Source: a virus. From it: a stretch of DNA of 46,941 nt. The stretch lies in the IMG/VR virus record IMGVR_UViG_3300046321_000230, positions 1 through 46,941 of that record; one strand, written 5' to 3'. Below, piece by piece: positions 1 to 46,941 of the stretch (position 1 is its first letter; each line of letters starts with the position of its first letter). The notes under the pieces are model-generated. The model was not told the DNA's origin. It ran no database searches and saw nothing but the letters and a program-made list of their open reading frames with translations. Made by a program: the position numbers and the translations under genes.

Positions 1-150
1 AGCAGCGTGGTCAGCAGCGTGGTCAGCAGCAGAGTCAGCAGCAAGGTCAGCAGCAGAGTCAGCAGCGTGGTCAGCAGAGTCAGCAGCGTGGTCAGCAGCA
101 AGGTCATCAGCGTGGTCAGCAGCAAGGTCATCAGCGTGGTCAGCAAAGTC
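1..150 (+). repeat. Tandem 12-base-type repeat, CAG-rich
   Basis: About twelve imperfect units built from CAGCAGCGTGGT, CAGCAGCAGAGT and CAGCAGCAAGGT, some followed by CAT instead of CAG. All three forward frames stay open across it. Such arrays are prone to length change by slippage or recombination. The window starts inside the array, so its true length is unknown. Confidence 0.9.
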
Positions 151-170
151 TAATCACTATGTTTGGATGA
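3..170 (+). CDS. C-terminal end of a Gln/Gly/Arg-rich repeat protein (partial)
   Basis: The 5' end lies outside the window. Frame 3 reads as QQRG, QQQG, QQQS and QQGH units and ends in SLITMFG and a TGA at 168-170. I prefer this frame because CAA and CAG alternate synonymously in it. Frame 1 ends at 153 and frame 2 at 205, and neither can be excluded. Low-complexity Gln-rich tails occur at the ends of phage structural and DNA-binding proteins. No function can be assigned. Confidence 0.5.
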   Translation, partial: QRGQQRGQQQSQQQGQQQSQQRGQQSQQRGQQQGHQRGQQQGHQRGQQSLITMFG

Positions 171-210
171 GAGACACTTTATTTGAGTTAATCAAGAACC
201 AATAATCACA

Positions 211-220
211 CAGTTATTAA
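211..220 (+). promoter_or_regulatory. CAGTTATTAA motif (putative phage promoter element)
   Basis: Exact copy of a 10-base motif that recurs before virion and lysis genes later in the window. It lies 18 bases before the ATG at 239, in the gap after the repeat-rich gene. The promoter role is inferred from recurrence and position. Confidence 0.45.
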
Positions 221-238
221 CTAAAGTAGGTACGATTA

Positions 239-676
239 ATGAAAAAAGATAACTTAATGAAAGATGGTTTTAAAAATAAAATCAAGCAATTCAAGAAATT
301 ATTGAATGAAATAAGTGAAGAATACAACATCCAATATTCATTCAATTATGTTAAATTATCTGAAAATAACAACGTGGAAGAGAAAGACATGTTATATTCA
401 GGTAATTTAACGCTAGAGTCTATATATTCAATGGTTAACAATCATTTTATCATAAAGGATAGACTTGAAACACTTTCCAGATTATTGAATTCAGGTAAAT
501 TAATAGTTTATTGTCACAATGATTCAATCAGTGGCCAAATAAGTGAAGGAGATAATTATGAAATAGAATACATTACATACGATGAAAATGGAAATTCTAT
601 ATACAAATTCAAAGGCAAATGTTCTACGTTTCCTTCAAATTCCTTTATCTTATTATCGAGCATGAGTTTAAATTAA
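239..676 (+). CDS. Hypothetical protein, 145 aa
   Basis: Intact ORF following a CAGTTATTAA motif. The N-terminal 25 residues are Lys-rich and helical, and the rest mixes polar helices and strands. There is no signal peptide, membrane segment or motif I recognise. It ends 10 bases before the dCTP deaminase-like gene and may be co-transcribed with it. Confidence 0.75.
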   Translation: MKKDNLMKDGFKNKIKQFKKLLNEISEEYNIQYSFNYVKLSENNNVEEKDMLYSGNLTLESIYSMVNNHFIIKDRLETLSRLLNSGKLIVYCHNDSISGQISEGDNYEIEYITYDENGNSIYKFKGKCSTFPSNSFILLSSMSLN

Positions 677-686
677 AATAAATCAA

Positions 687-1217
687 ATGATATTAACAGC
701 AAGTAAAATCAAAGAAAACATAGATTCTGGAGATATAATTATCAAACCATTCTATGAAAAGAATATCAATCCAAATAGTTACGATGTTCATCTAGGATCA
801 ATAATTGGAGAGTATAATTCTTCAATAATTGACGCTAAAATCCACAATGAAATCAGAAAATACAAAATACCAGATCAAGGTTTAGTATTGATGCCAGATT
901 CATTCTATTTAGCAACAACATTAGAATTTACAGAAACAAAAAAGCATGTCCCAATGCTTGATGGTAAATCTTCCATTGGAAGATTAGGTATAGATATACA
1001 CGCAACAGCTGGTAAGGGAGATATTGGATTCGCAGGACATTGGACTCTTGAAATAAGTGTTAAAAAACCTGTAAGAATTTACGCTGGAATGCCGATAGGG
1101 CAAATAATTTATTATGTTGTAGATGGAGATATAGATTTATCCTACAAGGAAACAGGTTCATACAACAATGTAGAATCAGAGCCAGTTGAATCAATGTTAT
1201 TTAAAAAATTCAAGTAA
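687..1217 (+). CDS. dcd: dCTP deaminase-like protein
   Basis: Member of the dCTP deaminase/dUTPase superfamily. Dcd converts dCTP to dUTP and ammonia, supplying dUTP for dUMP synthesis. At 176 aa it is close to the usual size. Visible family features are the N-terminal NPNSYDVHLG, the GKSSIGRLG signature at residues 93-101, and WTLEIS at about 119-124 with the catalytic-type Glu. A typical C-terminal region follows. Together with the dUTPase at 8111 it would make dUMP in the infected cell, which matters if the phage builds 5-hydroxymethyl-dUMP. Whether it is mono- or bifunctional (dCTP deaminase plus dUTPase) cannot be told from sequence. Confidence 0.88.
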   Translation: MILTASKIKENIDSGDIIIKPFYEKNINPNSYDVHLGSIIGEYNSSIIDAKIHNEIRKYKIPDQGLVLMPDSFYLATTLEFTETKKHVPMLDGKSSIGRLGIDIHATAGKGDIGFAGHWTLEISVKKPVRIYAGMPIGQIIYYVVDGDIDLSYKETGSYNNVESEPVESMLFKKFK

Positions 1218-1218
1218 T

Positions 1219-1686
1219 ATGAAAGTAAATTTCGACGTTTATTCTCAAATGTGTATGACTGCCGATGAATTACAACAATTAAAGAATAAAATAGGGTGGT
1301 ACGATCAATACGATCAAGTTGTTAATAAGCAAACAGGAGTCAGATTATTAGCAATTCAATTAATCCAAAATAAATGCAGTGAAAATACCGCTTGGATACC
1401 TAATCAGAGTCAAATACAAGTATTAATCAATAGATTACAACCTTCAGTATCATTAATAGTAGAAGACTTTGAAGATTGGTACAATGAGGATAAACAATTC
1501 TATGAAACAATACCTTCATTGTCATTTGATATATTATACTTAATGTATTATATGGAAAGATACAATAGAAAGTTCTGGTGTTGGGGATGCGGATTCTGGA
1601 AAGATATCAGTCAAAAAGAAAATGAAAGAAAACACCGCAATCAAACATCAAAGATAATATCATATAAATCTACAGAAGTTGAATAA
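1219..1686 (+). CDS. Hypothetical protein, 155 aa
   Basis: I place the start at ATG 1219, one base after the upstream stop, rather than the in-frame ATG at 1186 that lies inside dcd. The protein is rich in Trp, Tyr and Gln, with a segment near residues 125-140 (KFWCWGCGFW) containing two Cys that could bind metal, then a basic tail. No family is recognised. It probably shares a transcript with dcd and is followed by an intrinsic terminator. Confidence 0.72.
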   Translation: MKVNFDVYSQMCMTADELQQLKNKIGWYDQYDQVVNKQTGVRLLAIQLIQNKCSENTAWIPNQSQIQVLINRLQPSVSLIVEDFEDWYNEDKQFYETIPSLSFDILYLMYYMERYNRKFWCWGCGFWKDISQKENERKHRNQTSKIISYKSTEVE

Positions 1687-1711
1687 AGTAATCTCAATTC
1701 AACTTGAAATT

Positions 1712-1747
1712 TGCTCAAATAGTCCATCAACATTTTGAGCATTTTTT
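1712..1747 (+). terminator. Rho-independent terminator
   Basis: An 8-bp perfect stem (TGCTCAAA / TTTGAGCA) with a 14-base loop is followed by six T. It closes the group of genes ending at 1686. Confidence 0.8.
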
Positions 1748-1796
1748 ATGCATTAAAAGCAAAGTTATTAATCAAAGTAAAAACAATTCAAAAATC

Positions 1797-2009
1797 ATGT
1801 CAAAAAGAGTAAGATATCAAATTTCAACAACTATCAACAACAAACAACGACATATCTCTATGTTAAGTGATTTCAATGTAATCAAATTAAGCACTCAAAG
1901 GAACAAAAGCGGTGATCAATTTTTGCTGTTTACAATAAAAACAGAAATTGATCAAGTAAGATTCGAAAGTCACGCTAAAAGCAATAATTTAACAATTCAA
2001 AAGATTTAA
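1797..2009 (+). CDS. Hypothetical basic protein, 70 aa
   Basis: The frame is open from 1704, but the first in-frame ATG overlaps the terminator. I choose ATG 1797 (MSKRVRYQIS), which has an A-rich leader. The product is small and basic with alternating strand-like residues. No family is recognised. It ends two bases before the next ATG. Confidence 0.65.
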   Translation: MSKRVRYQISTTINNKQRHISMLSDFNVIKLSTQRNKSGDQFLLFTIKTEIDQVRFESHAKSNNLTIQKI

Positions 2010-2011
2010 TA

Positions 2012-2326
2012 ATGGGGGTTCTTAATACAAGATTATTTAGGTTGGAATCTGAAATAAGGAGAGAACAATTTGAATCAATACCGATTCACATATTAGAGAG
2101 AGAAATTATTTTAAAATTTTTCAATAGATTACCAATAGAGCAACTAAAAAGATTAGTAAATTTTAAAATAATAGATGTAAATAATGCAGAACTTCAAATT
2201 TTAAAAGACCCGAACCAATTTGAATTAATAGACAGATTAAGGTTTTATAATATTATCAAGTTGAGTTGCGAAATAAACATAGAATGTTCTGAATCAGAAG
2301 AAGAAATGAGTATTATCGATTTTTAA
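2012..2326 (+). CDS. Hypothetical protein, 104 aa
   Basis: Predicted almost all helical, with many Leu, Ile, Glu and Arg, and an acidic C-terminus (ECSESEEEM). It lies between two small genes with gaps of 2 and 8 bases, so it is part of one operon. I see no recognisable domain. Confidence 0.7.
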   Translation: MGVLNTRLFRLESEIRREQFESIPIHILEREIILKFFNRLPIEQLKRLVNFKIIDVNNAELQILKDPNQFELIDRLRFYNIIKLSCEINIECSESEEEMSIIDF

Positions 2327-2334
2327 ATAACACT

Positions 2335-2568
2335 ATGAAAAAAATATTAATTGTAGGTCACGGATATTGTAATGCACAAGCTATGACAAGGGCAATAGAT
2401 TCTCTTTTTGAAAAAGAAAGAGGAATTGTTATTGTCAAAAAACAAAATACTTTTGAACCTGAACCGATTATAATTAATAATTACACAGGAACATCACCAT
2501 ACATTCACGATTTAAGAGATAAAAAGGGAAAGATTCTTCCTTTGCCAAAATCTAAATACCACAAATAG
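2335..2568 (+). CDS. Hypothetical protein, 77 aa
   Basis: Begins MKKILIVGHGYCNAQAM, a beta-strand and glycine turn that recalls the start of a nucleotide-binding fold, but the protein is too short for a full Rossmann domain. The C-terminus is Lys- and Pro-rich. Function unknown. Confidence 0.65.
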   Translation: MKKILIVGHGYCNAQAMTRAIDSLFEKERGIVIVKKQNTFEPEPIIINNYTGTSPYIHDLRDKKGKILPLPKSKYHK

Positions 2569-2576
2569 CCACAATA

Positions 2577-2648
2577 TTGGAGGTTGCCATTAACTTAGCA
2601 CTTGACGAAGAAGCAGAATTAGAATGTATTAAAAAATTAATAAAATAA
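2577..2648 (+). other. Possible 23-aa ORF or gene remnant without ATG
   Basis: The frame is open from 2556 to the TAA at 2646-2648 and reads as a plausible helical tail (EVAINLALDEEAELECIKK). The only start-like codon is TTG 2577. It may be a real short gene with a rare start, the remnant of a deleted gene, or chance. Confidence 0.2.
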
Positions 2649-2661
2649 TTAAAATTAAAAA

Positions 2662-3189
2662 ATGAAAAAAATAATCATTTTGCTATTATTAGCAACATCG
2701 GCACAGTCCCAAGTCTACGTATCTACAGGTATAGACGTAAGAAACATAATTACAGGCTCAGAACCAACTAAAATGACACCATCATTGGACGCAATTATCA
2801 AAGTTCACTTAGTTGGTAAACATGTTGAATGTACAGTTCAATACGAGAATTTCAATAAAATAGGCTTTGAAAAATTTGCTTTCGGTGCAGGTTATCAATT
2901 CCCATTATATGGTTACTTTTTTGGTGGGGTTGTAAAGACAACTGTAATACCAAGTATCGAACCCACTTTAATAATGCGCCACAAAACTTCAAATAGTGGT
3001 GATTTTGACTCAAAAAGCAGCCATTTAGCTTTAGGTGGATCAATGGGTATAAGATGGGATTTAAGTGATAAATTTGCTATTGGAATAATAGGTAACGCAT
3101 TATATAGAACAGACTTGTCAGCAAAGTATAATACAAAAGTACCTATTGTGTATTCAAATTATTTGACTGTTTTTTATAAATTAAATTAA
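2662..3189 (+). CDS. Exported, outer-membrane beta-barrel-like protein
   Basis: 175 aa. Residues 1-17 form a clear signal peptide: KK, a run of Ile/Leu, then TSAQSQ with likely cleavage after A-Q-S. The mature part alternates polar and hydrophobic residues, with aromatic and glycine-rich strands (GAGYQFPLYGYFFGG) and ends YSNYLTVFYKLN. A terminal aromatic residue near the end is typical of outer-membrane barrels such as opacity-type porins. I infer it is made in the infected cell and sent to the periplasm or outer membrane, perhaps to block receptors or superinfection. It is not a standard virion or lysis protein. Confidence 0.65.
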   Translation: MKKIIILLLLATSAQSQVYVSTGIDVRNIITGSEPTKMTPSLDAIIKVHLVGKHVECTVQYENFNKIGFEKFAFGAGYQFPLYGYFFGGVVKTTVIPSIEPTLIMRHKTSNSGDFDSKSSHLALGGSMGIRWDLSDKFAIGIIGNALYRTDLSAKYNTKVPIVYSNYLTVFYKLN

Positions 3190-3202
3190 ATTAAAATATA
3201 TT

Positions 3203-3535
3203 GTGAAAAGTAGAGAGCACGTAGTTACAAATGGTAGAGCAGTATTTTATGCTTGCTTATGGGAAGATTTTAGAAAATCAGCATTAGATTGCGGATGGGC
3301 TTTAGGTTTACATGGGAGTTTAAATAGTGATATGGATATTATGGCTATGGCTTGGGCAGAAGAAGCAAAACCTGTTGGAGAAATGATTTTAGCATTAGAA
3401 AATTGCTTGACAAAGCCAGATGAAAGAATATTCAGAACCGAAAGAAGTTCTAATAAACCAAATAATAGAGTTGTTTATACAATCCATATTTTTTCTGATT
3501 TCTATCTTGATATAAACGTTGTTGAAAATCAATAG
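3203..3535 (+). CDS. Nucleotidyltransferase-like phage protein, 110 aa
   Basis: Starts with GTG at 3203. The core ALGLHGSLNSDMDIMAMAW resembles a common family of short phage proteins in which HGS and a D-x-D pair suggest a minimal nucleotidyltransferase fold. The rest (EEAKPVGEMILALENCL) also matches that family's layout as I recall it. Activity is unproven in the family. It is followed by a 110-base AT-rich intergenic region with a conserved motif. Confidence 0.6.
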   Translation: MKSREHVVTNGRAVFYACLWEDFRKSALDCGWALGLHGSLNSDMDIMAMAWAEEAKPVGEMILALENCLTKPDERIFRTERSSNKPNNRVVYTIHIFSDFYLDINVVENQ

Positions 3536-3594
3536 TGTATACTTTATTTCATATAAAATAATAAGTATTGGATTATATAAAATTGTAAATCAAC

Positions 3595-3616
3595 ATCAAC
3601 TTGATTACCTAATATT
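3595..3616 (+). promoter_or_regulatory. 22-bp intergenic motif, copy 1 (ATCAACTTGAT...CTAATATT)
   Basis: ATCAACTTGAT, three variable bases, then CTAATATT. A second copy lies at 4186-4207; the two differ at only three positions. Copy 1 is 29 bases before the gene at 3646. A promoter or operator role is inferred. Confidence 0.4.
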
Positions 3617-3645
3617 TAACAATATTTTATAAATTGAATTAGAAA

Positions 3646-4086
3646 ATGAAACAAACAATATGGATAACAAGAGACACAGCATCAGGACTAATATCAAGAG
3701 GTCTTGGTCAAGTTTTCGTATGGTTTCAAGAACCTTGTTTAGATATAAGAATATCAAACGACGACCCATTCTCAAATGAAAATGATTTACAAGACAATCT
3801 CAGGCATCAACTTAAAGGAGTATTATTTGATTCAAATTATCACTATGATTTTCTATATCGTGATAACAAAATAATACGTAATGACGGATCAAAGATTGAA
3901 ACAGAATTATCCGAAGAATTAATCCAGTTATACCAGCATCGAAAATTGAATTTTAGACATGAAGTTTACGGCAGTGGTTCAAAGATAAATTACAAACCAA
4001 ATTCAGTGGCTAATTTGTTCGGATACGATTCTGAATTACCTCAATATATTTGGAAATTAATCAAAAAAAGATTTTACAGACAGTGA
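3646..4086 (+). CDS. Hypothetical protein, 146 aa
   Basis: Begins MKQTIWITRDTASGLISRGL. It is a mixed alpha/beta sequence with several aromatic residues and no signal or membrane segment. I do not recognise a family. It is flanked on both sides by the 22-bp motif, which suggests a separately transcribed one- or two-gene unit. Confidence 0.72.
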   Translation: MKQTIWITRDTASGLISRGLGQVFVWFQEPCLDIRISNDDPFSNENDLQDNLRHQLKGVLFDSNYHYDFLYRDNKIIRNDGSKIETELSEELIQLYQHRKLNFRHEVYGSGSKINYKPNSVANLFGYDSELPQYIWKLIKKRFYRQ

Positions 4087-4093
4087 AAAGCCA

Positions 4094-4165
4094 ATGTCAA
4101 AGCAAGAATTTTATAATTGGGATAAAATCGAAAAAGATAGACCTTGGTTTAAATTCTGTAAGTGA
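4094..4165 (+). CDS. Possible 23-aa small protein
   Basis: ATG 4094 to TGA 4165 encodes MSKQEFYNWDKIEKDRPWFK plus three residues, ending FCK. It follows the previous stop by seven bases and has coding-like composition, but it is short and unsupported by homology. Confidence 0.35.
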   Translation: MSKQEFYNWDKIEKDRPWFKFCK

Positions 4166-4185
4166 CTTGATATTAATATAACATT

Positions 4186-4207
4186 ATCAACTTGATACTC
4201 TAATATT
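4186..4207 (+). promoter_or_regulatory. 22-bp intergenic motif, copy 2
   Basis: Same element as at 3595-3616 with a changed three- to four-base centre. It lies in the 120-base gap before the gene at 4286. Confidence 0.4.
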
Positions 4208-4246
4208 AAAAAGAAGTCAATAAAAAAGAAAATTCAAACAAGTTCT

Positions 4247-4270
4247 ACTTCAATTATAATACAAGTAAAT
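4247..4270 (+). promoter_or_regulatory. 24-bp element ACTTCAATTATAATA... (copy 1)
   Basis: ACTTCAATTATAATA followed by CAAGTAAAT. The copy at 12691-12714 matches at 22 of 24 positions. It contains a TATAAT-like core and lies 15 bases before the ATG at 4286. Probably a promoter shared with the large-terminase gene. Confidence 0.5.
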
Positions 4271-4285
4271 ATTTAAAACAATAAC

Positions 4286-5449
4286 ATGGCAATTGAAGAA
4301 AAAACAAGTTCAAATCAAGAACTGTTAGCAGAGATAACAAAAATAATAGGTAAGCAAGTACCAGTTGAAGTAAAGAATTATGAAGCGTATCTTGAACATC
4401 TTAAGCTGAACAATAATCCAATTCATACGATAAAGCTACAAATAGGCGAAAAAACCATGCCCATTACGCATCCGTTCCCAGTGATAAATAAAGCATTGAA
4501 AAAAGCAATAGAGCTGGAGCAGATTGATCAAGACAGAGCAGACAAGATATACAACATGAAGCGTCAACAACAGAATCTGAAGTTGAAGGCAATGGCTAAG
4601 ATCAAACAAGCGTATGGAACAGTAGTCAACAAGCACGGAGAAATAGTCAAAAATAAGAGTATTTTTGAACCAGTAAGAGTCCAAATGATAGAATTGTTCG
4701 GTAGAATGTTTTCAGGTCCAGAAGTACACGAAGTTTGTTTGAGGCAATGGAAATTGAGTGTTACGTTGAATCAAGTCAGTGATTTCCGTAAACAAGAGAT
4801 GATTGAAATCAATAAGAGAGTAGAAGAGCACAAAAGAACCTATTCAGACATCAGACTTGGCCACAAAAGATCAAGACTTGAAGAGTTAGTTTGGTTGTAT
4901 AACGATAGAAAGAGAAAATATGAGATATCAGGCAAGGGAGAAGATCACAGATTATTATTATCAACATTAGATCAAATCAAAAAAGAAGCAGAAGGTGATT
5001 TGATCAGAATAGATGGTAATATCAATTTTGGATTAGATCAAACAATAGAGAATCACATACAGAAAGATTTAAACAAAACAATACCAATCAAAGAATTGGT
5101 ATTGGCTAGAGTAGCAGCAAAAACTGGCGTTGATCCGATTAATTTGATTAATTTTTTAAATAAATCACTGTACAGAAAAGTTCTTGATGCTGAAACAGTT
5201 GATTTTGAAGAGATGCCTCAATATCCATCATTGCAGAATTACGATTTTGACAAGATTAAGAATGTCAATGTTCAAGCAGCTCAAGAAAAAATACTTGAAG
5301 CAAAAATTATAAAAAAAGAATTACACCCCCAACAAATTCACCAATCAGAAGCATTGAGACAAGCATTGTTGCGCAAATTGTCTGATAAAGTAGGTGATCT
5401 GAATCAAGAAAAGAATAGTTTGAGTGAAAACTTCGATACACCTATGTAA
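4286..5449 (+). CDS. Possible small terminase / DNA-binding protein, 387 aa
   Basis: Helical, charged protein. Residues about 130-185 look like a helix-turn-helix region (EVCLRQWKLSVTLNQVSDFR) followed by long helices with YSDIRLGHKRSRLEELVWL. That arrangement recalls phage small terminases with a DUF2280-like build, which bind the packaging site and stimulate TerL. Support from context: its upstream 24-bp element is shared only with the TerL gene at 12764. Against it: the protein is much longer than usual TerS (about 150-180 aa) and is not next to terL. It could be another DNA-binding protein. Confidence 0.4.
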   Translation: MAIEEKTSSNQELLAEITKIIGKQVPVEVKNYEAYLEHLKLNNNPIHTIKLQIGEKTMPITHPFPVINKALKKAIELEQIDQDRADKIYNMKRQQQNLKLKAMAKIKQAYGTVVNKHGEIVKNKSIFEPVRVQMIELFGRMFSGPEVHEVCLRQWKLSVTLNQVSDFRKQEMIEINKRVEEHKRTYSDIRLGHKRSRLEELVWLYNDRKRKYEISGKGEDHRLLLSTLDQIKKEAEGDLIRIDGNINFGLDQTIENHIQKDLNKTIPIKELVLARVAAKTGVDPINLINFLNKSLYRKVLDAETVDFEEMPQYPSLQNYDFDKIKNVNVQAAQEKILEAKIIKKELHPQQIHQSEALRQALLRKLSDKVGDLNQEKNSLSENFDTPM

Positions 5450-5451
5450 AA

Positions 5452-5467
5452 TTGACCTCAAGGTTAA
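5452..5467 (+). terminator. Hairpin after the 4286 gene
   Basis: TTGACC-TCAA-GGTTAA forms a 6-bp stem (one G-U pair) with a tetraloop right after the stop, followed by TTTGTGTAT. The T tract is weak, so termination may be partial. Confidence 0.45.
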
Positions 5468-5531
5468 TTTGTGTATAAAACCGTTGCAAAAATGACATTT
5501 ATTTAAATTTAACAATTAAAATCAAATTGAT

Positions 5532-5792
5532 ATGGTTTCAAGATGTTTAAAATTATCATTGAATAAAAGATCAGAAGAAAATAAAACAGATATCTGGGAA
5601 ATAATATCAATACAGTCAAGCGAATCATTAGGTGAGATCAGATGGTGTGATCATTGGAGAAAATATGTATTTGTTCCAATGATGGGAACTATATTTGATA
5701 TTAATTATATGGAAGACATAATTTGGTTCATGCAATTCGAGACGTTAAAGAGAAAAAAACAGAGCACAATCAAAGAAATAATATGTTTATAA
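5532..5792 (+). CDS. Short conserved phage protein, 86 aa
   Basis: Contains LGEIRWCDHWRKYVFVPMMG then ISF-like helix residues, a layout seen in a common family of short phage proteins of unknown function (GEIRW..HWR.Y.F.P). The N-terminus is basic. Its 3' end is three bases before the 121-bp duplicated segment. Confidence 0.65.
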   Translation: MVSRCLKLSLNKRSEENKTDIWEIISIQSSESLGEIRWCDHWRKYVFVPMMGTIFDINYMEDIIWFMQFETLKRKKQSTIKEIICL

Positions 5793-5794
5793 TT

Positions 5795-5915
5795 CACACA
5801 AATTACAAGGATTTTAAAAATAATTTAAAATTTTATACATAAAAATTTTTTTATACAAAAAATTATTAGATATTAGCCATAACAAACAAATAATGTTAAA
5901 CGCTAAATCACAAAA
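5795..5915 (+). repeat. 121-bp perfect direct repeat, copy 1 (leader of 5919 gene)
   Basis: Identical over 121 bases to 24662-24782. It is very AT-rich, includes TTATACATAAAAA and TATTAGCCATAAC, and in both copies ends a few bases before an ATG. It therefore carries a complete promoter plus 5' leader. No ORF in it looks coding. Confidence 0.9.
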
Positions 5916-5918
5916 ATC

Positions 5919-6008
5919 ATGAAATCACAAACTTATGTAAACGTAGTATTCTGGAGTGTAGTTGTTCTTATAGTTACCCTAGTGGTGGTAATAAGCCCAG
6001 TTGTATAA
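5919..6008 (+). CDS. Single-pass membrane micropeptide, 29 aa
   Basis: ATG 5919 follows the duplicated leader. The product is MKSQTYVNVVFWS then a hydrophobic Val/Leu/Ile run, ending ISPVV: essentially one membrane helix. The strong conserved leader supports real expression. A function in host membrane takeover is only a guess. Confidence 0.6.
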   Translation: MKSQTYVNVVFWSVVVLIVTLVVVISPVV

Positions 6009-6027
6009 TAATTTAATCTAAGGTATT

Positions 6028-6858
6028 ATGTCAGTAGATAGCAAATCAACAAGATTAATCGGATTCGCAACTGAATATTTCACTTTGTGGAATATGGTTG
6101 AAATCAGAAGATACGAGAAAATCAATAATCTAGATGTTCACGTCTCGACTGATTGGGTATACACGTACAGACAAAATCTTTCAAAATCAGAAGAACAAGC
6201 TATTGAAAAATTCAAAAAAAGATTCGGTTATCATCCAGAAATTGATGACAGTTTAAGAGGTCAAACATCATCATTCACCAAGACAGAAAGAGCAATGTTT
6301 CCATACACTGTTTTTCCATTTGGTAAACTTCAAATGGTAAATATTTTAGAATCAGATGATGTTTGGCAATTAAACAGAGTATTATCGGGTGAGGGAGCAA
6401 TTGGACACCCTAAAGAATTTAACACTTCAAAACCATTGAGAAGAAGAGTTCTCGCAAGAAAAAGATTGATTGAATTAGGAGAAATTATTAAATTCAAACA
6501 TCTTGGTGATAAGTGGGATGATAATAAAGGTGAGTGGATAAATAATGTTCAATTGAAATACATTTCAAAAAGAGATTATGAACATATGATTAGAGCCCAA
6601 CATAGTTCTTGGTTACATGAGAATGGTGAAAAAGTTGAATTAAGTCTACAGTTAGTTAAAAAGACAGGATATGAATCTAGTTATGGTTATATTTATATAA
6701 TTATTTATAAGACAAGAGGCGGTCAAGAATACACATACAAAGGATCAACACCACCAAACATTGAAGATGAATTCACCAAAGTTACAGCAACCATTAAGAA
6801 CGGTGAATATCGCCAAATCAAACAAAATCTAATACAACGTGTAAAAATATTATCATGA
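6028..6858 (+). CDS. Hypothetical phage protein, 276 aa
   Basis: Mixed alpha/beta protein with no signal peptide. It has a basic stretch at about residues 135-150 (KPLRRRVLARKRLIELG) that may contact nucleic acid, and a Tyr-rich strand region near 215-235. I do not recognise a family. Its stop overlaps the next small gene (ATGA). Confidence 0.72.
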   Translation: MSVDSKSTRLIGFATEYFTLWNMVEIRRYEKINNLDVHVSTDWVYTYRQNLSKSEEQAIEKFKKRFGYHPEIDDSLRGQTSSFTKTERAMFPYTVFPFGKLQMVNILESDDVWQLNRVLSGEGAIGHPKEFNTSKPLRRRVLARKRLIELGEIIKFKHLGDKWDDNKGEWINNVQLKYISKRDYEHMIRAQHSSWLHENGEKVELSLQLVKKTGYESSYGYIYIIIYKTRGGQEYTYKGSTPPNIEDEFTKVTATIKNGEYRQIKQNLIQRVKILS

Positions 6859-7001
6859 AAAAAACATTCAAAAAATTCATAAGAATCATAACATTATCTC
6901 AAAGGTTAAATGAAACTGGAATATCTTCAGCAATCGTATTTTCATTGTTTTGGTCAATAATATTAACTTCATTAATAGCTAAATTTTTTATATATGCGTA
7001 A
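6855..7001 (+). CDS. Small membrane protein, 48 aa
   Basis: ATG 6855 overlaps the upstream stop. An N-terminal basic part (MKKTFKKFIRI) precedes one hydrophobic helix (residues about 26-45, VFSLFWSIILTSLIAKFF). Translational coupling by overlap at both ends supports expression. Confidence 0.6.
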   Translation: MKKTFKKFIRIITLSQRLNETGISSAIVFSLFWSIILTSLIAKFFIYA

Positions 7002-7341
7002 TCTTAATGTAAAATTACATAATATCTGGGTAGATATTAGAAGTATATTCACTCTAAATACTGAAGAAGACAGAAAAGCAGATCTTGCTGAAAGAGTAAA
7101 ATCATCCAGATTGTCAATATTCAGAGACAACACCACATCTGAAAGTATCGAAGTGTTTGATAGGCTTAAATCTGAATTTGTTGATGAGTTGCTATCTAGA
7201 TTAAAAGAATCCAAAACAACAACTCGCTTAATAGAAGGATACTTGAATCAAGTGAACACTGTAGAGTGTTCTAATCTTCATCAATTTGAAGATTTTGAAA
7301 AACCAATAATAAATAAAGAATATGACAATAGACTTTCATAA
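6994..7341 (+). CDS. Hypothetical protein, 115 aa
   Basis: Helical and charged, with several Arg, Glu and Ser. The start overlaps the previous stop by eight bases and the end overlaps the next gene by 20 bases. No family recognised. Confidence 0.68.
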   Translation: MRNLNVKLHNIWVDIRSIFTLNTEEDRKADLAERVKSSRLSIFRDNTTSESIEVFDRLKSEFVDELLSRLKESKTTTRLIEGYLNQVNTVECSNLHQFEDFEKPIINKEYDNRLS

Positions 7342-7915
7342 TTTAGCTTCAGGAGCAAAGTTCAAGTTCAGAAATCGCACATTCAAATTCCGTTCATTTA
7401 AAACAGTGAGAGACAAAACCGTAATATTTACAGATGTGAAAACAATAGTCTTGTTTCCAAGTGAATTGAATGAAATTGAAAAACTTTTTGATGATAAGGT
7501 TGATACAACTTCAAAACAAGTTGCTAAAGTAATAAGAAGACAAGCATCCAAACCCCAGCGGAAGACAAAAGAAGATTCACCTAATGTTAAAAGAACAGGA
7601 TGGGAACATGATGAAGATGAATTTTTAAAGAGGAACTATCAAGATTGGGGGGTTTCAAAAATATCAACTTTATTGAACAGAACATCAGGAGCTGTTCTCA
7701 ATAGAGCATCAAAGCTAAAATTAAGAACATCAGTTGTAGATGATAACATAAGAATGGGTAGATGGAGTGAATATGAAGATGAATTTGTAATTCTTAATTA
7801 CAAAAAATACGGATCAGATTGGATATCAAAACATATACCAAGGACAGTACAATCCATTACAGGTAGAGCATCAAGGTTAAAGGTAACAAGACAAAATTCA
7901 AAATCAAATGAATAA
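7322..7915 (+). CDS. Double Myb/SANT-like DNA-binding protein
   Basis: 197 aa. Two tandem Myb/SANT-type helix-turn-helix repeats are visible: residues about 93-135 (W-DEDEFLKRNY, then VSKISTLLNRTSGAVLNRAS) and about 147-190 (RWSEYEDEFVILNY, then WISKHIPRTVQSITGRAS). Each has the E-D acidic start and the third-helix pattern R-(T/S)-x-x-(A/S)-(V/I)-x-x-R. A basic linker and an N-terminal beta-rich part precede them. It is likely a phage transcription regulator. Target sites are unknown; the intergenic motifs in this window are candidates. Confidence 0.72.
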   Translation: MTIDFHNLASGAKFKFRNRTFKFRSFKTVRDKTVIFTDVKTIVLFPSELNEIEKLFDDKVDTTSKQVAKVIRRQASKPQRKTKEDSPNVKRTGWEHDEDEFLKRNYQDWGVSKISTLLNRTSGAVLNRASKLKLRTSVVDDNIRMGRWSEYEDEFVILNYKKYGSDWISKHIPRTVQSITGRASRLKVTRQNSKSNE

Positions 7916-8090
7916 TATACCAACAGTGCTTAAAGCATTATTAATGATTCCAATAGCTGGACTTATAACTTTAATTATATTAGAAGACACATTAAGAAAA
8001 GATAATCCAAACTCAATGTATTACTTAACATGTTACCATATTTTGATATTTTTCGCAATAGGTATTACAAAATTATTTGAAAAAATTTAA
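7908..8090 (+). CDS. Small two-helix membrane protein, 60 aa
   Basis: Two hydrophobic segments, about residues 8-25 and 41-56, separated by a charged loop (DTLRKDNPNS). It overlaps the preceding gene by eight bases. Function unknown. Confidence 0.62.
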   Translation: MNNIPTVLKALLMIPIAGLITLIILEDTLRKDNPNSMYYLTCYHILIFFAIGITKLFEKI

Positions 8091-8110
8091 CAATCAAAAC
8101 AAAATAGAAA

Positions 8111-8575
8111 ATGAAAGTAAAGGTTATTAATAATTCAGGATTCAACCTTCCATCTTATGCTACAGTAGGATCAGCTGGCTTAGATTTAAGAGCAAGTTTA
8201 ATAGTGCAATCAGACACCCCACATCACTTTGACACTTATGATTCGATATTGCAATCTAAAGAAACACTTTTGATAAGAACTGGTATTTCATTTGAGATAC
8301 CAGATGGTTACGAAGCACAAATAAGACCAAGAAGTGGATTAGCATTAAAACATGGCGTTACAGTTTTGAATAGTCCTGGAACAATCGATTCAGACTACAG
8401 GGGAGAAATTGGAGTTATATTGATCAATCACGGTTCAGAAGCATTCCACATAAAACATGGGGATAGAATTGCTCAAATTGTTTTTGCTAAGTTTGAACAA
8501 GCTGAATTAACATTAGTTGAAGAAATATCTCAAACCCAAAGAAACAAAGGTGGATTTGGAAGCACAGGTAATTAA
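8111..8575 (+). CDS. dut: dUTP diphosphatase (trimeric dUTPase)
   Basis: Hydrolyses dUTP to dUMP and pyrophosphate. 154 aa, the normal length. All five motifs are visible: AGLDLRA (22-28), PRSGLALKHG (about 75-84), GTIDSDYRGEIGV (about 91-103) with the catalytic-type Asp and Tyr, GDRIAQIVF (about 117-125), and the C-terminal lid GGFGSTG. A 13-residue insertion with HHFDTYD lies between motifs 1 and 2. It works after Dcd to produce dUMP and to keep uracil out of DNA, or to feed hydroxymethyl-dUMP synthesis. Confidence 0.95.
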   Translation: MKVKVINNSGFNLPSYATVGSAGLDLRASLIVQSDTPHHFDTYDSILQSKETLLIRTGISFEIPDGYEAQIRPRSGLALKHGVTVLNSPGTIDSDYRGEIGVILINHGSEAFHIKHGDRIAQIVFAKFEQAELTLVEEISQTQRNKGGFGSTGN

Positions 8576-8630
8576 TATCAAGGTTATACAATTCAGATTT
8601 AATAATTAGTCATAATAAATCTTCCTAAGA

Positions 8631-8681
8631 GAGTAGTTGAGATAAAAAGTATCAAGTGAGTGAGAAATCAATCAACTACTC
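8631..8681 (+). other. Long-range hairpin just before tRNA-Met
   Basis: GAGTAGTTGA pairs perfectly with TCAACTACTC across a 31-base loop, ending seven bases before the tRNA. It could be a processing signal for the tRNA precursor. Confidence 0.5.
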
Positions 8682-8687
8682 TTAAAA

Positions 8688-8761
8688 GGACTTGTAGCTC
8701 AGTTGGTTAGAGCAGATGACTCATAATCATCGGGTCAGGGGTTCGATTCCCTTCAAGTCCA
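8688..8761 (+). tRNA. tRNA-Met (CAT)
   Basis: Complete cloverleaf: acceptor GGACTTG/CAAGTCC, D stem GCTC/GAGC, anticodon stem GATGA/TCATC with 7-base loop CTCATAA, T stem AGGGG/CCCTT with loop TTCGATT, discriminator A. CCA is not encoded (ACGA follows). The CAT anticodon could be elongator Met or, if modified, Ile2. Confidence 0.95.
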
Positions 8762-9192
8762 CGACAAGTGAGCATATTGGTAGAGTTTTTAGAGAATAGG
8801 ACAAAATATGTAGTGCTTACATACAAGTTGACTCTTATGGATTCACGTAAATTTGGTTGAGGTTGAAAAGCACCTCTCTTGACCTTGAGAATGTAATGAA
8901 GAATTTCAACTGTGCATGGTTGGTTTAAACTAATTACAAGATGCGTAATCAAATATTCACTTTTCAAATAAAATGAGAACGTTCTTACCAAATCATAAAT
9001 AAATTCATCAAGATTGGCATCTTGATTTCAGAAATTGGAGTTTTTGTTGCTGCAGGTGGTTTGTTGTTTGATTGTTATCCTTGTTGTAAAATTTTATATG
9101 GTCTGAATTTTAGGAGATTCAAAAAATCATTTATTTTTGCTCGTTTTGTAAAATAAAAACCTTACCTTACTTGAATATACGTTCAAGTGGAT
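8762..9192 (+). other. 431-base non-coding stretch with hairpins
   Basis: No credible ORF; the minus-strand frame here is a tRNA shadow. Several hairpins are visible: TATGTA/TACATA near 8805, GAGGT/ACCTC near 8865, a perfect 8-bp ATCAAGAT/ATCTTGAT with a tetraloop at 9007-9026, and ACTTGAA/TTCAAGT at 9169-9188 just before the next tRNA-like gene. It is less AT-rich than typical intergenic DNA here and looks transcribed and structured. I cannot assign it to a known RNA family. Confidence 0.5.
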
Positions 9193-9267
9193 TACGTTGT
9201 AAGCTCAGTTGGATAGAGCTCAACACTATCCAGTATTGGGTCGTGGGTTCGAGTCCCATCAATGTAA
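9193..9267 (+). tRNA. tRNA-like gene with abnormal anticodon arm
   Basis: The acceptor TACGTTG/CAATGTA, D stem AGCTC/GAGCT and T arm GTGGG-TTCGAGT-CCCAT are all good. The anticodon arm is not: the best pairing, CAACAC with GTATTG, has one C-A mismatch and leaves a 6-base loop, or an 8-base loop CTATCCAG if the last pair opens. No register gives a 5-bp stem with a 7-base loop. TCC (Gly) lies inside the loop. It may be a degenerate tRNA, an extended-loop tRNA or a non-decoding tRNA mimic. Confidence 0.55.
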
Positions 9268-9305
9268 CTAAGTTGCTGATATAATATAAGTATGAATCAG
9301 ATGTA

Positions 9306-9370
9306 AGTGGTATCGTCTAACTGGTAGGATATTCTCGAGAACAATGCAGGTTCGACTCCTGCTACCACTG
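9306..9370 (+). tRNA. 65-base tRNA-like gene lacking an anticodon loop
   Basis: Acceptor AGTGGTA/TACCACT is perfect (7 bp). The D arm (GTCT-AACTGGTA-GGAT) and T arm (GCAGG-TTCGACT-CCTGC) are normal, and a 4-base variable region follows the anticodon stem. The anticodon stem is TTCTC immediately followed by GAGAA: its two strands touch, so the seven loop bases are exactly absent. Overall it resembles tRNA-Gln/Glu. It cannot decode in the normal way. A CTGAT/ATCAG hairpin precedes it at 9276-9300, and the tmRNA acceptor half follows directly. Confidence 0.55.
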
Positions 9371-9438
9371 CGATTAAGTTGTTTGAAGTTCTGGAATTTT
9401 CTGTTTGGACGTGGGTTCGAGTCCCACCACCTCCACGA
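9371..9438 (+). ncRNA. ssrA: tmRNA 3' (acceptor) half, permuted two-piece gene
   Basis: Contains TGGAATTTTC and TTTGGACGTGGG, then the T loop TTCGAGT, CCCAC, the acceptor strand CACCTCC (9428-9434) and A-CGA. This is the conserved 3' end of tmRNA (in E. coli GGAATTTCGGAC, a T arm, then the acceptor strand). No matching tRNA 5' half exists upstream. Instead CACCTCC pairs at all seven positions (one G-U) with GGGGGTG at 9674, and TTTCTGTT (9398-9405) can pair with AGCAGAAA (9707-9714) as a P2-like helix. The 3' half therefore precedes the 5' half, as in circularly permuted two-piece tmRNAs. The precursor 5' end is not defined. Confidence 0.6.
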
Positions 9439-9673
9439 GAAATCCAACACTGAGGAGACATCTACAGGTGCTCTGGTTGATTTTTTGTAAGTTTTTAGTT
9501 ATAAACTTTCTGGTGGAGTCTTCTGAGAAATCGGTTGACCTAATGGTCTTACTGCACCATAAAATCTATCCTTTAGATGAAACTAGGTTTTTTGAGACTC
9601 TGTTGAGTGTATAGATAAGCTATCTAGTAACACCCTTAATGGGAAGTCAGATGTAGATTTTGAAGCAGTAAAT
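9439..9673 (+). other. Spacer between the two tmRNA halves
   Basis: 235 bases with no convincing gene. In permuted tmRNA precursors an intervening segment joins the acceptor half to the coding half and is removed by processing. Hairpins are visible (AAGTTT/AAACTT near 9489-9510, AGATA/TATCT near 9612-9625). The forward frame 9405-9614 crosses the acceptor half and is not a gene. Confidence 0.5.
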
Positions 9674-9824
9674 GGGGGTGTCTGGCTTTGACAGCAGTTG
9701 TAAATTAGCAGAAATAGATTTAATCAAACAAATAACTGGTAAAGTTATAAATCTTTTTGGTAACACTGTACAGGCTGCAGCGTAATCAAACGAAACTTGG
9801 GTAGAGCGTCAATCTACCCTAAAT
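9674..9824 (+). ncRNA. ssrA: tmRNA 5'/tag-encoding half
   Basis: Starts GGGGGTG followed by TCTGGCTTTGACAGC, the diagnostic 5' tRNA-like domain of tmRNA. A tag frame opens after AATAACT at GGT 9738 and ends at TAA 9783-9785, giving GKVINLFGNTVQAAA. Tags end in small hydrophobic residues such as AAA or LAA, and I recall a Gly resume codon in Bacteroidetes tmRNAs. A 7-bp stem GGGTAGA/TCTACCC (9799-9819) follows. The 5' GGGGGTG pairs poorly with the nearest downstream acceptor (CCTCTCC at 9889), which instead pairs with GGGGAGG at 9825. Role: rescue of stalled ribosomes and tagging of incomplete proteins, perhaps with a phage-specific tag. The exact tag start and 3' end are inferred. Confidence 0.65.
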
Positions 9825-9896
9825 GGGGAGGATTGTCTATATAGGAGTAGACTGCTTGATAGGAAATCACTGTTGGTTCGAATCCAACCCTCTCCA
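9825..9896 (+). tRNA. 72-base tRNA-like gene with shortened anticodon arm
   Basis: Acceptor GGGGAGG/CCTCTCC (one G-U), D stem GTCTA/TAGAC and T arm GTTGG-TTCGAAT-CCAAC are well formed. Only 19 bases lie between the D and T arms, too few for a normal anticodon arm plus variable loop. The best fold is TGAT/ATCA with the 5-base loop AGGAA. No anticodon can be read. It follows the tmRNA tag half directly and may be cut from the same transcript. Confidence 0.55.
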
Positions 9897-9919
9897 CAAA
9901 ATTAATAAAGCCTACAAGT

Positions 9920-10069
9920 ATGAACAAATCACACGGAAGTTTAGATGATGAAAGGTGTAATATGGTATTCAAAGCATTTATCAAAATATTGATAATATTA
10001 GCATCAGTAGCTGCAGTATTTATCTTTATTGGTTGGTGTTGTTGGACTTCATTAAATCAAACATTATAA
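9920..10069 (+). CDS. Small membrane protein, 49 aa
   Basis: ATG 9920 to TAA 10069. A charged N-terminus (MNKSHGSLDDERCN) precedes one strongly hydrophobic helix (ILIILASVAAVFIFIGWCCW). It lies 23 bases after the RNA cluster and four before the next gene. Confidence 0.6.
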   Translation: MNKSHGSLDDERCNMVFKAFIKILIILASVAAVFIFIGWCCWTSLNQTL

Positions 10070-10073
10070 AATA

Positions 10074-10346
10074 ATGGCTATAAAGAGAATGATTGAGATA
10101 AAATTGTCTCCAGATGATATATTTGGAGACATGTTTGATTTATGGGAGTTTCGTTCAATCCAAAGAGCAGAGCAATATAATTCGGTAAAAGGTGAGATGG
10201 AATACCTAATTTTAGTCAATAAAAATGCGATAGGTACAAATTACAATGATCTGTCGATAATATTTGACAATAAAGATTCTAGAGACGCAGAAATCATGCG
10301 AATAAAGGAAATTTTGAATGAAGATGAAGATATAATCATTATGTAA
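10074..10346 (+). CDS. Hypothetical protein, 90 aa
   Basis: Begins MAIKRMIEIKLSPDDIFGDM, with an acidic C-terminus. Alternating strands and helices, no family recognised. A perfect hairpin overlaps its stop codon. Confidence 0.68.
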   Translation: MAIKRMIEIKLSPDDIFGDMFDLWEFRSIQRAEQYNSVKGEMEYLILVNKNAIGTNYNDLSIIFDNKDSRDAEIMRIKEILNEDEDIIIM

Positions 10347-10367
10347 CCTTATTCAAGGTTATTCTAT
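10344..10367 (+). terminator. Hairpin terminator (TAACCTT/AAGGTTA)
   Basis: A 7-bp perfect stem with loop ATTC starts at the stop codon of the 10074 gene and is followed by TTCTAT. The T tract is short, so it may be leaky. Confidence 0.55.
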
Positions 10368-10383
10368 ACATAAATCAATAATT

Positions 10384-10653
10384 ATGTCAGAAAAGATCAA
10401 ATTACTCAAAACAAAAACATTACCAATATCTAACGATCATTATACCCACCCATTTACACAAGGTGAAGTTGTTCAGTATATGGGAGTATTGAGTAGAAAA
10501 GCAGCATCTCCAGAAACTTATAGAAAACAACTCGTGAGAATTTACAGACCAAAACACAAAGAGCATATGGTTGAGATTCTGAAGAATTTTACAATACTTG
10601 GTAGTTGGGTAATCGATTGGGATAAAGACATTAAAAAAGAAAAAGATGAGTAG
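10384..10653 (+). CDS. Hypothetical protein, 89 aa
   Basis: Basic, with several His (NDHYTHPFTQGEVVQYMG) and a Lys/Glu-rich tail. It overlaps the next gene by eight bases, so the two are probably translationally coupled. No family recognised. Confidence 0.68.
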   Translation: MSEKIKLLKTKTLPISNDHYTHPFTQGEVVQYMGVLSRKAASPETYRKQLVRIYRPKHKEHMVEILKNFTILGSWVIDWDKDIKKEKDE

Positions 10654-11167
10654 AATAACGAAGCAAATTGCGCAAGAGGTTGCAGAAACAATGACTAAAG
10701 AATTGAAAAAAAATATTCAATCAACACAATTGATAATATCAGAAAAATTGAAAGAGTATATTGAAGAAACAATCCCAAATTCAGTAATGTCTGTATTTGA
10801 AAACTATCCTAATTACATAAACACAAATAGTTATTTTTATGTGAGTGGTGAAGGATTATTTGAAAGAAGAGTGGCAACTGCTATTATTCCAAATAGCGGT
10901 TCAAGTAAGATAACACTGACTCCAGAGCAATCGAAAGTTATTTTAAAATTATCAAATGAATTAGATGATTTAAAGTTCACATATTCAGATATGAACAATG
11001 CTATACAATCATCACTTTTAAGCATGAAGACTTATAATAGAGTGAAGCAAGAATTCCCAGAAGCGTACGTATTTTTACCTGACGTTAAATTAAGCGGCAC
11101 TTCATTGTTAGTTCCTTTAGATAACATAAGAAGTCAACTGAAACAATATTGTGAAATTGAAGAATAA
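10646..11167 (+). CDS. Hypothetical protein, 173 aa
   Basis: Begins MSRITKQIAQEVAETMTKEL, a start and size recalling a family of phage proteins linked to nucleotide modification (Nmad5-like), but the resemblance is weak. A long N-terminal helix is followed by strands around residues 65-90. It overlaps the exonuclease gene by 17 bases. Confidence 0.68.
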   Translation: MSRITKQIAQEVAETMTKELKKNIQSTQLIISEKLKEYIEETIPNSVMSVFENYPNYINTNSYFYVSGEGLFERRVATAIIPNSGSSKITLTPEQSKVILKLSNELDDLKFTYSDMNNAIQSSLLSMKTYNRVKQEFPEAYVFLPDVKLSGTSLLVPLDNIRSQLKQYCEIEE

Positions 11168-11795
11168 TATCATAATACTAGATGTTGAGACAGGTGGTCT
11201 CAAATATAAGGAAAATCCAATAACTCAAATCGGTTTGATTGTATTGGAACCAAAGAACTTCTCAATAATAGAACAATACGAAACATTCATCAAACCCTAT
11301 GATAATTTAGAAATATCAAAGAGAGCACTTGAAGTGAGTAGAGTATCTATGGAAGAGATAAATAATGGTCTTGATCACAAAAAAGCATTACAAAAAATAG
11401 GTGAGATATTCAAGAAACATTCAGAGGCAAACGGTAAAAGTAAGCCAATATTAGTTGGGCATAATTTCTCATTTGATATAAAGTTTTTAGAGCATCTATT
11501 TGAATTAGGTTCAAAAGATTTATATGATTTTGTTGACCCAGTGTATTATTGTACAATGAGATTGATGAAGATGTATGAAAGGAAGTCTAAAAAAGATCAA
11601 TCATTCGACTTAACAAGTTGTTGCAATAGATTTGGAATCAAACTCAAAGCAGCTCACGGAGCATTGAATGACTGTATAGCCACCAGAGACTTATGGATAG
11701 GATTAATGAAAGATTTCACTCCAAGTGCAGACAAGCCAAAAGCAGGAGAAAAAGAAGAAGTTATCAAATCAAGAAGATTTTTTGAATTACCTTAA
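11151..11795 (+). CDS. DnaQ-like DEDDh 3'-5' exonuclease
   Basis: 214 aa. Exo I DVETGG (residues 11-16, Asp11 and Glu13), Exo II GHNFSFD (about 102-108) and Exo III HGALND (His169, Asp174) give the full DEDDh metal-ion site. In this family it removes 3' nucleotides, either as a polymerase proofreading subunit or in DNA or RNA turnover. No polymerase domain is attached. The start overlaps the upstream gene. Confidence 0.88.
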   Translation: MKLKNNIIILDVETGGLKYKENPITQIGLIVLEPKNFSIIEQYETFIKPYDNLEISKRALEVSRVSMEEINNGLDHKKALQKIGEIFKKHSEANGKSKPILVGHNFSFDIKFLEHLFELGSKDLYDFVDPVYYCTMRLMKMYERKSKKDQSFDLTSCCNRFGIKLKAAHGALNDCIATRDLWIGLMKDFTPSADKPKAGEKEEVIKSRRFFELP

Positions 11796-11812
11796 TTAAA
11801 CTAAATAAAACA

Positions 11813-12688
11813 ATGGAACAATCGCAAAACAAATTACCAATATTCATTGGCTGTAATGAACCTAGAATCGTCAAAATATTAGATGATTTAATAAATGACG
11901 CAAAACAATCTTCAAATGAAGAATATACAGCATTAGCTGGTTGTGAATTAGCAGTAATCAATCCAGCAATTCAAGAAAAATTAAATCAACAATACATTTA
12001 CAGCGTACTTGATCAAGATAGGCAAAAGCAAATCCAAGAAGTTCAAATCAATGAGGTTGAAAAATCAAAGGCTCTAGATTCAGCAAAATTATTGTGTAAT
12101 ATTCTTTCTTTAGCTGAAAAGGGTAGAAATTACCAAAAAGATAATTTAGGTATATTTTTCAACAAAAAATTGATTAAATCTTCAATAGAATCAGTCAAAA
12201 GAAAGTCAATATCTAATAAAGAAGTTGATCAATTGGTTGAGTTCTTATCAATTCATAACTTCATCAACCCAGTTGATTTAGAAGCTAAACCACACTTGCG
12301 TAATTGGATGTTTACATTCACGCCAAAAGATTTGTTAGAAAATACATTAAGACTTCAATCTGAAGTTACAAAACAAATTGAAATTCTTAAACATGAATTC
12401 AATTCATTAGATCAAAATGTTAAAGTGTATGAGGAACAAATATCGAGAGAAAATAATCAAGAAGTATTGATTGCTGGACATTGCTTAGAGAAGTGTGAAT
12501 CATTTCCAGATTGTAAACCATGTGGAGTTGATCACATTGAAGTTAAAGAACCAGAAGTTATCAAATCAAAAAGAAAGAAGAAGCCAAAGACAGATTGTTG
12601 TACAGATGGCGCTTGTAATTGTGAAGCACCAATGGTAACAGAGACAGAAAAAATTCTAAAAAACCATCTATGGGAAGACGCAGAATAA
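11813..12688 (+). CDS. Hypothetical protein with Cys-rich C-terminus, 291 aa
   Basis: The N-terminal 200 residues are helical, with coiled-coil-like heptads near 195-225 (KQIEILKHEFNSLDQNVKVY). The C-terminal part has eight or more Cys in C-x3-C, C-x3-C-x2-C and CC-x4-C-x-C spacings (HCLEKCESFPDCKPCG, then DCCTDGACNC), separated by a KSKRKKKPK stretch. That suggests metal binding. Function unknown. It is the last gene before a strong terminator. Confidence 0.72.
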   Translation: MEQSQNKLPIFIGCNEPRIVKILDDLINDAKQSSNEEYTALAGCELAVINPAIQEKLNQQYIYSVLDQDRQKQIQEVQINEVEKSKALDSAKLLCNILSLAEKGRNYQKDNLGIFFNKKLIKSSIESVKRKSISNKEVDQLVEFLSIHNFINPVDLEAKPHLRNWMFTFTPKDLLENTLRLQSEVTKQIEILKHEFNSLDQNVKVYEEQISRENNQEVLIAGHCLEKCESFPDCKPCGVDHIEVKEPEVIKSKRKKKPKTDCCTDGACNCEAPMVTETEKILKNHLWEDAE

Positions 12689-12690
12689 TC

Positions 12691-12714
12691 ACTTCAATTA
12701 TAATATAGGTAAAT
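12691..12714 (+). promoter_or_regulatory. 24-bp element ACTTCAATTATAATA... (copy 2)
   Basis: Matches 4247-4270 at 22 of 24 positions. It lies 49 bases before the TerL start and abuts the terminator hairpin at 12714. If it is a promoter, the hairpin sits in the transcript leader and could act as an attenuator. Confidence 0.5.
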
Positions 12715-12747
12715 CCCAACATTAGCTTGTTGGGATATTTGCTTTTT
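12714..12747 (+). terminator. Rho-independent terminator
   Basis: An 8-bp perfect stem TCCCAACA/TGTTGGGA with loop TTAGCT is followed by TATTTGCTTTTT. It separates the early/accessory genes from the terminase gene. Confidence 0.85.
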
Positions 12748-12763
12748 AATCAAATACAATTTT

Positions 12764-14467
12764 ATGTATATAGAAGAACAAATACCGTTGTTAACATTCG
12801 CAGATCAACACAATATAATAAATGATGTGAAGTTTCCAAATTGGACATTCAATAAGATGACTGAAAGTTATCGCATTACTGAAGAAATAATCAACCAATT
12901 ATCGCCAGAGGCAATATTAGAAATTTACAGTTCAGCCAACGGATCAGATTTGAATAACTTATTTGATATATTGTTAGAAGAGACTTATAATACAATGTAT
13001 CCAAATAAAGCTAAATCAATAGAAACATCATCATTTGGATATTTAGACAAATTAACATCATCAGTAGAAGAGACATACAGATGTGAAAATCTAGCGTATT
13101 TCATCAATTCAGTTATGTCAGACTTTGAAATGGCACCACATCATTTTGATTGGGCAGATATTGTCCAAAAGTTTGATAAAACTGCTGTAATGGCAGCGAG
13201 AGATCATGGAAAATCTTACTTCTTCAGTAATGCATACCCAGCGTGGGAATTGTACAGATTCAAACCAAAAGATAATTCAGCAAGAGAACAAAAAAATAAA
13301 CGTGGATTCCTATTCTCATTCAGTATTCAACAAGCGATTGATTTACTTGCTATATTAAGAGAGAGTATTCAAGACAACGATATATTGAATGATAGATTGT
13401 TTGATAAAACAAATTGGTCAAAAACAGATATCACTTGTAAGAACAGAGCGAGATTAACAGTAAAGGGATTTGGAAGCGCTGTAAGAGGTGCACATCCAGG
13501 ATGGATCATCATTGATGATGGATTAAAAGACAACGTAATATATTCAGCTCAACAACGTCAAAAATCAATAGATTATTTTCACGCTGTGATTATGAACATG
13601 GTTGTCCCTGGAGGAGCTGTTAGGGTTGTCGGTACTCCATTCCATAATCAAGACTTATATGGAGATTTAAAAACCAAACAAAACTGGAGAGTGTTTGAAT
13701 ATCCTGCTATTTATCCAGATGGTAGAATACTTTGGGAAAATAGATGGTCATATGATGACTTGATGGATAAAAGACAATCGCAAGGGAATTTGATCTTTAG
13801 TCGTGAATTGTTGTGTAGACCGATCACATCAGATAGTACGATATTTCCAATAGAGATATTGAACACTGCTTTTTTCAGAATGGAAAATTATACCTTAGTA
13901 ACAAGTAGAGACAATTTTCCAGTTAAATTCAGTAAAGTAGTCACAGGTTGCGATTTTGCTATTTCATCAAGTGTTGGTGCGGATTATTCTGTATTTTTGA
14001 CTTGGGGTATAGATGATAGTGAAAATATGTGGTTATTGAATGCTTACAGAGCAAAGGGTGCAACATATGCTCAACAAATAGCAGTATTAAAAAATATCAA
14101 TGCTTCATTCAGACCAGATTTGATGCTTTTAGAACAAAACCAAATGCAACAGATATTTGTTCAAGAAGCAGAGCGTCAAGGATTACCAGTAATAGGTCAC
14201 ACCACAACTGGAAAGAAAAACGACATGCGTCAAGGATTACCAAGTTTAGCTATAATGTTTGAAAGAGGTAAATTTAAAATACCAGTAGGTGATCAAAGAT
14301 CAAAAGATTTCGCTGACCAATTAACTCTTGAATTCACTTCAATAGCTTTTACAGATAAAGGATTGCAAAGTACAGATGGCCATGATGATATTAGTATGTG
14401 TTGTTGGATAAGTGTTGAAGCGGCAAGAAAAGCAACTATAAATTCATTCAATTATAATTTTATATAA
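12764..14467 (+). CDS. terL: Terminase large subunit
   Basis: 567 aa, the usual size. It is the ATP-driven packaging motor and headful or site nuclease, acting at the portal. Walker A variant AARDHGKS lies at about residues 143-150 and Walker B WIIIDDG at about 247-253. A coupling-type segment VVGTPFH lies near 288-294. The RNase H-like nuclease shows GCDFAIS (about 395), LLEQNQ (about 455) and GHDDIS (about 540), supplying the three acidic residues. It stands apart from the portal gene (34626), which is unusual. The shared upstream element links it to the gene at 4286. Confidence 0.93.
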   Translation: MYIEEQIPLLTFADQHNIINDVKFPNWTFNKMTESYRITEEIINQLSPEAILEIYSSANGSDLNNLFDILLEETYNTMYPNKAKSIETSSFGYLDKLTSSVEETYRCENLAYFINSVMSDFEMAPHHFDWADIVQKFDKTAVMAARDHGKSYFFSNAYPAWELYRFKPKDNSAREQKNKRGFLFSFSIQQAIDLLAILRESIQDNDILNDRLFDKTNWSKTDITCKNRARLTVKGFGSAVRGAHPGWIIIDDGLKDNVIYSAQQRQKSIDYFHAVIMNMVVPGGAVRVVGTPFHNQDLYGDLKTKQNWRVFEYPAIYPDGRILWENRWSYDDLMDKRQSQGNLIFSRELLCRPITSDSTIFPIEILNTAFFRMENYTLVTSRDNFPVKFSKVVTGCDFAISSSVGADYSVFLTWGIDDSENMWLLNAYRAKGATYAQQIAVLKNINASFRPDLMLLEQNQMQQIFVQEAERQGLPVIGHTTTGKKNDMRQGLPSLAIMFERGKFKIPVGDQRSKDFADQLTLEFTSIAFTDKGLQSTDGHDDISMCCWISVEAARKATINSFNYNFI

Positions 14468-14485
14468 ATTGATTGGTTGAATTAG

Positions 14486-14495
14486 CAGTTATTAA
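14486..14495 (+). promoter_or_regulatory. CAGTTATTAA motif
   Basis: Exact copy, 16 bases before the ATG at 14512. Putative late promoter for the tail-fibre gene block. Confidence 0.5.
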
Positions 14496-14511
14496 CAGGT
14501 AAAGTTACAAA

Positions 14512-14835
14512 ATGAGCACAAAAAGTACATTATTACCAATTCATACAAGTGGAAATACATGGTGTGGGGTTGATTATTTTATAAAAAACAATTCCCAACC
14601 ATTAGATTTAACAAATGTTGAGGCTTCTATGTATTTAAAAGGTATTGGAAATAATAATAAATATAAATTAGATTTAGTTATCAAAAACCCATTATTAGGA
14701 GAAATAGGGATACCAAAGCAAATAATAAATTGGGAAGAGGATAATTACAATTATGAAGTTATTTTTTCATTCCCTAATGGTGACAGATTAACATTTGTTA
14801 GAGGAATATTTCCAATAGAAAGTGGATTACAATAA
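14512..14835 (+). CDS. Small virion/tail-associated beta-protein, 107 aa
   Basis: Pattern W-x-G-V-D-Y-F, PLDLTNVEASMYLKG, then NYEVIFSFPNGDR and a final RGIFPIESG. It resembles the N-terminal Ig-like domains of baseplate/fibre proteins (BppU-like). First gene of the tail-fibre block. The structural role is inferred from fold pattern and position. Confidence 0.55.
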   Translation: MSTKSTLLPIHTSGNTWCGVDYFIKNNSQPLDLTNVEASMYLKGIGNNNKYKLDLVIKNPLLGEIGIPKQIINWEEDNYNYEVIFSFPNGDRLTFVRGIFPIESGLQ

Positions 14836-14853
14836 AGTAAAATAAGCTAAAAG

Positions 14854-15375
14854 ATGAGTTGTTTAGAGCACATTGAGATAACTAGTGAAGTCATTGTAAA
14901 TGAAATAATAATTGAGCAATCAAATAATCAAACAATAGTTGATGTTACGCAAGTATTAAATCCATATGAAATAGAGATTGAATCAAAGAATGTTTTAAAT
15001 ATAGCTATAAGTGCATATGAACAATGGTTGTTAGATGGTAACATAGGAACAGAACAAGACTTCTTAGATAGTTTAGTTGGGAAGTCAGCGTATCAAACAG
15101 CATTAGACAATGGTTTTGTCGGAACAGAACAACAATGGTTAGATAGTCTAAGAACTGGATATAATGATCTGGAATTGTCAGTTGTCCAAGATGATCAAAT
15201 ACAATTCAATATATTTTCTCAACCTATAAAATCTAATTTATTTATCAATGATTTAGTGTATTTTGAGACAAAAAGTTATTTAATTCAAGAAATAAATAAT
15301 TCTTGGAGATTAATTTGGTTAGATGAATTTAATTTAAAGATAGGAGATCACATAATATTTAGAAAAATAAATTAA
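14854..15375 (+). CDS. Tail fibre / fibre-linker protein, 173 aa
   Basis: Residues about 50-105 contain two tandem copies of a fibre module, GNIGTEQDFLDSL and GFVGTEQQWLDSL, each led by SAY-x-W or SAY-x-A. This is common at the base of tail fibres. The C-terminal part is beta-rich. It is grouped with the fibre genes at 15394 and 16179. Confidence 0.65.
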   Translation: MSCLEHIEITSEVIVNEIIIEQSNNQTIVDVTQVLNPYEIEIESKNVLNIAISAYEQWLLDGNIGTEQDFLDSLVGKSAYQTALDNGFVGTEQQWLDSLRTGYNDLELSVVQDDQIQFNIFSQPIKSNLFINDLVYFETKSYLIQEINNSWRLIWLDEFNLKIGDHIIFRKIN

Positions 15376-15393
15376 TTTTAAAATTACAAAACA

Positions 15394-16179
15394 ATGACAG
15401 ACGGAAAACAAATCAAAGATGCTACTATTACAGAAGCAAAGATTGCCTCTCTTCCAACTACACCAAGTACTGCTAATAGCCCAACAAGTAAGACTTATGT
15501 TGATAATGCGATCACTCAATCTATCAATAATCAAGATTGGAAAGCATCATGTAGAGTAGCGGTAGGAATCAATGTAAATATAACTTCTCCTGGAGCTTCA
15601 TTAGATGGAGTAGCGTTGAATGTAGGGGATAGAATCTTACTATACGCTCAAACAACAGGTAGTCAAAATTTTATTTGGATTTGGAATGGATCTGCTGTGC
15701 CGATGACAAGAGCGACCGACGCAGATGGTAACAGTGAAGTAACTTCACAAGCAGCTACAAGCATTGAAGAAGGAACAGATGTAAATAAGTCATTCAGAAT
15801 AACAAATGTCGGAGCAATCATTGTAGGCACTACTGCCATTACAGTTACAGCTTTTGTGACATTTTCTAGCGCAAATCCATCGACAAGTAATAAATTTATG
15901 ACCGCAAGCGTAACTATAATTGATGGGGATGTAGCTTGCGCAACAGGAATAGCATCAACGCCAGCATCTGGAAGTTATGTTAAAGTCACAATAAATGGAG
16001 ATGAACCTGAAGTTGGAAATGGTTTGAAAACAAAAGATTGCTATTTTTCAGGAGATTCTGGGGCAACAGCTAGAGCATTCAATACAATAATTTCTACGGA
16101 TAAATTACATTGGAATGGATCTATTGCTGGTTATCAATTAGCTATTACTGATAAGGTATCTTTTGAATACAATGTATAA
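15394..16179 (+). CDS. Tail fibre protein, 261 aa
   Basis: N-terminal fibre-attachment motif (MTDGKQIKDATITEAKI) and SKTYVDNAI linker precede a domain beginning QDWKASCRVAVG with VGDRILLYAQTTGSQN and MTRATDADG. That domain is widespread in phage tail fibres. The C-terminal part is beta-rich, probably the receptor-facing tip. The next gene starts within its stop codon (TAATG). Confidence 0.8.
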   Translation: MTDGKQIKDATITEAKIASLPTTPSTANSPTSKTYVDNAITQSINNQDWKASCRVAVGINVNITSPGASLDGVALNVGDRILLYAQTTGSQNFIWIWNGSAVPMTRATDADGNSEVTSQAATSIEEGTDVNKSFRITNVGAIIVGTTAITVTAFVTFSSANPSTSNKFMTASVTIIDGDVACATGIASTPASGSYVKVTINGDEPEVGNGLKTKDCYFSGDSGATARAFNTIISTDKLHWNGSIAGYQLAITDKVSFEYNV

Positions 16180-16556
16180 TGGATGGTAAACAGATAATAA
16201 ACAAATCTAATCCTACTGGGACAGGCAAATATCTTGATGAAAGAGGTCAGTATGTAACTGTCCCAGTTGGAGGAGGTGGAAGCGTTTCTTTTACAACTGT
16301 AGAGGTGAATTTAGGAATATCAAAAAAAAGTGGTAACTTCACCATAACGTCTTCAGGACTAGTTGTTGGAAAACAGGTGATGATATTTCAAGCTACTGGA
16401 CCATACACTGGAAAGGGGACTCTAGCAGATGAGTCTGAAATGGATTTCATTGGCGTAAACGGTATTGTCACTAGTTCAACAACAATTAAATGTTTTTGGA
16501 ATTCAAGAACATCTGTAAGGGGGAATTTTAAATTTAATTACTTAATAAACACATAG
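16179..16556 (+). CDS. Tail fibre-associated protein, 125 aa
   Basis: Begins MDGKQIINKSNPTGTGKYLD, the same DGKQI start as the preceding fibre, then a Gly-rich hinge (VGGGGS) and a beta-sandwich-like tail. The paralogous start suggests it docks to the same site or forms an adjacent fibre segment. The start overlaps the upstream stop (TAATG). Confidence 0.65.
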   Translation: MDGKQIINKSNPTGTGKYLDERGQYVTVPVGGGGSVSFTTVEVNLGISKKSGNFTITSSGLVVGKQVMIFQATGPYTGKGTLADESEMDFIGVNGIVTSSTTIKCFWNSRTSVRGNFKFNYLINT

Positions 16557-16559
16557 ACT

Positions 16560-18026
16560 ATGGCAATTCAAGAAGGAGCTGTATCAGGAAATCTAGCTGA
16601 AGTGGATGACTTAAAAAACTCAATGGTAAAGAGTCCAGGGATGAATCCAACTGGAACTCCTGTTGGTGGTGGTAATGCTAATGCTAATGCAATGTTCTCT
16701 GAGAATGATGATGGAGTTGTCACTGGAGAAAGATTAACCCTACCTCCAGAAACAGATGATGATTATAGATTGAGAGTTGCATTAGATACTATGTTAGATG
16801 ATGAGACTTTTAATTACACAGCTCAGAATGTGAAAAAGCATCAAGTGCATAATACAACCATGACAGCCGTATATACATCTGGAGGTTTGATTTTTAATGG
16901 TGGTAATATTACAACTGCAAGTACTGGAGTCAGACTTCAAACTTATGCTACATTTCCTTTCTTAGCTGGGGGAAATAGAAGAATAGACCAATGGGAATGG
17001 TCATTCTCAGGTGCTGTTCCTGCTAATACGATAGTTAGATTTGGAAGTGGCTTAACTCCAAACACAAATCCATTCACACCAACAGATGGTTGTTATTGGG
17101 AGATTTCTTCTGCAGGTGTGCAAGGGTTTTTGAATCATAATGGTACGTTAGTTCCTACTGGAATTATGCAGTTTCTCCCTAATCCTGCTGAGGTCAATAA
17201 ATTCATGGCTACTATCAGTAACAATAAAGTTACCTTTTGGGTAAATGACCAGTCTCAGTCGAATATGATAATCCCATTGGGTCAAGCCCAACCATTTATG
17301 TCTACAACTCTTCCATTCTTCGCTGAACAGGTTATAGCTGGAGGTACTGCAGGAGGAACATTTCAAGCTACTTGTAAAGGGTATTCTGCTTCAATAGGTG
17401 GTTCAGTGTTCCTTATGTCTTTATCTGAATTTGGTAGCATGTGTTATGGAGACTACCAAGGTCTATCAGGTGGTGTTATGGGGTCTTTGATGGCTGGTAC
17501 AGTTACAAGTGGTTCTTTAGTCAACCCTACAGCAGCTGCACCAACTAACACAGCACCTCTAGTAACTGGCTTAGGTGGAATTGTATATGAAACAGTTACT
17601 CTAGCTGCAGGTGTAGATGGAATACTGATGTCATATCAAGTTCCTGCAGCCACTGTAAACAGTTTAGGTAAAAGATTGAAAGTTACTGGCTTTCACATCG
17701 CTTCTTTCATACAAACAGCTATTACTGGTGGTCCATATATTGCTAGATTTTTTGTGGGGAAAGGTGCCACTGCAGCAACATTAGTAACTGTAGATGCAGC
17801 CAACACCAAAGCACCTGTTAGAGTTATGACTCCTATTATTCAAGCTATTTCTGCTGGACAAGCTGTCTCTACTCTAGTTACTCAATCAAATGCTAGTTTT
17901 GAATTAGACAATGCGATATATGTGAACCCAGGAGAGTTCTTCCAGATATTAACAAACCATGTAGGAACAATCCCGACAGCTGGAGTAATATCTCACCAAA
18001 TATCATTAGACTATACATGGGTGTAA
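16560..18026 (+). CDS. Virion structural protein, 488 aa
   Basis: Begins MAIQEGAVSGNLAEVDDL, then a Gly/Asn-rich linker (PVGGGNANANA) and a long beta-rich body with few charges. The C-terminal half (VNPGEFFQILTNHVGT, then GVISHQISLDYTWV) matches a pattern I associate with phage capsid-decoration or fibre proteins. The position between fibre genes and a late promoter fits a virion role. The exact place in the particle is unknown. Confidence 0.65.
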   Translation: MAIQEGAVSGNLAEVDDLKNSMVKSPGMNPTGTPVGGGNANANAMFSENDDGVVTGERLTLPPETDDDYRLRVALDTMLDDETFNYTAQNVKKHQVHNTTMTAVYTSGGLIFNGGNITTASTGVRLQTYATFPFLAGGNRRIDQWEWSFSGAVPANTIVRFGSGLTPNTNPFTPTDGCYWEISSAGVQGFLNHNGTLVPTGIMQFLPNPAEVNKFMATISNNKVTFWVNDQSQSNMIIPLGQAQPFMSTTLPFFAEQVIAGGTAGGTFQATCKGYSASIGGSVFLMSLSEFGSMCYGDYQGLSGGVMGSLMAGTVTSGSLVNPTAAAPTNTAPLVTGLGGIVYETVTLAAGVDGILMSYQVPAATVNSLGKRLKVTGFHIASFIQTAITGGPYIARFFVGKGATAATLVTVDAANTKAPVRVMTPIIQAISAGQAVSTLVTQSNASFELDNAIYVNPGEFFQILTNHVGTIPTAGVISHQISLDYTWV

Positions 18027-18048
18027 TGACACTTAAGATTATTAAACA

Positions 18049-18058
18049 CAGTTATTAA
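18049..18058 (+). promoter_or_regulatory. CAGTTATTAA motif
   Basis: Exact copy, only seven bases before the ATG at 18066. A transcript starting after it would be nearly leaderless. Confidence 0.45.
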
Positions 18059-18065
18059 ATTCACG

Positions 18066-18470
18066 ATGAAATCATTAAAGTTCCTTTTAATTATGTTATT
18101 CTTTATAGGTGGTATAACGGGGTTGCAAGCTTCCACACTTGACCTGAGGCAAAATTCAAAAACCAAATTTATCCAAGTTGATAAATTTGTAAAAGCGGTT
18201 AACCAAGTTGACATTGCGCAGTTTAATCTCCAAACGTTTGACACCGATACAGGTGTGTCAATATTTAGGTGCAAATATCAAAGCAATGTAATTAATCTTA
18301 ATCTTGAGCAAAAATCACTTAATAAAGAGAGGATTGCAAATATACAAAATAATCAAGGTCTTTCTTATAAGCGTAAACAAAACAATAAAGAAATAAATAC
18401 TGGACTGGAAATACTAATTCTCAAACACAATATCTGCCTATTTACAGATGTCGGAATTCATAAAGTATAA
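18066..18470 (+). CDS. Secreted protein with signal peptide, 134 aa
   Basis: Residues 1-23 are a strong signal peptide (MKSLKFLLIMLFFIGGITG, then LQAS). The mature part is small and polar with two Cys (residues about 81 and 122) that could form a disulfide. The gene has its own CAGTTAT motif upstream and its own terminator downstream, so it is an independent cassette within the virion block. It may act in the periplasm, for example in lysis control or exclusion, but no family is recognised. Confidence 0.62.
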   Translation: MKSLKFLLIMLFFIGGITGLQASTLDLRQNSKTKFIQVDKFVKAVNQVDIAQFNLQTFDTDTGVSIFRCKYQSNVINLNLEQKSLNKERIANIQNNQGLSYKRKQNNKEINTGLEILILKHNICLFTDVGIHKV

Positions 18471-18479
18471 AATACAAAC

Positions 18480-18502
18480 CCCACCCGCAGCGGTGGGTTT
18501 TT
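18480..18502 (+). terminator. Rho-independent terminator
   Basis: Stem CCCACC/GGTGGG with loop CGCAGC followed by five T. It is GC-rich in an AT-rich genome and ends the 18066 cassette. Confidence 0.85.
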
Positions 18503-18511
18503 CATTTACAG

Positions 18512-18521
18512 CAGTTATAAA
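18512..18521 (+). promoter_or_regulatory. CAGTTATAAA motif variant
   Basis: One-base variant of the putative late promoter element, directly after a terminator and 33 bases before the ATG at 18555. Confidence 0.42.
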
Positions 18522-18554
18522 TGAAAAAGTTGTATAATTAAAAAATCAAAATAA

Positions 18555-19343
18555 ATGAATTTAATAGAAGAATATCAAGCATCAGGACGTTTAAATTTGA
18601 GTGGTTTTATCAACTTAAATAAATCAGCAATATCTCAAGAAGAATTTGTTGAAAAATATATTAAGAGTGGTGGATATGAAATATTCTCTGGAAAATCTAT
18701 TTCGGACTTTAAAAAGTCAATTTCTAATGATTTAGTGAAGGGTGAGATAGGAGCAGATGAATTAAGAAAATGTCAAAATGAATTATCCACTCTTAAAAGA
18801 GTAGAAGTGTTGAATGGAGATGTAATCGTTATGTATGTCAGAGAAATATCTAAAGGTGCTGTAGATTCGGATAATAACATTGAAAAGGGAATGATTGTTG
18901 AGAGTTTTGGATCTTATTCAAATAATAAATTATCATTCAACAAAACTGGTAAGCAGATAAAAGATCAGATTGATACGATATTATTACCATTATTAGATGC
19001 TCAATTATTGCAATTAAACACTGAATTGATATCAATATCTAAAGATATTACAATACAGCCAGATGATTTCATAAGTGAATATGAATACAGAGGATTTGCT
19101 AAAGTTCTTCCTAAAGTGGCTAGATATTCATATAAGCAAACAGAAAATGAATACGACAGATCAATGAATCGTTGCGAACCTCAAACAGAGGAGCAATTAG
19201 CTTGCAGTAAATATAATCATATATCTAGTCAAATAGTATCAACAATGTCAGATATTCAATATTCTAAATTATTGTCTAAAAACTTAGAAGACAATAAGAA
19301 GTACGAATTAACGACAGATCAAATATTAGCATTACAATTTTAA
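18555..19343 (+). CDS. Probable virion-associated protein, 262 aa
   Basis: Helical protein. Residues about 55-100 (SISNDLVKGEIGADELRKC, then LNGDVIVMYVRE) resemble the N-terminal part of the 39032 protein (YVKDLNKAFSNNEITLEDFE, then NGYKRIVYVK). That suggests a shared virion module. It is immediately upstream of the large tail protein and may be its partner. Function is otherwise unknown. Confidence 0.6.
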   Translation: MNLIEEYQASGRLNLSGFINLNKSAISQEEFVEKYIKSGGYEIFSGKSISDFKKSISNDLVKGEIGADELRKCQNELSTLKRVEVLNGDVIVMYVREISKGAVDSDNNIEKGMIVESFGSYSNNKLSFNKTGKQIKDQIDTILLPLLDAQLLQLNTELISISKDITIQPDDFISEYEYRGFAKVLPKVARYSYKQTENEYDRSMNRCEPQTEEQLACSKYNHISSQIVSTMSDIQYSKLLSKNLEDNKKYELTTDQILALQF

Positions 19344-19352
19344 TATACAACC

Positions 19353-22300
19353 ATGGCAGATCCACACGTAGTACCCATACCATTACAATTAAAAGATGTT
19401 CAAGATATACAGAACATCACTAATCAGAAGGTATTAGCACTAGACCCACAAGGTAAAGTGGTGTCGATACCAACTAATTTATTTGATCAAGATAATATCA
19501 AGACTCAAATATTAATTGATTTCCCACCAGCTCCATCTGTAGAAATGTTTGCAGATGTAATCAATCAATTACCAACATTCATTATCAATTCACAATCAAT
19601 ATTAACATTTAAATCAATATCAACTGGTTTGAATCCAGCAACTTATTATATTGAATTAATAGGTATCGGTAAGGGAACTTATGGTGTAGGTGGAGTTGAC
19701 ATATTACCAGAAAATCTGAAAATAACGTCACATTCTTCATCTTCAACAGATATCGCTGGTATCTCTTCAACTCAAATAATAGATTTAGGATACCAAGGTG
19801 ATGATATTGTTACTTCTTTGAACAGACAATTGCCAAACATAGACATACAAGATCAGAATGATGGGTATGTAATAATTACAGGTGTGTTTCAAAGTGGCGA
19901 ATATCACGAATATCTATGGTTGGGTGTTGCTGGATCGTATGGTAATGGTGGATTGCAATCAATTCCAGAAAATTTCAAAGAATTATCAGCGGTATCATCA
20001 GGTATAGCAAGAGCAACTTCTGATTATTCAGGAACAGTAAAAACAGATACGACCCAGCCTGACCCTACTGTTTATGTAAAAGAAACTGTAGATGTATTAC
20101 TTGACACTAAGGCAGATCTTGTTGGAGGTAAAGTGCCCTCTGCGCAATTACCAAGTTATGTAGATGATGTTTTAGAATATGCTAATTTTGCAGCCTTGCC
20201 AGCGACTGGAGAAACTGGAAAAATATACGTAACACTTGATGATAATTCACAATACCGTTGGAGTGGCAGTGCTTATATTGATTTTTCTGGAGGTGGCGCA
20301 GTAGTCAGAAAAATAGAGATTGATATTTTACAACTTTCTCAAATTGTAAATTTTGAACAGAGTATTTGTAACTACATATTAAACTTACCTGAAGAAGAAA
20401 GAACAATTCTTAAAGATGGAAGTAAAGTAAATGTTTTAGTAGGTGAAAAACTAATATCTAATCCATTATTTGTAATATTTCATTCTACTAATAATGGTGC
20501 AATATTATGGTCAAGAGGGGGTATTTATAACAATCCAAATATAATATTGCATTATTCTACAGATAGTGGAATTTCATGGAACACAATCCTACATGATTAT
20601 TCTATAATATATAATGGTACCGATGATGGATATATACAAATAGGTAATAACATATATAGTAATCAATTTTATATTTATGCTGAAAATTTAGACACCAGCG
20701 AATTGACTAGTATTTACAAAACAGCATCAGGAGTATTTATACCAAATCCTTATGAAACACCGTTTAAAAATATTACTAATCCAGATATTTACGAAATAAT
20801 AAACAAAGGAACAGGTGTTATTGCATCTATTACTCCTGATAATCTTTTATTAATAGAAAAATCAAAAAAAATAACTAATCCTGGATTAGAAGAAGTTTTA
20901 AAACAAAACGGAACAGCTCTTTTAAAACTTCTTGGTCAAGAAGAACAATACACATCAATAAACTTAGTAAATGGTCTTATAGAATTTTTATTAAGAGATG
21001 AAAACATTCAATTAATGACGTCTTATATTCATAATTATTATGGATGGAATCTTTCTCAAGAAGATTTAAGTAATGGAGATATTCACAGAATAGGATTAAA
21101 TAAATCGGTTGAATTATCTAGTTCTAATACTGCATTTGATATAAATATGTTTTTTAATTCAATAGGGTATCAATTAAGTATTTTAAATAAAATTAATGGT
21201 TTTTCTACCAATCTTTCTTTTAGAGATCCAATTAGTAATTCTAATTTATCTTACCCCTCTAAAACGGTAGAAGAAAGTTACACATTAGCTACGTCTGTTA
21301 ATAGAGTAGAAAGCGATATCTATGGAAATATAAACATTGAATCTAATTTTAATTTTAAATATCCGTCAGAGTTTACATTTAGACCGTTTAATATTTACGA
21401 ACAACAAGGGATTTGGAATATTGACAAAAAACCGTTTGATTTAATTTCTGACAAGGTTAGCAAAATGCAAGCCTATTATGTCGATTATCAAAATGGTTCT
21501 AATTCAAACAATGGTTTAAGTGCAACAACTGCATTTAAGACAATAATTTATGCTATAAATACAGCAGGCGCAAGACTTATCTATACAAGAGGTGGTGATA
21601 TAATTCAATCAGATGGTTTTGGGTTAATAAGCAGTACATCAGGAGTTGAAGATATTTTTATAATCAAGAAAGGACTTGGAAAAACTTTCATCTTAAGCAA
21701 CTTACTTGCGCCAATATTCACGCTTGATACAGGTACCACTTACAGTACATCAGTTTCAGGAGTCACAGCTATAAATGTGGTTGATTTTAAATTTGAAAAT
21801 CCAAATGGATTCAAGACAAATCTAGAAGTAGTGACATCTTTAGCGCTTGTAAATTCAACGCCAAATAGCTATTGGATTAATACAGGGACTACAACTTTAT
21901 ATCTTAATTTAAAAGACGGTCGTGTTCCTGATGCTAACGTATTTATTCTTAAAAGCTCTTCTGACAATCGCATTCAAAAAGATGGTGGGTATATATATAA
22001 TGAAGGACTATCTTATATGGGAGGTCAGTATGCCTATCGTCACAGAGGTATCACAACAGTTACAGCAACTTCATATGCTAATTACTTAGCGGAAAACTGT
22101 GAATATCTTTATTCAAGTAAAAATGGATTCGGGTTAACAGATAATCAAGGAGTTACATGGTTGAACAATTGTAAGGCGTATAGAAACACATCAGATGGTT
22201 TCAACTACGCACAAGGGAACATATATACGTTATCAAAGAATATTGAAACGTTTTGCGAGAGTTTTGATAATGGGTATAGACAAACTGTTTCTTCTTTTCA

Positions 22301-23216
22301 CAACGGGAGTTCAGCTCATACTAAGCATACTATTCTAAGGGTTGCGGGAAAATATTACAGAAATTTTGGTCCAAATGTGATAGATGTGTTTGGCTCACAT
22401 TCTCTAAATGTTGGAGTAGAGGCATTCGAATCATTAGGAATAAATGATGTTGCAAATAATCCCACATCAGATGGAGTAAACTTTGCAGATTTTGGTGATT
22501 TTGGATGTGGAACTGTGGCGGGAGAACTCGCTACAAAAATGTGGCTTTATGGATGTAAGTCAAAAGATAGTGTGTTATCTTTTCACACACCCACTTATTT
22601 AACTGATGGTGTTACAGTAGACACTTCAGTTTTATATGTTGATAATTCTTTAAAATTAGCGCCAAGTTTTGGAGCAGTTACTTTTGGAACTTTCACTTTT
22701 GCTGAGTTGGAAAATTACACTTTTTCTAACTTATCAACAGGATATATAACTCCATTTTATGAACCTCTAAAAATTAGAGATACTGTGGTAAGCGCAACAG
22801 TTACTGGTATAGTAGCAGATACCGAAGCAAAAAGTTATTTTATACCTGCTAAAACTTTAAATGTAAATGATATTTTAGATATTATTGTTGAAGTAAGTAA
22901 AACAGGTGCAGTTGGAACAGGAACTTATAAAATATGGAAAAACACAACTAACAGTTTTGCAGGAGCAACACAAATAGCGATATTTACGACATCAACAATT
23001 GAGTTAACAACTAAGGTGTCCCGACAATTTACATTAAGAAATAATTTATTGTTGGGGAACGATTTTACAACCTCTTTAGCTTCTGACATAATTTCAACTT
23101 CAACGGAATTTGATAGTACGTCTTTTAACACTGAAGTGGGTAATTATATCTTTGTTTCAATAGCGTTGGCGGACGCAGATACAGCTTTTGTATCCTCCGT
23201 AAAAATTACAAACTAA
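19353..23216 (+). CDS. Large tail fibre/spike with beta-helix domain, 1287 aa
   Basis: Receptor-binding or depolymerase-type tail protein. The N-terminal part (about 1-230) has two similar beta modules with GIGKGTYGVGGVDILPENLK and VAGSYGNGGLQSIPENFK. Residues about 245-315 hold the fibre motif GGKVPSAQLPSYVDDVLEY and GKIYVTLDDNSQYRWSGSAY. From about residue 705, YYVDYQNGSNSNNGLSATT introduces a right-handed parallel beta-helix of the pectate-lyase type, with repeated Asn/Gly turns to about 1080. The C-terminus is a beta domain, perhaps for trimerisation. Enzymatic activity on surface glycans is plausible but no catalytic residues can be assigned. Confidence 0.8.
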   Translation: MADPHVVPIPLQLKDVQDIQNITNQKVLALDPQGKVVSIPTNLFDQDNIKTQILIDFPPAPSVEMFADVINQLPTFIINSQSILTFKSISTGLNPATYYIELIGIGKGTYGVGGVDILPENLKITSHSSSSTDIAGISSTQIIDLGYQGDDIVTSLNRQLPNIDIQDQNDGYVIITGVFQSGEYHEYLWLGVAGSYGNGGLQSIPENFKELSAVSSGIARATSDYSGTVKTDTTQPDPTVYVKETVDVLLDTKADLVGGKVPSAQLPSYVDDVLEYANFAALPATGETGKIYVTLDDNSQYRWSGSAYIDFSGGGAVVRKIEIDILQLSQIVNFEQSICNYILNLPEEERTILKDGSKVNVLVGEKLISNPLFVIFHSTNNGAILWSRGGIYNNPNIILHYSTDSGISWNTILHDYSIIYNGTDDGYIQIGNNIYSNQFYIYAENLDTSELTSIYKTASGVFIPNPYETPFKNITNPDIYEIINKGTGVIASITPDNLLLIEKSKKITNPGLEEVLKQNGTALLKLLGQEEQYTSINLVNGLIEFLLRDENIQLMTSYIHNYYGWNLSQEDLSNGDIHRIGLNKSVELSSSNTAFDINMFFNSIGYQLSILNKINGFSTNLSFRDPISNSNLSYPSKTVEESYTLATSVNRVESDIYGNINIESNFNFKYPSEFTFRPFNIYEQQGIWNIDKKPFDLISDKVSKMQAYYVDYQNGSNSNNGLSATTAFKTIIYAINTAGARLIYTRGGDIIQSDGFGLISSTSGVEDIFIIKKGLGKTFILSNLLAPIFTLDTGTTYSTSVSGVTAINVVDFKFENPNGFKTNLEVVTSLALVNSTPNSYWINTGTTTLYLNLKDGRVPDANVFILKSSSDNRIQKDGGYIYNEGLSYMGGQYAYRHRGITTVTATSYANYLAENCEYLYSSKNGFGLTDNQGVTWLNNCKAYRNTSDGFNYAQGNIYTLSKNIETFCESFDNGYRQTVSSFHNGSSAHTKHTILRVAGKYYRNFGPNVIDVFGSHSLNVGVEAFESLGINDVANNPTSDGVNFADFGDFGCGTVAGELATKMWLYGCKSKDSVLSFHTPTYLTDGVTVDTSVLYVDNSLKLAPSFGAVTFGTFTFAELENYTFSNLSTGYITPFYEPLKIRDTVVSATVTGIVADTEAKSYFIPAKTLNVNDILDIIVEVSKTGAVGTGTYKIWKNTTNSFAGATQIAIFTTSTIELTTKVSRQFTLRNNLLLGNDFTTSLASDIISTSTEFDSTSFNTEVGNYIFVSIALADADTAFVSSVKITN

Positions 23217-23227
23217 TATAATTAATT

Positions 23228-23333
23228 ATGAATACAAAAATTAAAACCAAAAGGATATTGGTTAGTTGAAAGATTAGAATTATTTGAAAAGAATCATTGC
23301 TTAAAAGCAATAGATTGGAAAATTAAACATTAA
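23228..23333 (+). pseudogene. Small ORF with apparent frameshift near its start
   Basis: ATG 23228 stops after 13 codons. The +1-shifted frame, open from 23232 to the TAA at 23331-23333, encodes a coding-like sequence (KPKGYWLVERLELFEKNHC, then LKAIDWKIKH) but has no start codon. Either one base was lost or gained in the A-rich run at 23236-23246, or ribosomes shift there. A sequencing error is also possible. Confidence 0.4.
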
Positions 23334-23351
23334 ATATTAAAACAAATTATT

Positions 23352-23513
23352 ATGAAAAATTACAAAACATCCATTACGGGAATAATTACAGCAGTTGTTG
23401 GAATCGCAACTTATTATGGTCTAATTCCTGAAGCTGTTGGAGCAACAATTGTAACATTAGGAGTTGCATTATTTTCATTGTTTTCCAAAGATCATGATGT
23501 GAGTGGTGTTTAG
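23352..23513 (+). CDS. Small holin-like membrane protein, 53 aa
   Basis: ATG 23352 to TAG 23513. A short basic start (MKNYKTS) is followed by two hydrophobic segments (ITGIITAVVGIATYYG and AVGATIVTLGVALFSLF) and a charged tail (SKDHDVSG). This layout is typical of small phage holin/membrane proteins encoded near endolysins. It ends before a strong terminator. Confidence 0.65.
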   Translation: MKNYKTSITGIITAVVGIATYYGLIPEAVGATIVTLGVALFSLFSKDHDVSGV

Positions 23514-23538
23514 GTTGACAATATTAATTCAAATATCA

Positions 23539-23566
23539 GAGGTTCTAAATTTAGAACCTCTTTTTT
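23539..23566 (+). terminator. Rho-independent terminator
   Basis: A 22-base perfect palindrome (arms GAGGTTCT/AGAACCTC) followed by TTTTTTG. It ends the tail-protein transcript. Confidence 0.9.
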
Positions 23567-23575
23567 GTTTTTTAG

Positions 23576-23585
23576 CAGTTATTAC
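23576..23585 (+). promoter_or_regulatory. CAGTTATTAC motif
   Basis: Variant of the putative late promoter, 10 bases after the terminator and 18 before the holin ATG at 23604. Confidence 0.45.
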
Positions 23586-23603
23586 TTGTTAAAATTAAAA
23601 AAC

Positions 23604-24152
23604 ATGTCAAATAAATACGTTGAATTATCAGATTATTTTGGAATAGAATTCCATAATTTTTGCGTCTTCATAAAATATTCATTATATACAGTCTTTGTAT
23701 TTTTAAAAATAGATGCTGAGATGATGACCACACTTTCAACACTTATGTTGATGGATACTTTTTTAGGAGTTGTGAAGGTGATAGCATTAAATTATCAATT
23801 TTCATTTAAAAAATTATTGTGGGGTTTTACAACTAAATTTTTAATATTGTTGATACCAATGATTGTTGCCTTAATAGGTAAGGGTGTTGATCAAGATTTC
23901 CTTTGGGCTATAGAATTTACAATGAAAATATTAATAGTGAATGAAGGTTTATCGTGCTTGACAAATATTTTATCAGCTAAAACCAAAGTTGAAATACAAA
24001 ATGTTGATTTAGTGACCACATTATTGAATTATTTGCGTAATATATTGATAATGATTTCAAAGAAGATATTTGGTGCTGAAATAAGTGAATCAATAAAAGA
24101 AGCCACCAACAATAAAAAACAAGATCATGATAGACCAAGCAACAATCAATAG
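23604..24152 (+). CDS. Phage holin, 182 aa
   Basis: I choose ATG 23604 (MSNKYVELSDY); the frame is open further upstream but that part overlaps the promoter motif. Three or four membrane segments lie at about residues 20-35, 42-62, 75-92 and 105-120, with MLMDTFLGVVKVI and KKLLWGFTTKFLILL. The pattern of D-x-x-x-G between helices and a following K-rich loop fits the phage_holin_4/Bacteroides holin group. It would form the membrane lesion that releases or activates the endolysin encoded next, whose start overlaps this gene by 26 bases. Confidence 0.78.
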   Translation: MSNKYVELSDYFGIEFHNFCVFIKYSLYTVFVFLKIDAEMMTTLSTLMLMDTFLGVVKVIALNYQFSFKKLLWGFTTKFLILLIPMIVALIGKGVDQDFLWAIEFTMKILIVNEGLSCLTNILSAKTKVEIQNVDLVTTLLNYLRNILIMISKKIFGAEISESIKEATNNKKQDHDRPSNNQ

Positions 24153-24591
24153 AATATCAAAATTACACCCGTCAGTTAGACAAGAAGCGATTGATATAAT
24201 CAATGAATGTAATAATTTACTCACAGGTAAGTCGCAAGTTAGAATTACACAAGGTTTGCGCACTTTTGCTGAACAAGATGCTTTATATAAACAAAGACCA
24301 AAAGTTACTAATGCTAAGGGAGGTCAATCTGTACATAATTATGGATTCGCTATTGATATTTGTTTGATAATTGATGGTAAGGTAGCAAGTTGGGACACAC
24401 ATAAAGACTGGGATGGTGATAAAGTATCAGACTGGGACGAATGTGTAAGAGTTTTTGCTAAATATGGTTGGAATTGGGGTGGCAATTGGACTTCATTTAA
24501 AGATATGCCTCACTTTGATAAGATTGGATTTTCAAATTGGAGAGTATTGCAAAACATGAAGAAAGATAAAGATGGATATGTAATTATTTAA
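24127..24591 (+). CDS. Endolysin: L-alanyl-D-glutamate peptidase (M15 family)
   Basis: 154 aa. Zinc peptidase of the VanY/M15 group that cuts the first peptide bond of the peptidoglycan stem, like the T5 endolysin. Visible zinc ligands are His70 and Asp77 in SVHNYGFAID, and His129 in DMPHFD. RITQGLRTFAEQDALYKQ is the usual N-terminal family segment. There is no signal peptide, so release depends on the overlapping holin gene. Terminated by the hairpin at 24621. Confidence 0.92.
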   Translation: MIDQATINRISKLHPSVRQEAIDIINECNNLLTGKSQVRITQGLRTFAEQDALYKQRPKVTNAKGGQSVHNYGFAIDICLIIDGKVASWDTHKDWDGDKVSDWDECVRVFAKYGWNWGGNWTSFKDMPHFDKIGFSNWRVLQNMKKDKDGYVII

Positions 24592-24620
24592 ATCAAATTT
24601 TACATATCAATAATATTATG

Positions 24621-24649
24621 AATCCTCTAAATATTTTAGAGGATTTTTT
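24621..24649 (+). terminator. Rho-independent terminator
   Basis: An 11-bp perfect stem AATCCTCTAAA/TTTAGAGGATT with loop TAT, followed by T residues. It ends the lysis cassette, just before the second copy of the 121-bp repeat. Confidence 0.92.
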
Positions 24650-24661
24650 ATGTTTATAAAC

Positions 24662-24782
24662 CACACAAATTACAAGGATTTTAAAAATAATTTAAAATTT
24701 TATACATAAAAATTTTTTTATACAAAAAATTATTAGATATTAGCCATAACAAACAAATAATGTTAAACGCTAAATCACAAAA
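24662..24782 (+). repeat. 121-bp perfect direct repeat, copy 2 (leader of 24785 gene)
   Basis: Identical to 5795-5915. It begins 13 bases after a terminator and ends two bases before the ATG at 24785. The position between terminator and start codon makes a promoter-plus-leader role very likely. Confidence 0.9.
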
Positions 24783-24784
24783 TC

Positions 24785-25255
24785 ATGACAACTCTACAAA
24801 AATTTACAGATTTACTTACAGAAGCAAATATTAGATTTGAAGTTAATCAAATAGAACACTTACCAACTCAAATAGGAATCACTTATGGTAAGGGGGTTTG
24901 GCATTGGTTTGAGATTTATGAGTCTAGAAATTTTCAATGTCAATTATTATCAATGACACATTCATATAGTCAAAATAATGGTAAGACTGAAAAGGGGTTG
25001 AGATGGAGAATGAACTTTGAAGAATCTTTATGTAAGAAATTAGATATAAAATATTTGAGTGATTTAAATATTTACTCTAACATTTTACATAAAGGATCAG
25101 AATTGTCAGATTCAATGAGATCAAAGATAAAATTCAATGGCGCTTTGACAATAAGTGGAGATGAATGGATAAACAAACATTCATTTTGGTTCAAAGGTAG
25201 TGAATTATCAACAGATGAAGGTCATATATATCCAGTGTTAAACTCAACAAAATAA
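24785..25255 (+). CDS. Hypothetical protein, 156 aa
   Basis: First gene after the duplicated leader. Contains GITYGKGVWHWFEIYES and SGDEWINKHSFWF, giving an aromatic-rich alpha/beta protein with no signal or membrane segment. No family recognised. Sharing its leader with the micropeptide gene at 5919 suggests the same expression time. Confidence 0.72.
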   Translation: MTTLQKFTDLLTEANIRFEVNQIEHLPTQIGITYGKGVWHWFEIYESRNFQCQLLSMTHSYSQNNGKTEKGLRWRMNFEESLCKKLDIKYLSDLNIYSNILHKGSELSDSMRSKIKFNGALTISGDEWINKHSFWFKGSELSTDEGHIYPVLNSTK

Positions 25256-25278
25256 TAAAATCAAACCTATAATTTATC

Positions 25279-25491
25279 ATGAAAAAGTCAAACACATCAA
25301 AGTTATTAGATAAGTGTATTATTGCAATATTAGGTAAGCCATCAAATATGATTGAATTACCAGAAGAACCAACCATTATTCAAATGGTTGGAGAACTTTC
25401 ACAATACATCGTAAATCACCGAAAAACATTGCTAATAATTGTTTCAACGATAATAGCAATAAAGTTATCATTATTATTTTTATTCAATTAA
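25279..25491 (+). CDS. Small membrane protein, 70 aa
   Basis: A soluble N-terminal part of about 48 residues precedes a C-terminal hydrophobic helix (TLLIIVSTIIAIKLSLLFLF), so it is tail-anchored in topology. Function unknown. Confidence 0.65.
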   Translation: MKKSNTSKLLDKCIIAILGKPSNMIELPEEPTIIQMVGELSQYIVNHRKTLLIIVSTIIAIKLSLLFLFN

Positions 25492-25516
25492 TTTCAACAC
25501 TAAAACAAGCGCAAAA

Positions 25517-26509
25517 ATGCAATCAGAAAATTTTTCAAAAGGAGACAAAGTAATCATCAACACAAGAGAAGGTAAAATGTTGAAAGGGATTTACAGCCAC
25601 AAGTGTCCAAATGGTAAAGGGTATATCAAAGCAGAAGATGGCAGATCATACGAAAGAGAACTTCACAACATCAAAAAAATAGCAAACGCTGAAACATTGT
25701 TTCAAATCAACAATCAACTTCCAGGATTCTCTGACAATACTGATTACGGTGAAATAAAAATTTCACCACCAAAATCAGAACAATGGGATATAAATAAGAA
25801 ATTTGACTTTTTATCTCAATTAACCAGAATGATTATCAATAAAACATCAGTTTCATTGATAATAACAGGCGAAGGTGGATTAGGTAAGTCTTACACCGTT
25901 AAAAGAGAACTCTTGATCAAAGATTTAGAGAAAGGTTCGGATTTTGAAATCATAAAAGGATTTTCAACTCCAAGAGGATTATATAGAACTCTCTATGAGC
26001 ATAATGGTAAGTTGATAATATTTGACGATTGTGATGAAGTTCTTGATGATAAGATAGCAAAGAATTTATTGAAAGGTGCTTTAGATTCTTACGACAGTAG
26101 AGAGATCAGCTGGATTACCAAAACAAGCGATCCAGAATTACCAGACAGTTTCGACTTCACAGGCAGGGTGATATTCATATCAAACAAAAGTCAAGACAAG
26201 ATTGATCAAGCTATCTTGAGCAGATCAATGAGTATTGATTTGACTATGTCAACTGTTGATAAATTGAAAAGAATGGAATTTATTGTTGAGACAAGTAAGG
26301 ACTTCATGGTAGAATACCCATTAGAGTACAAAACAGAGTCTTTAGATTTAATCAAAGAAAACATTGACCAAATCCGTGAATTCAGCTTAAGATCATTAGA
26401 AAAGGTTGTAAAAATAAGAGCTGGCCAAGATCAAATTTCTCATGATGAAGATGGGAATGAGATTGAATCAGATTGGAAAGAGTTAGCAAAGTTTATGTTA
26501 ATAAGTTAA
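25517..26509 (+). CDS. AAA-type ATPase with N-terminal SH3-like module
   Basis: 330 aa. Residues about 7-55 form a small beta module (FSKGDKVIINTREGKMLKG, then YERELHNIKKI) also found in the virion proteins at 36855 and 39032. The P-loop GEGGLGKS lies at about 118-125 and Walker B LIIFDDCDE at about 167-175. FTGRVIFISNKS and an Arg-containing SRSM segment near 235 could supply sensor/arginine-finger residues. In phages such ATPases act in replication initiation or as DNA-loading factors. The substrate cannot be told. Confidence 0.78.
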   Translation: MQSENFSKGDKVIINTREGKMLKGIYSHKCPNGKGYIKAEDGRSYERELHNIKKIANAETLFQINNQLPGFSDNTDYGEIKISPPKSEQWDINKKFDFLSQLTRMIINKTSVSLIITGEGGLGKSYTVKRELLIKDLEKGSDFEIIKGFSTPRGLYRTLYEHNGKLIIFDDCDEVLDDKIAKNLLKGALDSYDSREISWITKTSDPELPDSFDFTGRVIFISNKSQDKIDQAILSRSMSIDLTMSTVDKLKRMEFIVETSKDFMVEYPLEYKTESLDLIKENIDQIREFSLRSLEKVVKIRAGQDQISHDEDGNEIESDWKELAKFMLIS

Positions 26510-26520
26510 TACTTAAAATT

Positions 26521-26871
26521 ATGAAAAATTTAAACAAAAAATTCATAGCTCTATTAGAATTCAGCAATAAGGCTATAAAAGTAGAGGTTGAAGTCATAGA
26601 TAGAATCAGAACATCGCTTGGTAACACAATATATTTAGTACAAGTTACAGATGTTACTTGTGAATATTTTGGTAAAATATCATTGATTGCTCCAGATAAT
26701 TTAATTGAAGCGGTTCAAGTGTTTCAAGTTGTAGAATACGAAAACAGAAATAGTGTCTTAGGGCAAATTATTATTTTGGGTAAATTCAAAACTTATCAGG
26801 AAGCAAAAGAAAATTGCTTAAAAAGATCACATTCATATCCTGAAAAAGATTTTGATATTATTATTAAATAA
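26521..26871 (+). CDS. Hypothetical protein, 116 aa
   Basis: ATG 26521 (MKNLNKKFIALLEF) is preferred; the upstream part of the frame overlaps the ATPase gene. Beta-rich, with no motif recognised. The stop overlaps the next ATG (TAATG). Confidence 0.68.
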   Translation: MKNLNKKFIALLEFSNKAIKVEVEVIDRIRTSLGNTIYLVQVTDVTCEYFGKISLIAPDNLIEAVQVFQVVEYENRNSVLGQIIILGKFKTYQEAKENCLKRSHSYPEKDFDIIIK

Positions 26872-27230
26872 TGAAGTCAGAAGAATACGAAATAGTTGAA
26901 AGCGTAGGTATTATATCAATAAATAATATCTACACAATCACTCAAGGATCACACTCTGGTGAAAAGATTATGATCAAGTGGATATGCCCAAATAAACAAA
27001 TACACATTGGTAATAATAAGATGAGAAGACAAGTTTACGGAACTTTAATACAATCAAACGCAAAAATTAATACTGTATTAGAATTTTTACAAGAATATAT
27101 AGACGCAAATAAACCAAAGTCAAATTACAAAATCTTAGATAATTTCAAATTAATATTACTTTGTAAAAAAAGAGACAAAGAAGCAATATTAGAATTTGTG
27201 AAAAGATTCAAAAAATTACCTAAAATCTAA
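26871..27230 (+). CDS. Hypothetical protein, 119 aa
   Basis: Starts MKSEEYEIVESVGII, with beta strands then a basic helical C-terminus (KKRDKEAILEFVKRFKK). Start and stop of neighbouring genes overlap, indicating one operon. Unknown function. Confidence 0.68.
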   Translation: MKSEEYEIVESVGIISINNIYTITQGSHSGEKIMIKWICPNKQIHIGNNKMRRQVYGTLIQSNAKINTVLEFLQEYIDANKPKSNYKILDNFKLILLCKKRDKEAILEFVKRFKKLPKI

Positions 27231-27244
27231 AAAATGCAAAACAA

Positions 27245-27931
27245 ATGAATACAAAATTTAAAGAATATCAAATACCAGATTATGACGGTATGTTGAGATT
27301 CATAACAGGAGGAAGCGCAATATTCACAATAAAAAATGAGAAATCTGGAAATAGATTCACTTATAAATTCAAACAAAATCAAGGTGATCCCAGTGTGTTT
27401 TGGGTATATATGCTTTGCTTGTCTAATAATGATGATCAAAAGAGTTATAAATTTTTAGGGGGTTTTTCACAACAAAAAGGATTTTTGAATTCACAATCAG
27501 CTCAAATAAAAGGTACTATGGGTGTTATGGCTATTGAATGGTGGTGTAAATCATTATTGATTAAAAATATACCTAAGACAGTGAAGATGTATCATTTGAG
27601 TAAATGTGGTAGATGTGGCAAATCATTGACCAATCCAGATAGTATAATATCAGGTTTTGGACCAGAGTGCTTGAAGCAAGAAGTCAAAGAAGGCAACACT
27701 CAACCAGTGAAATATCTTGAGCAACAAGACAATGAATTCAATAACTCTATAAAAGGCGTTGAAATGGTTGAGTCTATGATTCCTGTGGCCTCTATAAAAG
27801 CAATCGAGATTGAATCATTTGAAGATGGAAAATCAAAAGAGCGTGATCAAAACACAAGTAAATTCCAAAGAATCAAGGGAATTAAAGTGTTTTTAAGTCA
27901 ATTAAAATTAAAATTATTTGACAATGATTGA
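27245..27931 (+). CDS. DUF6011-like zinc-ribbon protein, 228 aa
   Basis: Residues about 119-142 contain CGRCGKSLTNPDSIISGFGP then EC, a C-x2-C ... GPEC pattern of the DUF6011 zinc-binding group found in phages and replication-linked proteins. The N-terminal 110 residues (FTIKNEKSGNRFTYKF, VFWVYMLCL) are a beta-rich domain that often accompanies it. The C-terminus is charged. It overlaps the next gene by 14 bases. Role probably nucleic-acid related, but unproven. Confidence 0.7.
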   Translation: MNTKFKEYQIPDYDGMLRFITGGSAIFTIKNEKSGNRFTYKFKQNQGDPSVFWVYMLCLSNNDDQKSYKFLGGFSQQKGFLNSQSAQIKGTMGVMAIEWWCKSLLIKNIPKTVKMYHLSKCGRCGKSLTNPDSIISGFGPECLKQEVKEGNTQPVKYLEQQDNEFNNSIKGVEMVESMIPVASIKAIEIESFEDGKSKERDQNTSKFQRIKGIKVFLSQLKLKLFDND

Positions 27932-28202
27932 TTGGAGAGAATATTCAGAAACAAAGAAGGATAATAATTCCATACAAGAATTAGTTGGAATTAAAAAAAT
28001 CAAACAAAATCCTTTGAAACCAACGAGAGATACAGTAACAAATAGATTTTTGGTTCGAGTTGGTTTTAAGAGTTTCAACAAAAAATTAGAAGTCAGATTT
28101 GCATACTACAACGTTACAGATAATGTTATAGTGGTTGAAGGAATGTTTGGAAACATACGAGTTACGCATTGGTCTGAAATAAACGTACCTCAATGTCTAT
28201 AG
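27918..28202 (+). CDS. Hypothetical protein, 94 aa
   Basis: A second in-frame ATG at 27924 (MIDWREYSE) could also be the start. The rest is beta-rich (RFLVRVGFKSFNKKLEVRF). It overlaps genes on both sides. No family recognised. Confidence 0.65.
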   Translation: MTMIDWREYSETKKDNNSIQELVGIKKIKQNPLKPTRDTVTNRFLVRVGFKSFNKKLEVRFAYYNVTDNVIVVEGMFGNIRVTHWSEINVPQCL

Positions 28203-28414
28203 ATAAAATAATACTTGGAGTCGCAGCAATATTTCCCAAAGTGGAATTTGATATAGATTTAGAGATTCAAGGCGACAAATCAGAAATATACAAAATATGG
28301 GTCAGTGATTTTGATTTTTATTTCAATAATAAGATGTTCAAAAAGATTACAAACCAATACAGAGTTAAATACCCAAACATAAGACACTATTATTACTATC
28401 AAAACAGAAAATAA
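28193..28414 (+). CDS. Hypothetical protein, 73 aa
   Basis: Short alpha/beta protein rich in Tyr, Phe and Asp, with C-terminal YPNIRHYYYYQNRK. It overlaps the upstream gene by 10 bases and ends two bases before the next ATG. Confidence 0.62.
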   Translation: MSIDKIILGVAAIFPKVEFDIDLEIQGDKSEIYKIWVSDFDFYFNNKMFKKITNQYRVKYPNIRHYYYYQNRK

Positions 28415-28416
28415 AC

Positions 28417-29442
28417 ATGGAAGAAGAAATTAAATTTGACTTTACAAAAAATATCAGCAAGAAAAAGTTAAAGCAATTCGCTGATATAATGATTGTTATC
28501 TCAAATAAGATAAAATTTAAGGTATCTGCTAGAGGTTGGGGATACATAATGGAACAGGAAGGATATATAACAAAGGCTCAATTTGATAAAGTTGAAAATG
28601 CTGTAAATCGTTGTCGCAAGGAAGGTTTGCTACCAGTAGACTTTATTGCTGAGGAATCTTCAAGATTATTCCACGGTATATCAAAACCTTCTACAGGTAC
28701 AGTAATGGATACATTACAATGGATGTTAAGAGATGTACTAGATGGTTCAAAATATTTCATTCCAGAATGGTGGGTTGGTGAAGAATATTACATACAAATG
28801 GTTGTTGAGAAAATAGATTTATTGACACTCTTCAAGCCAGTATGCGATATTTACAAAATACCTATTGCTAATGCTAAAGGTTGGCAATCCATCTTACAAA
28901 GAGCAGATTACGCAAGAAGATTCAAAGAAGCAGAAGACGCTGGTTTGAAATGTGTATTATTGTACTGTGGAGACCATGATCCAGATGGTAAGAGGATTTC
29001 AGAAACAATGCGTAAAAATATCAGAGATATTTCAGATATACATTGGACAGATGGCGAAACGGGTTATGATCCAGATAATCTGATAATTGAAAGATTCGGT
29101 TTAGAATACGATTTCATAATAAAAAACAATTACACTTGGATAGATAATTTAATTACAGGTGGTGGAATAGACTTATCGCACGTCAGCCATAGAAATCACA
29201 AATTACCATACGTTCAACAATATTTAAAAACAGTTGGGGCAAGAAAATGTGAAGCGAACGTACTCGTTACAACTCCAGAAATCGGAAGAGAATTATGTGA
29301 TGAAGCTATTAGAAAATTCTTAGGCGACGATGCTCCAAAAAGATTTCAGAAAAAAGTTGACGAGGTAGAAAGACAATATCAGATTCATCTTCAAGAAACT
29401 GGATTGATTGATCCAATAAATAAGATATTAGATGGAGAATAA
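28417..29442 (+). CDS. Spo11/Topo VI-A-like TOPRIM protein
   Basis: 341 aa. N-terminal winged-helix-like part (KFKVSARGWGYIMEQEGYIT, then CRKEGLLPVDFI) matches the 'Rx-YY ... R-x-G-x-(I/L)P' layout of phage and bacterial proteins related to topoisomerase VI subunit A. The TOPRIM core is at about 179-192: LLYCGDHDPDGKRI, with the D-x-D metal site. EEYYIQMVVEKIDLL is the Glu-containing first TOPRIM strand/helix. The catalytic Tyr of true Topo VI cannot be placed confidently, so it may be a metal-dependent nuclease or DNA-structure enzyme rather than a topoisomerase. Confidence 0.7.
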   Translation: MEEEIKFDFTKNISKKKLKQFADIMIVISNKIKFKVSARGWGYIMEQEGYITKAQFDKVENAVNRCRKEGLLPVDFIAEESSRLFHGISKPSTGTVMDTLQWMLRDVLDGSKYFIPEWWVGEEYYIQMVVEKIDLLTLFKPVCDIYKIPIANAKGWQSILQRADYARRFKEAEDAGLKCVLLYCGDHDPDGKRISETMRKNIRDISDIHWTDGETGYDPDNLIIERFGLEYDFIIKNNYTWIDNLITGGGIDLSHVSHRNHKLPYVQQYLKTVGARKCEANVLVTTPEIGRELCDEAIRKFLGDDAPKRFQKKVDEVERQYQIHLQETGLIDPINKILDGE

Positions 29443-30091
29443 AGCTAAATTAATTTGGTTTTTGGGTAGTAATGCAAGCGGCAAAACTACTCAATCTAAA
29501 TTATTACACGAAGCGTTATCAGACCCAACATCAAAAAAATTAATTACTGAAAATTTTGGAGAAGTCGAATTGAAAGCTACTATATTTGACAATTCTTGTC
29601 ACGTAGGACATTTGAAAGACAATCAATGTACAGGTACAGATACTATAAATACTAAAAGTGGTATTGACCTTTCATTTTGTTACTTATTAAGTCAAAATCC
29701 AAAATACATAATAGTTGATGGAATAATGTGTACGTCAACTTGGTTAGATATTTTCACTCAATTTCCAGATTCAGTTGATATAATTGTAATATTATTACAA
29801 TTTCCCACAGTTGAAGATAACTTGAAAAGAGTTGTAGAAAGGAGAGTCTGTAAAATGATTGAAAAAGGTGGCAATGATGGCGCAGATATTGCAGATTTTG
29901 ATTATACTGTTGAATATGAATTCGATAACTTAGAACAAAAGACCATAAAAAATGTATCTGGTAAATTTAAGGGTTTTAAAAGTATGTTTGAAAAAGTAAA
30001 AACAAGTTGTAAATATTCAGTAGAAATAGATGCTTCTTTACATCAAGATGAAATACATGTGAAAATTTTACAAGAATTAGATAAATTGTAA
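29432..30091 (+). CDS. P-loop kinase (candidate 5-hydroxymethyl-dU DNA kinase)
   Basis: 219 aa. Walker A GSNASGKTT at residues 12-20. IIVDGIMC near 96-103 is the Walker B/DG substrate region, and RVVERRVCKM near 138-147 looks like an Arg-rich lid. General fold of nucleoside/nucleotide kinases. Because alpha-glutamyl/putrescinyl-thymine-type and amino acid:DNA transferase-type genes follow, I suggest it may phosphorylate 5-hydroxymethyluracil in DNA. A dNMP kinase is the main alternative. The start overlaps the upstream gene by 11 bases. Confidence 0.62.
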   Translation: MENKAKLIWFLGSNASGKTTQSKLLHEALSDPTSKKLITENFGEVELKATIFDNSCHVGHLKDNQCTGTDTINTKSGIDLSFCYLLSQNPKYIIVDGIMCTSTWLDIFTQFPDSVDIIVILLQFPTVEDNLKRVVERRVCKMIEKGGNDGADIADFDYTVEYEFDNLEQKTIKNVSGKFKGFKSMFEKVKTSCKYSVEIDASLHQDEIHVKILQELDKL

Positions 30092-30165
30092 TTAAAATCA
30101 AAGTTACCTACATCGAACATAATACATAAGTATTTACAAAAATTAATAATTAAAAACAAATCAAG

Positions 30166-30411
30166 ATGGCTAAAGAAGTAAAAAAAGCAGCGAAGAAAGA
30201 AGTAGAATTTGATGGAATCACCGCTTATTGTGTAAAAACAAAAGAAAAAAATGTCCCAATGCTTGATGCGGTAATCGACATTACAAAGGGTCGCTACATC
30301 GCCAAAGGAGTTGATGCAGATGGCAACAAAATGACTGCTATCATGTCTGGTGACAATGCTAAAGCTCAGATAAAATTGAAGAACGCTTCCAAGGGGCAGG
30401 GGTGGACATAA
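30166..30411 (+). CDS. Small basic protein, DUF5679-like, 81 aa
   Basis: A Lys-rich start (MAKEVKKAAKKEVEF) precedes AYCVKTKEKNVPMLDAV and a KGRYIAKGVDADGNK segment. The layout follows the DUF5679 zinc-ribbon group (YC-x-K-C-K), but only the first Cys remains, so the zinc site is lost. It has a 74-base leader of its own and ends before a strong terminator, suggesting high, separate expression. Confidence 0.6.
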   Translation: MAKEVKKAAKKEVEFDGITAYCVKTKEKNVPMLDAVIDITKGRYIAKGVDADGNKMTAIMSGDNAKAQIKLKNASKGQGWT

Positions 30412-30443
30412 TCAACCTTTAATCGCATTTTCAGTTATGAATT

Positions 30444-30472
30444 ATGGATGACATTAGAGTCATCCATTTTTT
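30444..30472 (+). terminator. Rho-independent terminator abutting the homing endonuclease start
   Basis: A 9-bp perfect stem ATGGATGAC/GTCATCCAT with a 6-base loop followed by five T. The last T is directly next to the ATG at 30473. Confidence 0.9.
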
Positions 30473-31099
30473 ATGTTTGTGTATAAGATAACAAATCAAA
30501 TAAACGGTAAATTTTACATTGGTAAAACAACTAAAACCATTGAACAAAGATTTAAAGAACACATAAAATATGGGCAAAATATCAAGCCTAGATGCTCTAT
30601 ATTACATTTAGCAATATCTAAATATGGGTGTGAAAATTTTATTATTAAAAAATTATGTAAATGTAATTCTTTATCTCAATTAAATAAAGCAGAAATTTAT
30701 TTCATCAAGAAATTAGATGCTTGTAATAATAAGATAGGATACAATATACTAAAAGGTGGAGATGAAGGAGTTGATTTAACAAATCCTATAACTTTGCAAA
30801 GATTGAAAGATAATACTAAATTAGCTATGTCAAGACCAGAAGTTAAGAAAAAAGTTATGGATGGTTTGAATAAGTATAGATTAGAGAATCCAGATTGGCG
30901 TAAAAGAATATCAAATACAGCTAAGATCACTATGAATACTGAAGAGGTTAAAAATAAATTACGTAAACCAAAACCATGTAGTGAGGCGCGTAGAAAATTG
31001 ATGTTAGGTAAAATTCCTTGGAATAAGGGATTAACAAAAGATACAGATGAACGGGTCGCAGCTAATGGAAACGCTATTCGTAAACCAAAGCAAAGTTAA
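30473..31099 (+). CDS. GIY-YIG homing endonuclease with NUMOD3 repeats
   Basis: 208 aa. The GIY-YIG core is VYKITNQINGKFYIGKTT (residues 3-20), with Arg26 in QRFKEH and a Glu in NKAEIYFIKK (catalytic-type). C-terminal DNA-binding segments KPCSEARRKLMLGKIPWNKG match NUMOD3-type motifs. Such genes are selfish and insert next to conserved phage genes by cutting unoccupied alleles. It sits immediately after a terminator, splitting the kinase/DUF5679-like genes from the amidotransferase. It probably relies on read-through transcription. Confidence 0.9.
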   Translation: MFVYKITNQINGKFYIGKTTKTIEQRFKEHIKYGQNIKPRCSILHLAISKYGCENFIIKKLCKCNSLSQLNKAEIYFIKKLDACNNKIGYNILKGGDEGVDLTNPITLQRLKDNTKLAMSRPEVKKKVMDGLNKYRLENPDWRKRISNTAKITMNTEEVKNKLRKPKPCSEARRKLMLGKIPWNKGLTKDTDERVAANGNAIRKPKQS

Positions 31100-31119
31100 T
31101 ATATCAAATCAATAAATTT

Positions 31120-31863
31120 ATGTGTGGAATAGTAGGATTAAGGTGTAAAGATCAAGAAATATCTGAAATGGTGTTGAAAGAGTTATTGATCAACTCTCAA
31201 ATAAGAGGGAAGCACGCAACAGGGATTGCTTATTTTGAAGGAAAACGTATTAAGTCAATAATTACCTCAATTCCAGCGGAAAAGTTCATTAAAAAGCAAA
31301 TTTTTCCTGATTCTGAATATATTATCGGACACGTTAGATATTCAACTTCAAATTTAAAATACAATCAACCATTAACAGACAGAATATCAGTTGTTCACAA
31401 TGGTGTAATCACACAAGAACAATTTGAAAATTGGGAAGATCATTTTGGATACTCTAATTTTCAAACAAAGAATGATACTGAGATATTATTAAAGTGTCTT
31501 CAAGCTAAAAAACAACCATTCACTCAATTTCCTAATTCATCTGTAGCTGCTGGAGTTCTTGAAGACAATAAAATGTATTGTTTCAGAAACAACACCAGAC
31601 CACTTCATATGTTTAAAAGCGTAATTGAAATAGATGGGATTCCATTATTCAATGGATTTGCTTCTACGGAAGATATAATAAAAAGAACATTTAAAGCATT
31701 TGATTCAATGTTTGATGTTGAAATAATCCCCATTGAACCATTTGTAAAATATATATTTATGGGTAATGGTTCTTTGTCAAAAATATCTATGAAGCATGAT
31801 CCAAATTTATTTGATCAAGATCAACAAACATCAACTAAAATAGAATCTAATTATGTCAAATAA
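31120..31863 (+). CDS. Class II glutamine amidotransferase (Ntn hydrolase)
   Basis: 247 aa. Starts MCGIVGL, so Cys2 becomes the N-terminal nucleophile. RGKHATGIAYF (about 30-40), GHVRYST (71-77), HNGV (92-95) and NDTE (about 119) are the family's glutamine-binding residues. It hydrolyses glutamine to release ammonia for a partner enzyme. No synthetase domain is fused, so the acceptor must be another protein. The adjacent overlapping transferase-like gene suggests a role in DNA-base modification. The overlap of 11 bases supports coupling. Confidence 0.9.
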   Translation: MCGIVGLRCKDQEISEMVLKELLINSQIRGKHATGIAYFEGKRIKSIITSIPAEKFIKKQIFPDSEYIIGHVRYSTSNLKYNQPLTDRISVVHNGVITQEQFENWEDHFGYSNFQTKNDTEILLKCLQAKKQPFTQFPNSSVAAGVLEDNKMYCFRNNTRPLHMFKSVIEIDGIPLFNGFASTEDIIKRTFKAFDSMFDVEIIPIEPFVKYIFMGNGSLSKISMKHDPNLFDQDQQTSTKIESNYVK

Positions 31864-32848
31864 AGATTACAGACCAGCCAATGAAGAGCGAAAGGAGTTG
31901 TTCAAGAAATATTATCATTGGTCATTAAAAACACATGATTGCGATCCAGCGTTATTTTTAATGAATTATGTAAATAAACGTATGGAATTGAATATCGAGC
32001 AAAGATATTGGTTTGCTTGGTTATATGGAAATACCTATAATGTTTCAACTGCTTGGATTTTATTGAATGAATTTCCAGATTTTGAAAATGTAGATGAAGA
32101 AAGATTGTATAAGTGGAATCAAGAGAATTATAAAAGATTGAGATATCAAGTTGACAATAAGTGGCAAAAGGGACACTTGCCAGCTATGTTCGATAGTTAT
32201 AAAAGAAACATAATGTCAAAAGGATCAACTCAAAAGGAATACTTTGATTTATTGTGTAATAGCGATAGTGTGACTAATTTTTACACTATGCAAAAAGAAA
32301 TCACTAAAAATTGGTTCAAATTTGGTAGGTATTTAAGTTGGTTCTATTTACAGACATTGAAAGAAACTTGCGATTTAGATGTAGAGCCGAAAGATTTATT
32401 ATTGAAAGAAAGTTCGAGCAAAAGTCATAGAAATGGATTGATATATTCTTTGGGATTAGAGTATATTTTAGACCCAGAAAATGACATAAAAATCGACAAA
32501 GAAATGTATGATCTTTTAGACAATGAAGCAGGAAAAATATTGTCTGATATAGAGATTGAATATGGAGATGTAGATGTAGACTATTTTTCACTTGAAACAA
32601 CTCTTTGCGCTTTCAAAAAAATATTCAGAAGAAAACACGGTAGATATCTTGGATATTATTTAGATAGACAAGCTGAAGATATCAAGAAATGCGAACAAGA
32701 TAGTTGGATTGGTATAGATTGGCAGTTGCTTTGGGATGGTCGTAATGAATTAATTGATTCAAGATTATTAAGAGGTGAAGTCAAAGAACAAGATATGTGG
32801 GAATTTTTAGAAACAGGTAATTTTGAAAAATTGAATTGGTATGAATAA
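31853..32848 (+). CDS. Amino acid:DNA transferase-like (hypermodification) protein
   Basis: 331 aa, mostly helical. The pattern DPALFLMNYVNKRMELN then IEQRYWFAWLYGNTYN, W-x-L-x-x-E-F-P-D and KGHLPAMFDSYK resembles, from memory, the ADDT/aGPT-Pplase2 families described in phage thymidine hypermodification systems, which attach an amino acid to phosphorylated hydroxymethyluracil in DNA. Its neighbours (amidotransferase, methyltransferase, pyrophosphorylase-like protein) support this. The family match is by eye and should be checked by profile search. Confidence 0.55.
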   Translation: MSNKDYRPANEERKELFKKYYHWSLKTHDCDPALFLMNYVNKRMELNIEQRYWFAWLYGNTYNVSTAWILLNEFPDFENVDEERLYKWNQENYKRLRYQVDNKWQKGHLPAMFDSYKRNIMSKGSTQKEYFDLLCNSDSVTNFYTMQKEITKNWFKFGRYLSWFYLQTLKETCDLDVEPKDLLLKESSSKSHRNGLIYSLGLEYILDPENDIKIDKEMYDLLDNEAGKILSDIEIEYGDVDVDYFSLETTLCAFKKIFRRKHGRYLGYYLDRQAEDIKKCEQDSWIGIDWQLLWDGRNELIDSRLLRGEVKEQDMWEFLETGNFEKLNWYE

Positions 32849-33557
32849 AGATGAATTGAATAAATTAGAATTGATTGAAATGAATGAAATGTCTATTTTA
32901 CATAGAAAAGGCACTACAGATTTTAATTGCTTAAAAGAAGTATTGCAACAAAAGTGTTACAAAAGTGTAAAATATAAATTCGATGTTCAAGAAGGTGAAA
33001 AATGGTTAGATTTAGGCGGAAACATCGGTGCATTTGGATTATATGTTATGAATAATGGCGGAACAATATTGTCTTATGAACCAGATGAAGATTGTTTCGA
33101 AATTATGAAAATGAATTATGAAAATAATTTTGATGATTCAAAATGGAGTATTGAAAATTGCGCTATTAGTAATAAAAGACAAGCGACATTAAAATTCTAT
33201 AAAGGTGGTAAAGATACCGACAGATACAGAACTTCATTAATACCAAATACTAAAGATACGATAGTATTGAAAAACACCCATTGTTCTTATATAAAAGATA
33301 TGAAATTCGATGGAATAAAGATGGATATTGAAGGCGCTGAATTTGGACTTATAGATGAAGATTTATTACCAGAATGTGATAAATTAGTGATGGAATACCA
33401 CTTGACAAAAGATAAAAGCATGGAAAATTTCCATAAGCGAATGAACAAACTGAGAGAGAGATTTAGTGAAGTTTTATACATGCCAAGTCTTGATAAAGAA
33501 TATCCTAATGGTATTTATCCAGGATTTTTTGACAGAATAATTATATGTAAAAAGTAA
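32841..33557 (+). CDS. FkbM-family SAM methyltransferase
   Basis: 238 aa. SAM-binding motif I WLDLGGNIGAFG at about 55-66, the acidic post-I residue in LSYEPDED, and the FkbM signature KMDIEGAE at about 159-166. FkbM enzymes usually methylate hydroxyls or other small groups on sugars and natural products. Lying between two likely DNA-hypermodification genes, overlapping the first by eight bases, it may methylate the modified base side chain. Substrate is inferred from context only. Confidence 0.82.
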   Translation: MNKDELNKLELIEMNEMSILHRKGTTDFNCLKEVLQQKCYKSVKYKFDVQEGEKWLDLGGNIGAFGLYVMNNGGTILSYEPDEDCFEIMKMNYENNFDDSKWSIENCAISNKRQATLKFYKGGKDTDRYRTSLIPNTKDTIVLKNTHCSYIKDMKFDGIKMDIEGAEFGLIDEDLLPECDKLVMEYHLTKDKSMENFHKRMNKLRERFSEVLYMPSLDKEYPNGIYPGFFDRIIICKK

Positions 33558-33562
33558 TTATT

Positions 33563-34588
33563 ATGAATCAAAATTTTGAATTCTTAAAAGGTGTCAAGGG
33601 TATAAATCAATCCATACTTCAATATTTACCACCAGATACAGAAGACATCAATGAAGAAAATCTGAATTTGTTTTTCAAAACAATGTTTGAAAGGCAAGAA
33701 ATTTGGTATAAAAGAAATATATTGAAGCAACAAAGACCTTGGACTAATGATGAAATATTAAGAGATTATAAATTCACCAATGTTTATCGTGAATTAGATA
33801 GATCAAGTCAATTCATAATAAATAATATATTAATCGAACATAATCAATCTGTAGAGAGTGTGGTCTTTAGAACACTTCTTTACAGATTTTTCAATTTACC
33901 AGATTCTTTTGAAAAGGGAGAAATCAGCTTACAATCTTATGAAAATTTCGATTCAGAGTCACTATGGGAAGAGGTCAAGCAGTACAGAAGAAAATTTGGG
34001 AATCCTTGGCACACTGCATATATGGCTAATGTTGTTGGTATTTCTAAAACACCAGATAATTGGGATGACAAAGTAGATGGTAAATTCAAAGATTTTGCTT
34101 ATGCAGTGTTAGTTGGTGAAAGTTTACACTCGTTGATAAAAGTTATATTAAATTCAAAATCGATCAAAGAATTGATTAAAAACACAGAAAAAATCAAAGG
34201 AGTCTCATCGTTCATGTCTCACGAATTTTACTTAGATTTAATCATGATAGGTAAATACTGGAAACAAAAGATATTTGAATACAATGAAAATGATTATACA
34301 AATGTTGGTCCAGGAGCATCATTAGGGATAAGATTAATATTCCCATCATTACAGCCAAAAGAACAAATACAAGCGATAACTTGGTTGAGAGATTTAAGTG
34401 AAGAATACTTGTCTAAGTATGGTGATTTTAAGTACATTGATTGGAAAGATTACAAAAAAGGATATTCAATAGGTAAAAATAATATTTCCCTACATCAAAT
34501 TGAATTTTTTGCTTGCGAGTTTTCAAAGTATTTTAAAATGAAAGTTAAGGCGGGAAAACAACGCAGTAAGTTCATACCTAAACAATAA
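33563..34588 (+). CDS. Alpha-glutamyl/putrescinyl-thymine pyrophosphorylase-like protein
   Basis: 341 aa. The segment ERQEIWYKRNIL (about 43-54), QQRPWTNDEIL (about 56-66) and KFTNVYRELDRS (about 70-81) is the hallmark of the aGPT-Pplase group, related to helix-hairpin-helix DNA glycosylase-like folds. GPGASLGI (about 249-256) is a further conserved patch. In phages with modified thymine these enzymes displace the pyrophosphate of 5-hydroxymethyl-dU-PP in DNA with an amine or amino acid. It is the strongest single marker of thymidine hypermodification in the window. Confidence 0.75.
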   Translation: MNQNFEFLKGVKGINQSILQYLPPDTEDINEENLNLFFKTMFERQEIWYKRNILKQQRPWTNDEILRDYKFTNVYRELDRSSQFIINNILIEHNQSVESVVFRTLLYRFFNLPDSFEKGEISLQSYENFDSESLWEEVKQYRRKFGNPWHTAYMANVVGISKTPDNWDDKVDGKFKDFAYAVLVGESLHSLIKVILNSKSIKELIKNTEKIKGVSSFMSHEFYLDLIMIGKYWKQKIFEYNENDYTNVGPGASLGIRLIFPSLQPKEQIQAITWLRDLSEEYLSKYGDFKYIDWKDYKKGYSIGKNNISLHQIEFFACEFSKYFKMKVKAGKQRSKFIPKQ

Positions 34589-34590
34589 AG

Positions 34591-34600
34591 CAGTTATTAA
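34591..34600 (+). promoter_or_regulatory. CAGTTATTAA motif
   Basis: Exact copy, 25 bases before the portal ATG at 34626. It marks the start of the head-gene transcript. Confidence 0.52.
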
Positions 34601-34625
34601 AGACTCGACATTACTGTACAAAAAT

Positions 34626-36263
34626 ATGAAAAATCTACCAATACATAAACAATTAGAAAGTCTTGAAAAAGTTGAGCAACAACTTGGAGTGCGTAAAAAT
34701 ATATTGTTAAATAAAGCAATCGTATCAACACACCCTACAGACATAATCAAAGCGTCATCAATCATAGATAACGTTCAAAAAAGAGATCATTCTCAAAAGA
34801 AATCGTACATAATTGATCCATACTCTTTCAATAATTCATTTGGTTACAAGGATAAACCATATGCAATGTCTTATGAAATGTTGAAAAAAACATCATTTAT
34901 GGTTCCAATTGTCAGAGCTATAATAGGTACAAGAGCAGATCAAATAGCATCTTTTTGCGAACCTCAGAGTGATAAATATTCTACAGGATTTATAGTTCGT
35001 AAAAAACAACCATTCTACACCACAACACCATTACAACAAACAAAAGAAGAAATTAAAAAATCCATAGAGATTACAGACTTCATATTGAATTGCGGGACAA
35101 ATAATTCATTTGAGTCAGATGATTTCGATGGATTTATGCGTAAAATCGTAAATGATTCATTAACGTACGATCAAATGACATTTGAAGTAATAAACGACAG
35201 ACGAGGAAAGCCACATGAATTTGTAGCTGTAGATGCTTCAACCATCAGAATAGCAGATAGTTACGATGATGATAATTATAGAAAAAACGATAGAGACAAA
35301 ATATTAGGGTATTATCCATCATTTTGTCAAATTCAAGATGGTAACGTTTCTGCTGATTTTTATCCTTGGGAAATGTGTTTTGGAGTTAGGAATCCTGTAA
35401 CTAATATATATTCTAATGGATATGGTGTGTCTGAGATTGAGATATTAATCAACACAATAACTTCAATGCTTTGGTCAGATGAATACAATAGGAAATTCTT
35501 TTCACAAGGATCAGCGCCAAAAGGATTCTTTAAAATCAAAGGCGATACAGCCATAAATGATGGTAGATTATCTCAATTCAAACAACAATGGCAAGGTATG
35601 ATGGCTGGAGTGCAAAATTCATGGAAAACCCCAGTGTTAGAAGGTGATATAGATTGGGTATCTTTACATCAATCTAATCAAGATATGGAATTTGCTAAGT
35701 GGCAAGAATACTTAATAAAACTAACTACAGCTATATACAGAATTGATCCAGCTGAAATTAACTTTCCATTGTCAGGTAGTTCAGATGCTAAGCCAATGTT
35801 TGAGGGTAATAATGAAGCAAGATTGAAACATTCTAAAGATAAGGGATTGTATCCATTATTGAAATTCATACAAAGACGTATAAATAAACACATCGTATCA
35901 AGGATTGATCCGCAATATGAATTCATATTTGTTGGTATGGATGGTGTTGATCAAGCTACTGAATTAGAACAAGATATTAAAATGATGTCTAATTTCATGA
36001 CTATAGATGAAGTGCGGATCAAACGTGGATTAGAGCCACTTGGGGAAGAGAAAGGTGGAAATACAATTGGTAATTCTATATGGTACCAAGGTCAACAAGC
36101 TCAACAACAACAGCAGCAAATGGAACAAGGAGGCGGTGAAGCCCAACAAGAAGGAGATGATCAATTTGATCAAGATCAAGAAGGTCAAGAGGATTATGAA
36201 GAAAATCCATTTGAAAAAGCATTTAGTGATTATGTAGTTGCGTTGAATAAAGAAGTGTTATAG
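34626..36263 (+). CDS. Portal protein
   Basis: 545 aa. Forms the ring at the capsid vertex through which DNA enters and leaves. Family features are SFMVPIVRAIIGTRADQIA (about residues 96-114), the strand-rich clip/wing region with VAVDASTIRIADS, and YGVSEIEILINTITSMLWSD, then NRKFFSQGSAPKGFFKI. The C-terminal tail is very Gln-rich (QQAQQQQQQMEQGG) and acidic. Context confirms: MuF-like protein, protease and capsid genes follow. The TerL gene is 20 kb upstream. Confidence 0.88.
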   Translation: MKNLPIHKQLESLEKVEQQLGVRKNILLNKAIVSTHPTDIIKASSIIDNVQKRDHSQKKSYIIDPYSFNNSFGYKDKPYAMSYEMLKKTSFMVPIVRAIIGTRADQIASFCEPQSDKYSTGFIVRKKQPFYTTTPLQQTKEEIKKSIEITDFILNCGTNNSFESDDFDGFMRKIVNDSLTYDQMTFEVINDRRGKPHEFVAVDASTIRIADSYDDDNYRKNDRDKILGYYPSFCQIQDGNVSADFYPWEMCFGVRNPVTNIYSNGYGVSEIEILINTITSMLWSDEYNRKFFSQGSAPKGFFKIKGDTAINDGRLSQFKQQWQGMMAGVQNSWKTPVLEGDIDWVSLHQSNQDMEFAKWQEYLIKLTTAIYRIDPAEINFPLSGSSDAKPMFEGNNEARLKHSKDKGLYPLLKFIQRRINKHIVSRIDPQYEFIFVGMDGVDQATELEQDIKMMSNFMTIDEVRIKRGLEPLGEEKGGNTIGNSIWYQGQQAQQQQQQMEQGGGEAQQEGDDQFDQDQEGQEDYEENPFEKAFSDYVVALNKEVL

Positions 36264-36273
36264 CAGTTATTAT
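36264..36273 (+). promoter_or_regulatory. CAGTTATTAT motif
   Basis: Variant copy starting at the portal stop codon, 25 bases before ATG 36299. This spacing equals that before the portal gene. Confidence 0.45.
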
Positions 36274-36298
36274 CATTTCAATTAAAATAACTTTAAAG

Positions 36299-36643
36299 AT
36301 GGACTTATTGAAAGCAGGAGCAAAGTGTGAATTCAATTTTGGAATGGTTGATTTCTCGCAAGGGGTTAGAGTGTTGGAAATCAATCACTTTACAGAAGAT
36401 GGTGAAGTGAATCTAATTAGCGATATATTAGAGCAAAATAGACCAATATTAAATAGCAAGAAGGATTTTATTGAATTATTAGTTATCTTGCAAATTTCAA
36501 CAGGTTTTGCTGAAAGCGAGACAGGTAAATTCATAGGTCATTCAAACAAGAGCGGATTGTCATTCTTAGTCGCTTGCGTAATTGATGGTAATGAAGAATT
36601 GCTTGAAATATCTTCCAACGGTGAATTGCCAGAATTGTTGTAA
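36299..36643 (+). CDS. Hypothetical protein, 114 aa
   Basis: Compact alpha/beta protein (MDLLKAGAKCEFNFGM ... FIELLVILQISTGFAESE). It lies between two head genes and has its own promoter-like motif and terminator. Function unknown; a head-related role is possible. Confidence 0.68.
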   Translation: MDLLKAGAKCEFNFGMVDFSQGVRVLEINHFTEDGEVNLISDILEQNRPILNSKKDFIELLVILQISTGFAESETGKFIGHSNKSGLSFLVACVIDGNEELLEISSNGELPELL

Positions 36644-36670
36644 TCTTCCAAATTTATTACAAATATAATT

Positions 36671-36697
36671 TTTAGCCAGAAATGGCTAAATTTTTTA
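36671..36697 (+). terminator. Rho-independent terminator
   Basis: An 8-bp perfect stem TTTAGCCA/TGGCTAAA with loop GAAA followed by six T. Confidence 0.92.
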
Positions 36698-36718
36698 TAA
36701 ATAAATCACAAAATTGTA

Positions 36719-36865
36719 ATGATCAAAAAAATAAAAAAAGAGCAGCCAAGATACAAAACTCAAAAACAATATGAATTTGAGTTCAAAAGAAATTACGCTA
36801 AAATGTTGGTAGCTATGAGTAAAGAAATAATCCACACATTAACGCAAGATTCCAATGAGAAATGA
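36719..36865 (+). CDS. Small basic protein, 48 aa
   Basis: ATG 36719 to TGA 36865. Strongly basic N-terminus (MIKKIKKEQPRYKTQKQYEF) then an amphipathic helix. It overlaps the next gene by 11 bases, so it may serve for translational coupling. No family recognised. Confidence 0.55.
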   Translation: MIKKIKKEQPRYKTQKQYEFEFKRNYAKMLVAMSKEIIHTLTQDSNEK

Positions 36866-39026
36866 TTTATCAAATGTTTTTAATGAATTTAATGAAAAAT
36901 TAAATGGATTTGAAAAAGCTAAAGCAAATACAGGAGATATTAGAAATTGGGGTGGTGTAGATTACAAGAAAATTTCAAATGGCGAGTGGATTAAGGTAGG
37001 AGGAAACAAACAAAAATCAATAGCATCTTCTGGAATGAAAAAGGTCATTAGTTCAGAGATTAACAAGATTGATTCAGAATTATCCTCAATCATTTCAGAT
37101 TTTAAACAAAAATGGGAAAAAGAAAACGGTTCAACGCAAATTATAAAATATAGAGTTGCATTTAGTAGAGAAATTGAAATTAATCCTGAGATAAAATATA
37201 TAAGAGATAAATATTATTCCAACAGAAAAGACTTACTAGATGATATAAATGAAGTAAATAATTTAGCCGATTATAAAGCTAAATTATCGAGAGAAGAAAA
37301 GTCAGGCAAAAAAGAAATTCAATATAATGATTTAGATGATAATTTTGAGTCATTTTCTCAAGCGTTTCGAGAAGTAGATAAGTTACCTTCATACGTTGGA
37401 GCGATTGAGTGTCTAGGTGAAAAAGTTAATGCTGATGATTATTGGTTAAATACAGACGCTTTATTTAAAACTTTTTATGAATATTCTGAAAACGATTGTT
37501 ACTCAGACTCTAAAGATGTTTGGGTTGATCCTGTTGAAGTTAGATGGAAAAATTTAAAAAGCAATGCTGATTTAGAGCATACGTTCTCACCAAAATCTTC
37601 TTCAGAATATTTAGTAGATAAGAAGAATAACAAAGTTTACAGGATGGCAGATCATTGGGGGAGGTGCGCTTCGTGTAATTGGGGAGTAGATTTTAAAAAT
37701 AAAAATTACGGAATAGGTGAATCTAATTTTGATGATTTTGAAAGAAATAATGGAGGAACTTGGATTAATAATAAAAAATCTGAAATGTCCCTAATAATTA
37801 ATAAAAAAGTTTTATTTGATTTAAAAAAGATAGTTTCTAATAATAAAACATATCTTGACAAACAAGCTACTGATAGGATTAAAAATATGACCAAGAAAAT
37901 AGAATCCTCTTTGAAAAATCAATCAAGATTAAATGATGAAGAGATAAATAAAATCAAGAAACAATATAAAGAATTATTTAAGATGATAAATATTGAAAAA
38001 TCTACACATATTGATTTTTATAAGTCAATAAATACATCTAATTCATTTCAAGATAATTTTGATCTTTTAATGAAGGGATTAGATAAATCTAAGAACAGAT
38101 TAGTTACAATTACAGACGTCAAAGGTAATGTGAGAAAAGTCTGGAAACATGTAGAGTCAGGAGATGAAAAAACCGCTGGTGTGAACGCTGGAAAAAATTA
38201 TGAAAAAACAGGAAAAAGACACACGAGTCATGGTGGGTTCATATCTGGTGATTCTGTCACATTCATAGTTGGCGGTGAAGAAGTTAAGGGAATTTTCAGA
38301 CATGTCAATGAAAGCAAACATTCCACAGTAGCTGTTATTCGTGGTGAAGATAATAAACTTTATGAAAGAAGTTTGTCTAAAATACAAAAATTCAACAATC
38401 AAAACAATGGGGATATAAAGTGGATTACGCCTTCAAAGCAGCGTGAGGAGGGTTTAAAAAAAATATCTAAAATTGCTGCGAATATTGTAAATAAATTAAG
38501 AGTTGAAAAAGAAGAAAGCAAAGCTACAACCTTAGATAAAAAAATAATTACTTCTATTAAAAGAACATCAAAAGCTATTGTAGACACTCAAAAGAAATTG
38601 AAGAATAGAAAATTAACAGAAAAGCAAAGAGAATCATTGGAAAACAATATGAGAATATTTGAAAGTAAGTTAAATTCAATGACTGAAGATGTGCTTAAGG
38701 AAGATTTACATAAAATAGACGATGAAAATTTCAAAAATCTAAATACAGCAGATGATTTCGGTAAAGATGAAGAGATAAAAGAATCTCTACACATAGAAAC
38801 AAGGAAAACTGCGAAAAATAGTTTAGTGGGAAAAGGCGATACAGCATCAGTAGGTTTTAATTCAAAGTCAGACAAAACATCATGGCAACGCAACGATTCA
38901 ATTTCATTCAATAAAAATGGAATAACAAAAACAGGTAGGGTTATGAAAGTAGATGATAATTTCACACATGTAAGATTATCATCAGGAATGGTAGAAATGG
39001 TTTCAAATAAGAATATAAAAAATTAA
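36855..39026 (+). CDS. Large minor virion protein with SH3-like modules, 723 aa
   Basis: Lies between portal and MuF genes. An N-terminal segment has NWGGVDYKKISNGEWIKVGG, common in phage head-associated proteins. A central domain (about 180-310) includes YRMADHWGRCASCNWGVDF with two Cys and DHWG, a possible enzymatic or metal-binding domain. Residues about 461-512 (GDSVTFIVGGEEVKGIFRHV ... YERSLSKIQKF) and 676-723 are small beta modules like that in the AAA ATPase. Long Lys/Glu-rich helices join them. It may be an internal or injected protein. Function is not established. Confidence 0.65.
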   Translation: MRNDLSNVFNEFNEKLNGFEKAKANTGDIRNWGGVDYKKISNGEWIKVGGNKQKSIASSGMKKVISSEINKIDSELSSIISDFKQKWEKENGSTQIIKYRVAFSREIEINPEIKYIRDKYYSNRKDLLDDINEVNNLADYKAKLSREEKSGKKEIQYNDLDDNFESFSQAFREVDKLPSYVGAIECLGEKVNADDYWLNTDALFKTFYEYSENDCYSDSKDVWVDPVEVRWKNLKSNADLEHTFSPKSSSEYLVDKKNNKVYRMADHWGRCASCNWGVDFKNKNYGIGESNFDDFERNNGGTWINNKKSEMSLIINKKVLFDLKKIVSNNKTYLDKQATDRIKNMTKKIESSLKNQSRLNDEEINKIKKQYKELFKMINIEKSTHIDFYKSINTSNSFQDNFDLLMKGLDKSKNRLVTITDVKGNVRKVWKHVESGDEKTAGVNAGKNYEKTGKRHTSHGGFISGDSVTFIVGGEEVKGIFRHVNESKHSTVAVIRGEDNKLYERSLSKIQKFNNQNNGDIKWITPSKQREEGLKKISKIAANIVNKLRVEKEESKATTLDKKIITSIKRTSKAIVDTQKKLKNRKLTEKQRESLENNMRIFESKLNSMTEDVLKEDLHKIDDENFKNLNTADDFGKDEEIKESLHIETRKTAKNSLVGKGDTASVGFNSKSDKTSWQRNDSISFNKNGITKTGRVMKVDDNFTHVRLSSGMVEMVSNKNIKN

Positions 39027-39031
39027 TAAAA

Positions 39032-40411
39032 ATGGATAATATTCAACAACGCAGATTAAGTATTTTAGATAATATTTCTAAATCATTTGTAAAGTCTCAA
39101 AATTCAGAATTAGGTGAATTTTATACGGAATTATCAATCAAATCATACGTAAAAGATTTGAATAAAGCATTCAGTAACAATGAAATAACGCTTGAAGATT
39201 TTGAAAAGGGAAAGAAAGATTTATCAAAATTAGCAATGAAGCAAATCATTGATTCTAATGGTTACAAAAGAATTGTGTATGTAAAAATCCATCAAGATGA
39301 ACATGGTCAAGAAAAAGAAACAGATTATGACAAAGGTCACACTGTAAAATTCACTAAAGATGGTGAGGAACACATCGGTAAAATACACTCATTGAAATTT
39401 CATGACAAGACAGACAAACTTGGAACAGCGATGGTTGATGTAGATGGTAAAAAACACTCTGTATCTTTGAATAAATTGGAACATCACGATGAAGACAACA
39501 AAGGCGATGAAGAATCGTATAAAAAAGACATTGAAAAAGACGAGGATAGTTACAAGAAAGAAGCAGAGAAAGACGATTCTACTTATAAAGAAGATAAAAG
39601 ACCAAAACCTGGATCAATTGCTGAAAAAGTTGCTTTAAGAGAAGCGAATAAAAAACAAGAAAAAACAGAAATAGAGACATTACATGATGAGGCAAAGAAA
39701 ATTGGATTATTTGGTTATGAAAACATGAATAAAACAATGTTAAAAGACAAAATAAAAAATTTCAAAGGCGGTAAGGATGAAATTAAAACCACTTCTCAAA
39801 AACAAATCGACAAACATACACAAGCCATGGATGAAGGCGCCACAGAAGTTGAAGCAGACCAAATAGCAAGAGGGAAACGTAATGTAGGTGATCATAGTGG
39901 TAAGAAAGATACTACTCAAGAACAATATCATCCATTAGGTACAAAAGTGACAGTACAAGGTAGAGATGGTAGTGGTAAAATAGTAAAGTTGCCATCAAAC
40001 ACAACAGAACAATATTCAGTTGATTTTGGAAATGGAAATGTTTATGGTATTATGCCAAATAGAATTAGTCCACTAAAAGGTGATGTAAAGAAAGAAGCGA
40101 AGAATGATGAATCTTCACAGCCTGATGACGATGAGGAGTTAAAAAAAATGAAGAATACTAAAAAAGTTGTAATATTACAAGATTTAAGTGAACATGGCGT
40201 GAAAGAAGTTGCTCTGCGAAAAGAGTATGATGAGGTATTAAAAAAACATGGATTTGAAAGTGATGAAGCGACAAAATTAAGAAAACAAATGAATTCTTTA
40301 GGAGAAGAGGGTGTGAAATTGAAAAAAGAATACGACTCTCAAAAAAGATTCAAAAAATCAATATCTGAAAATGATATCGAAAAAGCATTCAATAAACTTG
40401 GATCGTTCTAA
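39032..40411 (+). CDS. Charged minor virion/scaffold-like protein, 459 aa
   Basis: N-terminal helical module (YVKDLNKAFSNNEITLEDFE) similar to part of the 18555 protein, then a beta module at about 99-152 (KGHTVKFTKDGEEHIGKIHS) and a second at about 299-348 (GTKVTVQGRDGSGKIVKL). Between them are repeated KDEDSYKKE-type acidic/basic helices, and a SAP-like helix pair (LHDEAKKIGLFGYENMNKTM) lies near 215-240. Likely a scaffold, ejection or DNA-contact protein. It ends within one base of the MuF-like gene. Confidence 0.62.
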   Translation: MDNIQQRRLSILDNISKSFVKSQNSELGEFYTELSIKSYVKDLNKAFSNNEITLEDFEKGKKDLSKLAMKQIIDSNGYKRIVYVKIHQDEHGQEKETDYDKGHTVKFTKDGEEHIGKIHSLKFHDKTDKLGTAMVDVDGKKHSVSLNKLEHHDEDNKGDEESYKKDIEKDEDSYKKEAEKDDSTYKEDKRPKPGSIAEKVALREANKKQEKTEIETLHDEAKKIGLFGYENMNKTMLKDKIKNFKGGKDEIKTTSQKQIDKHTQAMDEGATEVEADQIARGKRNVGDHSGKKDTTQEQYHPLGTKVTVQGRDGSGKIVKLPSNTTEQYSVDFGNGNVYGIMPNRISPLKGDVKKEAKNDESSQPDDDEELKKMKNTKKVVILQDLSEHGVKEVALRKEYDEVLKKHGFESDEATKLRKQMNSLGEEGVKLKKEYDSQKRFKKSISENDIEKAFNKLGSF

Positions 40412-41328
40412 TGATATTCAATTTATCTAAAATAAGAGAGTTAATGAGTGCGGTAGATTTTTACCACGCTTTGTTTGTGGGTAATAATGTAGGTAGAGAC
40501 ACTCTATCTAAGCAAGATAAAAAATTACTCAAATCAAGAGGTGTAGATGTATCTAAATTACCAGAGCAAACAGTTGTTGATTACGCTTATCAATTCGGAA
40601 TCATATCAGAAGCATTGGGTGATGATAGGAGCAAAAATATGGATTTTAATGAATTAAAAAGATTCATAGGTAGCAATAATTATATTCCACTAACTTCGTC
40701 AGAAAAAGAAGCATTAGAATACGTAAAACACCAATTATATTCGGATATAAAAGGTTTGGGAAATAGAGTCAGTAAAGATTTTTCACAAGTAGCAATAGAA
40801 ATTGATCAAAAGCAAAGAGCTAATTATGAAAATATAATTAAACACGAAACAATAAAAGCTATTGAACAACGCAAATCAATAAAAGAATTATCTTCAGAAT
40901 TAGGTCACAAGACTGGGGATTGGGCAAGAGACTTTGATAGAATAGCAGATTACAACATGCACAGCGCATATCAACATGGAATTGCTTCTCAATTATTGAA
41001 ACAATATGGTGATGATGTTAAAGTTTATTATGGGGTATATGATCAAGCTTGCAACCATTGTCAAAAAATATACCTTACAGATGGTATAGAAAGTGAACCA
41101 AAAATATTTAAATTAACAGATGTTATCAAAAATGGTTCAAATATTGGTCGCAAGGTAAAAGATTGGCTTCCCTCCATAAATCCTATACATCCGTGGTGCA
41201 GATGCACATTACATAATTTTCCAGAAAATGGCGTTTGGGATAAAGCTAAAAAACAATTCATTATAGGTAGAAATACATATGGCGTTAATAGAAGATCAAA
41301 AATAAAGACAACAATAACATATAATTAA
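40411..41328 (+). CDS. Phage head morphogenesis protein (SPP1 gp7/MuF-like)
   Basis: 305 aa. The C-terminal domain shows the family pattern: helix ARDFDRIADYNMHSAYQHGI, then the Cys pair ACNHCQKIY (about 212-220) and the final HPWCRCTLHNF (about 259-269). Those four Cys plus His suggest a structural metal site. MuF-like proteins bind portal and are packaged into procapsids in small numbers. Gene order portal / minor proteins / MuF / protease / capsid agrees. Confidence 0.85.
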   Translation: MIFNLSKIRELMSAVDFYHALFVGNNVGRDTLSKQDKKLLKSRGVDVSKLPEQTVVDYAYQFGIISEALGDDRSKNMDFNELKRFIGSNNYIPLTSSEKEALEYVKHQLYSDIKGLGNRVSKDFSQVAIEIDQKQRANYENIIKHETIKAIEQRKSIKELSSELGHKTGDWARDFDRIADYNMHSAYQHGIASQLLKQYGDDVKVYYGVYDQACNHCQKIYLTDGIESEPKIFKLTDVIKNGSNIGRKVKDWLPSINPIHPWCRCTLHNFPENGVWDKAKKQFIIGRNTYGVNRRSKIKTTITYN

Positions 41329-41455
41329 ACAGTTATTAATAACATCTTAAGTGATTATTATTTATTTTGATTTGGTTGATTCTGCTACTGAGAAATTGGT
41401 GGCAGTTTCAATTTTAATCAATTAACAGTTATAAACAATCAAATTAATTTCAATT
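41329..41455 (+). promoter_or_regulatory. Intergenic region with two CAGTTAT motifs (41330-41339, 41426-41435)
   Basis: CAGTTATTAA at 41330 follows the MuF stop codon directly, and CAGTTATAAA at 41426 lies 20 bases before ATG 41456. Two copies before the protease/capsid genes fit the need for high late expression. A weak AAATTG/CAATTT hairpin lies between them. Confidence 0.5.
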
Positions 41456-42937
41456 ATGGAAAAGAATTTCAGATTTTGGATGCCTCTAGATGTTTTGGAA
41501 AAAAGCGGAACAGGCACTGGCGGTGTTGAAAAAATGAAGGTTGGTGGAATCGCATCAACCTCAAAAAAAGATTTAGATGGTGAATCATTGGATCCAAATG
41601 GGTTTGATTTATCTTACTTCAAGAATAAAGGTATAGTTAATTGGAATCACAATAAGTCCCCAGATGCTATAATTGGTGAACCCTCTAGTGTTAAATTAAC
41701 AAAAGAAGGATTATATGTTGAGGCAGAATTATACGCAGATAATCCATTAGCAAAGTCTGTATTTGCATTAGCTCAGACACTACAGAAATCTTCAAAAACA
41801 AGAAGATTAGGATTCTCAATTGAAGGAAAAGCTACAGAGCGTGATCCTGATGATGATTCTAAGGTTTCAAAAGCATTGATAACAAATATAGCATTGACAA
41901 TAAGTCCTAAAAATCCAGACAGTATTGTAAATATAGTTAAGGGTAATTTCAATGAATTATCTGAAGATGATTTGAAGCCTTATTCATTTGATTCAAATTT
42001 TGACGGAGATTTTGAAATTGAAAAGTTAAACAAGCTAGAAAAAGCACTGAATACTTCAGATGAAGATTCAGGTAAGCCTCTGATTAAAGAGAGTGTTGAG
42101 GGTAATGTCAAGAATCAAATTGACGACGAAGAGGAAGAGGAAGAGGAAGATGATGACAAGATCATTAAAAAACCAAAGACATTATCTAAAAGTGAAGTTA
42201 TAAGCAGCTTGATGAAAATAGATTCAGTTATTACATTTGAAAAAGCAACAGGATACGTTGAAATACTAAATAATCTAGAGATGGCAAAAGACGACAAAAC
42301 AAACATTACTTCAGAAACACTTGAAAAAGCGTTGGGAGTTTTAGGATTGAAAAAATCCAATGACAAAGATGTTGATAACACAAAAGATGAATCAGCAGAA
42401 GGAGACATCAAAAAAGCAGCGAAGACCGATGCTGATGACTCCGATGATGTTGATGATTCTGATGAAGAAGAAGATAATGATGATTTTAAAAATTTGAAAA
42501 AATCAATTGATTTGATTGCATCTGAAAACATTGAAATGTTTAAAGGCGTTGGAACTTTATTGAAAGGTATTTATGATTTACAGGTTGAAAATAAATCTGA
42601 AATCGCTGATTTAAAGCAAGATAACTTTGATTTAAAGAAATCATTAGAAGAATTTGGAGGTCAACCAATAATTGGTAGAAAATCTACAACTAGACCATTA
42701 TCTAAATCTTTTGAAAAAGGGTTTGGAAACGAAAATGACAATCAACAAACTGGTAATATTTTAAGCGTTTCTCAAAACAAACCACAAGTGTTATCATTAT
42801 TGGATAATATGGCTTTTGAAAAAGGATTTAATCCAGAACTTGCAAAAGCAATGACTGTATTTGAATCAAGTGGGCACTTATCTGCAGAAGTTGCTCAATT
42901 AATCAAATCTGAGAAGAATATCACATTGGTTAAGTAA
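41456..42937 (+). CDS. Prohead protease fused to scaffold domain, 493 aa
   Basis: The N-terminal 165 residues resemble phage prohead proteases: DLDGESLDPNGFDLSYF, a catalytic-type His in VNWNHNKSPDAIIGE (about 61-75) and Ser in RRLGFSIEG (about 116-124). The remaining two thirds are acidic and helical, with runs of Glu and Asp (about 222-235 and 325-350), typical of a scaffold that is cleaved and leaves the capsid. The C-terminus (FNPELAKAMTVFESSGHLS) may bind the capsid protein. Fusion of protease and scaffold is known in other phages. Confidence 0.8.
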   Translation: MEKNFRFWMPLDVLEKSGTGTGGVEKMKVGGIASTSKKDLDGESLDPNGFDLSYFKNKGIVNWNHNKSPDAIIGEPSSVKLTKEGLYVEAELYADNPLAKSVFALAQTLQKSSKTRRLGFSIEGKATERDPDDDSKVSKALITNIALTISPKNPDSIVNIVKGNFNELSEDDLKPYSFDSNFDGDFEIEKLNKLEKALNTSDEDSGKPLIKESVEGNVKNQIDDEEEEEEEDDDKIIKKPKTLSKSEVISSLMKIDSVITFEKATGYVEILNNLEMAKDDKTNITSETLEKALGVLGLKKSNDKDVDNTKDESAEGDIKKAAKTDADDSDDVDDSDEEEDNDDFKNLKKSIDLIASENIEMFKGVGTLLKGIYDLQVENKSEIADLKQDNFDLKKSLEEFGGQPIIGRKSTTRPLSKSFEKGFGNENDNQQTGNILSVSQNKPQVLSLLDNMAFEKGFNPELAKAMTVFESSGHLSAEVAQLIKSEKNITLVK

Positions 42938-42985
42938 TCAATCAAGCAACAATAAAAACAAGTATTAATATTAAAAATAATTCAT

Positions 42986-44461
42986 ATGATTAATCTTTCA
43001 GATTACCAATTAGGACTTGATAATCAAGTTATGTTTGGTGGTCAAACTTCTCCTGAAGATTTAGACAACCTTAACAAAGCACTTTCTGCGGGGTCAATTA
43101 CAGGTAGAGAGACCACTAATTTGACCACAGCAAGTGGTTCGCCATTAAAAGTTGAAAGTTTGGAGAAGACATTGAAAGTGTTGACTCATTCTGAACAAGA
43201 TGTTGTTTTTTGGAAAAATATTCCAAAAATGGCTGCTTTCAACACCGTTGAAGAGTACAATCAATTGACCTCTTATGGTCAAGAGCGTGGAGGATTCAAC
43301 AATGAAGGTGAATTGCCAGTAGAAGAAGATTCTACATATGTAAGACGTGCTCAACACGTTAAATTCTTAGGTATCACTAAATCTGTAACTCATCCTATGA
43401 CATTGGTGAATACCATGATTGGTAACGCTATCGATAGAGAGGTTAAGAATGGTACTCTTTGGATTTTACGTAAATTAGATAAGGCATTATTTTCTGGTGA
43501 TGCATCTATTATTCCGCAAGAGTTCAATGGCTTATTGACTCAACACAAGCAAAACGATGCATTCTTAACACTTGATGATTATTACAACTCTGAAGTTGTA
43601 ATCGATTTAAGAGGTTCAGCACTTACTGAAGAAGCGATTGAAGATGCTGCAAATGGAATCGTGCAAAATTTCGGTGTAGGTACTGATCTTTATGCTCCGC
43701 CAAAAGTATTGTCTGATTTTGTGAAAAATTTCTACGGAAACAAATTCATTCAGCCGAATACACAAGCATTAAGCAATGGCGTAATGGGTCAAAGAGTAAA
43801 ATCTTTCGAATCTCAATTTGGTAACATCAATTTGAACCATGATATCTTCATGAATCAAGCTGCAAGCAAAAAACAAGGTGCTCCAAGCACTAGTGCAAAT
43901 GCTCCTGCTGCACCAACTGCTGTAGGTGTTACTCCAGTGGCGTCTGACGCTTCATCTAAATTTAATGCAACTACTGCTGGAAATTACTTCTACGCTGTTT
44001 GTGCTATAAATAGATATGGAGAGAGTGCACTCACTGTACTTAATGGTGCTGCTGCTGCAATAGTTGCTGGAGGTTCTGCTGATTTAGAATTCACAGATAC
44101 CGCTTCAATAAATGCTTCGACTGGTTTTAAAATCTATATCAGTCAAAAGAATGCTGCTTCTGCTGCAGCCTCAATCTTCTATCCTCTTTTTGATATTTCA
44201 AAAACTGAAATGGTTGCAGGATACGATGGTGGTGTAGCTGGAAAAGTTAGAGATCGAAATAGAATCATTGGCAATACTAATGTTTCATTCTTGATCCAAC
44301 AAGATGATGAAGTGTTATCATTCAAGCAATTAGCACCATTAATGAAAATGGATTTAGCTGTAACTGGTCCAGCATTCAGATTTATGATGTTAATGTATGG
44401 TACTCCATTCTTATACGCACCTAAAAAGATGGTTAAATTCATCAACATCGGGTCGTTGTAA
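42986..44461 (+). CDS. Major capsid protein (HK97-fold) with inserted Ig/FN3-like domain
   Basis: 491 aa, immediately after the protease-scaffold gene. N-terminal arm and E-loop-like region (SYGQERGGFNNEGELPVEED), then HVKFLGITKSVTHPMTLV and RKLDKALFSGD, typical of this capsid group. Residues about 300-405 (APAAPTAVGVTPVASDASS ... AGNYFYAVCAINRYGESALT ... GFKIYISQK) form an inserted Ig/fibronectin-like domain, probably exposed on the capsid surface. The C-terminal part (QLAPLMKMDLAVTGPAFRF) returns to the capsid core. Followed by a strong terminator. Confidence 0.88.
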   Translation: MINLSDYQLGLDNQVMFGGQTSPEDLDNLNKALSAGSITGRETTNLTTASGSPLKVESLEKTLKVLTHSEQDVVFWKNIPKMAAFNTVEEYNQLTSYGQERGGFNNEGELPVEEDSTYVRRAQHVKFLGITKSVTHPMTLVNTMIGNAIDREVKNGTLWILRKLDKALFSGDASIIPQEFNGLLTQHKQNDAFLTLDDYYNSEVVIDLRGSALTEEAIEDAANGIVQNFGVGTDLYAPPKVLSDFVKNFYGNKFIQPNTQALSNGVMGQRVKSFESQFGNINLNHDIFMNQAASKKQGAPSTSANAPAAPTAVGVTPVASDASSKFNATTAGNYFYAVCAINRYGESALTVLNGAAAAIVAGGSADLEFTDTASINASTGFKIYISQKNAASAAASIFYPLFDISKTEMVAGYDGGVAGKVRDRNRIIGNTNVSFLIQQDDEVLSFKQLAPLMKMDLAVTGPAFRFMMLMYGTPFLYAPKKMVKFINIGSL

Positions 44462-44487
44462 TTGAATAAATATAGGTTAATTATTAA

Positions 44488-44533
44488 AAATGGTTGGATT
44501 AGGATATATTTCTATCCAACCATTTATTCTTTT
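44488..44533 (+). terminator. Rho-independent terminator after capsid gene
   Basis: A 12-bp perfect stem AAATGGTTGGAT/ATCCAACCATTT with a 14-base loop, then ATTCTTTT. It would limit transcription past the capsid gene. Confidence 0.85.
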
Positions 44534-44558
44534 AAAAAACAATTAAATCAAATAAATT

Positions 44559-44924
44559 ATGTTATTAAGAACAAAAATCAGAACAATGTTTGGTAAAGCT
44601 ATAATTTTACCAAAAATAGGTGAAGTTGAGATCAGTGAACAAGGAACAATTGAAGTTGAAGATTCAATTGCTTCACTATTATTAGACGGTGATAATTGGG
44701 AGCAAATTGAGCAATCCGAAAACGAAGATGAAAATGAAGATGCTCCAGATGAAGATGGCGACGAGGATGAGGAGGCTGACAATGTAGAATTATCTTCCAA
44801 AATAGATTCAATGTCTTTAGAAGATATGCTATTATTAGCAAAAGAAGCAAACTTAAAAGGATTTAATTTATTTTCTAAAGACGCAAGTAAAATGAGAATA
44901 TTCTTGAAAAAGAAATTACAATAA
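44559..44924 (+). CDS. Acidic head-related protein, 121 aa
   Basis: A small N-terminal beta region (KAIILPKIGEVEISEQGTIE), then a very acidic linker (residues about 48-75, nearly all Glu/Asp) and a C-terminal LEM/SAP-like helix pair (SLEDMLLLAKEANLKGFNLF). Located between capsid and head-tail connector genes. Possibly a head-completion or DNA-contact protein; not recognised by family. Confidence 0.65.
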   Translation: MLLRTKIRTMFGKAIILPKIGEVEISEQGTIEVEDSIASLLLDGDNWEQIEQSENEDENEDAPDEDGDEDEEADNVELSSKIDSMSLEDMLLLAKEANLKGFNLFSKDASKMRIFLKKKLQ

Positions 44925-44951
44925 CAGGAATCCAAATAACACCCGACCAAA

Positions 44952-45767
44952 ATGGCAGAAGTTGTTATAAATACACCGATGACTTGGAATAATTCTTTGC
45001 AGGATGTATCCAAGTCATTAGTTTTTTCAGTAAGTGAGTTCAAAGATCAATTTCTTTGGGGGATACCATTATGTAATCCAGTAACTGGACAAAAGATAAG
45101 TGATGATATGTTCAAGCAAAAGTTATTATCATCTCAACACTTTGTTGAAGAATACTTAGGAGTAAAATTATTCAAGCAAATAATTTTAGAAAACAAAGAC
45201 TTTGTAAGAGACGAATATCTACAATGGGGATTTATAAAAACATCATTTCAAATAAATGAACCATTAGAATTGACAGGTAATCTTAATAATCAAGAGCAAA
45301 TAAAATGGCCAAAAGAATGGTTATCAACTAAACAATCATCTGATAATATGAGATTTCCTCAATTATATATTATGCCAAACGGTGAGAATAATTCTGTAAC
45401 TACATTTTTAGGGACAACAACCAATCAATTTTTCAACACGCAACACGCAAGAATAATACCTAATTATTGGAAAATTAAATATTGTACTGGATTTGACAAA
45501 ATACCAGCTGACTTGATTGAAACAATAGGTAAAATAGCCACTGTTTCCATACTTCCAGTAATAGAAATGTCAATAGGTGGAGTTGGTGGTGGAATGTTTG
45601 GATTAGCTTCTCAAAGTTTATCTTTAGATGGATTGTCTCAAAGTGTAAGTAAATCCAATGGTGGGAATATATTTCAGTCCAGATTAAAACAATATGGTGA
45701 TGAATTATTAAAAGATTTAGCAAGATTACGTTCAATATATGTTGGTATAAGATTTGATGTAATGTAA
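44952..45767 (+). CDS. Head-tail connector (adaptor) protein, 271 aa
   Basis: Begins with FSVSEFKDQFLWGIPL and SSQHFVEEYLGVKLFKQII, the helix pair typical of connector proteins that sit below the portal. GFDKIPADLIETIGKIA is the usual following helix, and an FGLASQSLSLDGLSQSV loop and YGDELLKDLARLRSIYVG complete the pattern. Position after capsid fits. Confidence 0.7.
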   Translation: MAEVVINTPMTWNNSLQDVSKSLVFSVSEFKDQFLWGIPLCNPVTGQKISDDMFKQKLLSSQHFVEEYLGVKLFKQIILENKDFVRDEYLQWGFIKTSFQINEPLELTGNLNNQEQIKWPKEWLSTKQSSDNMRFPQLYIMPNGENNSVTTFLGTTTNQFFNTQHARIIPNYWKIKYCTGFDKIPADLIETIGKIATVSILPVIEMSIGGVGGGMFGLASQSLSLDGLSQSVSKSNGGNIFQSRLKQYGDELLKDLARLRSIYVGIRFDVM

Positions 45768-45768
45768 T

Positions 45769-46596
45769 ATGGAAAATGGACACAAAAAACCTATAATATC
45801 TAAAACTCCAGAAGATATAGGTAATCCTCAAGCTAATTGGGATAGGAAGAAATTTGACGACTTGATATTTGACAAGGGTTATAAGTGTCACATAGAAAGA
45901 GCATTGAAGTGTCCTTGTACTAATGAAGTAAGTGGTCAAGCAGATTCAGATTGCTTAAATTGTTTAGGTAGTGGTTGGTTTTTTATAGACAAAACAGAAA
46001 CAGTGGTAGTTTGTACTTCCATGTCTAGTAGAAGTAAGTATGAAAATTGGTCTGAATCGAACTCAGGAACAGTAAGCGTATCTAGCAGAGCACAAGACAA
46101 ACTTGGATTCATGGATAGAATAACCTTAATTGAACTTGAAAGTTGGTTTTCACAAACCTTAAGATTAAAAACGAGTTTAACTAAGCAAACTAAATTATTT
46201 TCATTTTTAATATACAATCCAATTTCAATATTTCAAGTTTATTTGTTTATAGATTCACAAACTCCACTAAAACCACTTAGAACTTGCGACTATATAATAG
46301 ATGGTAATAAAATAGTATTAGAAAAATCTATTATACAAAGTTACATAAACATTGAAAATCCTAAAATAACAATAAGATACACTCATAACCCAACGTATCA
46401 TGTAATTGATGTGAACAGAGATTTAATAAAACAAAAATCTATTGTCGATTGTAACAATGATAGCGGTTCAATTAATTTTCCACTGAATTGTATTGGTAAA
46501 AGAGCGCACTACATATTAGATAATCCAAACTTCAATGGCGATGGAGTGTTTGATAATACAAATTATCAAAAGAAAGTAAATAATTACGACATATAA
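45769..46596 (+). CDS. Neck/head-tail joining protein with Cys cluster, 275 aa
   Basis: N-terminal Cys-rich segment CPCTNEVSGQADSDCLNC then LGSGW (about residues 47-69) looks like a zinc-binding knot seen in neck proteins of similar phages. The rest is beta-rich (ELESWFSQTLRL, NPKITIRYTHNPTYHVIDV). One base separates it from the connector gene. Likely a stopper or neck protein, by context. Confidence 0.6.
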   Translation: MENGHKKPIISKTPEDIGNPQANWDRKKFDDLIFDKGYKCHIERALKCPCTNEVSGQADSDCLNCLGSGWFFIDKTETVVVCTSMSSRSKYENWSESNSGTVSVSSRAQDKLGFMDRITLIELESWFSQTLRLKTSLTKQTKLFSFLIYNPISIFQVYLFIDSQTPLKPLRTCDYIIDGNKIVLEKSIIQSYINIENPKITIRYTHNPTYHVIDVNRDLIKQKSIVDCNNDSGSINFPLNCIGKRAHYILDNPNFNGDGVFDNTNYQKKVNNYDI

Positions 46597-46610
46597 ATCA
46601 ATTCAAAATA

Positions 46611-46941
46611 ATGTCTCCAATTAATATAAATTTCGATTTAAGCGATGTAATAAGCGAATTTAGCATGAATACTGATCAAGTTAATCAGATAAGTAATTCA
46701 GTATCTAAAGCATTGACATTGGAAATACATAGAAATTGGATTGAGGCTGCAAAAAGAGATTTAAAATCAACAAGGAACGGATACATAAGAGGGTTGATAA
46801 TTGCAGAAGAAGGCATTCACGCTAATACAATAACATTGACAGGTAAGTTCAATAATATGCTTGAAAATGGAGTTGGAGCATTTGACATGAAGCAAGGTAT
46901 GATGAAATCTGCTAAAGTTAAATATACAAAAACTGGAGGTT
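46611..46941 (+). CDS. Tail/neck completion protein (partial, 3' end missing)
   Basis: ATG 46611; at least 110 codons before the window ends. HRNWIEAAKRDLKSTRNGYI followed by GLIIAEEGI and KFNNMLENGVGAFDM recalls the HK97 gp10-like tail-completion family (an amphipathic helix with W and a Y-x-x-(G/S) loop, then a beta sheet). The gene order connector / neck / completion supports it. The C-terminus is cut by the window edge. Confidence 0.6.
   Translation, partial: MSPININFDLSDVISEFSMNTDQVNQISNSVSKALTLEIHRNWIEAAKRDLKSTRNGYIRGLIIAEEGIHANTITLTGKFNNMLENGVGAFDMKQGMMKSAKVKYTKTGG

Follow-up and report, generated by a model that had tools for sequence, protein, structure and literature searches.

Organisation of the locus

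The DNA analysed here (the window), 46,941 bases long, is a virus record from IMG/VR. It carries terminase, portal and head protease genes and contains a permuted tmRNA gene at 9371-9823 (Table 1). The acceptor half precedes the coding half on the same strand (9371-9435, then 9674-9823), as in Rfam family RF04321 (tmRNA_permuted), whose covariance model matches plus-strand positions 9389-9785 with 52.4 bits (cut-off 47; E 1.6e-7 with the entire window searched). Working by a separate method, ARAGORN also calls a tmRNA* at this locus with a tag identical to that of the initial annotation. The permuted order of the halves, proposed in that annotation, is backed by Rfam, by ARAGORN, by covariation and by the relatives of the window.

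The coding half contains the 5' strand of the acceptor stem, an analogue of the D arm, one strand of helix P2, the tag frame and a 3' hairpin; direct reading places TCTGGCTTTGACAGC at 9681-9695. CCA is not encoded. The spacer that had been noted between the halves is indeed present, but direct reading gives it 238 nt rather than 235.

Table 1 Features of the permuted tmRNA locus in the window
Feature	Position	Strand	Basis and remarks
Acceptor half (3' half)	9371..9435	+	RF04321 from 9389; predicted 3' end A9435; putative 5' end
P2 strand in acceptor half, CTG-T-TTG	9401..9407	+	Covaries with 9692-9697 (11 phage tmRNAs)
T arm, GTGGG-TTCGAGT-CCCAC	9411..9427	+	Direct reading, RF04321
Acceptor stem, 3' strand, CACCTCC	9428..9434	+	Pairs with 9674-9680; U70 at 9432
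Spacer, predicted to be removed	9436..9673	+	Length and sequence vary among relatives
Conserved element: hairpin, TGGTGGA, hairpin, GACC	9489..9540	+	Also in spacers of relatives
Coding half (5' half)	9674..9823	+	RF04321 to 9785, ARAGORN tmRNA*; putative 3' end
Acceptor stem, 5' strand, GGGGGTG	9674..9680	+	Direct reading, covariation; G3 at 9676
P2 strand in coding half, CAGCAG	9692..9697	+	Compensatory changes in relatives
Tag frame GKVINLFGNTVQAAA and stop TAA (GGT..TAA)	9738..9785	+	ARAGORN, direct reading
Hairpin after the tag, GGGTAGA..TCTACCC	9799..9819	+	Matching hairpins in relatives
tRNA-Ala-like gene or tRNA-like domain, G3-U70	9825..9896	+	RF00023 ends match, 20.5 bits, below cut-off

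Two other assignments of the halves were tried and rejected. An ordinary tRNA could not accommodate the 3' half: there is no matching 5' strand upstream, and GGGGGTG occurs on the plus strand only once in 46.9 kb, at 9674. A one-piece tmRNA built from the coding half and the T arm at 9875-9895 would pair GGGGGTG/CCTCTCC with one mismatch and three wobbles, or with fewer standard pairs; the CCTCTCC strand of that domain pairs at 7 of 7 positions with GGGGAGG at 9825. The standard tmRNA model RF00023 (cut-off 47) reaches at best 22.3 bits in the window. With blastn, the locus found no match among GenBank phages, and a search of viral contigs for the exact pattern TGGNTTTGACAGCAGTTG returned 11 contigs, about the chance expectation, none with a tmRNA by ARAGORN.

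The gene has tRNA-like neighbours. Adjoining it downstream, the 9825-9896 domain has a short anticodon arm (TGAT-AGGAA-ATCA) and receives no ARAGORN call. Upstream lie a tRNA-Gln-like gene without a 7-nt anticodon loop (9306-9370, 43.9 bits; anticodon arm TTCTCGAGAA) and a tRNA with a mismatched pair in the anticodon arm and what looks like an 8-nt loop (9193-9267, 37.5 bits; CTATCCAG).

Secondary structure and covariation

The acceptor strands of the two halves pair at 7 of 7 positions, as initially reported, a G3-U70 wobble included; the discriminator base is A9435. Such a wobble is a mark of alanine-charged RNAs. We scored the acceptor, T-stem and P2 cells of an alignment (A4) of 11 sequences, eight from the group of the window and three from crAss-like phages. 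Standard pairs fill 98.1% of the cells and both sides have changed at 8 of 19 pairs; when partners are slid by 1-3 positions as a control, pairing falls to 46-62%. The acceptor stem has three covarying positions and keeps G3-U70 invariant (11/11), the T arm is paired in 100% of cells with covariation at 2 of its 5 pairs, and the P2 of one close relative (G005) has A-U instead of C-G at the partner site of 9692-9697. The sequences of all three helices differ among relatives, with pairing kept throughout.

Folded together, the two pieces reach -16.6 kcal/mol versus -6.9 +/- 3.4 for shuffled sequences, 2 of 200 shuffles being as strong. Energy folding of the window sequence alone prefers the second helix of the initial annotation, TTTCTGTT/AGCAGAAA. 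This helix did not withstand comparison: only 6 of its 8 pairs form in the closest relative (counted by eye), and the conserved, covarying P2 is 9401-9407/9692-9697. We therefore rejected AGCAGAAA as the P2 partner, the helix being energy-favoured in the window only and not conserved.

Tag peptide

The frame initially read as ending at 9785 is the one that ARAGORN finds, with TAA as its stop. Its description as phage-specific also stands: the tag is unlike the host-type GENNYALAA and is conserved between relatives. The close relatives G005 and G022 encode GKVVNLFNNPVQAAA and PKVINLFGNSVQAAA, respectively; elsewhere in the group we find GKTINFSNAPLRAVA (four records), GKNSIKMFTQPLRAAA and, in Chryseobacterium phage MA9V-3, GNVIDINKYVAKLEVAA. 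The frame is conserved among related phages, its changes being silent or conservative. The first residue is G throughout (with one P), and small residues stand at the tag end. The window tag finishes in -QAAA versus -ALAA in Bacteroidota-type tmRNAs, which were taken from IMG/VR contigs through their GENNYALAA tag, so that the G start of these host-type tags is by construction.

Distribution among related phages and host

Related phages were gathered by a terminase search. RF04321 scores above its cut-off in G005 and, among 29 additional records, in 11, namely ten IMG/VR relatives, some of them near-identical (four share the tag GKTINFSNAPLRAVA), and the isolate MA9V-3. The acceptor-half block has a near-identical counterpart in G005 and a related one in G022. 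Relatives lacking an RF04321 match were searched with a degenerate acceptor pattern at 3 mismatches, which revealed no missed tmRNA; since many relatives have no detectable tmRNA at all, the gene is not essential. A hairpin matching that after the tag and followed by a T run, terminator-like, is found in MA9V-3 (by tool) and in other relatives (by eye).

The initial annotation knew of no permuted tmRNA in Bacteroidetes phages, but copies exist in MA9V-3 and in the gut crAss-like phages cr114_1, cr10_1, cr50_1 and cr53_1 (Rfam) and cr125_1 (ARAGORN only). GenBank labels those of cr114_1, cr125_1, cr10_1, cr50_1 and MA9V-3 just as 'tmRNA, SsrA' and leaves that of cr53_1 unannotated; the MA9V-3 paper lists a tmRNA with permutation unmentioned (PMC13120357). 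The spacer of cr114_1 contains a whole tRNA-His gene (L116:1565-1637), whose excision would separate the halves; this gives indirect support to the predicted processing into two RNAs. Standard-order tmRNAs are carried by the Cellulophaga phages Calle, phi38:1 and phi14:2 and by Flavobacterium phage FpV4.

Several further observations were made in these records. MA9V-3 also encodes a ClpX-like AAA+ ATPase (L046:26938-27777), as no other tested phage does. The standard tmRNA of FpV4 is unannotated (L131:1460-1874, 58.2 bits), and the same DNA is matched by many related F. psychrophilum phages. Near the crAss-like tmRNAs are RNAs of the RAGATH-9 and RAGATH-22 types (L116:1041-1208, L117:857-1023, L118:1309-1477). 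The terminase scan of genome contigs gave one match, DZBD01000067.1 (L079), binned as Sulfuricurvum and probably a misbinned phage. A recoded stop in one record (L015) was considered and rejected: the in-frame TAA sits upstream of the conserved terminase body.

The host is likely a Bacteroidota bacterium. Among phages with names, those nearest to the window infect Chryseobacterium (portal identity 46%) and Bacteroides (terminase identity 35%). Upstream of the 50 window genes no Shine-Dalgarno-like 4-mer is found (0/50; chance alone predicts fewer than 1), and the upstream regions are A-rich, both as expected of Bacteroidota.

Permuted and standard order within one clade

One relative, G004, has a one-piece tmRNA (RF00023, 67.5 bits) with a phage-type tag, GKVLTMPSMNAPMRAAA. 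In the terminase tree it is sister to G005, G022 and G023 with support 100/98. A tRNA with a 6-nt anticodon loop stands directly upstream of the tmRNA in G004, G005 and G022 and is absent from the other 27 of 30 records tested; given this shared tRNA and the related terminases, the same tRNA-flanked place holds either gene order. That tRNA (L024:1093-1165, L023:1414-1486, L081:1422-1494) has the loop GACTAA, a CTA anticodon without U33 and a covarying stem.

It seems, as far as these sequences tell, that the order was swapped, or the swap undone, within phages. Every main branch of the terminase tree has permuted genes and G004 alone has standard order, which would favour a reversal there. Exchange of tmRNA genes between phages is likely, because the window tag is nearer to those of G005 and G022 than the window terminase is to theirs.

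Spacer length ranges from 59 to 238 nt among relatives. The hairpin-TGGTGGA-hairpin-GACC element lies in the spacer in the window and in G005 and G022, and G011 and G012 have a shorter form of it there (homology judged by eye). In the standard-order genes of G004, FpV4 and Calle, the TGGTGGA element is part of the one-piece RNA, with the tag on one side and the acceptor half on the other. Circular permutation of the simple kind would not have moved it into the spacer.

Class and origin

Permuted tmRNAs have been described from three bacterial lineages, from organelles and from marine phages, which mostly follow such lineages. TTTGAC, in place of TTCGAC, is shared by 7/7 Bacteroidota-type standard tmRNAs, 10/11 phages of the window group and 5/5 crAss-like phages, and by 0/7 other permuted tmRNAs; mean identities over the tRNA-like domain (~77 columns) lie little apart (0.675 versus 0.650). 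All Bacteroidota-type tmRNAs examined are in standard order. These signatures, which are short motifs and carry a moderate claim, point to derivation of the phage genes from a Bacteroidota-type standard tmRNA. Together with the clade of G004, this suggests a phage-borne permutation, probably independent, that changed form inside one clade. A possible history, which we put forward tentatively, is that the permuted lineage of Bacteroidota phages arose in phages from standard Bacteroidota tmRNA, separately from the three bacterial lineages and by other than a simple circular permutation, its order switching within one clade (G004 standard, G005 and G022 permuted).

Alternatively, a working tmRNA might have been acquired from a bacterium with a permuted gene (alpha, beta or cyano) and have diverged later, an account that differs in origin only and has been proposed for phage Melnitz. 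RF04321, built from the alpha, beta and cyano groups, still detects the window gene, and the beta-type model RF01850 gives MA9V-3 40.7 bits. The scores of the window itself are nevertheless far under the clade cut-offs (20.2 bits for RF01850, cut-off 84; 15.7 bits for the alpha-type RF01849, cut-off 50); the cyano-type RF01851 has no hit at gathering and none to E = 1, although the latter search may conceal a weaker overlapping match from that clan. A Bacteroidota source agrees better with TTTGAC, the G-initial tag and the absence of an encoded CCA, and the sister phage G004 has a standard-order homologue. We consider acquisition from such a donor unlikely.

Proposed function

Gene order, tRNA-like structure, tag conservation and distribution make it very probable that the window gene belongs to a functional family of phage-encoded two-piece tmRNAs of Bacteroidota phages, which would perform host-dependent rescue with a tag of their own; both gene orders occur in one clade, and the origin is probably independent, from standard Bacteroidota-type tmRNA. 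Host tRNA-processing enzymes are predicted to cut the transcript after A9435 and before G9674, leaving two pieces that the acceptor stem and P2 would hold together. CCA would be added post-transcriptionally to the acceptor piece, host AlaRS would charge it through G3-U70, and host SmpB would deliver the tmRNA to stalled ribosomes, which would be rescued with GKVINLFGNTVQAAA appended to their products. A phage-encoded SmpB was sought in 20 records and none was found, which makes the function dependent on the host. The phage may in this manner supply its own ribosome rescue during infection, with the host-type -ALAA degron replaced by a phage tag in -QAAA.

The tag bears on whether the RNA might instead be a decoy, its tRNA-like domain titrating SmpB and EF-Tu to block host trans-translation. 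There are precedents for such a role in the tag-less tmRNA of mycobacteriophage DS6A and in tmRNA inhibition in E. coli (PMC4131195, PMC11915505). In the present family, however, diverged phages retain the frame of the tag, stop included, and conserve its amino acids, which argues against a pure decoy and renders the idea improbable. Still less credible is a decaying relic made of tmRNA fragments without function: aberrant tRNAs lie nearby in the window and the tmRNA is patchily distributed on the terminase tree, but compensatory changes in all three helices (11 sequences) and the conserved tag speak against decay. A chance resemblance of unrelated tRNA halves, conceivable among several nearby tRNA genes with a common T-arm sequence, is refuted by the E value of 1.6e-7, the homologues in many phages and the covariation.

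The finding of greatest value is that one phage clade contains both gene orders. Because close relatives differ in order and the host phylum is standard where examined, the origin and reversibility of the permutation become testable in a small, fast-evolving system for gene permutation. The phage-specific tags could likewise be used to test how a virus alters the fate of rescued proteins.

Comparison with known systems

As a kind, permuted tmRNA in phages is already known from marine phages: a survey of 18,146 phage genomes counted 53 two-piece tmRNAs, and marine or aquatic samples had yielded 50 of these (PMC9004378). The permuted ssrA of Methylophilales phage Melnitz and Pelagibacter phage Mosig is likewise phage-borne, but it groups with permuted genes of alphaproteobacteria, gammaproteobacteria or cyanobacteria (PMC9004378), whereas the Bacteroidota-type tmRNAs found here are all standard. 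A further difference is that our Rfam scan found no riboswitch. Among open-licence papers we found no description of permuted tmRNA for Bacteroidota phages.

Bacterial two-piece tmRNAs (RF01849, RF01850 and RF01851, merged in RF04321) share with the window gene the succession of acceptor half, spacer and coding half, as well as acceptor stem, T arm, P2 and tag frame. The window gene differs in falling far below the clade models, in its G-initial tag ending in -QAAA, in lacking an encoded CCA and in its Bacteroidota-like TTTGACAGC.

Closer counterparts are found in Bacteroidota phages. The tmRNA of MA9V-3 (PV245944.1, PMC13120357) is permuted, scores 64.7 bits with RF04321 and comes from a phage whose portal protein is related (46%); unlike the window gene, it has the tag GNVIDINKYVAKLEVAA and a 60-nt spacer and was published as a plain tmRNA. 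Those of the crAss-like phages cr114_1, cr125_1, cr10_1, cr50_1 and cr53_1 (Suoliviridae) are permuted, with a Bacteroidota-like signature and G-initial tags, but the tags are of GNFYVTDYTRIAA type and the cr114_1 spacer houses a tRNA-His gene. The standard-order tmRNAs of G004, Cellulophaga phages Calle and phi38:1 and Flavobacterium phage FpV4 have the same halves and share the TGGTGGA-hairpin element, and G004 also has a phage-type tag (GKVLTMPSMNAPMRAAA); they differ in their one-piece order, with the TGGTGGA element between tag and acceptor half. Against this background three points look new: the phage copies fail to fit the alpha, beta and cyano models, their signatures are Bacteroidota-like although every Bacteroidota-type tmRNA examined is standard, and a sister phage, G004, has standard order beside the same tRNA.

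Follow-up and report, generated by a model that had tools for sequence, protein, structure and literature searches.

A viral thymidine hypermodification cassette in which a glutamine amidotransferase probably supplies ammonia to the DNA transferase

The known transferases that act on 5-PmdU attach amino acids, and other enzymes trim the product afterwards. One such pathway is the route to 5-aminomethyl-dU (5-NmdU) of PaMx11-type Pseudomonas phages, which is composed of a 5-PmdU glycinyltransferase (8z2m/8z2n) and a flavin-dependent lyase (8z2o/8z79); its nitrogen source is glycine. In tRNA, mnm5U is generated by MnmEG and MnmC, whereby an FAD enzyme uses a glycine or an ammonium branch and a SAM methyltransferase acts thereafter. 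The CmoA/CmoX/CmoY systems for carboxymethylcytosine hypermodification use an asparagine-synthetase-like enzyme, in some cases with a glutaminase domain (PMC12783734). In contrast to the locus described here, they act on cytosine, make use of Cx-SAM and an ATP-dependent ligase, and contain neither an ADDT nor a kinase (PMC12783734).

The locus is part of a phage fragment of 46,941 nt (IMGVR_UViG_3300046321_000230), the full length of which is called the window. An earlier note had proposed a thymidine hypermodification cassette of genes that lie within 5 kb and partly overlap, with a class II glutamine amidotransferase (GATase) and an FkbM methyltransferase as members. An ORF check of the window found all cluster ORFs at the expected positions and on a single strand, and the Pfam families agreed with the proposed gene set, which supports the cassette including its two additional members. 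The features are as follows.

687..1217, + strand, dCTP deaminase, dUTP/dUMP supply (PF22769, 3.6e-36)
8111..8575, + strand, dUTPase, dUMP supply (PF00692, 2.4e-33)
29432..30091, + strand, P-loop kinase half, putative 5-hmdU DNA kinase (Walker A motif GSNASGKT)
30166..30411, + strand, small lysine-rich protein (HMM/BLAST matches at the same spot in L014, L015 and L162)
30473..31099, + strand, GIY-YIG homing endonuclease (PF01541, 5.5e-9; phrog_314, 1.9e-28)
31120..31863, + strand, standalone class II GATase (GATase_6, PF13522, 2.8e-8)
31853..32848, + strand, ADDT, putative transferase on phosphorylated 5-hmdU in DNA (PF18724, 6.4e-18)
32841..33557, + strand, FkbM-type SAM methyltransferase, putative tailoring enzyme (PF05050, 4.5e-10)
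33563..34588, + strand, 5-hmdU DNA kinase helical domain, HMUDK_hel (PF18723, 5.2e-48; phrog_2396, 5.7e-48)

The GATase and ADDT genes overlap by 11 nt and the ADDT and FkbM genes by 8 nt, and a gap of 5 nt separates FkbM from HMUDK_hel. An identical cluster is present on a second contig. The matches listed above confirmed the earlier assignments of 31853 as an amino acid:DNA transferase-like protein and of 687 and 8111 as dCTP deaminase and dUTPase, and profile searches placed neither 31853 nor 33563 in an unrelated family, so that the earlier reading stands in this respect. The GIY-YIG endonuclease is probably a mobile element that entered the cluster and not a member of the pathway, because L162 and L196 have no such gene between the kinase and the GATase.

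The cassette shares the combination of HMUDK_hel and ADDT with Salmonella phage ViI and other Ackermannviridae and with M6, the identity between the Ackermannviridae and window ADDTs being about 27%. In contrast to the ViI and M6 systems, neither a PLP nor a radical-SAM enzyme was recognised in the window. The ADDT regions of Serratia phiMAM1 and Vibrio VPALA have no GATase within 6 kb of the ADDT. With the PaMx11 route the window clade has the kinase-then-ADDT logic and the ADDT fold in common, and the same base might be produced. However, the PaMx11 route includes a flavin lyase, which was not found in the window, whereas the window clade has a GATase, and its nitrogen source would be glutamine instead of glycine.

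A P-loop kinase had been noted at 29432, and the Walker A motif is indeed present. The best PHROG match of its product is the N-terminal part of phrog_800, at a value that is weak by profile (2e-5), and the C-terminal part of phrog_800 matches the 33563 product (7.8e-11). Because the two products match opposite parts of phrog_800, they can be regarded as halves of a single kinase; judged from sequence, 29432 looks like the P-loop half, while 33563 is the helical half. The 29432 product is 43% identical to L015:4489 and shares a G..xGxD motif with kinases encoded beside ADDT genes, a kinase alignment finds a P-loop protein of the same type in relatives, and the L175 equivalent matches the 5-hmdU DNA kinase family PF18748 (7.6e-17). 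The suggestion that 33563 encodes an aGPT-pyrophosphorylase-like protein had to be replaced by HMUDK_hel. A separate pyrophosphorylase at this position is ruled out by the PF18723 match.

A scan for relatives, based solely on sequence and with the window's ADDT clade as query, yielded 80 viral loci. A GATase gene was found upstream of ADDT in 73 of them, while the remaining 7 are truncated where the contig stops, and GATases are present in 23 of 23 clusters formed at 80% identity. In four viral proteins (L175, L287, L288, and L289) the two are fused, with the GATase at the N-terminus. L175 is a minimal operon that comprises the fusion, the kinase P-loop and helical domains, and a ThyA-type gene. 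As 73 of 80 independently retrieved loci carry the GATase and four fusions exist, the link is beyond chance. In the reverse scan with the GATase, ADDT was found downstream in 13 of 15 close relatives (not counting the window, L162, and L175); the two exceptions, L282 and L286, stop 384 nt and 2.7 kb past the GATase, respectively. Among 173 loci retrieved via FkbM or HMUDK_hel, only two contain a GATase, and these are also the only two with the window's ADDT clade. The correlation between the GATase and the ADDT distance matrix is r = 0.91, a value that was reached in 0 of 999 permutations. The evidence for the GATase-ADDT association is thus strong. Neither a flavin lyase nor a radical-SAM gene lies beside the GATase in any of 72 GATase loci, and such a gene occurs without a GATase in 8 loci. 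GNAT acetyltransferases are encoded near 63 of the 80 ADDT-clade loci and one ADDT-GNAT fusion was seen, which fits a product with a free amine.

The gene set for this putative glutamine-fed amination is recurrent in many uncultured viruses. Single-protein scans with the window ADDT and GATase matched solely the twin contig, and no isolate record among the matches listed has both genes. The nearest isolate GATases (LUZ24, ctwe8250) are located among ATP-grasp or amidoligase genes, and the GATases found in 84,980 cellular genomes were distant (about 23–32% identity).

The 31120 GATase has the hallmarks of class II, namely the N-terminal nucleophile Cys and the Arg/Asn-Gly/Asp motif, and aligns with PRPP amidotransferase (PDB 6lbp) across the catalytic motifs. 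Cys2, Arg73, Asn94, Gly95, and Asp119 are invariant in all 69 GATases paired with ADDT. Its dedicated acceptor partner is the ADDT, either adjacent or fused, and the structure model is confident (pTM 0.84). A fold search with the L175 fusion model gave PurF and GlmS as its top matches. These enzymes likewise combine an N-terminal class II GATase and invariant catalytic residues with an acceptor domain; however, the acceptor in the window is a helical DNA-modifying ADDT. The AlphaFold model of the window ADDT has a pLDDT of 93, and its sole significant match in a fold search against the PDB was the 5-PmdU glycinyltransferase (8z2n/8z2m). This relation surfaced by fold search alone, as the ADDT profile had no match among PDB sequences.

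Taken together, we consider it fairly probable that this cassette hypermodifies thymidine by way of an ADDT that takes ammonia derived from glutamine, and not a free amino acid. In the proposed order of steps, 5-hmdU would be present in replicated DNA owing to a hydroxymethylase encoded outside of the window, and the split kinase (29432 + 33563) would phosphorylate its 5-hydroxymethyl group. The GATase would hydrolyse glutamine and hand NH3 to the ADDT, which would displace the phosphate with ammonia to yield 5-aminomethyl-dU, similarly to the displacement of pyrophosphate from PRPP by PurF. FkbM would act last and methylate the product, most likely on the new amine. The earlier note had assigned extra steps to both additional enzymes, and tailoring by FkbM is retained. 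A later amidation by the GATase is not, because the fusions, the catalytic residues, and the mutual exclusivity with amino-acid-processing enzymes are better explained by a GATase that is the ammonia source of the ADDT.

It seems unlikely that the ADDT instead follows ViI and M6 in adding a whole amino acid to phosphorylated 5-hmdU, with the GATase amidating or deamidating it later. An example product would be glutaminyl or glutamyl thymidine. ADDT homologues are named amino acid transferases, and one has been solved, for glycine. Ligation of glycine by an amide onto a modified DNA base has been demonstrated for CmoY, and one CmoY cluster includes a glutamine-hydrolysing domain (PMC12783734). 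However, the GATase-ADDT fusions have no ATP-dependent ligase domain, no ligase or synthetase domain turned up among the genes scanned in the window cluster and in L175, and the GATase loci are devoid of the flavin-lyase and radical-SAM enzymes. It is quite improbable that the GATase partners an amidoligase, ATP-grasp, or GNAT protein in peptide-like tailoring of the LUZ24 type and merely shares an operon with ADDT. An Amidoligase_2 gene is found near 36 of the 80 loci, and LUZ24-type phages pair the GATase with RimK/ATP-grasp neighbours, with no ADDT detected. At TET-type loci the GATase could indeed serve others, because amidoligase and phosphatase genes often lie between it and ADDT. Yet the window cluster and the immediate surroundings of L162, L175, and L287–L289 lack an amidoligase, and the direct fusions of the GATase are with ADDT.

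The 32841 FkbM protein keeps the SAM-binding and DIEGAE motifs, and in 72 of the 78 loci of its clade the neighbours include 5-hydroxymethyl-pyrimidine genes (TET/JBP 55, HMUDK_hel 17). As it recurs in many such operons, FkbM is not peculiar to the window phage, although the pair of FkbM and GATase was seen in this phage only. A literature text search for FkbM, bacteriophage, and 5-hydroxymethyl found no paper. The target of FkbM may be the hydroxyl, because some members of the clade have no amine-forming gene detected around them and occur with TET/JBP and ParB in some loci, without a detected kinase or ADDT, and with HMUDK_hel and a ThyA-type gene in 12 records that lack the kinase P-loop and ADDT. 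O-methylation of the 5-hydroxymethyl group to 5-methoxymethyl-dU, in a branch parallel to amination, therefore has a real chance of being correct, albeit somewhat below even. It is compatible with the GATase and ADDT part of the ammonia mechanism. However, FkbM lies among amine-forming genes in the window, as it does in L015, L042, and L043, and there the kinase would lose its substrate if the hydroxyl were methylated. From its gene context, FkbM probably methylates the aminated product, with the new amine as the likeliest site. L015, L042, and L043 contain ADDT, a flavin enzyme, and FkbM together, and the L015 flavin enzyme is related to the solved lyases 8z2o/8z79 (7e-24). This set resembles MnmEG/MnmC by analogy only, as the enzymes are unrelated and the substrate there is tRNA. 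The window, a genome fragment, contains neither a thymidylate-synthase-type gene (PF00303) nor an HMM match to a TET dioxygenase. The missing PF00303 gene could indicate that the cassette is a remnant in a phage that no longer makes 5-hmdU, but this is very hard to reconcile with intact ORFs throughout, tight overlaps, the identical second cluster, and a PF00303 gene in all six related records longer than 85 kb. In the G012 copy the equivalent of Asn177 is kept and Asn replaces His147; a dUMP hydroxymethylase is likely in the relatives.

The window phage thus probably makes an amine-bearing base from thymine in its own DNA, with nitrogen from glutamine. Only tentatively, and with considerable doubt, we propose the full picture of a glutamine-dependent DNA base aminase (GATase-ADDT) of mostly uncultured viruses, which here, together with FkbM, would lead to an N-methylated 5-aminomethyl-dU, a DNA counterpart of mnm5U. 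If the coupling of GATase and ADDT is true, two components would suffice to bring an amine into DNA directly from glutamine, and hundreds of so far unassigned viral gene clusters would be accounted for. The fusion proteins would then be single-protein enzymes that place reactive amines in DNA, and phage FkbM methyltransferases would gain a role in DNA modification that is open to testing.

The six open reading frames of the cassette proved to be placed correctly in the earlier note. All lie on a single strand, with the portal gene directly downstream, and were assigned with Pfam and PHROGs:

29432, P-loop kinase
30473, GIY-YIG homing endonuclease
31120, class II glutamine amidotransferase (GATase)
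31853, ADDT (PF18724), the transferase acting on phosphorylated 5-hmdU (5-PmdU) in DNA
32841, FkbM methyltransferase
33563, HMUDK_hel (PF18723), the helical domain of 5-hmdU DNA kinase

The ADDT gene overlaps the GATase gene by 11 nt and the FkbM gene by 8 nt; a gap of 5 nt separates FkbM from HMUDK_hel. The products of 29432 and 33563 match opposite ends of phrog_800, a profile covering a P-loop region and an HMUDK-helical region (29432 its first part, 2e-5; 33563 its last part, 8e-11), and are therefore read as a putative split 5-hmdU DNA kinase. Elsewhere in the window, positions 1-146 at the contig start hold degenerate direct repeats of the CAGCAGCGTGGT type, and 19353-23216 encodes a 1287-aa protein with PHROG matches to a hydrolase and a tail fibre.

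The linkage of GATase and ADDT, like the other gene contexts below, was quantified with purpose-built HMMs, except where Pfam is named; each scan count refers to the best 80 matches, and the loci are not fully independent. A larger HMUDK_hel scan identified two viral loci, L162, in which the two genes are adjacent, and L175, in which they form one 618-aa protein (PF13522 at 75-141, PF18724 at 323-532). An alignment of the ADDTs from these loci and the window retrieved at least 483 confirmed relatives, and in 73 of the best 80 a GATase lies at most 4.5 kb upstream; in the remaining seven, the sequence extends less than 2 kb upstream. After clustering of the ADDTs at 80% identity, the GATase was present in 23/23 clusters. 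In the reverse GATase scan, with the window, L162 and L175 set aside, ADDT follows downstream in 13 of 15 close relatives, and the two exceptional records end 384 nt (L282) and 2.7 kb (L286) after the GATase. More distant GATase matches are larger proteins (395–616 aa) without this ADDT. Fusions were found in L175, L287, L288 and L289. As controls, loci picked up through FkbM or HMUDK_hel were used (173 loci, 2.0 Mb in total): the GATase occurs in only two of them, the two with this ADDT clade. PF13522 was also not found in 19 related records. The catalytic residues of the GATase are invariant (69/69), and the GATase and ADDT distance matrices correlate with r = 0.91, which partly reflects shared phage ancestry.

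Thymidine hypermodification is reportedly established as the work of kinase, ADDT, flavin lyase and radical SAM enzymes (Lee 2018/2022), and Iyer 2013 may already have predicted some of the gene neighbourhoods seen here. Parts of this enzymology are confirmed by PDB titles and by PMC6449724. In a literature search that did not include the field's main papers, neither an ADDT coupled to a GATase nor FkbM in such operons was found described.

Among 95 distinct ADDTs, none of the 72 with a GATase has a flavin lyase or radical SAM gene nearby, and the 8 with either of these have no GATase. For the predicted model of the window ADDT (pLDDT 93), the sole significant match in the PDB is the phage 5-PmdU glycinyltransferase, and the model of the fusion protein (pLDDT 90, pTM 0.84) matches GlmS and PurF via its GATase domain. 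On the pattern of GlmS and PurF, the GATase would make ammonia and its partner ADDT would use it, a reading of sequences and models. The simplest product would be 5-aminomethyl-dU, which is reported to occur naturally in phage DNA (PMC11550810). An amine product agrees with the presence of GNAT acetyltransferases close to 63 of the best 80 loci (Pfam-verified in three) and with a protein that joins ADDT to a GNAT acetyltransferase-like domain (L198:3477-5060). Amidoligase_2 genes stand beside the GATase-ADDT pair in 36/80 loci (e.g. L205:5593-6561, L196:7983-8858) and possibly acylate the new amine.

The dCTP deaminase and dUTPase that the earlier note had proposed as a source of dUMP were both recovered in the window. 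The window, a fragment of a virus record, begins in a repeat and ends within a gene, and its 46,941 nt gave no PF00303 (ThyA-type) match. PF00303 is present in all six related records above 85 kb from a smaller HMUDK_hel scan. In an alignment, the copy in one of the records, G012, has retained the Asn that corresponds to E. coli Asn177, the residue that selects for uracil (PMC8670742), and has Asn in place of His147. On this basis a dUMP hydroxymethylase is likely encoded outside the window; the suggestion of a uracil-derived base likewise rests on the ThyA-type gene that the window's relatives carry.

The nearest isolate FkbM homologues, from Pelagibacter phage HTVC112P and cyanophage MED4-184, adjoin genes for a ParB-like protein and a TET/JBP dioxygenase. 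When four FkbM proteins were used in a scan by sequence only, the best 80 loci were kept; without the window's twin and a duplicate of L015, 78 remained. In 55 of these a TET-type gene lies no more than 4.5 kb away, 17 have HMUDK_hel and six have neither. Several of these six end at a contig edge, and one (L093) carries HMUDK_hel elsewhere on its record. The two contexts form clusters in the FkbM tree. Compact cassettes of three genes (ParB-like, TET/JBP and FkbM) occur on dozens of viral contigs (L046-L050, L024, L025 and many more), which suggests methylation of 5-hydroxymethyl pyrimidines; the base in TET-type loci could be a cytosine derivative. Three loci (L015, L042, L043) combine FkbM with ADDT and a flavin enzyme, in L015 homologous (7e-24) to the solved flavin-dependent lyases 8z2o/8z79; in the PDB, their codes lie close to the ones given to the 5-PmdU glycinyltransferase. 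L029 and L031-L041 carry HMUDK_hel, FkbM and a ThyA-type gene, with neither the 5-hmdU kinase P-loop domain nor ADDT found on the record, and HMUDK_hel may have a role there apart from the kinase. In L004-L012 and similar relatives of the phage, HMUDK_hel lies near the portal gene, mostly with no kinase P-loop or ADDT on the record, and L014 has three P-loop kinase paralogues (4761, 8672, 9343) in one hypermodification cluster.

Among the loci retrieved, FkbM and GATase are paired in this phage only, and FkbM would occupy in the window the place that GNAT has in other loci. Because 12 records, some of them near-duplicates, have FkbM beside HMUDK_hel with neither kinase P-loop nor ADDT found on the record, FkbM may act on 5-hmdU itself in some phages.
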